DNA of 64,000 nucleotides, taken from NCBI GenBank assembly GCA_947172415.1, contig OX359193.1:444501-508500 (forward strand), in the 5' to 3' direction. The notes under the pieces are model-generated. The model ran no database searches. It saw nothing but the letters and a program-made list of their open reading frames with translations, and was not told where the DNA came from. The position numbers and the translations under genes are program-made. Every line of letters starts with the position of its first letter. The stretch's first letter is position 1. Source of the DNA: Chondrosia reniformis (lineage: Eukaryota; Porifera; Demospongiae; Chondrillida; Chondrillidae). Positions 1 through 64,000 of the stretch are shown here, piece by piece.

Positions 1-31
1 TGTATTATATTATGCATGGTTGATCTTCCAG

Positions 32-190
32 GTCAATTTGGGAAACATGTACTACCATGGACTGGGTGTGGAGAAGGATTGGTCAAAGTCAAAGGAGCTG
101 TATGGTAAGGCTGCCAGCACTGACAAGAATGCTGAACTGCTGCTAGAGGAACTTTTATTGGAAGAAAAACAGCAACAAAAGTCAACCTAA
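32..190 (+). CDS. Sel1-like repeat protein, last exon (partial)
   Basis: The window opens in an intron; an AG acceptor ends at base 31 and an open exon of 53 codons runs to a TAA at 188-190. The translation begins VNLGNMYYHGLGVEKDWSKS, the helical hairpin of a Sel1-like (TPR-type) repeat, and ends in an acidic, glutamine- and lysine-rich tail of about 22 residues. Sel1 repeats are protein-interaction scaffolds. The remainder of the gene lies upstream of the window, so which Sel1 protein it is cannot be told. The gene converges on MND1, with about 250 bp between stop codons and no clear polyadenylation signal. Confidence 0.75.
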   Translation, partial: VNLGNMYYHGLGVEKDWSKSKELYGKAASTDKNAELLLEELLLEEKQQQKST

Positions 191-442
191 TTTTGTAATT
201 ACGTAATCTTGTATCTTGTACATACTTGTTGAAATATCAAGTTTCAGCTCCATCAGTATCATATCGCTAATGAAGACCTTAAAACATCCATCAAACTTAT
301 TGAGTTTATGTTGCTGATGCTCAATATATGAATCATATACGAGTACAATGTTGGCAACAAATACTCTTTCATTGAATTTTATGTGTAAAGATGATACATA
401 CTGATAATATATAGATCAGTCCACTGTATGTGATGTAGTATA

Positions 443-1712
443 TTAGTCTATGTAATCAAAGTCCTCGGGTATACCAAACTGTTTATCTATGGTTGCCTCG
501 TCAAAAGAAAATTTACTCTTGCACCAAGATTTCACAGAAAAGACATTATCTAAAGAGAAAATACAAATTATGAAACAAAGGCAATCATAAAGGAAGTGCG
601 CACTTTAAGAATCCAATGTATGGAATACAAAGGATCCCATTCTAAGATACTCCCTCAATATTCTTAAACTACAGTTCTCCATACCTGTCCATCTGTTGGC
701 TGCTACAACAGCCATCTTGGAGGTCTCTTCTGCACAAAGGAAATTAAGAGCCCAGTGCTACAAACTTGTGTACAGTTTCCTAGTCAAAAGGTTACCCATT
801 TTTGCGACTCTCTCTGGATCACATATTTTATACTCTTCAAGTTGCTTCAACTGTTTGGCCTGCAGCTCCTTCATAGCAGTGAGTTCCTTCAAGATGTCTT
901 CTCTGTCGTCCTTCAGTTCAGAGAATCTGCACCTAATGCTGGTCTACAATTGCTCTATTCCAGCACTTACGTCTCCTGATCTCTTTAATTTCGCCAATCT
1001 GATTTCTTCTTGAAGGGAATCTCTCTTCTTCTTGGCCTCTGCAAGGGAGGCAGTTAGCTCCTCCATTTTCCTTTTACGCTAACATGGTTGCCAGAAAAAG
1101 TACAATAAACACCATATATGGGAGGAGGATATCAATTATTGAAATATATAGAGAATTAAAATGTGCTGTTTGGCCATACAGGACTACACAGAAGTTTAAA
1201 CTAAAAACTGTGTCTTTTGACGCTCAAAAGAAAATTCAAAGATCCATATCATATGATCTATAGGAGGGTCATAGGGTATGCTCACATTGTTGGCAGCTTT
1301 GCTTGGAAAGGACCAGAAATAGTTTGACGTTCCTATTCTGTCCGTATCCACCAATGCATCGTCCACTAGGCTCTGCAAGACGTCCTTCACAGACATAGAA
1401 GCTTCCAAACCAAGAGAAATTCATCATTAGCATGTTCTCTCTACTGCTGTAGAGTTAAGGGAATACTTACTTATTCCTTTCTCTTTCGGAGCTATCTTTT
1501 CCAGTTCTTTCAGTTGAAAAAATTCTTTCTGCATACGAATAAGAGAAGAAAACAAATCCAAGTGAACTTGATACTTGTTTACTACCTTCTCATAAAACAG
1601 CTCTAGCAATCGATGTCTCTTTTCTTCTGCGCTAAGTCCTCTCTTCTTGGACTACACAACATAATAAAGGGATAAATAAGAAATGCCATAACGGTATGAA
1701 ACGTATTACCAT
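443..1712 (-). CDS. MND1: Meiotic nuclear division protein 1 (MND1)
   Basis: Eight coding exons on the minus strand: 1710-1712, 1586-1651, 1471-1528, 1286-1401, 971-1078, 796-943, 685-729, 443-549. Phases agree throughout and give 216 residues (human MND1 has 205). Diagnostic segments are [12 protein letters not shown] at the N-terminus, [12 protein letters not shown], the winged-helix segment [12 protein letters not shown] followed by [14 protein letters not shown], a coiled coil encoded by exons 5-6, and the C-terminal [11 protein letters not shown]. In other animals MND1 pairs with HOP2 (PSMC3IP) to help RAD51/DMC1 invade homologous duplex DNA in meiosis. The first coding exon is only the ATG, spliced directly at a GTAATA donor. 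It lies tail to tail with the Sel1 gene and in tandem with CCDC62. Confidence 0.93.
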
Positions 1713-2059
1713 TTCTGCTTCAGAGCTTTCTTCTAGCTCTAAACAAAGCTAGCGCCAAAAGTTATCAGTTTTAGGGAAAACTATCGTCGGGAGAATTCCC
1801 TATAGTAAATTATTTTGTTCCCCTCCAGAAAGGTTCATATTAGAACTCTAGATCTAAGTATGTATATAAGTCCTAAATTATCAGTTTATAGAGCATTCAG
1901 TGGTGTGTTTCTCATGGTCTCTCTCCTACTTCAGTGTGTGATATTGTAGCAAAATAATACTTAGTCACCATAAAAACATTATTCCTGAGACCACCCCCAA
2001 CAACAGTCTAACTAATATTTACTGACAGTTTGCATACAACAGAAAAAAGTACAAAAATG
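1713..2059. other. Intergenic, MND1 upstream region
   Basis: This is the gap between the MND1 start codon and the stop codon of the next minus-strand gene. It is AT-rich, with no convincing coding exon on either strand. It should hold the MND1 5' UTR and promoter and the 3' UTR of the CCDC62-like gene. No clear TATA box or repeat was seen. Confidence 0.5.
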
Positions 2060-4555
2060 TCAAGTCATGTTTTTTGGCTTTCCAGTGTCACTTCTGGGAG
2101 TGGACAAGCTCCTTCTGCAGTGAAAGAACACAGCAACTGGTAACACTACATTCTCCTTGCCAACCACCAGAGACTACATTCTCCTTGCCAACCAGCACTA
2201 GGGACTACATTCTCCTTGCCAACCAGCACTAGGGACTACATTCTCCTTGCCAACCAGCACTAGGGACTACATTCTCCTTGCCAACCAGCACTAGGGACTA
2301 CATTCTCCTTGCCAACCAGCACTATAGGGACTACATTCTCCTTGCCAACCAGCACTAGGGACTACATTCTCCTTGCCAACCAGCACTAGGGACTACATTC
2401 TCCTTGCCAACCAGCACTAGGGACTACATTTGTCATTCTCAACTAACCTCTGGAAACTGCTTAGTGATTCATGTGACATTGAAGATGAACTAAGATCTCT
2501 TTGCTGATGTGCATAAACCTAATAGCAATACAATTAATTACAAAGTATATATAGGCACATTATTTTCCAAGTTTAAATGATTAAATTTTGTGTATCAGCA
2601 CTATACACAGATGTATTGGAATTATAAAGGCTTTTGGAATTTATTAGATTAGCAATACTTTTCTTAAACTGCCCAGCTCTGTAGCACATCTGTCCAATTT
2701 TGACCTCTGTAGAGCGAGCAGTTGTTCCTTCCGCTTTTCACTTTCATCTATGTTTGATGAACCAGTGTAGTGGGATTGGCAGGGTTCAAAGTCCATCTCT
2801 TGTATACTTACAGGCAACCTCAAGCTGCTTCTTCAATACCACAACTTCGTCGCTAGCCTTTGTAAGCTCTGCAAAAAATCTTGTCTTCTCCTCTCTAGCC
2901 TTGACCAACTCTTCTAAATATAGGTATAATGGAAGCCTAGAGAATTGGGTGTGAGCTAAAGGTACATGCATGCATATCACCTTTTAAGTGAACAACTTCT
3001 GAACTGAATTTCTCATTTTGTTCCACCAATCTATCAGCTTGGACATACAGTCTCTGCTCATCTGATTTGATCTCCTAATAAATATAAAATAAAAATGAAG
3101 TGATCTAGGCTTATTGCAACATACAGTATAGGGATCTATTTCACCAGAAACAGGAAATGGAGGCCGGTTCATTTTACTAGAAACCTGGTCTAAGAAGCAA
3201 TAACCTCAATTCTTGTATCCAACATTCTTTGTGTATCTTCAAGTTTGCTTGATAATGCTCCTATTTCAGTCTCCTGTAGTACACATATAAACAGACAGCA
3301 CTGTAGTTATTGTTGTTGTGGATGTGAAGATCTGCTTTACTTTATCTTTAAGAAGAGCCTTCAAGGAAGATTCAACTTTGTGTGACCTTGCATTTTGTGA
3401 CTATAATGAAGATATAAAGGACAATTTCATTTCAAAATGGTAATACGTAAATCAGTTGCAGTAGAGAGGAAATGTACAAGTACCTCAGAGTTAGCTAGTT
3501 GTAATTGTAGTTTTTGTATTTGTGCAGCATTTAGCTGCTGTTGCCTCTAAATATGGAAGTGCAGAGTCACCGTGACACTTCTGAAGGACACTCTACCATT
3601 TACCTTCAGTGTTTTAATTTCAGATAACCTCTGCTGGTTCTGGTTGATGTGCTGAGACAAGCTAGAACACAGAAATATGAAATGATGAAATAAAAAGTAT
3701 GCGGTTTGATTGATAATTCAACTGGGTACTGCATCATATGTGAAGCTAACTTTGACTTCATCGTCAGCACCTCTCCGTTCCTCTGAACAAGACAGGCTAC
3801 ACACAACATTATGTAGATGTAGATGATGTCATTCTATGAGAATACATTGCTAGTCTCACCTTCCAAGTCGGCACACTTCAGCTCTAAAGCTTGGATCTGT
3901 ATAGTGTATAGATACACACATACTACGTACAAGTGTCAATGAATATGGTTATTATTATGTGAATGGTAAATTTACTAAACTCTTTGTTTGTCGATGCTCC
4001 ACACATTAAGTTGCTGTCTGTGAGACTTGACAATTTCATTAAGTTCTCTACATTATACATGTTGTACCAATTAATAGACTTCGCTTGAATTCAAGAAAGA
4101 AAGTATGAATAATACGTAATTAAGTGAAGTTAGTTACACACATAATTATCAATATGTTTCTTGAATATATCCGAGGAAGTGTCTTGGAGTTTATAAACGA
4201 ATTGCAATTACTACTGTAATTATATATATATAAATCAGAAAACGAATGTAAAGATGTTCAAGGAATATGGTGGAGGACGCACTGACCTATCTCTATCTCG
4301 CAGCTCCACGATTAGCAACTCTATTTCTCTTTGCTGCTTCTTCAAGATGCTTTCTTCTCCTGTCAGCAGGACGGAAGAGCTGTCTCGGACATGTACAGTA
4401 GCTGGCTGTACAGTTTCCAGAGGAGAAACGCGAGAGTGATTCAACGTGTACTGTAATCCAGCCCCAGGAACTGCTGCATTTTCTGTAGAGCTCGCTGACG
4501 GGATCTGAAAAGATTTGGAATTTGTAATGCTTGGCCGCGGCCGAATGTAAGACAT
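2060..4555 (-). CDS. CCDC62: Coiled-coil protein, CCDC62-like
   Basis: Thirteen exons on the minus strand: 4287-4555, 3981-4047, 3860-3896, 3751-3796, 3604-3661, 3484-3546, 3341-3400, 3205-3273, 2981-3074, 2812-2913, 2659-2747, 2448-2518, 2060-2114. All phases fit and give 359 residues. After a low-complexity N-terminus of about 70 residues the protein is almost all coiled coil. The assignment rests on a run that matches vertebrate CCDC62 in order: EIELLIVELRDRDRELNEIV, then an HRQQL segment, then ALELKCADLE, and near the C-terminus EKRKEQLLALQRSKL. The long C-terminal tail of human CCDC62 (684 residues) is absent. In mammals CCDC62 is testis-enriched and linked to nuclear receptor signalling and sperm formation; its role here is unknown. 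The last intron (2115-2447) is filled by a minisatellite. Confidence 0.75.
2146..2430. repeat. 31-bp minisatellite in the last CCDC62 intron
   Basis: About nine copies of a 31-bp unit with core CTTGCCAACCAGCACTAGGG, almost identical to one another. The array ends about 18 nt from the 5' splice site of exon 12 (intron bases 2447 downward on the minus strand) and fills nearly the whole intron. Confidence 0.95.
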
Positions 4556-4960
4556 CTTATATACCGCTTGAAGCAGTGCGCTAGGCCACGCCCACAGCAA
4601 GATATTTTGCAACATGACAGATTGCATTTCAAAGTACATTACATCTACATTTGACTCAATATATACATAGTACATACCTATAGCAAGTTACCAATCATTA
4701 ATTCATGTATAAATGAAATGTGCTATATAGTAGTATTTATAAATGCTATATTGAATTAATACCATCATGCATATTGTCAAAAGTATAATACATGCCACAT
4801 TGTCAAATATAGTTAGTGCAAATTGCAAATTAGCTAAATATTTGTGATCAATCCATAACAGTCAATAATTTTTATATTATTTACTAATGTATAAAGTATC
4901 TCTAATTTATAGGATATGTTCATCTCATGTGTATCTTGGGGTATATATTTCTATCTTTCA
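4556..4960. other. Intergenic, AT-rich
   Basis: This gap separates the CCDC62-like start codon from the NAGK stop codon, both on the minus strand. It is very AT-rich. A TATATAAG lies immediately upstream of the CCDC62-like ATG (minus strand, about 4556-4563); it could be a TATA element for an internal start or chance. No coding exon was recognised. Confidence 0.4.
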
Positions 4961-7298
4961 CTATTTCTTATGTTGATACAGCACTTGAACGTGGGAGGCG
5001 TAGTCAAGTGGAAGGGCAATTCCTATCTTCTTTGCAGCCAAAGCAGCTGCTCCAATTGATGAGGACACTGTCAAGGTCATTAGTCTCATCTCCACACAGT
5101 TTGGTCCAGTCAGACAGGCTCCCTCCAGAAACCCTTCATATATTGACCAATTGTACAAGACACATCTTATGTCACTGTACCATATTCTATAAGATACTCA
5201 CCTTCTTTCAAAAGATTCCAACTCTTCCATACTCTTCCAACACAAACCACATCAAGACCACCATTTTGTGAGAGTATTTCCTAAAGGAAATACATTCACC
5301 TTTTAGCCAAAAAATATATACTGTATATATGCAGTATATACATGCTAACTGCAACAGGATCAGCTGTCTCTTTAAAGTTAGAACAAGATCTGTGTTAAGG
5401 TGCACATGCCTACATTATACATACTTTGTCTACTTTAGGCAGCAGAGCTGTTATGTGTCTACCAAGAACATAGCCAGCATCTCTGAAGAGTTTCAAGCAC
5501 AAATGATCCTTTCTGGTACCGGCAACTACGTAATATAGCCACATAACACTAAAGGTAGTTCTATGTACGTCTGATACAACTTTTGTGAATGACAATCAGA
5601 GTGATAATCAAACCACAACTGTCATTGCAGTGATAATCAAACCACAACTGTCATTGCAGTGATAATCAAACTACAACTGTCATTGTAGTGATAATCAAAC
5701 CACAACTGTCATTGCAGTGATAATCAAACCACAACTGTTTAAGTAATACATATCACATAGGGAAACACATGAGCTATCCTTGGCAGGGTGTAGCTATCTT
5801 TCTGCTAACCTTCAGCCAAAACACGACAAAGGCTTGCTATCTTTTCCTTCTTAAAGTCTTCGTACAGAAATGGGAGAATGTCAAACTGATTTTCAATCTA
5901 CAAGAAATACATCCTAACTAATACATCTGAAACTTGGCACAAGGTATTAATATCTCAAATTCCAGGTCATGTGACCTTTACATAATACAACTACTTGTGA
6001 GAGCTGTGACTCACTCCAAAGTACTTGTAAACAGTGTCTTTCAGTATAGCAGTGTTCATCTGCTGAACTACCAGGCCATCCTCGTGGTCGTACACAGTCT
6101 TCAGGGCTCTGTGACTTATCCAGTAAGCTAGAGAACACAACTAACACATGAAATGGATCAGCAGAGTAATCTAAGAGCTTTTTACAGCACTTGCTACATA
6201 TATACACTTTCAGATGCAATTAACTGGACCCTACCTGATCCCTCATCTCCGAGCATGTGCCCCCACCCCCCACATCCATAGCTCTTACCATCATGATTAA
6301 CCAGACAGCAGTTGGAACCAGTTCCACTTATCAGCACCATACCACCTAATATATGCACACAAGGGATAGTGAGAGGTACGTATGTGGTGGTGCCATGTGG
6401 TGAGGGGCTGTCCCTATTGTGTGGTGAGGGGCTGTCCCTATTGTGTGGTGAGGGGCTGTCCCTATTGTGTGGTGAGGGGCTGTCCCTATTGTGTGGTGAG
6501 GGGGTGTCCTTACTGTGCTATGTCCCTACCATGTGGTGAGGCTGTGGCAAGGGATCCATAAGTGTCAGTGCAGACATGATAATTCTCCGACAGATTGGGA
6601 TAATTATTGAAGAGAGAAGACAGAATCTTCTCCTGTGCTTCAGGTTTTTCTGCTCCACTTAAAGACAGTCCCTATGAGTTCAATTGAAGCAGTGTGAATG
6701 ATATAAGTAGATTACATTGCTAAAGTCAAGAGATCCTTACATGCAAGCATGCATAATTATAGCTACGCATAATATATTACATACTGTATATAATTAGTAC
6801 AGTGCATGTGGACATAATTACATTGCTACTTCTTACAGGTTACTCTCAGAATCAATAAACCAACTAAATTTAACTTACCACGCACTTAAGTTTCGTAAGT
6901 GGATCCAGTCCAGACTTCTGCTTAGCTTCCGTTAATACGCCATTCAACCTCTTTGTACACTCTTCAACTCCAATCAACTGCACATATATAGGAGGTACAA
7001 TCACCATGACAACACAACACACAATACAAACTACTGACCCAATGATTCAGTCCTTCATTTTCACGAACGACATGTGCCAATATCCTCCCATCAGATGAAA
7101 CAATACTTGTAATTGAGGATGATCCTCCACTTCATATTTAATTAAAGGAAAGAAAACGAACTACTTTTAAATCCTGTAAGGTATGGCCATATACATCTAA
7201 AATGGCCGCAGAGATACAGTTTAGATCGAAAACCTATAACGGTACTCTAGTCCATGCCCTTACCCTTCCACACCTCCGAAGTATTCCATTTCTACCAT
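4961..7298 (-). CDS. NAGK: N-acetylglucosamine kinase
   Basis: Ten exons on the minus strand: 7264-7298, 7039-7129, 6879-6977, 6530-6671, 6235-6345, 6015-6127, 5810-5897, 5425-5525, 5202-5280, 4961-5133. They give 343 residues (human NAGK has 344). The N-terminal phosphate-binding loop reads [13 protein letters not shown]. Other family segments are [33 protein letters not shown] and the C-terminal [18 protein letters not shown]. The enzyme phosphorylates GlcNAc with ATP in the cytosol and feeds amino-sugar salvage toward UDP-GlcNAc. The start was chosen because the small first exon joins in phase to restore the loop; an extra methionine three codons in is also possible. Two introns carry minisatellites, one of which copies an exon-intron junction. 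Confidence 0.93.
5597..5740. repeat. 29-bp tandem repeat in NAGK intron 7
   Basis: Five copies of a 29-bp unit with core GTGATAATCAAACCACAACT followed by GTCATTGCA. The array lies about 70 nt from the 5' splice site of exon 7 and shows only single-base variants. Confidence 0.95.
6385..6540. repeat. 24-bp minisatellite spanning the NAGK exon 4 donor
   Basis: Five to six copies of a 24-bp unit; on the minus strand the core is CCTCACCACACAATAGGGAC. The last bases of exon 4 together with the donor, CCTCACCACATGGTAGGGAC, are a diverged copy of the same unit, so the array includes the exon-intron junction. In the downstream copies the donor dinucleotide reads AT instead of GT, leaving only the native site usable. 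Confidence 0.9.
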
Positions 7299-7689
7299 GC
7301 GATCGGAATTTTAGGGGAATTCCCTCAAACATGCTCCTTGCCGATCAGGATGTCGATTATCGATTGGTTACGCAACTCTTTTGCTATCTGCTTATTGCAT
7401 GGTGGAGCTGTATGTTTCGAATTATGGATATAATCATATCTAACTACTTTAATGTTATTGCTAAGCGTATGATAGTTTAGCTATATATTCATCAGTCTAA
7501 ACTTCTTAAAATCCATAAATATACTGTTTATCATATGTACAAACATTTAAAGTCAGATAAAATATACAAAAAATGTTAAATAATCAAAATATACAAGAGT
7601 TTACGAGTCAGGTATTAACAGCAACGTATTCTTTTGAACTGATCCATCCATTCAGTGTAGCTTTCTTTATACTTCTTTTCGCATCATCT
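7299..7689. other. NAGK upstream region
   Basis: AT-rich sequence upstream of the NAGK first exon. No coding exon or repeat was recognised. An AAAATGGCCGC motif (YY1-like core) occurs at about 7199, inside NAGK intron 1. Confidence 0.35.
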
Positions 7690-8010
7690 GATAGATGATC
7701 CCAGGGCACACCGCGGGGAGGTAGAAGTACTTCGTGCCCCAAAAGGCCTCCGGTTTCTCAACTCTGTTTGACACTTCCACTACTTGCGTCGTAAGAGAAG
7801 CTGCTCGGGAACGGTCCGGCGTACCTGACCGACCTGTGACCAGTTACTAGTCCTGCACTGCCTCACGCTACGGACAGAACAAGCCCGACCCTGGCGGACC
7901 ACAAACTCCCACCAATGAGAATCATCATGTGCACACAACGCAGCTTGAGAGCACTGTACACAGACTTTAGCTCATTGGGATCGGCCAGGCGCTTTAGAGT
8001 AGGGACCCAT
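7690..8010. other. Structured dispersed element, copy 1 (possible ncRNA)
   Basis: A GC-richer block opens with a hairpin whose stem pairs GGGCAC (about 7703) with GTGCCC (about 7734), followed by blocks found again at 57262-57560 in the same order: AGTAACT-like and GTGAGGC-like motifs (minus strand), GGGTCGG[G/A]CTTG, an A-rich ACAAACT block, TGAGAATCA and GGGATCGG. The copies share short conserved islands separated by diverged spacers, which fits either a non-coding RNA family or an old mobile element. No open frame explains the conservation. Related GC-rich sequence may run on to about 8420. Confidence 0.45.
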
Positions 8011-11000
8011 CAGTTCAATGAACTATAAGAAAAGAATTCAAAATACATGATATACAATGAAATACTATACATTGATGCATGGATACGAAAACTGAATACA
8101 AATTGAAATGTAAATGCCTTCCAAACCAACCTGAAGCTGCAGCCTACAACAGGGGTTCCTGACCGACTACGTAGTGGCACTGGACCCACGCTCCTCCAGG
8201 TACGGGTCGTATAGCAAGAATCCGCAAGTGCCAATTTAACACACAAGCAGGATTAATAGTGAGATACATCTCCAGGCACTAACCCATAGGTAGAGAGACC
8301 ACCCCACTATACGAACACCGATGACCCTTTGTCGCATGGTACCATGGTCGTGCTCCTACCACGGTTTTCGCATCGATCCGCACTAAAGCAGACCTCCAGA
8401 GTTGATAGCCCGGAGGCCAAAGACTGAAAATTTCCTTGCCTATTTATTAGAAATGGTCGGCGGGAAACATCGTGAACTTGGCGGAACAAAAATTTTGTTA
8501 ATTGTTTTCGTGGCCATGTTCGAGAACAATAGACAACATGCAGAACATGACCCGGCCTTTTCAGCCAGTTGTTATTGTTATTGAGTTCAGACTCGAAAAC
8601 ATGCAGGCGAAGCAATTTATAACATGTCCAGTGACCCCCATGAAAAAAGAATATAGAAGTGCTTAATTAATAAACAAGCTATCAATATCTTAATGAACTT
8701 CTAATTGTTTCAGCAGTAATCATTTATTTTAAACACATACATAGCTATGCACAAACTCTTGCGAGCACATTAATTGACATGTCAAGCGACGTGTTATCCA
8801 TAACGCAGGATATTGGATGCAGATCATACAACTCAGCTTAAATACAATAAAAAGAAAGGCTTCGAATGATTGTACTTTACACACTTTCGTGCATATCTTT
8901 TATTATGTGCACATTAGCATTTTAATCCTTAATCCTATAGCATTTTAATCCTTAATCCTACTGCGCATGTATTGCTCAACTAATTTGTGAATCCAAAATG
9001 GCCGTTGCTACGTTGGCGCTGATTGGTAGGTCATCTTGTTTAGAGAATCAACCAAACTATATGACCGCTTTAAATGAATGTCCTCATATAATAATACTTA
9101 CTTGTAAGACTGTTCAAAATGTAATTTATAATTAATGTACGTATAATTTCTACAAACTAACATTTGATTACACAGGATATTGGCTTATTGTGTAGCCTAT
9201 ACTTTATTTGTTGTATATTCATCTACTTACAGAAGAATTGTCATGAAATCAAATGTCAGTTACCTAGCAACATGTCCAATTTAAGAAAGAAGTAGGGGAT
9301 CATTAAGGTATTGGCTTAAACCATTCTGGTGGGAAGATATAGTGAAAGAAAGTATTGGATCAAGAGAAACATGAAATAAACAGTGAGTATAACAGCTGTA
9401 AAGGACCTGGACTACATTTGTCCAATGGGACTACCAGATTTAGCATGTCTACCAGTTCCCTAGTAACTAGTAACTCCTAACCACCATAGTTCAGTTGGGG
9501 AGGTGTGTAGTACTCCTATAGATCAGTTTGCATTGCCTTGAAGCTGTACAATCCCTTTGAGCAACTTTATTGTCTTTGACATTAGTAAGGGTAAATTGTA
9601 AAACTGTTCAAAATTTTTCTAGTTTCTGTGGCTACTTAGAAAATCTATTTGTTTGCTCATTTTGAGTATCCATGGTAACTATGTAGATAGAGGAATACAT
9701 CAAGTGACCTAGATTAAATTTGTCCAACTTGTATACCTGATTTAGGGACCATTACAGCTCCTCTTATTTGCTTCTGTATAGCCTACCATTTTTCCAATAT
9801 ATTTTATGTTGAAAAGTCTCCATAACAACCAGGTGCAGTTCCCTGGCAACCTTTCAATTGGAAATAATGTAATAGACTGTTTGTGTGGCTCTCACTTGTA
9901 AAACAAGTTTCACACATTTTAAGTCAAGTGGTATCTTTATCTAGTCAGCTGATCCCGATTGAGATCAGGCAGTTTCTCCAAAGTCATCATTAGTGGATGT
10001 ACATAAAGAAACAAACATTAATTTGTTGTATGTAAAGGTGATATAATGTATGTACTTTATGCCTTTTAACAGAACCTATCTGTGACTGCTATAGGTAGAG
10101 AATTACTTGTAGATTATTATTATCATTGACATTTTCTGTCCATCTGTTTGCCTGTAACAGCATGTGACAGTGGTTGATGTTATAAACATGTTTTTGCAGG
10201 ATTTGTGTCTGAGCATGCACTAATTGAATAACAACTTCTTTGAGGGTTACAAGTGTAAATCTTTTCATTATACTCAAACTGCATGTACAAGTGGTCACAA
10301 AGGTTTGATTTAAAATTTATGCCTGATAACTAGAATCACAGATTCATTGTCTCACATTTATGTCAACCATGGCATTAGGAAAATATTTTGTACACTGTAG
10401 ACTTGCGATGTAGTGCATAGGCTATTGAATCATTATAATTCATAATTACATAAACTACAACAGCTATATTACATCAATATTTTTACTTCAATTAAAATGA
10501 TGTCTCTCTTTGGCTCTACTAACCTAATCAGAGAGTACGGTAGTACTCTCTATGTAGGGATGGTACGGGTTGTTTCGTTTTCCCCATACATTGGTATAGG
10601 AGCAAAATTCCGAATTAGGCTGAAAATCGCCAAAACGAGACTATGTAGAGTTAAATATAGAACAAACATGCTATAAATTGGCCTTGAAGGCAAGCGACCG
10701 TGTATCGTTGGCAAATGAACGAACTTTGAAATCTCCCATTTTCGTTTTCTTCTTCTTCATCTTCTTCTTCTTCATCTTCTTCATCTTCTTCGCCCGCTGT
10801 AACTAAAAAACGAAATAAGCCTTCGGACTACTTCTTAATCGAAATTACTCTAAATTTTCCGAGCTGTATTCTTTTGTAGAAGCGAGAGCGATAACGCTAT
10901 TATTGAGTATGACAGTTTTCATGGCTCAAGAGTCAAGACCTCAATAAATTCGCCATTTTAATGACGTCATAATCAGTCGAAGATTGCGAAACCAAAGTGG

Positions 11001-11040
11001 TTTAAAATACAACGAATTCCTAGCTTATGCTCCATAAAAA
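8011..11040. other. Gene-poor region
   Basis: No exon with recognisable protein similarity was found on either strand. Small items seen: a doubled CATTTTAATCCTTAATCCTA (about 8919-8960), an AAAATGGCCG motif at about 8996 followed by a short ATG frame and a GTAGGT, a TTC/TCA-rich stretch at 10747-10792, and a palindromic ATGACGTCAT (CRE-like) at about 10961. It may contain untranslated exons of undetected genes. Confidence 0.4.
10747..10792. repeat. TTC/TCA-rich simple repeat
   Basis: A pyrimidine-rich run of TTC triplets interrupted by TCA at regular intervals. It is low-complexity and no function is evident. Confidence 0.8.
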
Positions 11041-11047
11041 GTACAGA

Positions 11048-11300
11048 AACTAGAGAACAATAAAAATTTTCTACAAAAATAGCGAAGATGTAGGGATGGC
11101 ACAAAAAGCATAGAAACAAGAAAGGGATGTTACACAGTGAAGCATTAGCTATGCATGAATCCTACAAGCAAGGGTGTTGTATGATTCGTGCATATATAGC
11201 TAATGCTTCACTGTGTAACATCCCTTTCTTGTTTCTATGCTTTTTGTGCCATCCCTACATCTTCGCTATTTTTGTAGAAAATTTTTATTGTTCTCTAGTT
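11048..11300. repeat. Perfect 105-bp inverted repeat (long hairpin)
   Basis: Bases 11048-11152 are the exact reverse complement of 11196-11300, with 43 bases between. The pairing continues imperfectly into the loop (GAATC with GATTC; TACAA with TTGTA). The outer ends read AACTAGAGAAC and GTTCTCTAGTT. A transcript in either direction would fold into a nearly perfect 105-bp duplex. It could be a fold-back (MITE-like) element, a hairpin RNA source for small RNAs, or a very recent inverted duplication. No target-site duplication was clear to me. Confidence 0.95.
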
Positions 11301-12447
11301 ATTATTGCTTTATTATTAATTATCACCCACTCAAAATGGCTGTCCCTGAAGATCTCCCATTTCTTAGGAAGAAGCTGGTTAGTTGGTGTTGTATGTGTTC
11401 TAAACTGTTGGATTGGTAAACAATCTTGCAAACCTTCACTGTTCAGTATCACACTCTAGAATTCAGACATGTAGCTGCTTTGGGAGAAATGTATTAATTT
11501 AATTTGTGTATTAGTGCTAATCTTGTTCTGTATTATTATCAATGTCAACCTGTATGCATGCAAAAGGCAAACATAAATGTGTACTGACCAAACCTTGTAA
11601 GGTACACTTTGTAATGCCACTCTTTATAAAGGAATTTAAGATGTCTTTCAATTCTAGTTGAATGAAATTTATGTCCTTTGAAAGCACCTGAACCACAGAG
11701 AGATAATCTTCCTAAATTGGTGGTGTTCTATATAGTATATATATTTGAGCAAATGTACAACATGTTTGTGAGGTCAGTTGTCCATGTTTCCAGTGAACAA
11801 GTGATCTACATATCCATTTGGTGTGCCTTATAACATTCATTGTATATGTCTTCATTTCAGGAGACTGGTTGTTATTACTAGTCTGGGTGTGGAGTGTAAA
11901 GTGATAAAGATCGTCAGTCTTGACTGTTCAGTTTGCAACAGCTCCTGACAGCAGTTGATAGAACAACATGTTATTGGCAATTACTGCATGTGTGTATAGG
12001 GGATGAATCTTTTCCACAAAGTTTCTTATCATCTGAGGACTAGAGCTAAATCTAGAGCTAACTGATGATTAACAGAGCTATATTCTCAGGCTGGTTATAT
12101 TCTCAGCACTCAATGCTAGTTACTACTGCTACCAGTAAATGGTATAGTATTTTAACATTTAAAATAATATTTATTTTCTACTATAGGAAAGTGAAGACCT
12201 CATTAAAATCTGCTAGATTAAGTCTCTTAAAATACTTGCAATGTGCACATTTGGTGTGTAGGATCCTCCTATAACTCCAAAGTCTACAATGCTAGCTTCA
12301 CTGTAGATCTCTATGCACTAGTCACATTCAGATCATGATCGATTTTCATTACACAAAGGAATAATTACATATACTTATATACACATATATCTACATACAA
12401 TAATGCAAAGTCTCCAAACATGGGGAAATACAGTGGAATAATGTCCT
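11301..12447. other. Intergenic region upstream of the receptor 3' end
   Basis: An ATG in YY1-like context (CAAAATGGCTG, about 11333) opens a 27-codon frame starting MAVPEDLPFLRKKL before a GTTAGT. I could not link it to a later exon. The remainder is AT-rich with no recognised feature. Confidence 0.3.
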
Positions 12448-14848
12448 TCAGTTATCTATTAACAGCGGTCCGCTGCATTGGTCCCGGTCCATGGTACCAT
12501 ATCGCACTTGTGTAATACGCTGTAGTTGGCCCTTAAATAGACTTGGAAAAATCTTTTTGTAAAAAGTGCGTCTTGTATATCCATAGATAAGGGTATTCAG
12601 AAAACCTTGTAGAGGTACAAAAATGGCCTGCATACATTAGTGGAAGGAGAGGAGAAGGAAAGAAGAAGATGTATTGAATAATTAGAGTAAAATAAAGCAT
12701 TTGCACTCTGTAATCTTTAGAGCATCATTATTGTTACCTCCCAGATCAGTACTCCTCTGTCAGGACGTTCATTAATGTGAATTGCATTTTCTTCATTCCA
12801 CACAAGAATACTAGCTGCAAAGCCTGACATGTATACACAGGTATACGCATACAGAATATAACTGCTTTATACAGTATATATTAACACTTACTAGGGACAG
12901 CTGATAAAATATACACAATAAAGATACAGGTTATCCTTGCTATAATGATTTTGACATCTGTCTTATTTTCTTCATCAATTTCCAAAGAATCTTCAAACAA
13001 ACATGAAGTGAAATTGAGAGAGGTTACATAGAGACAAAAAGTGCTGCCTATGCAATTACCATAAATCTTGAATAACTTCACAGACATTCTTATAAATAAC
13101 ACATAGAACACCTATAGCATATATAAATTGACACAAACATAATATAAAATATACATATGTACATATATAAGAAGCATCAATTCTATAGTAAATGTACATG
13201 TATGTACATGCGTCTACTCACTATCATCGCAATGAGTGATGTTATAAAGCTGACATTAAATGCAGTTGCCAAGGATTTGTCAAATGTATATTCAAGTTTG
13301 TGAAAGCTATCCTTAAAGTATGCATTGCAACTTGATATATTCTTGTGATAAAACCCAACACGGAGGTTGGCAAAATCTGGCAGACAATGGGGACTGCAAG
13401 AAAATGTGAAGTAATTTGGTCAAACCGGATACAAAAGTCTGTGTAGTGTACAATTATATGTTCTGTCACGTTAATCAGAACTATGAAACATACCAGCAGT
13501 TATTGGTTATATTATCTTGAACCTTAAAGGTAACTAGACCTACTCCCAATGGCAATCCAACCAAGGGTACAACCCTACATATTAAAAGTGGGTGGATACA
13601 TAAAGTTTGATCTAAGGAATCCAAGGAATCAATGTACCATGATATGATGTACAGTAAAACAGTTAGAACATGTCTCAATCTCTTTCTTTGATCTTGACGG
13701 GGCAGTTGTGTGCCCTGATTACTATATACCTCTCTTACACTCAAATATGCAATAATGGCATACGTAGCAGTCAGAAAAAATCCACAAACTTGTGTTGCCT
13801 ACATGTAAGGGAACATTCCATTTATTACTACACATGCACTTGGCTACAGGTCACATGTAAGTCAGATGTATGTCACATGCATGTCACCTACTATTGTGAA
13901 TATTCCCGAGAAATAACAGATTAAAAAGGATTCAGGAGTTGTTATCAGAATAATGGCTCCAAGAAACCAGAGAAATGATTGAAGGAAGTCTGCTAACGAA
14001 ATCATGAAAATTGGATGGACCTGGTGAAACAGTGGAAACAAATTTAGCATTTTTGCAAAACAGAATGCATCATATGAGGACATTAGACTAATGCTGACTG
14101 ACTTGGGAGTTAGTGAGTTTTCCACCACAAAATCCAATAAAGACAATGATTGCAGTAGCTACCATACTAGAAGAGGATAGTACAAACAATTGATGAATAC
14201 AAAAAGAAATTGAAATAAAACAATAGTGGAGTTAGTTGTTACTAAGAGATGAGAAATGTACATGTAGAAGGAGTTCCGCTCAAATTGCCCAAAAATGTCA
14301 ACATTTTCTCAGGTCTATTCAAGTGTATAGTTTTCAAACACTCTATGTTAAATGTTAAACACAGTCATAAGGGTGCGTGAATCTTCCGGCCAATCGAACC
14401 ATCTGCTGACAGTTATTGGAAAGTTACATATTACATCTTATGCAATCATATTTCATATTAAACTTTTGACTTATTCTCATGTCATGAAAACGTTGGTATG
14501 TACTTTATCCTCTTCTAATGATTCTCCCAAAAACATTTGTATTTTTCCTAATCATGTCAACCATGTCTATGCGAAACCTAAATGTATATTGTCTATGCAC
14601 ATATCATGACTGACCTCAACGACGATGTTATAATACGAAGTGCCACTATAGGAATGACCTGTTTAGGAAATAATAAAGTGTTTCAATTAAGGAAAGGTTC
14701 GAGGCCGTACAATATCTATCATACATATGTACATGTTTAGACACAACTTTCTGTTTCCAAGAGAACTCACGCCATCCTCATTCGTTATCTTGTTAATGAT
14801 AGTAATGGAATCGGGACAACCAGCAGATAGAGGATCCTCAGTAGTCAT
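12448..14848 (-). CDS. Seven-transmembrane receptor (GPR157/cAMP-receptor-like)
   Basis: Eleven exons on the minus strand: 14771-14848, 14615-14658, 14103-14166, 13892-14020, 13638-13798, 13494-13574, 13222-13393, 13060-13111, 12892-12990, 12738-12823, 12448-12627. They give 381 residues in consistent phase. Helix 1 is ALRIITSSLSMVATAIIVFI, helix 2 contains HPIFMISLADF, helix 3 starts after a cysteine (TQVCGFFLT), extracellular loop 2 has several cysteines, and helix 7 has the PLQGFLNTLIYG signature shared by GPR157, TMEM116 and Dictyostelium cAMP receptors. It is predicted to sit in the plasma membrane and signal through G proteins. The ligand is unknown. The gene is head to head with RFC5. 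Confidence 0.82.
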
Positions 14849-14923
14849 TTTGAAGACGATCCAGTTAAATAAAATCATGTGATTTGTTGGTATGTGGTTT
14901 CGGCTAGGGGGTTTCAACCAAAA
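14849..14923. promoter_or_regulatory. 75-bp shared promoter region, receptor and RFC5
   Basis: Only 75 bp separate the two divergent start codons, so the 5' UTRs and core promoter elements of both genes must lie here or overlap the coding sequence. No TATA box is clear. A CATGTG E-box-like site is present, and the RFC5 ATG itself sits in AAAAATGGCGGG, close to a YY1 core. Confidence 0.6.
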
Positions 14924-17168
14924 ATGGCGGGAAATGAGAAACCTGTACGAAATCTTCCTTGGTAAGCATCTGATGAATGACAATGGAGATATATGTACAC
15001 TGCTATAATTATTCACTTACATTTGTAGGGTAGAAAAATATCGTCCAAACAATTTGGATGATTTGATTTCGCATCAAGAAATTATTAGCACAAGTTAATT
15101 GGAACAATGTTTATTGTGACAGATGTCAGCCAAAATCCTTCCTTTCTACAGTTCAACGTTTCATGAAAGAGGATAGAGTGCCGCATCTGCTTTTCTACGG
15201 CCCCCCTGGGACTGGTAAGACTAGCACCATTCTCGCGTGCGCTAGACAGCTCTATGGGAAGCAAGAATTTGATAACATGGTCTTAGAGGTGGGTACTTGT
15301 CTAGTCTTATCACTTTGAAGAAGTAGTCACCAGAATCTGTAAAGAATAGTCTTTGCAACTGATTACTGTTGCTATGTGTGTATATTCACTGCATTTCATT
15401 AGCTGAATGCCTCAGATGACCGAGGGATTGGAATAGTAAGAGGACCTATTCTAACTTTTGCTAGTACTCGAACAATTTTCAAGTTAGTGTGCAGCGGCCT
15501 CCTCGGCACCGTGCAGACATTGCTATTGCCTTCCTTAGATCTGGGTTCAAGTTTGTTATTTTGGATGAAGCTGATGCCATGACGAAAGATGCCCAGAATG
15601 CACTGAGAAGAAGTATGTAGGACACAGTAATTCTAGTATACTTATGGTATATTCTAATATGCATACAGTAATTCTAGGATTTTCTAGTATACTTATGGTA
15701 TATTCTAATGTGCATACAGTAATACCAGGATTTTCTAGTATACTTATGGTATATTCTAATGTGCATACTGTAATTCCAGGATTTTCTAGTATACTTATGG
15801 TATATTGTAATATACATAGGATATACTTGTGGTGTATTATATATTAGGATACTGTTCATTTTAGTGTTTGTCTTGTAAATTTAGTCATAGAAAAGTACAC
15901 AGAGAACACAAGATTTTGTCTCATTTGTAACTACCTGTCAAAGATTATACCAGCCATTCAGTCCAGGTGCACTAGGTTCAGATTTGGTCCCTTAAGTCAT
16001 GATCAGATGATCAGCAGGATTGAGTATGTCATGGCTCAAGAAAAGTGCGTAGGTTGCCATGGAAACCCCGCACTACCATATATGGTGCTGCATCAAGTGT
16101 TGCTTCATATGTATGTTATCTGTATGTAGTATTACAGCAACTAAGGATGGTAAAGACGGTGTGGTTGCCTTAGCACATGGAGACATGAGAAAGGCACTTA
16201 ATATATTACAGGTGAAATATGTATTTCTTAGCCTATCTACACCTAACTACCTCTGTCTAATAAGAGATATCATTCCTTTTATATTATTAGTCTCCCTTCA
16301 AAGCCAGAAAAATCTACCTCACGCTACAGCAGAGATGTAGTACTGTTTTAGCTACTGAATGTTACAGTATTCTGTAATACAAATGATCCCTTTAAGATAT
16401 TCACTTTTTCATCATCATAGCCTTTGCACAGCTAAGTGCAATTAACTCCCTCACATCATCCTGTAATGTTCTAATATTAAGCTCTCTGATAGCTAACCAA
16501 TCAAATTGTCTAGAGATGTGACCAATCAAATTGCATCTTTTCTTCTAGAGCACCTCAATGGCTCATGAGGAGATCAGTGAGGATGCTGTCTACTCTTGTA
16601 CGGGAAATCCTCTACCTAAGGACATTGGACAGATTGTGGAATGGATGCTAAATGAAAATTTTACCGTTGCTTATAACAGTAGGTCCTCATCATGTGATAT
16701 GTACCTGACATACATGTGATATGCACCTGACATACATGTGATATGCACCTGACATACATGTGATATGCACCTGACATACAATGTTATATAATGATTTACG
16801 TAGATATTGTCAAATTAAAGACACTGAAGGGTCTGGCTTTACAAGACATCCTGACAGACATCCACTCTTATGTTCACAGAAGTGAGTTGTTTGGATAGAG
16901 GTCTACAGATTAATTAACAGTTTTTCCTCATATACTTTATAGTTGATTTCCCTCCAAAAGTTAAAATGATATTGCTCCAAAAAATGGCCGACATAGAGTA
17001 GGTTCACATGATAAAACTAATATTCTGTTAGTTGACAATGTAATCAAGCCACATGATCTTTACAGATGTAGTCTGGCTGTTGGAGGATCTGAAAAAATAC
17101 AACTTGGAGCGTTACTAGGTGCCTTCCAGGTAGTGAGGGACATATTGACTGACAATGAGAAGAAGTGA
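14924..17168 (+). CDS. RFC5: Replication factor C subunit 5
   Basis: Eleven exons: 14924-14961, 15029-15093, 15152-15288, 15403-15482, 15539-15612, 15885-16044, 16130-16211, 16549-16678, 16804-16881, 16943-16997, 17066-17168. They give 333 residues (human RFC5 has 340). The N-terminus has the RFC box LPWVEKYRP, then Walker A GPPGTGKTS, LELNASDDRG, Walker B VILDEADAM, the SRC motif in IQSRCTRFRFGPL, sensor 2 region HGDMRKALNILQ and the C-terminal collar domain. As part of the RFC1-5 clamp loader it opens PCNA and loads it on primed DNA, and it also serves the RAD17, CTF18 and ELG1 loaders. The subunit-specific text (LISHQEII, CLICNYLSKIIPA) points to RFC5 rather than RFC2, 3 or 4. Two introns carry tandem repeats close to the donor. 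Confidence 0.97.
15625..15830. repeat. 51-bp tandem repeat in RFC5 intron 5
   Basis: Four copies of a 51-bp unit with core TTCTAGTATACTTATGGTAT. The first copy begins about 15 nt after the exon 5 donor. Since 51 is divisible by three, the array produces long spurious frames on both strands. Confidence 0.95.
16690..16785. repeat. 22-bp tandem repeat in RFC5 intron 8
   Basis: Four copies of a 22-bp unit with core ATGTGATATGCACCTGACAT. The array starts about 12 nt after the exon 8 donor and fills most of the intron. Confidence 0.93.
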
Positions 17169-17413
17169 CATTCACTATTAGGCCAACAATTTAAGATTCA
17201 AACATATTTTATGTACAATCATAAGAATTGCATTTTGAAATCAAATGATTGATTTTCATGTAAAATAGAATTTACAAAAGTATGTATGTTCATTTTCATT
17301 CTGGACCGAAGCTCCCAAAGTTTCTATGCAAAATGGATGAGATTATGTATTAAATAAGTCTTCTCTTCATTCCTTCAAGTTGGGCTGCCACTGGGCAGGG
17401 CGGTCTAGTCCAC

Positions 17414-18338
17414 CTACTCATTTGTACTCTCTTCTGAGGAGGAATCAAACTCTGCATTTGGGTCCTTCACCCAATGACCATTCTGTTCCCTCCTCCAACC
17501 AGATTTGTACTTTGATAATTGCATCATAGTAGTACACTGCCCTTGCGTTTCTTTTCTATCTCTCTTCTTTCTCTCTCTTATGGTTGAAAGCCCTGCATTC
17601 CACGGCTGTACATACTCAAATTCTTGTGGCTTAGCACTGGCAGGCTGGTCAATCATGTGAGAGTCACATGACTCAGTCACATGATGGTCCCCTGACAAAC
17701 TGACAGATTGATCTCCAATAGTTGCAAGGAAATGTGTTCCAGGGGATGGCTTCTTAGCCTGGTTGGCACTTGTAGCATGAGGTCTTCTCTTCCTGAGGGT
17801 TACTGCAGAGTATATGGGCTCAGAAGTCTGAAGTGCAGCCATTTTATTTTCCTCTGCTTCAATATCTTTCTCTTTCAATGTACCCATTTGTAATCTCTTT
17901 TTAATTTCTTCACTTCTAGACTGCTCTTCAAAGGCCTTTTGGTTGGCATCTATTAGAACATTAAGGATAGTCAAAATGAGTATTTTGAAGTGCTAAACTA
18001 TATTCTGTACTTTTACTTAACACTCACTAATCATGTGTTTTTTGCCTTTCCTGTGCAATGCTAACATGGATACTGTATCGAATATCGGTCTGTGCTGGCA
18101 CACGAGACAGCAATATCTGCCATTCTTCATAAGCAGTGCTTCGTGCTCAGGAATGTTACTAGAGAATAGCTCTTGTATCCTGCGACGCTACAAACACGCA
18201 AACAATGAATCAAATCAAAGTCATGAATATCATACAAATGAGAATAAGTGCTTTTAATTACACGTCCTTCAAGTCATGTACACGTACCTTCACCATATTC
18301 TGCTGTTGATAAGCATCTCCAACTAACTTAAAGGACAT
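17414..18338 (-). CDS. SCNM1: Sodium channel modifier 1 homologue (minor spliceosome protein)
   Basis: Three exons on the minus strand: 18288-18338, 18028-18187, 17414-17949, giving 248 residues (human 230). Key segments are the N-terminal MSFK, RRIQELFSSNIPEHEALLMK, a C2H2-type zinc finger (CCLVCQHRP, later LALHRKGKKH), and a C-terminal GHWVKDPNAEFDSSSEES that matches the conserved SCNM1 tail. The middle is basic and disordered. Human SCNM1 is a component of the minor (U12-type) spliceosome, so the organism probably keeps U12 introns. It converges on RFC5 with 245 bp between stop codons. Confidence 0.9.
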
Positions 18339-18590
18339 TAGTATACCGCGAGAATTCTGCTATGATTTTGACTCCATTTTTTACATTTTTAACTTAGAAA
18401 GGGGTTTCCTCCTAAACTTGCGCAATACTTGCCTTGCATAGGCAAGATATACGTATATACAGTATATGAAATTATTCAAGACATCTGGTTCATGTTTAAT
18501 TAAAAAATATCAGTCAATTGTTACAATGAAATATAGAACAAGAAATTAACAAAAATATTAAAATGCTGGATGTACTGTGAGTGCATTTCA

Positions 18591-21500
18591 CTAGGGATGG
18601 GATGGATTGGAACTGCCGCTGATCAGCGGATGATGAGGAATTCCATCAGAAATAAAATGCTAAAATAAACAAAAAACAAGAAAGTATTTTTACCAACAAT
18701 CTCCCAACTGTAACCCAAGCGCATACTGAAAGGAAATCACAGGAAACAGCCTGGGGTCAAGAATACTCATCCTCTATTCTACACACATGTACACCAGTTA
18801 TCCTCTCCTCTTATGGGCCGTCAGACCACACACAGATCAATCTAGATCTTCTTTAGTATCAATTTTGTCTGATTAATAACTACTTGTTACATGTAACTAC
18901 GTATCCAGATTCAATCGTCTACCCTCTCTCACTAAACATGTTCTGTACACGACTACCAGCTAGATGAAAGATCTATGCAGTAAGTCTCAATTTCCTTAAC
19001 TTCAAAAACTAAGATAAGCTAAAAAACCTTTTCCTTCTCCTTTCTTTTCTTCTTATCTTTCTTTTTCTTCTTCTTGTCTTTGTCAAGTTGTATTCCTTCT
19101 TCTTTCTTCTTCTTCTTCTTCACAGGTTCACCACTGGCCAGCAATCCCACTTATAACAAGAAAATTAAACAAGAATGGATTTTTGACAAACATACAAGAT
19201 TACAAACTGACACTTCTATAAAGTATGTAAAATGAGGCAAAATGAAAATACAAATAAAATAGACTATTATTGACTTTAGTCTCACTTGATGAAGACATTA
19301 GCTCATGCTTTGGAGGAATAATGGCGGGGTTACTATGGGAACTACCAGCCTTTGAAAATGATGATTCTGATCCTAGTTCAGTCTGCGGGGGAAATGCTTT
19401 AGGTGTGTCTGGTAGAGTGGGCGTGACCAAGGAAGTGATTTCCATTGCATCTGAGGGATCAAGCTTTATCTGCTTGTGTTTGTGTTTCTTCTTCTTCTTC
19501 TTGTGCCGACGAGGACTATCTGATCGAGGAAAGTCCATCCGATAGCTCTCTGGAAGCTGTGAAGAGAGGTTCCATCAAACAGTAAACAGGAAAACTACCT
19601 AAACTGTCAAATCTATCTAACAAACAATAGAGGGCAGTGACAAACAAACCACAATTGTTTTGTCTAAAAATCATCCTGAAGATTTAAAACCCAATATAGA
19701 ACCCCTTAGACAAAGTGCTACTGGTTTAATCTGTCAGTCTTCTGTCCCTTAGATTACACCAGGAGAGATTTAGAAATTCCTAATTCTTCTAAATAAAACC
19801 TTATTGCAAGGAAGCAAAGGGAGCCAGACACCTCCTCCCCTATATCCGACACAGAGCTACACCTCCTCCCCTATATCTGACACAGAGCTACACCTCCTCC
19901 CCTATATCCGACACAGAGCTACACCTACTCCCCTATATCTGACACAGAGCTACACCTCCTCCCCTATATCCGACACAGAGCTACACCTACTCCCCTATAT
20001 CTGACACAGAGCTACACCTACTCCCCTATATCCGACACAGAGCTACACCTCCTCCCCTATATCTGACACAGAGCTACACCTCCTCCCCTATATCCGACAC
20101 AGAGCTACACCTCCTCCCCTATATCCGACACAGAGCTACACCTCCTCCCCTATATCCGACACAGAGCTACACCTACTCCCCTATATCTGACACAGAGCTA
20201 CACCTCCTCCCCTATATCCGACACAGAGCTACACCTACTCCCCTATATCTGACACAGAGCTACACCTACTCCCCTATATCCGACACAGAGCTACACCTCC
20301 TCCCCTATATCTGACACAGAGCTACACCTCCTCCCCTATATCCGACACAGAGCTACACCTACTCCCCTATATCCGACACAGAGCTACACCTACTCCCCTA
20401 TATCTGACACAGAGCTACACCTCCTCCCCTATATCCGACACAGAGCTACACCTCCTCCCCTATATCTGACACAGAGCTACACCTACTCCCCTATATCCGA
20501 CACAGAGCTACACCTACTCCCCTATATCCGACACAGAGCTACACCTACTCCCCTATATCCGACACAGAGCTACACCTACTCCCTTATATCCGACACAGAG
20601 CTACACCTACTCCCCTATATCCGACACAGAGCTACACCTCCTCCCCTATATCTGACACAGAGCTACACCTCCTCCCCTATATCCGACACAGAGCTACACC
20701 TCCTCCCCCATATCCGACACAGAGCTACACCTCCTCCCCTATATCCGACACAGAGCTACACCTCCTCCCTATATCCGACACAGAGTTACACCTCCTCCCC
20801 TATATCCGACACAGAGCTAAACCTACTCCCCTATATCCGACACAGAGCTACACCTCCTCCCTATATCCGACACAGAGCTACACCTCCTCCCTATATCCGA
20901 CACAGAGTTACACCTCCTCCCCCATATCCGACACAGAGCTACACCTTTGTATGTAGACACTCACACTGCCTGGAGCCAGTCGGAAACACGACAAGGAGGA
21001 TCCAGACAGAGGAACCAGATCTCTACCAGTGATTGGGGGCTGGTCTATGACGGATCTCAGAGAACTCTCTACATTATCTGTCACGTCAATGTTGCCAGGA
21101 ATATCTGGGAGAAAAGCACTGAGACGATCCTTAATCTTGCTACTAGCCAAAGTGTGAAAATCGTCCTCCAGAACATTGATCATATCTTTGTCTTTAGAAT
21201 CTTCTTCTTCCAAAACTTCTAGAAAAGGCAAGTCACATTTGATGTCAAATGGTTCAGTGGACAGAGAGAACATGTGTTCAAACAGATTAGCCTAATAGAC
21301 ACATGAATAACTTAACTTTAACCTTGGTCTCATACCTATCAGCCATTTTATTGTTCATCTATGGCTACCCACTATTGAATACATTTCCAAAATAGCCAGA
21401 CATTGACAGAAGTACAAGTGAAACATTCACAAAAAGCGACCAACTTCCCACTGTTCCTTACCTTTTTTATCGTTTACCAAGTACAAATCTATGTTTTGTT

Positions 21501-21777
21501 TCTGCAAGAGCTGAGCTTGTTGATGGTGGTGCTGCTGGAGTTGTAAGGTCTGGTCGTCAATGGACACCATAATCGGCTTGCCCCCAGTCGAGGTGGTACT
21601 GACAACGATAGGCTGGGCCAACTGGGGCTGTATCGTGTAAGCCGCCGTGGCTCCGAATGTAGAAACGCCAGTAATAGATATTCCGTGGGGAATGGCTGGT
21701 ATTAGGAACGTCCCTCCAGCCAGCGGTACCCCAGTCACCTGATGGCTCCATAGACTGGCCTGAGTCTGTGGATCCAT
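18591..21777 (-). CDS. MED19: Mediator complex subunit 19
   Basis: Five exons on the minus strand: 21478-21777, 20965-21291, 19286-19556, 19028-19149, 18591-18659. They give 362 residues. The conserved MED19 core is KIKDRLSAFLPDIPGNIDV, then SSLRSVIDQPPI, then CFRLAPGS joined by splicing to LPESYR, followed by a lysine/histidine-rich stretch (HKKKKKKHKHKQ). A second very lysine-rich block is in exon 4. The first exon encodes a glycine-, threonine- and glutamine-rich region not seen in human MED19. MED19 sits in the Mediator head/middle and links it to REST and RNA polymerase II. Intron 2 (1.4 kb) is almost all minisatellite. Confidence 0.9.
19828..20946. repeat. 31-bp minisatellite, about 36 copies, MED19 intron 2
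   Basis: Unit with core CCTATATCCGACACAGAGCT plus a CACCT[C/A]CTCC part. Two sites vary among copies (TCC or ACT in the spacer, CCGAC or CTGAC in the core), which gives a mosaic of types along the array. Its right edge is about 20 nt from the exon 2 donor (minus strand). Confidence 0.98.
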
Positions 21778-22111
21778 GGTCTGGGCGGACGGACAACAAA
21801 TTGGAGAAGATGGAGTCTAGCGTTACTCCTTTCCTGGGACTGAACGCCTTTATTGGGTTAATATCTTTTACAATTAATAACTGAAACGTCCGCCATATTG
21901 AGTAACATTCAAAATTGTATTAATACTTGGCGTATATTTTAATATACATAAATAGTTTTTATATTTATAGGCTATAGTATTAAAACATATAAAACATTTT
22001 TGATAGTTACGTCATCGTGTGAAGACTTATCGGAATTCCTTCTGCGTTGTTCGTTCACCAGCTTCCGTTAATTTTGCCAAGCGCATACAGCAAGGAGAGG
22101 GAGAGGGCAAA
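21778..22111. promoter_or_regulatory. Divergent promoter region, MED19 and septin A
   Basis: 334 bp between divergent start codons. It contains GTCCGCCATATTG (about 21889), a YY1-like core on the minus strand, and an AT-rich centre. An in-frame ATG at 22019 upstream of the septin start is possible but lacks family similarity. Confidence 0.45.
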
Positions 22112-25100
22112 ATGTCTGAAGGTTTAGGATTCCACAATCTTCCCTTTATGGCCCACAGGAAAACTGTGAAGCGAGGTTTCGAGTTTACCATCATGGTTGT
22201 CGGTAGGTCATAATTTCAAACTGCACCATTTCCTGCGATCCTGAACTCTCTCAAGCTTTAGACACTTAGCTTCTTAGCTAAAGTAACTTGTATAAGGATC
22301 CATTTGAAGGAATTGGATAGTTTATACATTCATGATAGATATTTACAGAATATTGATAAGATCTGCACGTGAAATGGAAGCCATTTAAGGTATCCTGGAT
22401 TTCCCTAGAGACACGAGAACACATGTCGTTTAAGTTCTCTTTGTGGTTTGGCAAAATTTATTAAATATCTCCTTTTAAGAGATTAGTGTTACTTTACATA
22501 TAATGACCTATTGTGAATTATAAATTATTCTTATGTGTAAATATGCATGAAACACTGCATCAGACTATCATAGCATCTGATGATTGAAGTGATGCGTTGG
22601 TGGGTGTATCTGGTGGGTGATGATTATAAAAACAATTATATCTTATCATGTATGTTTAACCTTCTCCTCTCTATCATTACTTGTTGCACCATTCACCTCT
22701 GACTGGCTGCTGAATGATAATGATGTCACATGTACATTATACATTTGATTTCAAACTTGAACTATTCTTTGAATTTCTCTTCTGGTTTCGTTGTAATTGT
22801 CAAATATTTTGCTTTAGTTTTCTTAACTATATTCATAGACCCATGTGACCCATAGAGTGTTATGGTCCTGAATAGTTCTGTTATGATTGTTGTGTAATCT
22901 CATTGTAGCAGCTACGTACGTATGTTTGGGTTGGTGTTGATCAGTTAGAAAATTATGTTGAAATCCATTAATTTTCCATGTCCACTGGTAGTGTTACGAA
23001 CACTCATTTTACAATTCTGATTAATCCATCCATCCATCCATCCATCAATCCATCCATCCATCCATCCATCCATCCATCCATCCATCCATCCATCCATCCA
23101 TCCATCCATCCAAACATCTATCCATCCATCCACCCACCAATCTCCATTTCCTCCATTAAGGTGAGAGTGGACTGGGAAAGTCAACTTTGGTGAATACACT
23201 CTTCATGACAGACCTATATGGAGAGAGAGTGTTCCCGTCCACCGTTGGTAAGAGATCTCATGTGCAGACCATTTAGATCCAATTGAAAGTATCATTCCTT
23301 CAAGATGCATCAAACGTTTTATGTGTTGTTGATGAATGATTGCTTGTGTACTGTCTAAGTTTGTTTCATTATATTTTAAGATTTTAAGTTTATACTGTGT
23401 TTATTTGTTTGTTTATTAGATCGTATCAAGAAAACTGTCAACATTGACACATTTTCAGTGGATATTGAAGAAAAGGGGGTGAAATTGCGGTTGACAGTTG
23501 TTGATACTCCGGGTTTTGCTGATGCAGTTGATAATACTGATTCGTAAGACATCCGTCTCCATGACAACAATTGTACCTGTTGACTGCTCCATTTTGATTG
23601 TTTGTTTGTTTGTATGCAGTTGGAAGCCAATAATCAACTATGTCAACGAACAGTACGATAACTACTTCAGAGATGAATCAGGTTTAAATAGACGAAACTT
23701 GGAAGATCACAGAGTACACTGTTGTTTATATTTCATCAGTCCTTCTGCACACGGGTGAGTAAGTGTATGCGCCTTCCAAGACATGAAATTGTTAGTTAAT
23801 TTGAGAGCAAAGATATTGTTGAACCTAGTTAATTAAGTGGAAGTGTTGCTATTCTTCATATTCATTTGATTGGATGTAACAAAAAGCCAAAAATACAATT
23901 TAAAGTCATTTTTTCCTTTTCTTAATCGTTTGTACATTAAAAATAGTATAATGCATATTTACAGTCAGTTATTGAATAATACTATATAGTACTTACTAAT
24001 GGAATTCCAATTCATGTGTGTATATAAGTGTTTTTAACTTTGATGCATAGTAATTCACTGAAGAGCCACCTTTTATAGGACAATTTAAACTACGTACGTA
24101 GTACCTTCTAACCAGTGTTACTATAAACCAGCAGTTCACTAATACGTATGTTTTGTTTGTAAGGAATTACGTTAGTGTAGCTAAATGTAACTTATTCTTA
24201 TTTCTTCACAGGTTACGTCCAATTGATATCAAATTTATGAAGGAGCTACACAATTTGGTGAATATCATACCTGTTATAGCAAAGGCTGACACATTGACAA
24301 TCTCCGAAATTAAAAAGTTAAAACAGACGGTGAGGAATGTGAACTTCACTATAGTTACGTAGTTACCTTTCTTGCTCCACTATTCATGACTCATGATCAG
24401 TTAGTTCTGTCTGATATATACCATCTAATTGGGACCACAGAAATGTCACAGAGAACACCATCCAGAAACTCACGATAGTTGAAGGAACGAATGGGGGTGT
24501 GGCAGTGGGAGGAAAGGATGGGGGTGTGGCAGTGGGAGGAACGGATGGGGGTGTGGCAGTGGGAGGAACGGATGGGGGTGTGGCAGTGGGAGGAAAGGAT
24601 GGGGGTGTGGCAGTGGGAGGAATGGATGGGGTATGGCAGTGGGAGGAATATGTGGGAGTGTGATAGTGGGAGGAGTTTGTGGGAGTGTGATAGTGGGAGG
24701 AGTTTGTGGGTGTGTGGTAGGGGGAGGAGTATGTGGGAGTGTGGTAAGGGGAGGAGTATGTGGGTGTGTGGTAAGGGGAGGAGTATGTGGGTGTGTGGTA
24801 AGGGGAGGAGTATGTGGGTGTGTGGTAAGGGGAGGAGTATGTGGGTGTGTGGTAAGGGGAGGAGTATGTGGGTGTGTGGTAAGGGGAGGAGTATGTGGGT
24901 GTGTGGTAAGGGGAGGAGTATGTGGGTGTGTGGTAAGGGGAGGAGTATGTGGGTGTGTGGTAAGGGGAGGAGTATGAGGGTGTGTGGTAAGGGGAGGAGT
25001 ATGTGGGAGTGTGGTAAGGGGAGGAGTATGTGGGAGTGTGGTAAGGGGAGGAGTATGTGGGTGTGTGGTAAGGGGAGGAGTATGTGGGTGTGTGGTAAGG

Positions 25101-27354
25101 GGAGGAGTATGTGGGTGTGTGGTAGGGAGAGATGCAACTTGCACAGTCATACTCTCAGCACCGAAAGACCATTTTACCTTTCCAGTTCTGGTCACCCTGT
25201 CTTTCTGTGTCTCCAATAACAAGTAGCAGTTCTTCACTTCTGATCCTTCTCTTGTTTTGACAGATCCTTCAAGAGATCCAGCAAAATAGCATTCAAGTCT
25301 TTGTGCCAGACCTGTATGAAGACGACGATAGTGGCAATGCTGAGATTGCAGAGATTAGGAACAGTATTCCGTTTGCAGTCATTGGTAGCACCACCCTTCT
25401 AGAGGTCAACGGAAAGAAAGTTAGAGGAAGACTCTACCCTTGGGGAGTAGTGGAAGGTTGGTTGCTGATCTCTACCTGTCTGTAGCAACTCTGTACCTGT
25501 CTGTAGCAACTCTGTACCTGTCTGTGGCAACTCTGTACCTGTCTGTAGCAACTCTGTACCTGTCTGTAGCAACTCCCTACCCGTCTCATTAATCTCTCTG
25601 TACGTAGTTGAAAATAGACGGCATAGTGACTTCCTGTTGCTTCGAGACATGTTGATAAAGACGCACATGCAGGACCTGAAGGAAATCACTCAAGATGTAC
25701 ACTATGAAAACTTTAGAAAGAAGAAACTGACTGAAACTGGAGGAGTGTCACCTTACACCCGGTTAGGATTACCACTTGTCTCCTTGTTGTCTGTATTGTG
25801 TAGCTCTGATATGTCTTGGACACTCTATTGATAGCCACATGACTATCACATGACTATCACATGACTATCACATGGGTACCATATGATCTTATTATTGGTA
25901 ACTTTGTGCTCTTAATCACAGCTCAAAGAACATCACTCCTGACGTGCCTGATGGAAATGCTGAGAACCCAGAAGAACTCAAGCACAAGGTAATTCCAGTC
26001 CCTCTCTGTGTATAACATGTTGTTAATGTGCATCCATGTACACTGACCAATGTGCTAGACCAGTGGTTGGCTCTAGGATATTTGGAATGTGTAGTGTATA
26101 AAGAGATTTGAGAGACAGAGAGTTGTAAGTTGGGAAAGTAAACAGTAGGAGATCTGGCAATGTGGTCAAGTTACATAAGTACTATAGTCCATTCCTCAAG
26201 TTCTCCAGTGTACTACATGTGTATTGTGGCAATTGTGTCCCTATGTAGTCAATTGTGTCCCTATGTAGTCAATTGTGTCCCTATGTATATAGTCAATTGT
26301 GTCCCTATGTAGCCAATTGTGTGATTAGTTAGCCAATTGTGTCCCTATGTATGTAGCCAATTGTGTCCCTATGTAGCCAATTGTGTCCCTATGTAGCCAA
26401 TTGTGTCCCTATGTATGTAGCCAATTGTGTCCCTATGTAGCCAATTGTGTCCCTATGTAGCCAATTGTGTCCCTATGTATGTAGCCAATTGTGTCCCTAT
26501 GTAGCCAATTGTGTCCCTTTGTAGCCAATTGTGTCCCTATGTAGCCAATTGGTCCCTATGTATGTAGCCAATTGTGTCCCTATGTAGTCAATTGTGTCCC
26601 TATGTAGCCAATTGGTCCCTATGTATGTAGCCAATTGTGTCCCTATGTAGCCAATTGTGTCCCTATGTAGCCAATTGTGTCCCTATGTAGCCAATTGTGT
26701 CCCTTTGTAGCCAATTGTGAGATTAGTTAGCCTATTATAGCAGGTATTGTTTACCATTGCTGTCCTATTAGCACCATCTCTAAACTTATAGTTCATCTGA
26801 AAAGGGATGATTTAAGCTCATTAGTATTAATGAATTGTGACATTGTGTTTTCTCATGTCTGCTTGTTTTGCACCTATATCAGGTGATGTCAGTGTGTAAA
26901 TATATGTATCAAGTCATGTTCATATGTAATCGATGCAAGTTGATGCCAATCACAGCATATATATGTATGTGAAACAGGCTTATTGTATACCATATATTTA
27001 TATAAATGTTCCTCTTAATTGCTATATATAGTATTGATTCTTTATCTCTTAACATCTGGTTGCCATGGTAGCCATGCTGTTGTTCATTCCAATTTGAGTG
27101 ATTGTATAGTATTTCAGTCTAATATTGACAGTTATAACATTTGCCTTAGTAAGCTAGTTTGGTCATGTTTTGCAGTGTAGCCAATTCTCAAGGAATTTAA
27201 CACTTTCTCTTGACTGTTCATTTCTTGATTTCCAGTTATAAGGACCTACTAGCGTTACCATTTTATATGTTTTTCTTTACAGATTAAGCAGATGGAGGAA
27301 CAGATGAGAATGTTGAAGGCTGCCCTTGGCAAGGACGACGCGGCGGCAGTGTGA
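22112..27354 (+). CDS. Septin, SEPT2 group (copy A)
   Basis: Nine exons: 22112-22202, 23161-23247, 23420-23543, 23620-23754, 24212-24329, 25264-25456, 25608-25761, 25922-25988, 27283-27354. They give 346 residues. The P-loop is GESGLGKST (about residues 31-39), G3 is DTPG (about 88-91), G4 is AKAD, and the septin unique element contains [14 protein letters not shown] short C-terminal coiled coil follows. Septins bind GTP and form hetero-oligomeric filaments at the cleavage furrow and cortex. [13 protein letters not shown] and [11 protein letters not shown] place it in the SEPT1/2/4/5 group. The start at 22112 is chosen because upstream in-frame codons have no similarity. It is followed 351 bp later by a tandem paralogue. 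Confidence 0.93.
23025..23135. repeat. (TCCA)n microsatellite before septin A exon 2
   Basis: About 25 TCCA units, with a few variants, end some 25 nt from the exon 2 acceptor. The array would serve as or extend the pyrimidine-rich tract of this 3' splice site. Confidence 0.97.
24478..25128. repeat. 27-bp minisatellite in septin A intron 5
   Basis: About 24 copies of a G-rich, 27-bp unit with core GGAGGAGTATGTGGGTGTGT. Copies at the left edge are a distinct subtype (GGATGGGGGTGTGGCAGTGG). Because the unit is a multiple of three, several frames of about 250 codons stay open; they are not genes. Confidence 0.98.
25470..25585. repeat. 21-bp tandem repeat in septin A intron 6
   Basis: Five to six copies with core CTGTAGCAACTCTGTACCTG, starting about 18 nt after the exon 6 donor and filling almost the whole intron. 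Confidence 0.95.
26224..26725. repeat. 20-bp minisatellite in septin A intron 8
   Basis: About 25 copies of a 20-bp unit, AATTGTGTCCCTATGTAGCC, some with an extra TATG insertion at a regular spacing, which gives a 20/24-bp mixed array. Confidence 0.97.
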
Positions 27355-27705
27355 TGTCCGACCAAGCCCACAGAGTAACACATTCAAACACTTTAAATAC
27401 CATATCATGCTTTTCTAGTAGAAATACCATTTTCAGTCAAAAGCGTAGTCGTGTTTTATACATAGAATTTTCTTCAGCTATTATATACAATGTCAGATCA
27501 CATTTGTGAATTATATTATTCAAAATGGCGACCCGTCCCAGGAAATCTGATTAAATAGCGTCGTAGCTGTGGTTGATTGAACAAACTGTTGTGGTAAGAT
27601 AGTCCCACGATAGAGCCATCGGATAAGGTAACATCACGGTCTTGTGTGGGTATCAGTTAACATTGTCTATATAGCGAGGATCTGTGAGGTATTTAGAGGA
27701 GTGGT

Positions 27706-30700
27706 ATGGACCAAATAGCCGGCTTAAAAATACAAATGATGAACAGGCGTAAGCTCGCCCGAAAAGGACTCGAATTTACTCTCATGGTTGTTGGTAAGCC
27801 TGCGTAGATTTACAAGGATTCCAACTGCTGTGTAGTTGAGGTTTGGTTGAAGACATTTTAACGTGCTGTTTCTCTCTCCAAAACTAGGAGAAAGCGGTCT
27901 CGGAAAGTCGACGCTGGTAAACTCGTTGTACGACCAGCAAGTTTATCCGAGTAGTGAAATTAATGGTTAGTTTCGCATTCACGGCAATTCTTACATATTG
28001 TATCAAGAACAGGTATATTTGTTTTTTGATCGTCTGTGCAATTAATACTGTCTTTGTGTGTGTACTGTGTTTGTCGTCACGAGACTCGTTCTCTTAATGA
28101 TCAAAGGCGTTTCTGGCTTAAAGAGAGTGTTACTTAGGACTGTAATAAAGTTTTCTACGCGTCTAGTTCCTTTCCTCTTTCCTCAAATGATTTGGTCACT
28201 TGAATACCACATAATTGATTCGCCCCGCTGCCTTCTCTAGGAAGGTACGCATTCCACGCCTTGCTAGGATTAGCCAGAGCCACTGGGCTAGACAGTTGTT
28301 TCTCCTTTCATTAGTAACCCCGGGGGCTTTTATCTCAGATCTTTTAATATCTTCCACACTCACCTGCAACTGCTTAGCAGTTCTATAAGTGACTTGCTTG
28401 CGTTGTTAATGTACTTCTTATTGGTATGAATGCCATCTGCATAAGACATTAATATAAACTCCAATTAGCATATACATGTAATGATACAAATTGCACATAT
28501 ATAGTGATTTTTTATAATTTATTATCATGCTTTTGTTTTTCTGTGTAATTTACCAAACATTTGTTTGTTTTTTATAGCATGTTTATGTGTTCCTCTTCCA
28601 TCCAGTGTACCCATACATGTTCTAATTGACCTTTAATGACTTAATGGCATACTTAGAAAGGATCTGGTTTTGTATGTCTTTTGAGGCTAAAGTGGACAAT
28701 ATTGTCGTACGTACACCTGTGTTTGGAGGGACAGGTGTAGTCAATGAATGGAATGACCATTGTTCAACCTGTATAAGTTTACATGCGTGGGCTAAACTGT
28801 ATAATTGTATTAACTAGATCCTTCTTTGCTTTATGTCCACTGATTAGAAGTTTCATTGATTGGGCCGCCACAGCCACTCCATTGTGTGCTCTTATTTTCT
28901 TAGAGTCCTCTTAGACAGCTGCTATGTGCTCTTATTTCCTTAGAGTCCTCTTAGACAGCTGCTATGTGCTCTTATTTCCTTAGAGTCCTCTTAGACAGCT
29001 GCTATGTGCTCTTATTTCCTTAGAGTCCTCTTAGACAGCTGCTATGTGCTCTTATTTTCTTAGAGTCCTCTTAGACAGCTGCTATGTGCTCTTATTTCCT
29101 TAGAGTCCTCTTAGACAGCTGCTATGTGCTCTTATTTCCTTAGAGTCCTCTTAGACAGCTGCTATGTGCTCTTATTTTCTTAGAGTCCTCTTAGACAGCT
29201 GCTATGTGCTCTTATTTCCTTAGAGTCCTCTTAGACAGCTGCTATGTGCTCTTATTTAGTGACTGTTAGGCATAGCATATCTCTTTATATAATAGAGCTT
29301 GTTCAGTAGCTATAAATTTCTGCTGGACATGAACAATATCACAATTTTTATGTGATTTTATATGTAATATATGTCATACCTTCAGACTTCCTTATATGGT
29401 ATTTATGACTTGAGGACTGTTGATACAGCTACATCTGCAGGTTGTAGTCAATTGTGCCATGTCAAAGTTGAAAAACATTCACAGATAGTCCTCCTTTCTT
29501 TGAAGCTATTTACCATATACTTACAAAGGTGTTGTGTAACTGCTATGGGATATTACATGTACCACTGCATCCTTTGGAGTAATGGAGTTTACATAAGTTA
29601 TTACTTCGTAGTCATTGCAATAACTGCTCCTTCGGTAGACTTTACTTGAGGTCTTTTTGTGAGAATCCGTGACACTCTGACACTCTGACTAGCTACTTGA
29701 ACCCAGGGCCTGTTGTGTTATGATATTTTCTATCTATTACTTGGCTAACATTAATGATGGTTTTATTGCCCCATTTAGACCACGAAATTAAAAAGACTGT
29801 TGAAATTCATACATTCACAGTTGACATAGAAGATCAAGGCGTGAAGCTGAAACTGACTGTAGTGGATACACCGGGTTTTGGGGATTCAGTTAATAACAGC
29901 GATTGGTGAGTAGTGTCTTAGGACTCCCTTGCACATCTTCAATATTGCCTCCACTCTAATGCCCCGCCCACCTGTCATTAGTCAACAGTTGATAAGCTGA
30001 CCTCTGACCTCTGCCTTGTCAGTCAATGGGACTAATGTTGTTATGACCATCAAAAGAGTGTCTGGTGATGTAATCCACAGTTTCACTAAATCCTGCTGAG
30101 TTAATGTCTGATCTAGCAACTAGGCTATCCTTTGATAATGCCCTTCAAGAGTTTAAGAGTTCTTTTTGTTGGTACATGAGTAAGTCCCTTGGATGGATTA
30201 GTTTGGTGAAAGGGTAAGTCCCTTGGGTGGATTAGTTGGGTAAGTCCCTTGGGTGGATTAGTTGGGTAAGTCCCTTGGGTGGATTAGTTGGGTAAGTCCC
30301 TTGGGTGGATTAGTTGGGTAAGTCCCTTGGGTGGATTAGTTGGGTAAGTCCCTTGGGTGGATGTTGCTAATCTTGTGGCCAGTTAATGGTGCTGACTTGT
30401 GTTTTAAAGTTATATTACCACGGCACACAAATGAGCACTTTCTGCCAATGTACGTGCGACAAATATTCTCCCTGTCCCCCTTTGGGAGCCACTCTGTGAC
30501 TCATGTGTTGTTTAATTGAGCACCAGTGGCACTACAAATTGATACAGGGCACTTCCATATTTGGACATATAATTGGATGAGTTTGTGAATGTGTCCTTGT
30601 TTGAGAATAATTGTATTTTATGAGGTTTGTGGTAGCAATGTTGATTCAATGAACTACAGCATCAAAAGGGTACCATTTTATTATATAAACTTTAAGATAA

Positions 30701-32914
30701 TTCACCTTAAGCACCCTTTTCCTATAAAATTGACTTTATAATAAAACTACCATTTACTGTGTTGGTGTTGAATTCATAGATTATGCAACTGAACTCTGGA
30801 GGCAATCTCTTGTATATTTGTGTTCCTCGTGAGTTTGTTGACTTTCCATTTTATTGTTTGTTTGTATGCAGTTGGAAGCCAATAATCAACTACATCAACG
30901 AACAGTACGATAACTACTTCAGAGATGAATCAGGTTTAAATAGACGAAACTTGGAAGATCACAGAGTACACTGTTGTTTATATTTCATCAGTCCTTCTAC
31001 TCACGGGTGAGTAAGTGTATGCGTGGAAGAATACATTAAGATTTTAGATCAACCATTTCATGTAATTGGTCAATTTTGTACATATTCATACTATATTATT
31101 GATATCAAAGGAGTTAATAGAGATAGAGATGTCCTCTTCAAGCAGCTGTTGGCAGAAGTGATTTTAAAATGGCTGTTATGTGGAGTTAATCTCATAGTTA
31201 GTTGTAGAAATATTTCAAGTGTGTTTACACCTATTGAGGAACTAATGGGAAATTCCCTATAGACCTGCTAAAGTAAGTAAAGTGAAGTGTCTTTCTCAAG
31301 TGACCATTGGGAAGGGTCTAACATTCAACTTACAGACAATGATCTTTATAACTTCAATGATGCTATATTGAATAGATACTATAGATTTTGTTTCCTTATC
31401 TTTCAGGTTACGTCCAATTGATATCAAATTTATGAAGGAGCTACACAATTTGGTGAATATCATACCTGTTATAGCAAAGGCTGACACATTGACTCGGAAT
31501 GAGATCAAGAGATTGAAACAGAAGGTAAGTACAAGTGATTATGATCTGTCGATATGTTTACGAAATGCTTTGCACTCAAATCACCTGCAGTTTCAATCAG
31601 TCAATGAGATCTGTGTAATTCATTTTCTATATCTTTTGAATGATACAATGTTCAACTCTTTGAACATCTAAATTGAGTTTGGGTTTAATATTTTGGTCCA
31701 ATATTTCAAACCCAAGGGTTTTCATCTGCAACTGATAGATTTTGTTTTCAGAAGAGTTTTATGAAGAAAGATGTACCATCCGAAAGAAACTTTGATGCAG
31801 TTGGAAGGAATTCTTATTTAGTATTATATTCTATAGGTTTTACAAGAGATCCAGGAGCATCGTATTCAAGTGTTTGTGCCAGAAGTTGACGAAGAAGATT
31901 CTCCTCTAGTTCGTGAGATGAGATCGTGTGTCCCCTATGCCGTGATCGGAGGGGACAGGCTGTTGGAAGTGAATGGAAAAAAGATCCGAGGAAGACAGTA
32001 TCCTTGGGGTGTTGTAGAAGGTGAGTAGTTCTTGTTTAGAACCTCCTATTGTGTTTGGTCAGGTGAAGAAGAAGACAAAAAAACTGTAGCTCACATATTA
32101 AGCAATGTAGTTATTTTCAGAGTAGTTGTGGTTTCACTTATCAGTACTCTTTTCTGTGATGCAGTTGAGAACAAGGAACATAGTGACTTTCTCCTCCTGC
32201 GGCAGATGATGATCCAGACGCACATGCAGGATCTCAAGGACATTACGCAAGAGATTCACTATGAAAACTTTAGAAAGATGAAGTTAATGGAGACAGACAA
32301 GTCAGTAAAGTGAGTGCTTTTGACTGTTTCAATGTACTTAGGAAGTTGTTATTCCCTCATATTTATAATATGTGAGTTATTAGTTTTTTTAAATAATTTG
32401 TGTTAAATAATAGTTTATATTAATTACAGTGGTATTACATATCATATAATATCCTTACAGTGGTATTGGAGAGGCTGTGGATGGACAGGAACAGAATAAA
32501 GAAATTCTTGAGAAACAGGTATCTTAGACCATGAATGTGTGAACATTTTTAAACACATAATAATATATATTTGTCACTGTTGTCACTATACTTCTGAGTT
32601 ACTAGTATATCAGTCTGCGAATGAATCTTTTTTAGCTAGTGGAATATGCTTCACTCATAACTCCTTTCATCTTCTGTGTTTGTGAGATATTCCATAGTTA
32701 TTAGTATATCATAACAACACGTACAATGGATGACCCTGGTCTAGTGACTTCTGTTCTTTCTGCATTGTTCCTCAAAGGGCTATGAAATTGTTGTGGTTTG
32801 GTTATCACAATCTAATTACACATATATATTATTGTGTAGATTGCTGAGATGCAACAAAAGATGGCAATGTTGATGGCCAAGTTGGGAGAGAAGGAGACTG
32901 GTGCAGTTGTGTGA
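27706..32914 (+). CDS. Septin, SEPT2 group (copy B)
   Basis: Nine exons: 27706-27793, 27888-27965, 29779-29905, 30872-31006, 31407-31524, 31837-32020, 32165-32309, 32461-32518, 32840-32914. They give 335 residues with the same intron positions and phases as copy [22 protein letters not shown] and [13 protein letters not shown] are present, and a short coiled coil ends the protein. Exon 4 and most of exon 5 are nearly identical in DNA to copy A, while the other exons differ strongly. Introns 2 and 3 are long and carry minisatellites. An AATAAA occurs at 33121. The two septins could pair in the same filament, but that is inference. Confidence 0.93.
28885..29262. repeat. 40-bp minisatellite in septin B intron 2
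   Basis: About nine copies of a 40-bp unit with core CTTAGAGTCCTCTTAGACAG. Only a TTTCC/TTTTC variant separates the copies, so the array is young or homogenised. Confidence 0.97.
30170..30372. repeat. 26-bp minisatellite carrying GGGTAAGT in each unit
   Basis: About seven copies of a 26-bp unit with core GGGTAAGTCCCTTGGGTGGA in septin B intron 3. Each unit contains a perfect consensus 5' splice site (G followed by GTAAGT) on the coding strand. The array lies about 270 nt after the real donor. Confidence 0.95.
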
Positions 32915-33255
32915 TTCTGAACATTTCTTACACGCATTTGCCGTGACCAATGTTCTTGTTTTGTAAACAATACCAAAAAACTAGCATGTAGATATAGAAC
33001 ACCGGCACCCATTAAGAGCATGTGTGTACGAAGTACATTTTTCATCCACCATTTTGTTCTTAAAATAGAAGATTGCACAACTTGAAATTACGCAATTATA
33101 ACCTGTTGGTTGCAAAAATTAATAAACCAAAGTATACAAGCCAATTAATAACCTACATATTATATATTATTTAGGACTGTTCTGTTTTGTGGTGCGAATA
33201 TCAAAGGGCTAATTTAATAAGAACTAAGTTTTGCATAAATTTAACATCTACTAAT

Positions 33256-42654
<9,399 letters not shown>

Positions 42655-42919
42655 GTCCGTTTCTTGGAATGAGATCTAGAGCGAAAATTCGTTTGCTGGC
42701 TGCCTATTAGCACAGCTAGTATCTATGGAAAAATGCTCTCCTATAAAGGTCGCCAAGGATGCAGGCCGAGTGCTCTAGAATGGAACGCACGGTGCAAGAG
42801 ACTTCCCTTTCAAGATGGCGTACCGTTGGGCGTAACTGCGCATGCGCACAACTGATTACTTGCGCAATGTATTCATATCACATGAAGTTAAAATTGCGTA
42901 ATCATCCAATGAAGATGAA
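42655..42919. other. CLTC upstream region and SETD1 3' flank
   Basis: Less than 300 bp between the SETD1 stop codon and the CLTC start. It contains CAAGATGGCG (about 42821), a good YY1 core, and a palindromic TGCGCATGCGCA (NRF1-like) at about 42837. Both fit a TATA-less housekeeping promoter for CLTC. Confidence 0.5.
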
Positions 42920-45900
42920 TTAGTTCAGCGTTCCTCTACAGTTTGGCGCTCCACATAGGCAAGGAATCTTTTCATCTTCGATAGGAAATTTGTAGTCATA
43001 TGTAATCTCTTCATTTGCCCTGATGTCCCTCTTTGAATAAATTACAATCTTCTTTTGGGTGCCTATTGTTATGACTTTGGCATAGCAATTGGGCTAAAGA
43101 GAGAAGAAACAACAGACAATTTAATGTACACTCAACCACAGTAGTCCTATACTTTCAAATGGTCACACACTAGTGAAGAACAATCAGATATGGAGGGTTT
43201 CTTTAGAGAATATCACGAAGGATCAATATGTAACGTAAAATTTTGAGGGGGAACCTAGTTCTATATGTTTGTTTGCTAATGAAATTTGACAATTTGAATT
43301 TCTTTCAAAGGGGAAGGGATATATTTAAGGGAAGGCAAATGCCACCATGCCAAAAACTACACTGTGTATCTTACATACATCACAACAATGATTGATGAAT
43401 CTGGCCTGGTTGCCTCTCTTAGTTGCGTCTATCACACTTTCACCATCCAATCTGAAGAGATAGCTACTGCCGATCCCCATGCCTTCGTATCGATGCTCTC
43501 TTTCATCGGCAATCAGTGACCTGATGACCTCTCCTACATATTCAATCACCATCTCATCTGCTGGTACGTTCTCAAGGGCATACAGCCCCCATCCATGAAT
43601 AGAGGAGCGGGCAAATCTGACAGTTTTACCTCGAGACTTTTGTGAAAGGCAGAAAAATGGAAATGGGTCAGTTAAATAAAATCATGGATGCCACTTCAAG
43701 AAGCTTACCTTCAAAACACTGTACTTTAAGATATCGCTAGTGACTTCAGATGAAGCTATCACTACAGCAAGGCGGCGGTGCTTAGCACGATTGACTCTTC
43801 CGGATGACTAAAGTATTACAAGTAAGTTGGGATGATCTCATTTACATTTCAACATACACATGTTTATGATTACATATTAAATTATGTGGAACATGTACTG
43901 TACAAATTTATTTGAAAATAAAAAGCATAGGAGCCAAGGATTCACAAAAGATCAGTAGAGCAGAAGAAAGAAAAGAAAAGAAGACTCCTGTATCTTCATC
44001 CAAAGCTCTCTCCAGGTTTAGTCCCCTATAGGCTTTCTTTTTAGATAGTAGGCATAGCATGTAGGAAAATGGTATCTTAGATCATATAATTATACATTTT
44101 ACATGAAGTGTCTGTCATTACTATGTACCTTTAGAAACACATATAGTCTTATTCTGTTATGACACATAAATAGTACGTACAAGTATAAGAACCTTCATGT
44201 ACATATATAAACACAGTCAGGTACAAAGCGACCCATTTTGAGAGATGACAAAGTGTCATGTATAGAACTAATGTGGAGCAAGTAGTTGTCAAAACAACTC
44301 ACCTCTCTGTCTTGTTGTGACACTTTGCTCTTCTCTTTGGAGGCCTGCTGGTGTTGCACGCCCATCGATGTGACGTAACCCTTTTTGGTGCGAGCATCAA
44401 TTTTGTAATAACCCTCTGATCTTGCGCAACCAGTCTTATGAGTGGCACCCAGGGTCACTTGGGATGCAGTCCTGCGACGCTTCAGAGGTGTCACTACTGG
44501 TCCATCGGGAACAGCTCCAGGATAGTGAGCCCAGTGGGTGTCCTCGACAAGTGGAGATTGCTCAGTTTTCAATTCAAGATAGGCCTTTCGCATCATTTCA
44601 ACATCTTCTGCATCCAGACCTTCCTCAAGAAAGGACGATAAAATAATATCATCTTCACTTGACAGCCTCTTTGTGAAAGTAGGGGTTGGAGGAGGAGAGA
44701 GAACTGGATCCTTTGCTCTTTTTTCAAATTCTTGATTATAGCGGTTGGAATATTCTTGAATCCTCTTTTTTGATTTAGGTGGAGGTGAAAATTTAGGTGA
44801 TAACACGGGAGACTTGACAAGATTCGTTAAGAGGCCATTTTGATGTTTAGCCTCCAAGTCGCTGTCTGATGAGAACACATCAGCAACATCAAGAACCTTC
44901 TCTGGTGAATCGATAGTTAAGTTTTCTCCATCATATCCTTTGACATCTATTTCACTATCAGATGAGGACGTTAGCCTCCCAAAGACTTGGACAAAGTCAG
45001 ACAAGCTCTCCTCGTCTTCTTCAGACGATGATGGCTGCATCTCTTCTGGAACCACATCTTCCTGGGATGGAATCTTCTTTACCTCGGTTTCCATGGGAAC
45101 CAATGTTGTGTCCGTCTCCTGAGTTTCAGTGTCTGATTCACTGGTGAAGTCTGAGGAACTAAAATCACTGTAAAGAGGACTCCTCAGTCTCTTGGCAGAA
45201 GGCCTTCGCATGGTGACCACTACAGCGTTGCCCCGTGAGCTCCGGGACACGGTGGGTATCTTAAAGCTAACTAGTCTCTGTCGAATGGTGGCCTGAGGAG
45301 TGGTTGAGGGGGAGGATGTGGTGAGTTGGGTTTGGCTGAGCATTGGCCTGTAGTGTTGGTCAGTTGGTTGCTTGTTCCTCGCCATCTCCTCTCTTCTTCC
45401 CTGATGTCTTCTCTCCCAATTTTTGTCTGTTGCATCACTACCAACTTTTTCAATGTACTTACGATGCAAATCTTTCATTAAAACCTCTTTCAACTGTCTC
45501 ATTATCTTTTGACATACATCTCTCTTCAACGAAGACAGAGTTAACTTCCTTTCTGCTCGTCTTTGAGGTTTCCTTTCAGGAACTGGAAAGGTCGGCCATC
45601 TTGGTGGATAGGGCATAGAGGGCATGGCAGGCGAGGGGAATGAAGAGGGGCGTGGCCCAGGTGGGGGACCATGAGGGGGAAATCCCATAGGGGGACAGAA
45701 GCCCATAGGTCCAGGTGGTGGTGGTGGTGGTATTCCTGGTGGATAGGGCAGAGGTGGCATTAAGGTGGGTGGAGGAGGGTAGGGTGAGGGCGATGGATAC
45801 ATTATTGAAATGGGGGGGGCCAAATGTGCCTTTTCATTGGCTGATCCTAACTCAATAGTGTTGTCGTTGGCTCCAGATTCATCATCTGACAAATCCATAT

Positions 45901-48900
45901 CGTCATCACCAGAAACATTCCCGTCTTGTGTCGGAGTAATTTCATCCATAACGACAAGCTCTGGTGACTCATCCCCAGAAATGTCCTCCACCAGAGAGGA
46001 TTGGTAAACCTTAACGTCTGTGGGCTGGGATTCCACAGATTTAAGAGTCATCAAGGCCTGCAGAGGATCAAAGTGAGTTGGGAATGTGGCAAGGGAGTAC
46101 CCCGAGGATGTACTAATAACTGGCTTGAAGGTGTTTGCAAACCTGGAGCTGCTCTCATTTTGAGAGGTAAAATTCAAACTTTCTGCTTTAGCTTCTTCTG
46201 CAGAAGATTTCTCTTCGGAGGAGATGTCGGAGACGGGGGATAATACAGCTGCCAGAGAAGAGGACTTTGAAGTAACTTCCATAGTTCCCATTCCAGATTT
46301 GGGTTCTGCTTCATCCTCAGAATTGGAAATGGTTTCGTACTGTTCAGACAGCAACCCTGGTTTTGTTTGTGGACAGCTGCTCCGTTTATGTAGGCTGTTC
46401 GGTTGTGCTCTCTTGTTATCACCAATCAACTGACTGACACTCCCCCGGGGGGAGGGGTTGGCAGTGTTGTTTGATCTTGTTGCACTGCTTGGTGTTGCCT
46501 GACGTACAAGCAACACACTCATCAGTGGAGGTTGAGTACCGGCAACCTTTGATGCCCCTTCCAGTTTCATTTCCATTCCAACTCCAATTCCTGAATCCAA
46601 ACTAGAAGGTGTTTTCACAGAAGGTGACGTGATGGCCGGAGAAAAAGGACCAGATGAGGGAAACAAAAAGGGTGAGTGAAGTTTTAAATAGGGGGTCACG
46701 CCTCCTGAAGAGGGCGTGTGTGGGGAGGATAGGGAGCTGCATGGCGCCTTGATCTCCCCCCTTGGGTGCGGGTCCAGATCAGGAGAAGTGTCTAAAGTAG
46801 CGTCAGACATACCAAACGGAGGAAGAGTTAGGGAAGATGGCTTAAATGTGTGTTTAGCGTTCTTTCCTTCGAAAGCTTCCCTCAAATACTGCTTTGCTTT
46901 CTCTCCTATACCCACACAAATGTAAAATAATACATAAACAAGAATATCAGGATTTGAATATATTTTTAGCTAAAATGTATATTTTGCAATCTCTTTTAAT
47001 CAATCATGTAAGTTTTCCCTTATCTGTCTCATCCCTCCCTCTTACTCATATCATCCCTCCCTCTTACTCATATCATCCCTCCCCTCTTACCCATATCATC
47101 CCTCCCCTCTTACTCATATCATCCCTCCCTCTTACTCATATCATCCCTCCCTCTTACTCATATCATCCCTCCCATCTTACCCATATCATCCCTCCCCTCT
47201 TACTCATATCATCCCTCCCTCTTACCCATATCATCCCTCCCCCTTACCCATATCATCCCTCCCCTCTTACCCATATCATCCCTCCCTCTTATCCATATCA
47301 TCCCTCCCCTCTTACCCATATCATCCCTCCCCCTTACCCATATCATCCCTCCCCTCTTACCCATATCATCCCTCCCCTCTTACCCATATCATCCCTCCCC
47401 CTTACCCATATCATCCCTCCCCTCTTACCCATATCATCCCTCCCCTCTTACCCATATCATCCCTCCCCTCTTACCCATATCATCCCTCCCTCTTACCCAT
47501 ATCATCCCTCCCTCTTACCCATATCATCCCTCCCTCTTACCCATATCATCCCTCCCCTCTTACCCATATCATCCCTCCCCTCTTACCCATATCATCCAAC
47601 ACTGCAGTGATGGTACTAGACATTAGCTCAACACCATTCAAGCGCTCCACAGCATTTTGACCGTCTCCTTTCTTCCTAAACCCGACAGAGGCCACGCCTA
47701 AGTGTTCCTCATCGCTACCAAGCCTATGCAGCTTAACAAATACAACTGGCCCTACTTGGGAACACAGAGCCTTCAAAATAGTAGCAGTCACACTATGGGA
47801 TAGCTCAGACACAAATATTTCCCACTGAGGTGGAGCAGTGACTGAGAACCGGTCATACTATATTGAAGAAAGAAGACAACTATAATTCACGGGAGGTACA
47901 TAGCAAGGGGAATACAGGAATATTTGATATAATTTAAGCTTCTTTTGGCTTAAACTTTACATGTGAAGCCTTTATAGCAAACCAACATATCCTTGTAAAG
48001 GATTTCATTAGTTTATGAGGATATACTTTCTAATTTTTCATGTTTCAAGTCCTAAACTAAACCATCATATAGCACAAGCATCTTCACATCAGAGAATGGT
48101 GGGCACTTATTAGAATTATCATTAGTTTTCTCCAGTTTACAGCCATCATTTTGAGGCACAAGAAGTTAAATCAACAGTATACCTAAATCTACATTCTGAT
48201 TACCTCTGGTCAAAATGGTACATGAATTACCAATGATATGAGTCTAAATAAATGGGGATCAAAATGGCTGCCTGCTTATTATTGCCTAAACAACTGTCAT
48301 ATTATCCGAAAAACAAGATAAACCTTGTTCACTAGGACTCATGAATCCTTTACAATGATCTCCTCTTCAGTACAAGTCCTTTAAGATCCAGAATACACCT
48401 TGATAGTTCACTCCAGCCATTAAAAGGGCGGAGCTTGGTTGATGATGTCATTAAGTAAAAGTTTACAAGAGAATCCAAAGTTTTACAGAATATTAGACAA
48501 CAGTTTGACTAAAGAATGGGATTGACTGTCAGCTGATTGTAGCCCAAGTGGGTGTCTTTAAGGGCAAACAAACCTTGAATCTTGGTTTAAGCAACTCCCA
48601 GACCTTTCGAGAACCACCAAGAACAATCTTTTGTTCTCTGGGATCTTTCGGAGGGAGAATTGGTGGTTGCTACAGGGAAAACATCTGAAACATTCATACA
48701 CTGACTTTTTGTATAACTTATGACCGGATGCAGATATTTATGAGGTCCTTCATTAATATACACTGTTCTGTGAAGTTAACCATTTTCACTGCACAATATG
48801 GAATGATCATCTAAATAATCATCTTACCCCCGGAATTACACCGTCAAAGCGATATATCTTCTTAATGGCTCCTTTCTTGAGTTCTGGGTCCACTAAAAGC

Positions 48901-48965
48901 TTGTAATTTCGCTTCTTCTTCGAATGTTCTCCCGCTCCCTGATCAGAAGACATTGCGGCGGCCAT
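42920..48965 (-). CDS. SETD1: SETD1-type histone H3K4 methyltransferase (COMPASS catalytic subunit)
   Basis: Seven exons on the minus strand: 48828-48965, 48574-48669, 47587-47857, 44303-46905, 43709-43807, 43379-43636, 42920-43093. They give 1212 residues. The N-terminus has NYKLLVDPE and KKIYRFDGV, then an RRM (about residues 80-165) as in SETD1A/B. A long disordered serine/proline-rich region is in one 2.6-kb exon. Its end holds a WDR5-binding WIN motif, [12 protein letters not shown]. The SET domain follows ([51 protein letters not shown]) with the post-SET cysteines [13 protein letters not shown] at the C-terminus. It trimethylates H3K4 at promoters with WDR5, RBBP5, ASH2L and DPY30. Intron 3 holds an array of copies of its own donor. 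Confidence 0.95.
43925..44095. mobile_element. Dispersed non-autonomous element (copy in SETD1 intron 4)
   Basis: Contains AGGATTCACAAAAGATCA, a purine run, then CTCTCTCCAGGTTTAGTCCC and GTAGGCATAGCATGTAGGAA, matching the copy in CLTC intron 17. It is in the same orientation along the plus strand. It has no coding capacity. Confidence 0.6.
47040..47600. repeat. 21-23-bp minisatellite made of SETD1 exon 3 donor copies
   Basis: About 25 copies. On the minus strand the unit is GATGATATGG followed by GTAAGAGGGGAGG. The first ten bases are exactly the last ten of exon 3, and the rest is the start of intron 3. Thus the native junction is the first repeat unit and nearly every later unit holds an intact GG-GTAAGA donor. 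Variants differ in one or two G residues or have ATGAG in place of ATGGG. The array runs through most of intron 3. Confidence 0.97.
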
Positions 48966-49330
48966 TTTATGTAATCTTTCAGGGAGAATCGCTTCAAAAA
49001 GAGCGACACAGAATGTGCCACTCACACGAAGACTCTTAAGGGTCCCTTAATTACTAAGAAATATTGTAGCTTTTCAAAAGAAAAGACGCCATTTTTGTTT
49101 ACCTTATTTGGTTCGTTGTATGCCGACCGATGCTCAAAATGAACAGTAACTATACAATCAAATTGATTGACGCTATAATACGGTCCTTTCTACATCATGC
49201 AGTCATCTTTGACTACGCAACCTAAACCGATAGTTAATTTCATTACTTTTAGAACAATCACCACCACCCAGTAATGTTTTGTGCACTAGCGCCACTCCTC
49301 TGCCCTTTGCTATTTTTGTGTATCTTGAAA
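48966..49330. promoter_or_regulatory. Divergent promoter region, SETD1 and PHYH
   Basis: 365 bp between divergent start codons. Both ATGs lie in YY1-like contexts: SETD1 in ATAAAATGGCCGCCGC (minus strand) and PHYH in GAAAATGGCGTC. An upstream in-frame ATG at 49274 would add a hydrophobic stretch to PHYH and mask its PTS2. Confidence 0.45.
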
Positions 49331-50837
49331 ATGGCGTCTAAACGACTTCAAGTAGTTAAAGGTCACCTGAAAACGTCTCCCCTTGCCTCCACTGACGGAG
49401 AGGGCCCGCTTACCAAAGAACAACTGGATCAATATGACCGTGATGGGTTTTTTGTGATAAGCGGGCTTTATGACGTCAAAGATTTAGAGGTGTATCGAAA
49501 GAGGTTTCAAGAGATCTGCAATAGCGGTAAGCGCCCACCATTCATGACCATTATGAAGGATGTAGCTTGCAAGGATCAGCCCATAAGCGAATTCACCGTG
49601 AACAAGGTCCAGGATTTTCTGAAGGATCCAGTTTTGTCCAAGTATTGCAGTGATCCTCGTGTGCTAGACATTGTGGAAGCGTTGGTTGGAAAGGATATTA
49701 TGGCAATACACAGCATGCTGATCAACAAGCCGCCAGATGTTGGAAGAAAGACATCTCGTCATCCTCTCCACCAAGATTTGTGGTACTTTCCCTTCAGACC
49801 AGCAGAAATGATTGTGTGCTCTTGGACCGCAATGCAGTGGGTTTACAAAGAAAATGGCTGCCTGCTAGTTTTTCCTGGAAGTCACAAAGGGGAATTGAAA
49901 AGACACGACTACCCTGAGTGGCAGGTGTGTCATATAGTACCTGTATGTCATATAGTACCTGTGTGTCATATAGTACCTGTGTGTCATATAGTACCTGTGT
50001 GTCATATAGTACCTGTGTGTCATATAGTACCTGTGTGTCATGTATATATTAGGGAGGAGTTAATGCAATGTACCATGAGATCAAAGGAGATTCAGAATCT
50101 CGTGATCCAGTTTACCTAGAAATGCAACCCGGCGACACTGTCTTCTTTCATCCTCTCCTAATTCATGGTTCTGGAGCAAACATGACAAACGACTTCAGAA
50201 AGGTACATTAGCACCTGACAATAGCTCACTAACACAATACTGTAGCAAGAGAAATAGGAGCTGAATGCATTATGTACATATTCTGATCGCAATGCAAGTG
50301 TGTCATCTGCATTGTTTGTAGTCCATATCCTGTCACTACGCCAGCAGTCACTGTGACTTTATAGATGTCAAGGGAACCATGCAGGAGAGCGTAGCTAAGG
50401 AAATTGAGGCTGTGGCAAAGAAAAGGAGTCGTGGAGCTGAAATTACCTGGAAGGTTACTAAACAACACATCACCTGTGGTCACCCCTAACTTGCTGCGGA
50501 CTGACAAGAGATTTACTTAGATGATAGGGCTTTCTTCTAACGGAGCCAAACTTACCTTTGAGATGGTTCAGTCTTTTGAATGTCTAGAAATGCAGTTTGT
50601 TTCTTGAGAGCCAGACGTTTCGACTCTTTGTCAGTCCACTTATAAGATGAACCATCTCAAAATAAGAGATTTAGTTTCCCTTGTGTAGGAGGTATCATGA
50701 ACTGAATCATCTCTTCTAGCCCTTACCAATGTAAATCTTCATTCCTTGAAATGTTACCTCCCTCTCTGCTGTATTAGGATGTCTGGCAATTGAAAGGTCT
50801 TCTTGTCAGAGGAGAGAGAGGAAACTTTTGCTATTAG
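49331..50837 (+). CDS. PHYH: Phytanoyl-CoA 2-hydroxylase, peroxisomal
   Basis: Four exons: 49331-49924, 50053-50202, 50322-50453, 50778-50837, giving 311 residues. The start at 49331 is chosen because it places RLQVVKGHL, a type 2 peroxisomal targeting signal (R-L-x5-H-L), at the N-terminus as in human PHYH. The Fe(II) ligands are the His and Asp of [14 protein letters not shown] and the His of [15 protein letters not shown] and the C-terminal [12 protein letters not shown] also match. The enzyme hydroxylates phytanoyl-CoA at the alpha carbon with 2-oxoglutarate and O2, the first step of phytanic acid alpha-oxidation. Its product pathway leads to pristanoyl-CoA, the substrate of ACOX3 encoded 1.6 kb downstream. 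Intron 1 is a minisatellite that starts exactly at the donor. Confidence 0.96.
49925..50042. repeat. 18-bp minisatellite starting at the PHYH exon 1 donor
   Basis: About six and a half copies of GTGTGTCATATAGTACCT. The first unit begins with the GT of the splice donor, so every unit presents GTGTGT or GTATGT in the same position. The array occupies about 118 of the 128 intron bases. Confidence 0.97.
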
Positions 50838-51245
50838 GGTAGATAAGACTAATTGTATAAGTCTTGACTTAAGTACCATAGCATATGTAGTTTGACTGCA
50901 TAATGGATTAAGTGAGTGCATATATGTGGTTTCATGCCATTAGCAGTTCATGTGCTAATACTGTAAGCAGTATATACAATCCAATGTGAACCATAACTGA
51001 TTGCAAAACATATACATATATATAGGGTTTGATCAAATGAATTAATCCATTATAGAATGCTGAGTGTTAATAATGAAAGGTTTGCATCTACTGCACATAA
51101 CAAATAAACATTTGTACTGCACTGCAGAAGAGAAATAATGAAATCTAGAAGTATTTAGCAAAATCCATAACATTGTGAATAAGATAAGTAACATTTAACA
51201 ACTAGAGACAGTTGGCTGGAGTGACATTTAAAGCAATGCTCTCTG
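50838..51245. other. Convergent 3' flanks of PHYH and CutA
   Basis: AT-rich gap between the PHYH stop and the CutA-a stop. It should hold both 3' UTRs. ACAAATAAACATT (about 51100) contains a possible AATAAA signal for PHYH. No other feature was seen. Confidence 0.4.
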
Positions 51246-52232
51246 TCATTTAACTTGTTTCTTCACCCAATCCAAGTAATCTCCACTTCCTCCTGTCACC
51301 TGCATGTGGACAATAGGAAGACAACATTACCGTTATACCGACAACTCAACCGCATGACTGTACCGGTAGACTAATCACTTCTGGAACATCATATGGATGG
51401 TTCTTCTTCACATAATCTGTCAATTTATCAAGCACACTATCCTGGGTCTTGATAATCTGAGACAAAGTAAATTGGACTACAAATCCATACGTATAACTAA
51501 AACACAACAAAGAGTAACCAAAAGAAGATGTACATTAATTTTAATGTATTGATTTATACCCACCATCAGTGTTTCCCCCTCTTCCTCAACCTTTCCCTCC
51601 CATTCATAGCTACATACAGGTATATATACAGATGGATAGATATATATATATAATAGCATACATATATGGACAGTATAATATAGCATACATATGGATAGAT
51701 AAGTATATATATATATATAATAAGACATTCCATTAGTCCACAGATCCATATCGCATGAATATGTGGCACAAACATACACATACACTTACATAGAGAGGAC
51801 TTGAGGTATAAGATTCACACAAGCAGCTAATTTGTTCTCTATTAGACCTCTACAGGAATATATTATGTAGAGTATATGCAGGTATACATATAAATATAGA
51901 GCATATGTACAGGTATACATATAAGTATTTAGTATTTTTTCTGAATTGATACTCATTAGTATTTAGTAATTTATTTGTCATCTTTTGAAAGGATTGTGTT
52001 TCGACTTTTAGAGCGTCTAAAGACAAAATCCTTATCATCTCTGATCTGTATTCTTCAGACAAATTAAGATACGCATAGCTATCCTCCAGATGAAATGTTG
52101 CATTCCACTGCCAATACTGGCTACACACTGAGACTACCACTAATAGCTTTCCACTGACCTGCTAAGGGATTTTGCAACATCTGATGTTGGACAAGTCACG
52201 TACACCACAGATACACCGGTCTTATCCGACAT
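51246..52232 (-). CDS. CUTA: CutA family protein (copy a)
   Basis: Five exons on the minus strand: 52159-52232, 51790-51849, 51564-51609, 51364-51456, 51246-51299, giving 108 residues, the usual CutA core length. Family text is [65 protein letters not shown] and GGSGDYLDWV. CutA proteins form trimers. Bacterial CutA was named for divalent cation tolerance and animal CUTA has been linked to acetylcholinesterase anchoring, but the molecular role is unsettled. No signal peptide is present. A paralogue with the same exon phases and near-identical exon sizes lies at 58452-59251. It is divergent from ACOX3. Confidence 0.93.
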
Positions 52233-52439
52233 TCCTCTTGATGTGATTGGTGATGAGTGCAGGCTTTCTAAACAACAAACACAATTGAATCAAGCAATAA
52301 CCTCTTGAATCGGGTATACTGCACTGGTGACACGCTCTTTGAGCTCACAGACAGAAAAACAAGTTAACTATATAATTTAAAACAAATTACAAGTAAGCTA
52401 CTCCTCAGTATAGTGCAGTAAGTCGCACTGAGCGAGGAT
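52233..52439. promoter_or_regulatory. Divergent promoter region, CutA-a and ACOX3 exon 1A
   Basis: 207 bp between divergent start codons; AT-rich with no obvious TATA box. It is the candidate promoter for the 1A form of ACOX3 and for CutA-a. Confidence 0.4.
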
Positions 52440-55400
52440 ATGGAGGAGAACAGGACTACAGAGCAAATAGGCCGCTTGTCACAGCACATGAGTGTCAGCA
52501 CTCTAAAGTGCTACAGAGAGAAAAGTAGGATAGATGCTCCATCGATCAGAAACCTCATCTACGGGAGAGACGTGACGAAATTAATGTCTGAGATTTGGAA
52601 CGGCCTATCTAGAGATCCCATCTTTAGAAGATCAACTAAAGAATTGTCGCTTGACGAGAAGAGAGCAGTTACCTTTACGAGACTGAAGCGAGTCGTAGAA
52701 TACAGCTTGCTACCTCATGAAGCCATGCTAAACAACGCAGCACTAGTAACAGCGTATATGCTCGCAGTCATGACCTACGACCCATCGCTAGTAACGTCCT
52801 ACCAGCTTCACACAGCCGTAAGTTCCACCTATGGTTCCACCGAGTTGCGTAATCAGATTGCACTCTTTGCTCCTACGTACAATGGACCATTCCCTGGCTA
52901 CGTTAGACTAGATTCCACTTACTGTGATAAGTTGTTTTCGTTGAACGTGAAACTCGTAAGAGTTCGTCTCTAATGGATAGAGAAGGCTGACACGATCGTT
53001 CTCTAATAAGACAAATGCCGTTTCTCAAAGTAGTCAGTAAAAGTGTTGTCCTGAGAAAGTGCATATTTATATTAATAACAACGCATATGAAATATATAAC
53101 AAATTGAATGACTTCTACACTTTATTATAAATTTATATTTGTTATATACGGCTAAGATATATTTACGACCTATTATATGGCTACCATTAATAACTACCGA
53201 GCGAGGTCGCGCTTGGAAATCGACAGCGTGCGGAAAATTATTTTCGGAAAACATGTTTTCCAAGCCATGGACAGAATATGGAGGACGCTCTCGAACGACA
53301 GTCTCTTCAGACACCCACGCAGGGAATTGAGTTTGGACGAGCAAAGAAAATTATCGTTTTCACTAGTGAAGCGACTAATTGAGTACGACTTTATCAGTGA
53401 TGAGGAGATTTTGAGCACTCCAGGAGCTGGGGCTGGCTATATACTTGCTTTTAATCCTTACGATTCCTCCCCCTTCGCCACCATAAATCTTCATAAAAAT
53501 GTAAGAAATATATTTTGCACTTTGCACTAACAGCAGTTTTACTGGTTCAATAAAAGCACTGCACAGTCGTATAGAATTGTTTTAAATATTGACATTTGCT
53601 TATTCAGTCAGTTTTCCCTTGTATAGGTATTTGTGACTGCCATCCAATCAATGGGCTCAAGGAGACACGCCCACTTTATTGAAAAGACAGGGAATCTAGA
53701 AGTACAGATAAGTAGTTGCACCTCAAACTTGTAATCTACTGAAGCATCTACTGTTGTTTTCCAGTATTTTGGGTGTTTTGCACTGACTGAGATTAGCCAT
53801 GGGTCCAACACAAAAGCCATGAGAACAACAGCCACTTTTGACAAGAACACACAAGTACACACGGCTTGTTTGAGTGATTGCAGCTCAGTTGGCAGCTACT
53901 GTACAGAGTTAATGCTTTTTATTTTGCAGGAGTTTGTCATAAATACACCAGACTTTGAGGCCTCCAAGTGTTGGGTTGGTAACCTTGGCAACCTGGCCAC
54001 ACATGCGGTGGTGTTTGCCCAGTTGTACACTCCAGACAGGGTCTGTCATGGTCTGCACGCCTTTGTGGTGCCAGTGAGGGATCCAGTGGACCTCTCTCCA
54101 CTACCAGGTGTCCTCGTGGGAGATATGGGAGAGAAACTGGGCCAGAATGGGTTGGCCAATGGGTGGGTGCACATGGTGTTCCTATTGTCAGCCATTTTCA
54201 GGTAGTCTGTCCCTTATTGCAGGTTTGTCCAGTTTCACCATGTCCGTATACCTCGGGAGAACCTACTGAACAGGTCCTTGATCTCATGCAGCTGCACTAC
54301 TTGTGTACATTTATTACATATATTCTTTGTATGTATGTTGTTATATTTATATTCAATGTTACACTATTGAAACATGCACATATGTATGTGTATGACATAT
54401 ATTGTACATTATTTCAATGTTGTGCAATTTGTATGTTTGTATTGTACGGTAGGCTATTCTATTATATTAATCTTACCTATATAGGACTGGTGATGTCACA
54501 AGTGAGGGGATATACTCAACTCCTTATAAGGTAAGGTCCTTATAGTATTGCCAAAATGATTACATGGTGTTCTCTGAGATTCACATTTGCAATCTTGTAA
54601 GTGAATCGGTTGGTCAATATGTGCTTTTGCGTTGTCTATAGGACCCTAACAAGCGCATTGGGGCCACATTGGGGGCGTTGTCTCAGGGGCGTGTCGGCAT
54701 CACTATCATGAGCGTGGCCAGTCTGACCAGTGCTGTTGTGATAGTTGTCCGATATTCAGCCTCTCGGAGACAGTTTGGTCCGACTGACAAGCAGGAGATA
54801 CCAGTCATCGAGTACCAGATGCAGGTTTGATGTGACAGACGAGGCTCTGTCACTTAGCTGGGTCAGGTTTTCCTCCTGTTGCTATAGCAATGGCGGGTGT
54901 TGCCTTATTTGGCAGCCACCTATGCTGTGACTGCATTCTCTGTGTGGATGTATGAACAATACACTCAGTTTTTATTTTCACTTGTCATGGGAGAAAAACA
55001 GGTATGTCTGACCTCTGACCTTTTCCAGCATGCATTACATCATAATTGTGTCTCCTTTAGCCAGACCTGGGGAGGGAGTTCCATGCTATATCATCCTCAA
55101 GCAAACCTATTGCTTCATGGTTGGCAAGAGATGGGATCCAGGAGTGTCGAGAAGCATGTGGAGGACATGGATATCTGGCTGGTGCGTGTGTGTATGGCTG
55201 TTTCTCCTCCCCCCACCCTGGTACACTCGAAATCACCATTTTGTGTAGTAAATCGACTGGGACAGTTAAGGAATGACAATGATCCAAATTGCACATATGA
55301 AGGAGACAACAATGTGCTGCTGCAACAGACCTCAAACTATCTTCTCCAGCTGCTAGCTGATAAAAGAAGAGGTCTGTGTGTTAGGTTGTGTATGTGTGTC

Positions 55401-56863
55401 TTTGCTTGAATATGGAGTGCTGCATCTAACAGGTCAGCCAATCAAATCTCCTCTGGGCAGCACAGACTACTTGGATGGGTACCAAAGCATTCTGTCAATG
55501 ACTGCTTCAACCACTGTTGACCAGAAAGAGACATTGAATGGACAAGGTGAATAAAGTGTTTTGTAAGACAATACTCAAGTAAATAACACTCTCCTCCCTC
55601 ATTCCTTCTCCTTGTACATCTTCTACTCTCTCTTCTCTTTCTTGCTTTCCTTCTCCCCTCACACTTGCTATATAGATGCTCTCCTGATGTATCAGTGGTT
55701 AGTATCATATCTTCTCATTGAGAGTGATAAGAAACTGAAACATCAACTAGCTCAGGGAAAGGTCGGCTACATCCCACAGGCAGCTGCAGTCTTTTTTAGG
55801 AGAACTGTATCTATATGTTGTAGCTTTTCGTACAGGGCTCTTCTCATTAGATGGCATTTTCCTTTCTATATGAATTATACAAACCTTATTGTTGCCTTTT
55901 CAGAATGTATGAATACAAGAAATATAATCTGGGATGAGACTAATAGGGCGGTTGCTATGGATAGTTGTATGTCTTATATTCACAGGACCCATTTACAGCA
56001 AAGAATGACTGTCAAGTGTACCTCTGTAGGACCCTGTCCATTGCCTACATTGAGGTATGGTAGGCAACATGTATGATCTTGTTAAATGTATCAGTCACAT
56101 GATACCCACATGCTAGTGTTTCATAGTAAGCCATTTTGTGAAACTCGTGAAAAAGGCAGAATCGGAAAAAGAGAGTAGTGCTTCAGTACTAGCAAGGGTG
56201 TGTGATCTTTATGCACTTTGGTCTTTGGAGAAACACATGTCCATCCTCTACCAAGGTTAACTTTCTCAATTTTATTAAGTCAATTTATTGCTCAGTTTGT
56301 GTGTGTCTATGTTATACAGGTGGATTTTGTATTGGAAGGTTTGGTCAAAAAGTCAAAGATGCTATAATTAAACTTTGCAGTGAAGTAAGTCCCTTTAAAG
56401 TGATATAAGCCTATCTTTACATGTAGCATAACATTGCTGCATTCTCAGCTCAAGGATGATGCAGTTTCATTGGCCGATGCAGTGGCACCTCCAGATGCTA
56501 TTCTACAGTCACCAATAGGAATGTCAGATGGAGAGGTTTATTGGCATTGTAATTAACTGTATAAGCTATAGCCACACCCCCACCCTACAGTCGTGCCCTA
56601 CCCTAGCCACACCCCCACCCTACAGTCATGCCCTCCCCTAGCCACACCCCCACCCTACAGTCATGCCCTCCCCTAGCCACACTGCCATGTCACTATATAC
56701 CACATAGCCCTCTCTGCTACGTATGTGCTAGATCTACAAGAATATGTATCAAGCAATGCTCACAAGGCCTGGAGCATTGGAGAGAGCAAGCTACTGGAAG
56801 GAATTTACTGAGAAGCCAGTCCCAGGAAGCAAGCGTGATGATATTATCAGGTCAAAGCTATGA
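52440..56863 (+). CDS. ACOX3: Acyl-CoA oxidase 3 (pristanoyl-CoA oxidase), two alternative first exons
   Basis: Exon 1A 52440-52817 (or 1B 53177-53500), then 53627-53701, 53765-53854, 53930-54162, 54223-54273, 54485-54530, 54642-54824, 54888-55001, 55061-55181, 55249-55371, 55433-55546, 55676-55761, 55986-56054, 56117-56255, 56320-56384, 56449-56535, 56732-56863. The forms are 701 (1A) and 683 (1B) residues; human ACOX3 has 700. The FAD/acyl-CoA dehydrogenase fold shows [42 protein letters not shown] and [20 protein letters not shown]. The catalytic Glu is in CTYEGDNN. The C-terminus SKL is a type 1 peroxisomal signal. The enzyme desaturates 2-methyl-branched acyl-CoAs using O2 and makes H2O2. 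ACOX3 is preferred over ACOX1/2 from the similarity of the N-terminal and C-terminal domains. Confidence 0.95.
53177..53500 (+). other. ACOX3: Alternative first exon 1B of ACOX3
   Basis: An ATG-initiated open exon ending AAAAAT followed by GTAAGA. It encodes the same N-terminal helical domain as exon 1A (shared ELSLDE followed by a KR..EY pattern, then YDPS/YDSS), diverged to roughly 40% identity by eye. Both exons end in phase 0 and either joins exon 2 ([17 protein letters not shown]). Two promoters with mutually exclusive first exons is the simplest reading; 1A could instead be a decayed partial copy, but its frame and donor are intact. Confidence 0.75.
56570..56690. repeat. 35-bp tandem repeat in ACOX3 intron 16
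   Basis: Three copies with core AGCCACACCCCCACCCTACA, starting about 35 nt after the exon 16 donor. Confidence 0.93.
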
Positions 56864-57261
56864 AATGAACTAATAGTTCTTCATTCGATTCTCTATCAAA
56901 CGAACATATATTATATTCATTTTAATTAGTACATTGTATACTAGATCAAATATGTACTTCTTTCTAGTTATTATAAAAGTGGAAACATGAAGGGAGCAGT
57001 GTTGTGGTATTTTAACAACTTTATGACACTTTAAATATACTTCTCTCAGTACAACTCTGGTAGCTCAAGAGATACAACTCCTCCATATCCTACAAAATGA
57101 AAATATATGAATTACACTTCCTAATGTTTTGTATGGCATGTCACAATAAAAAACAATCATTATCGTAACCATACAGTTAGATGTTACATAATTAAGTGAC
57201 TCAACTTAAGAATTAAAGATCTTGAAACTTGTCATGTACTTCTCTCAGCACAACTCAAGTA

Positions 57262-57560
57262 GAGTTGCCCCAGGGCACACCACGAGGAGGTGAAAGTACA
57301 TCGTGCCCCACCCCACAGCGTTGACACTAACTATTGTGTAACAGAAGCTGTAACTGCGCAGTAATCTGCACTCATGGAGTTACTAGCCATGACATAGGAA
57401 TCGATCGGCGTTAGCCTCACTTTCAGCCTATGCCAAGTCCGACCCTCCCGAACCGCAAACTGCCCCGATGAGAATCAGTGTGTTGCCACACCTTTAACTC
57501 CTCAGGATCGGATGACGTCCTTGAAGTGGGGACTGGCGAAACAACTGCCCAAATCAGGTG
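57262..57560. other. Structured dispersed element, copy 2 (possible ncRNA)
   Basis: Matches copy 1 (7690-8010) in the order of short conserved blocks: CCCAGGGCACACC...GTGCCCC hairpin, GTTACTAG-like and CCGACCCT blocks, AAACTGCC, TGAGAATCA, and AGGATCGG. Copies are diverged between the blocks, while the terminal GGGCAC/GTGCCC stem is kept. It sits downstream of ACOX3, in the same strand orientation as copy 1. Confidence 0.45.
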
Positions 57561-58451
57561 TCGACAACCGACTTCAACTTACATAGTTACGTGATTACCT
57601 CAATCTCCGTGCCGTCAGACCCCAGCCGAAGCCAGAGCTAGTGAGGACCAATCCCAAGCACCAACCCTCCCACTGAGTTCCTGATCAGATTGCATATCCA
57701 ACGTGACACCAGGCCGCATTCTCAGCTCGCTGGCGGAGCCGAGGGGAATCCTGGGTCTACTTGTCTAGCGCTCCGAACAGGACTACTCGGGATAAGGAAA
57801 GACCACCGTCAGGCACAGAAACTTTAGCAATCTCACGCGTCAAGTAAGCCACTGGGGGTAAACTGAAAATTTTCACACCTCGCCATCTTTTATATGGCCG
57901 CATTCCATTTTTCCCGCGCAAACTCCAAATTAGGAATTACGGTCACGTGATTGAATGACGTCAGCCTAAATTATAGATTCTTGGGCTTCACACTTTTGCA
58001 ATAGCTACAAAATGGCTGACGAAGCGTAACTGACAAAATTTGAAGAGAGGCGCACGGGAACAATTTGCATCGCAGTCCGTGGTGAATTTTAGAACTTTAC
58101 AAATTTATGATGCATAAAGGATTCGTCTGTACATGTCTTCGCAACGTTTTATTTGCTGTCGAGTCTCTCTTGATGTTACGCTAACCACCAACTATACGTT
58201 TATAAACCCCCAGGATCGGATGTCATCTTTGAAGTGGGACGAAGCAGCTTCCCAGGCCCAGTGTTGCCAGCAGCACAATTAATTAAAACGATTTCCACAA
58301 TGAGTTAACTCTATATGTTACATGACTGTAATGTAGTTATTTCATTTGATATTCATGCCCTATACAGCCTGTAAATTACAGTTAACGTTGTATATATATT
58401 ATATAAACTGGAGGCTGATATTTAATAGTTGGGAATGTGATAACTTTAATG
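57561..58451. other. Gene-free region with a partial element duplication
   Basis: At about 58213 a block CCAGGATCGGATGTCATCTT, followed by GAAGTGGGA, repeats the block at about 57506 (CAGGATCGGATGACGTCCTT). A CAAAATGGCTGACGAAGCG stretch (about 58009) is in a YY1-like context but its ATG opens a frame of only three codons. No gene was recognised. Confidence 0.4.
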
Positions 58452-59251
58452 TCACTTCTTTGTTGCCTTCTTGATAAAATCCAAGTAAACGTCTGAGCCT
58501 CCTGTTATCTGCATTTCCCATAAAGCATATCTATATCACTTTGTGACCATCAGTAGTAAGCAACTAGTAAGACAAACTCACAGGTAGTGTTATGATTTCA
58601 GCTACGTCATCAGGATGATTTTTCTTCACAAATTCAATTACTTCAGCCAAGAGACTGTTTTGAGTTTTTATAATCTATGTGTAAAACAGCTAGTGAACAA
58701 TAGATGTTTTCAGTGGCTAGAGTTAAACCCTTATACATCAAAGGAACATTATTAAGTACAAGTAATACATACATACCATCAAGCATTCTGTATCCTCTTC
58801 AATTTTCTCTTTCCATTCATAACTGTAAGTTTATATATAAATATATATCAAAATGAGATTTTAAAATGGATATAGATAACTTACATTGAAATTACTTGAG
58901 GGATTACAGTTACACAACATGCCGCAGACTTAGTTTCAATAAGCCTTCTGGAAATGTGAAAGAATAATCCGGTGTAAAATCTTATACACGTAATTCTAAT
59001 TATGTGTGCGTGTTGAAAGTAGGTACTAACAAAATAATTGAATGCTAAATATGGATGGCAATATATATACGAAAACATGCATAATATATAGTTAAAAAAC
59101 AGTATAAGGTGCAATACCATACATACAAATAGCAGCTTATAAGATTTTTCATTCATATCATTCATAAAGATATTCACCGGCCAAGAGACTTTGATAGATC
59201 CAGGTTTGGACAAGTAACGAAGATAGCCGAAAGTCCTGTTTCACAAGCCAT
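58452..59251 (-). CDS. CUTA: CutA family protein (copy b)
   Basis: Five exons on the minus strand: 59178-59251, 58885-58947, 58777-58822, 58582-58674, 58452-58508, giving 110 residues. Segments are AIFVTCPNLDLSKSLGR, CCVTVIPQVISIYEWKEK, EEDTECLM, IIKTQNS, NHPDDVAEIITLP and GGSDVYLDF. The exon lengths (74, 63, 46, 93, 57) parallel copy a (74, 60, 46, 93, 54) and all phases agree, so the two arose by duplication. Copy b has HPDD where copy a and most CutA proteins have HPYD/HPYE, a change near the trimer core. The normal tyrosine there is lost, which may alter the putative site. Confidence 0.9.
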
Positions 59252-59605
59252 TGAAGATATAGAATTTGAAGATGAGAAATTTCCTGAAATAATATGAACA
59301 GGCAGAGAGAGCTGTTATTGTGTATATAGATGCTGATGTCTCCGTAGAGGTTTAAAGTCACTTATATACCAGAGGAATATCCTTTGATAATTGATAACTT
59401 TTGTTGTTTCCTTAAATTTAGAGGAACCTTGATAAGATTCCAGAAAATCCTTCCATTTTTAACTGTATTCATCGCGCGAAAATAACATCGTTAACGCGCA
59501 TAAGTTATACGCTGCTGTTGCGCTCGAGTATGAGATTCGCGATCGCTTGTGCTCGCCCCAATTACCTTTATTGTCAGTCAAAATTTGCAAGCATACACTA
59601 TATAC
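59252..59605. other. Intergenic between CutA-b and the ankyrin-kelch gene
   Basis: Contains CGCGCGAAAATAACATCGTTAACGCGCA (two CGCG-type clusters within 30 bp), the most CpG-rich short stretch in this part and the likely CutA-b promoter region. No coding exon was seen. Confidence 0.35.
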
Positions 59606-62081
59606 TTATTTATACAGCAGGCAGCGTTCTACTGTTTTGACTCCTTCGTCTTTGTATTCACCACCTAAAACAAATATTTCTTGCTTATTGTCAACATTTG
59701 AAGTAACTATAGCTGGAATTATTCTCTCTGATCCAGTGGCAGAGATCTTTCTCCATTCTTTTCTAAACCAGTCAAACACATGAACATCGGAATGTGCTGT
59801 ATCAAACACATTTTCACCGCCAAATGTGAGCAATAGATCATTAAAACCTCCTAGTCCACACCAATGGAGAGGAGGTTCCGGCATAGTCTTCCAGAATGAT
59901 TCAGGCTTGTTTTCATTTCCCTTTCTGACACACGAAGACTTAATTTCTGACAAATAAGTGTAATAGAGGCTTCTTGATGTGCCATTACCAAAGCCCAGAA
60001 ATATTTTGTCTGTTGTTACCGTGCTTTTTAGCCAACTAGATGCTATTGGAAAGCTGCAAATTTCATGCCACATCAAAGAATGATGGCCAAAATTTAATAC
60101 TTCAACTGATGAAATTCTTTCATTAGCCTTTTCTGCAAAGCCACCAGCCACAACAACATAGTCACTAAAGCTTACACACGTAAACCATATCCTGCCATGA
60201 TTTAACTGGGGAAGATCTGCCCTCCAAGTTAACTCAGAGACCATCCTTAATACCTCCTTAGAATCCCATTGATTAATGTGCACTCCTTTTTTCCAGCGAC
60301 CTCCAATAAGAAGCAATTGATTTTTTACAGTTGTGAGAGAATAGCCATCCATCTCTCTATTGTCAAAATGACCTATTCTATACCAAGTTTTTGTAATCAA
60401 GTTGTAAATTTGAATGCATGATTTAAATTCTTGATCTGCACCCCACTGATGGCCAACAAATATTTTGTCACCAAGACAGGTGGCTGTTATATATTGGCCT
60501 TTAAACGGCATATCAGGGTCCCTTTCACAGGAAAATTCATCTCCAATCAACTGCAGTTGCTCTTTAAACACCTGTATACAAAATTATCCAATCAGTATAT
60601 ACTGATACATAAACACACATACATATATATACGGTACTGTTATATATCCAAAACCAGTTGTTAACTTCAGTTTTCAGTGATAATTAAAATATCACCCGAA
60701 TAAAATCACACCTGCTATATAATATATACATATGATTTCCCTATCACTGCAATTACTGTAATATATGTATATTACTAAGAACTGGTCACTGAGGCAAGTG
60801 GCACTGGATTTGAATACCATGCAATGAGTCCTTTCTGAATTTTGTTAATGCTTGTGTTCAAGCTAATACTATTATGAATATTCACAAATCAATAAGTCAT
60901 GTACCTTGGAGCTTGATAATTTGATGCATGTCATATTAAGCTTACATTGAACTGATTCAAAACGGTTACAACTGCATTATGATTCAATAACTTCGCTAAA
61001 TCAAGAGTACTGCAAGATTGATGTTTAAGAATGGAGCTAGCAGTATCATTAAAATAGACAAACAAATCAGGGTCTGCTCCATACTGCAACAATACTTCTA
61101 CCATCTTTGTTTTACCCTCAGCAACAGCCAACTGAAGAGGAGTGAAGTAGGGCTGGATGTGTGCCCTAGCATCAACGTCTGCCTTGCCCTCCTCTACCAG
61201 TACCGGCACCACATCCTCATAGTCACCCTCTACGGCCAGATGAAGTGGACTGTGCATGATATGATATTTTTTAGCCTGTTCTTTAGGGATGTTAACCGGG
61301 GCTTGCTCGTCAATGGCAGCACGAACCCACTCAAGCTCCTGCCAGCCAATAAATAAACCAAGTTCCCGGTGCTTGACCATTTCCAAAGGTATATCACCAC
61401 CATTATAACCCCCATTGAGATCGTGAATAGCAAATACAGGACCAGGAGGCTTACCTACATGAGAAATAAGTTCAGCATTTTTCAAGTCAATAAGGTCACT
61501 ACATACGTAATGACAACTACCTTATCTTTGTTTATGTTAACATGCACATGAGCCTAGGATTCACAAAAGATCAAGAAGAATACAAAGATTCCCAGGCAGG
61601 CTAGGGTCACTGATGAAGGGTGGAATTCCTAGAAACAGCTGTCTTGCCCAGTGGAGCCTATCCTATTTTTGATTGACTAACACTTATCCTGTCCTACTGT
61701 AGGTTTTCCTACTACAGAATCAAAGGGCTTACTTATTTATAATTACCGGAACGAAATTCTTGGAGCAGTTTACGTAATGTCCATAGCTGAGAAAGGCTTT
61801 CTAGTCCGAAACATCTTTGTCATTACTGTTACTACGTACGTAAAGTGCTCCAAGAATGTTAACGAGCCCCTCTACAATATTTCAAAGGCTCATTAACGTT
61901 AATAGAGTAAGGATTCCTTCTTAGAATCTAACTGCGTCGAATTACGACAGCAAGAAGAAGCAAGATAAAGTGCGTCTTTAGACGCTCTAAAAGTCGAAAG
62001 ATGGCTCATTAATGATTATTAATACTTACTTGGCTCACGGACCGTTTCACTTAGCCTCAACATAGTATCTATGGTCTTCAT
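59606..62081 (-). CDS. Ankyrin repeat and kelch repeat protein
   Basis: Three exons on the minus strand: 62030-62081, 60946-61454, 59606-60571, giving 508 residues. The middle exon encodes about three ankyrin repeats (SPLHLAVEGDYEDVVPVLVE, then TPLQLAVAEGKTKMVEVLLQ with YGADPD). The last exon encodes about six kelch blades, with paired glycines in LLLIGGRW, VVVAGGFAE, LLTFGGEN and FVLGGEYKDE. A kelch propeller plus ankyrin repeats suggests an adaptor, for example in ubiquitin ligase or cytoskeletal complexes, but there is no BTB or F-box domain. I do not recognise a named orthologue. The start is the first ATG of the only upstream exon that joins in phase 1. Confidence 0.8.
61545..61645. mobile_element. 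Dispersed element fragment in ankyrin-kelch intron 1
   Basis: Has the 5' part of the family: AGGATTCACAAAAGATCA, then GGTGGAATTCCTAGAAACAGCTGTCTTGCCCAGTGGAG-type sequence as shared with 63.0 kb (GGAATTCTCAGAAACAGCTG). It ends before the CAGGTTTAG block. Confidence 0.5.
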
Positions 62082-62283
62082 ATGTCTCGACCTATTTATT
62101 GACTAATCTGACCATTTTATTATGCAATATCTCAAGGATGGTTTATCTAATACATGTAGTTATTATTAATTCACAACAAAATGAATGAGTATAAAAACAG
62201 TGAAAAATTAAATGAATGCTACTTTTTTACTTGACCATGAATTAAAACTACCAGATTGTACACATACATATACACAAGTAACT

Positions 62284-63626
62284 CTAGGAGACTGGAGGTT
62301 GGGAGGAAATAGGGTCTTGCGAAATTTGATGGTCCTGTTGCACAAGATCAGCAGATGGCTCAATGCTACTGACACCGCTACTTGCACTGTTACTGCCATG
62401 TGATGAGGTATGTGACTTCTTTAACTTGACAGTACTTTGCCTTTTCTCTTTAGCCCTTCCATGAGGAGTTGATAAGGGAAGCAGGTTCTCTTGAGGGTAG
62501 CTTACGAAACCTGGTAGCTTGGTTACCCAGTGAAGTAGCTCAGATTTCTCAATCAGGACAATCTTTGGACCTCTTACTTTAAAAATATTAAACATGTCCT
62601 TTGTATCTTAGCAATAGGCTAAGGATTTCAATCCAACAAGTAGCCAATATACAATCACACTCATATAGACATGAAATGATAAGGAGTATTTGTTATGTTC
62701 ATATTAGTAATAGGGGTTAGTCTAGCATCAGCAATACAAATTATTGTCAAAACGTATGTTTCTACCCAGAGGTCTTCTTCAGCAATGAAAAAGACTGCTC
62801 AACTAACCTAACTATTACTCATATATAGAGACATGTGCATACATATGCATAGCATTATAGGAAAGAGTGCTTTAACCAACATTATAGAGGTGCATCAGGG
62901 GAACAATTCATCTTTCTACATAGGAGAAATAACTTTTAGTCAACTTTAGTAGATAGTCAACTGTATGGAAGGGTAGGTACCATTACCAGTGGATAAACAG
63001 GTGCATGTGAGTACATTGATGAATGTGGAATTCTCAGAAACAGCTGTCTGGCCCGGTAGAGAAGAAGAGAAGGAGAAAACTCCTGTATCCTCATCCAAAG
63101 CCCTCACTAGGTTTAGTTCCCTATAGGCCTTTACTCGTAAGTACATATAGTATGCAAAAATTATATAAAGATTATTCATACATACATATGGTATATCAGT
63201 GGATACACAACATTCCTACTACTATTCCTGCTATGTGTGCCAGGAATGCTACATGATCAAATGTGACCACCTCACAGATCACTGCCACCAGCCAAGGAAT
63301 GGACCACCAGGAGAGAGTGACTCTACCCAACTTGGACTCCCATCTCTTCTTGGCACTGCTAACCTCAAGGACAAACAGTGCAAATGCCACAGGGGAATAC
63401 CCCACAAAGCAGTAATAGAGAATATCATTGTAGAAGTAGACTATTATTACTTCAAATAGCAAGTGAAACAAGGGGATGAGAAGGGTGAAGATGATGATAA
63501 TGTTCAGAAAGTGGTAACTCCCCAAATAACTTTCTACCAGCGTTCCCACTACAAAGAAGAACACGACTACTGCTAAAAGATGACCAATATCGTAGTGCAC
63601 TGCCCCATAAGTTATCACTCGGAACC
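62284..63626 (-). CDS. Rhomboid-family intramembrane protease, 3' part
   Basis: Two exons on the minus strand, 63207-63626 and 62284-62576, joined in phase 1; the 5' part lies beyond the window. The first encodes membrane segments (HLLAVVVFFFVVGTLVESYLG, then a long hydrophobic stretch), the candidate nucleophile in GYSPVAFALFVLE, and the catalytic His in HVAFLAHIAGIVVG. Serine and histidine of the dyad are both kept, though GYSP lacks the glycine that usually follows serine (GxSG). It is most like the RHBDD/RHBDL4 group. The second exon encodes a hydrophilic tail of about 96 residues rich in Ser, Lys and Gln. The join to the tail exon is inferred from phase and splice sites. Confidence 0.7.
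63018..63145. mobile_element. Dispersed element copy in the rhomboid intron
   Basis: Contains GGAATTCTCAGAAACAGCTG, GCCCGGTAGAGAAGAAGAGA, a CTCCTGTATCCTCATCCAAA block and CTAGGTTTAGTTCCCTATAG. It matches the copies at 35.5 and 44.0 kb. Confidence 0.55.
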
Positions 63627-63775
63627 CTACAAAAATAATGCAAAATTACACATATAAAAACAAATATGGTAATCAATGATTCATTGAGCATCAGCAACAT
63701 ATACTTATATACTTATATATACTTATACTTATACATATACTTATATACTTATACTTATATACAGATATGAAAAAT

Positions 63776-63862
63776 CTAAGATACCATTTTCCTACATGCT
63801 ATATGCCTATTCTGTAAAAGAGCCTATAGGGGAACTAAACCTGAAGAGAGCTTATACTTATA
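63776..63862. mobile_element. Dispersed element fragment, reverse orientation
   Basis: Reverse complement of the 3' part of the family: CCATTTTCCTACATGCTATA, CCTATAGGGGAACTAAACCT and GAAGAGAGC. It abuts a hairpin element. Confidence 0.55.
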
Positions 63863-63864
63863 TA

Positions 63865-63986
63865 CAGATATGGACGTTTCGACCCGAAAGTCTTCATCAG
63901 CAATGATGAGGAGATATTTATAAACTGATTTCTGTATCTCCTCATCATTGCTGATAAAGACCTTCGAGTCGAAACGCCCAAATCTG
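63865..63986. repeat. 52-bp inverted repeat, MITE-like hairpin
   Basis: Arms 63865-63916 and 63935-63986 pair with five mismatches across an 18-nt loop. Arm landmarks are GTTTCGAC[C/T]CGAAAG and TCAGCAATGATGAGGAGATA. A diverged relative (GGTCTTCTTCAGCAATGAAA) is at about 62773, so this is a dispersed family. Confidence 0.85.
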
Positions 63987-64000
63987 TTAAATATATGTTG

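Follow-up and report, generated by a model that had tools for sequence, protein, structure and literature searches.

The third intron of a SETD1 homologue in the demosponge Chondrosia reniformis opens with 25 tandem units that repeat the 5' splice site of this very intron together with the tail of the preceding exon. The array is most likely a tolerated minisatellite, produced by duplication of the exon/intron boundary like the structures known as 'mirages', with splicing at the donor located on the exon side. The geometry of this locus is clean: the donor core is shared by 18 of the 25 units, splicing at only one of them preserves the full protein, and all the others lead to an early stop.

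The SETD1 gene and its third junction

The gene is encoded on the minus strand of the window, that is, the whole stretch of 64,000 nucleotides that was analysed (C5:444501-508500). Its assignment to SETD1, proposed earlier in a sequence-only reading, is borne out by Pfam matches to RRM_1 (E=4.6e-9, residues 92-161), N-SET (E=6.1e-10) and SET (E=4.9e-14). The exon model was built from the output of a home-made gene finder and from open frames; the start of exon 3, placed by the finder at 47824, was shifted by hand to the acceptor before 47857. The features of the locus are listed below, a slash marking the splice position.

48828..48965, minus strand: SETD1 exon 1, coding part (author's own model)
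48574..48669, minus strand: SETD1 exon 2 (gene finder and spliced model)
47587..47857, minus strand: SETD1 exon 3, encoding the larger part of the RRM; entered in phase 0 and left in phase 1; tail ...GATGATATGG
47581..47589, minus strand: real 5' splice site TGG/GTAAGA, last exon base 47587
47029..47597, minus strand: minisatellite of 25 units, each 22/23 nt long, the first of which includes the final 10-11 nt of exon 3
47034..47573, minus strand: the 24 later units, 17 identical in the donor at -3..+5, six ATGA/GTAAG, one without GT
47546..47548, minus strand: TGA in unit 3, ending all transcripts spliced at positions 3 to 25 (frames and in silico splicing)
46906..47028, minus strand: intron 3 beyond the TRF array; acceptor TATAG/GAGAG at 46906/46905
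44303..46905, minus strand: SETD1 exon 4, with N-SET near its end (gene finder and N-SET match)
43328..43681, minus strand: open frame with the SET domain (E=4.9e-14), 3' of all premature stops

The junction between exon 3 and intron 3 reads GATGATATGG/GTAAGAGGGGAGG at 47587/47586. Residues 88-183 of the query obtained by joining the exons align to residues 5-100 of human SETD1A (3s8s, phmmer, E=2.4e-5), and this alignment runs over the exon 3/4 junction without a gap; a normal RRM therefore requires the first donor. A single phmmer row ranks better than SETD1A, that of a poly(A)-binding protein, which is also an RRM protein (E=4.6e-6). The placing of the exon 3 end and of its junction in the first repeat unit, read initially from the letters, agrees both with this gap-free alignment and with the contents of unit 1, which holds the complete GATGATATGG/GTAAGAGGGGAGG composite. 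The real donor has an ordinary strength: scored with a generic donor matrix it reaches 7.05 bits, and the median among 305 donors taken from the better predicted genes is 7.1.

Architecture of the array

TRF describes the array at 47029-47597 (569 bp) with a period of 23, 25.3 copies, 95% matches and a score of 998. Cut into units on the minus strand, it shows GATGATATGGGTAAGAGGGGAGG 10 times, and the other 15 units, 22 or 23 nt long, deviate from this sequence only slightly; the count of about 25 tandem copies advanced previously is thereby upheld. The span then given for it, 47040-47860, took in exon 3 (47587-47857) and the array save its last 11 bases. When the units are sorted by donor core, 18 carry GGGTAAG (the real one included), six carry ATGAGTAAG and one carries GGATAAG. 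The statement that nearly all later units are intact decoys is accurate for 17 of 24, which are identical to the real donor at -3..+5 (three of these differ at +6), and too generous for the remainder: six have an A at -1, and unit 14, with its GGATAAG, has lost the GT that is kept in the 23 others. The change of G to A at -1 lowers the score to 3.25 bits, as compared with 7.05 for the intact donor. These six weak units are clustered at the far end of the array (units 18, 20, 21, 22, 24 and 25; permutation P = 0.00013), as expected if the copies proximal to the exon are younger or are kept alike.

The ordering of unit variants along the array also bears on the question of its reality. Tandem arrays are prone to mis-assembly, but 569 bp is well within the length of the HiFi reads (10.31 Gb in 0.80 million reads) and, according to the text available for the Chondrosia reniformis genome (PMC12181767), the primary assembly reaches QV 69.8 with about 70x coverage. 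With HiFi data of this quality, an assembly artefact is extremely unlikely.

The sense strand of the array is devoid of C (GC skew 1.0) and holds 13 potential G-quadruplex motifs; 200 shuffled versions had 3.5 on average and never more than 7. On the plus strand of 47029-47597 all three frames are open across the array, no stop codon being present in the C-rich unit, and there is no sign of coding.

These properties suggest the following scenario. A segment made of the last 10-11 nt of exon 3 and the first 12-13 nt of intron 3 would have been duplicated and then expanded into the intron, presumably by slippage or unequal exchange; the G-run-rich strand, free of C and able in principle to form G-quadruplexes, may have aided this expansion. 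Richness in G is however not a rule in this genome, since G4Hunter exceeds 1 in four intronic arrays, SETD1 included, and falls below -1 in nine. The spliceosome would then pick the copy on the exon side, the sole one that leaves SETD1 intact, perhaps with the help of exon-bound factors. Slipping to a later copy would yield an mRNA with an early stop, lost or truncated, and the array would be tolerated rather than used. The outer site should not be assumed to dominate automatically, as SRSF1 is reported in human cells to be able to suppress the upstream one of two close donors (PMC5585400, from the text available).

Consequences of splicing at the downstream copies

Each of the 24 downstream positions was spliced to exon 4 in silico by a script. 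A premature stop was met in all 24 cases, at 38 or 44 nt past the end of exon 3. Transcripts from positions 3-25 encode 181 residues before the TGA of unit 3, and the use of donor 2 leads to a frame-shifted entry into exon 4 with a stop after 183 residues. It had been argued that most copy numbers would change the frame; this misses the point, given that at seven of the 24 positions the added length is divisible by three and the transcripts stop all the same. Every predicted product ends ahead of N-SET and SET. Graded SETD1 protein isoforms had likewise been proposed, and the near-identity of the donor copies speaks in their favour. With a stop from all 24 downstream positions, this proposal is refuted for the present allele, its probability being negligible, and what remains is loss or no effect: the use of decoys would yield one type of outcome, a truncated or decayed mRNA, and no ladder of proteins. 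From the protein we infer that the exon-side donor is the one used. Neutral expansion, the other alternative offered at the outset, is the likelier of the two, and the array is probably neutral for SETD1 biology.

The same results can be read as a splicing rheostat, in which U1 snRNP bound to decoys diverts part of the pre-mRNA to early-stop transcripts, the length of the array setting the dose of SETD1. All downstream positions stop at nearly one place, as a uniform poison switch would need. The predicted pairing with U1 is -9.2 kcal/mol for units of the type GGGTAAGA and -9.7 for the three of the type GGGTAAGG, so that for 17 of the 24 decoys the predicted pairing equals or slightly exceeds that of the real site, while the six weak copies reach -4.5 and the dead copy (unit 14) -4.2. 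Genes for U1 are present, with seven matches in the genome and ACTTACCTG found near the 5' end of the three that were read. A precedent for minisatellite donors that are used exists in human IFI6 (as cited in PMC4526556, in the portion available). Against this rheostat, similar arrays are present at unrelated genes, and the amphioxus mirages are described, in the available text of PMC3087553 and PMC3902484, as not interfering with splicing. This explanation is accordingly considered improbable.

Comparison with known systems

In its structure, the SETD1 array is a mirage: the repeat unit spans the exon/intron boundary, exon tail included, and the splice signal is kept in further copies (GT in 23 of 24, identity at -3..+5 in 17 of 24). 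Turri 1995 reportedly gave the original account of the multiple-donor minisatellite of IFI6, a relative of these structures. The lancelet mirages, which occur in the globin genes BflGb6 and BflGb9 and in Adh3, troponin C and PGBD5, are minisatellite-like duplications of intron-exon boundaries, reported to combine length instability with regular splicing (PMC3087553, PMC3902484, as far as their available text goes). The units of the amphioxus Adh3 mirage, 10-72 bp there, bracket the 22/23 bp of SETD1. Differences in length between haplotypes and somatic instability are further amphioxus features given in this material. The SETD1 array, with its 25 units, lies in a demosponge, whereas the mirages in the portions of the literature examined are those of lancelets.

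The human IFI6 gene (6-16, G1P3) possesses several splice donors within a minisatellite (cited in PMC4526556, PMC2572611 and PMC2915984) and has in common with SETD1, from what these citing papers state, units that carry the donor of the gene's own exon. They differ in outcome: in IFI6 the use of two downstream units and three mRNA species are reported (PMC4526556, in the part available), while in SETD1 every downstream position leads to a premature stop. A search of the open-licence literature for boundary-spanning minisatellites in sponges (Porifera) returned no report. Within the literature searched, the structure is thus known from lancelets and, as a relative, from human IFI6, and the present case extends it to a sponge.

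A third parallel is provided by the gain of introns at proto-splice sites, which also involves tandem duplications carrying splice signals; such a mechanism, acting on an AGGT-containing exon segment, has been proposed for some Drosophila introns (PMC2891723, in the text available), and a related model for mirages was put forward by the amphioxus authors. An origin of intron 3 itself in this way is nevertheless very unlikely. Here an existing boundary was copied and, by eye, there is no sign that both intron ends derive from one duplication: the acceptor flank and the start of exon 4 (TGTGTGGGTATAG/GAGAGAAAGC) look unlike the unit, and the array and the acceptor are 123 nt apart, with unrelated intron sequence between them.

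Frequency of boundary arrays in the genome

The surroundings of the gene were surveyed over 264 kb of contiguous sequence (the window plus 200 kb) with TRF (period 10-120, at least 2.8 copies), and words were counted in the whole assembly of 117,379,552 bases in 15 records. The 264 kb hold 82 non-redundant arrays totalling 20.8 kb, 65 of them in predicted introns; these common intronic repeats constitute a general supply of minisatellites in this genome.

Copies of boundaries were sought with 24-mers centred on the predicted boundaries of genes scoring at least 20, low-complexity probes being dropped and up to 5 mismatches allowed. Copies within the same intron were found for three of 379 donors, two of 379 acceptors and 33 of 374 mid-intron points, and the control on exon interiors gave five of 267. 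Among the three donors, SETD1 has 24 copies and the two others one each; among the two acceptors, one has 10 copies and the other one. Boundary copies are therefore rarer than mid-intron copies, in line with the expectation that the overrun of splice sites is usually selected against, this depletion resting on the crude home-made gene finder, which misplaced the clathrin donor and may avoid repeats.

Nineteen intronic arrays have their 5' edge no more than 60 nt from a predicted donor. The edge follows the donor by 3 to 18 nt in 11 of them and by 24 to 50 nt in seven; SETD1 is the only one to overlap its donor and, by eye, the only one in which the periodic pattern runs through the donor. With a cut-off of 20 nt, 12 of the 65 5' edges lie near a donor, whereas placing arrays at random gives 6.8 (P about 0.03); the result was not significant for these 65 arrays with cut-offs of 5, 10, 30 and 50 nt, and their 3' edges show no excess near acceptors. 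As to motifs, a best donor of at least 4 bits occurs in the units of 12 of the 82 arrays, where 6.8 are expected (4 of 200 shuffles attain 12), of at least 5 bits in six against 3.8 (attained by 36 of 200) and of at least 6 bits in one against 1.7, and acceptor motifs in the 82 arrays show no excess over shuffles. Among the 65 intronic arrays, donor motifs of at least 4 nats are found on the sense strand in nine and on the antisense strand in 13, hence no sense-strand excess. A general seeding of minisatellites at donors, tried as a rule for this genome, was rejected in view of this weak enrichment of motifs and of the lack of a sense-strand excess.

Genome-wide, triple matches number 534 for AGGTAAG and 312 for the backward word, a 1.7-fold difference, and 642 for GGGTAAG and 658 for its backward word; triple matches overlap, so long arrays weigh heavily in these counts. 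The equality of GGGTAAG with its backward word, together with the balance of motifs between strands, would suit an ordinary intronic minisatellite resembling a donor by chance. For SETD1 this is nonetheless improbable: unit 1 contains the junction itself as well as the terminal 10-11 nt of a coding exon that homology supports, and with both present the resemblance looks like identity by descent.

Donor-word arrays elsewhere in the genome were chosen by rule, taking for each word the first 10 listed places for which two or more triples were listed, which gave 20 arrays; 20 backward-word arrays taken by the same rule served as controls, three further places of one dispersed family being skipped. 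Among the matches listed, a composition score gave no clear split between the two sets of 20, the counts for donor and control arrays being 11 and 7 at a score of at least -2, 8 and 5 at 0, 6 and 3 at 2, 3 and 3 at 4, and 1 and 3 at 6. By eye, in an inspection that was not blind, three of the 20 donor-word arrays (L029, L041 and L047) start at a coding-looking open frame whose tail recurs in every unit shown. The peptides of these three have no match in Pfam and none is confirmed by homology: similarity searches gave nothing of note for L041 and, for L047, a weak match to the splicing factor U2SURP (E = 0.25), which an RNA polymerase subunit without relation to it outranked (E = 0.15). Among other peptides, that of L036 approaches Vps16_N just under the Pfam cut-off (22.5 vs 23.4 bits), with no credible match in a further similarity search, that of L035 is well under the cut-off for LYRIC, and those of L037 and L043 have no Pfam match. 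TRF was run on five of the seven arrays similar in DNA (L002-L008), and no consensus unit listed for them contains GGGTAAG or its complement. Finally, a strict scan of 127 arrays for units that include the end of a coding exon returned SETD1 only and missed the clathrin and PHYH cases found by hand. With enrichment weak, no sense excess and controls that do not separate, there are a few real boundary cases and no genome-wide law.

Neighbouring boundary repeats

Three further cases lie near the SETD1 gene.

40257..40573, minus strand: clathrin heavy chain donor CAG/GTACAT (40571/40570) and array (40257-40540)
49925..50052, plus strand: PHYH intron of 128 nt, 117 nt of which are an 18-nt repeat beginning at the donor GTGTGT
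C5:436,055-436,948 (window about -8445 to -7552, in L013): mirror-image acceptor array in a predicted intron of 894 nt, outside the window

In the clathrin heavy chain gene, the 79-nt array that follows the donor holds three copies of exon tail and donor, in the form AAAGGCCAG/GTATGT, which outscore the real donor (9.8 vs 5.5 bits). When the exon peptide is cut at the real donor, its alignment extends up to the final residue (E = 5.8e-27), and splicing at any copy in the array would run into a stop, the 12th intron codon. The next conserved-looking frame on this side, VLTVSV from 40024 on the minus strand, presumably continues the clathrin heavy chain. The PHYH gene is identified by protein homology (E = 1.7e-59); the acceptor of its intron was chosen by the reading frame GGVNAMYH, which we take to fit PHYH. 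The consensus unit of the PHYH repeat includes both GTGTGT and ATATAG.

The C-rich acceptor array, about 55 kb from the SETD1 junction, makes up almost the whole of its predicted intron. AG sites that resemble acceptors, with C-rich tracts, number 25 in this intron, and the final one is predicted to be the real acceptor. Of the 24 other sites, 23 lead to a stop within the stretch that was read, the exception being the nearest (+33 nt). A junction peptide of 69 residues gave no match in Pfam and none that is credible in PDB, and this case consequently rests on the gene finder. SETD1, clathrin and the 25-acceptor intron offer natural experiments on the choice of the spliceosome among near-identical sites.

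This neighbour would also widen the scope of a bolder form of dosage control, in which the SETD1 array is a poison-donor device tunable by its length: its near-identical U1 sites would compete with the true donor, every loss would lead to the same early stop, and the heritable or somatic number of units would set the dose of an H3K4 methyltransferase. A mirror-image acceptor array close by would turn boundary minisatellites into a more general dosage device. Such a device is judged highly improbable, even more so than the simple rheostat.

Two other repeats were observed in the window. A 31-nt array of 36 copies occupies 19828-20946 in a predicted intron, 18 nt after the predicted donor, and a 15-nt repeat, GGTGGCATGGCTCCA, lies within a predicted coding exon at 33287-33390 on the minus strand.
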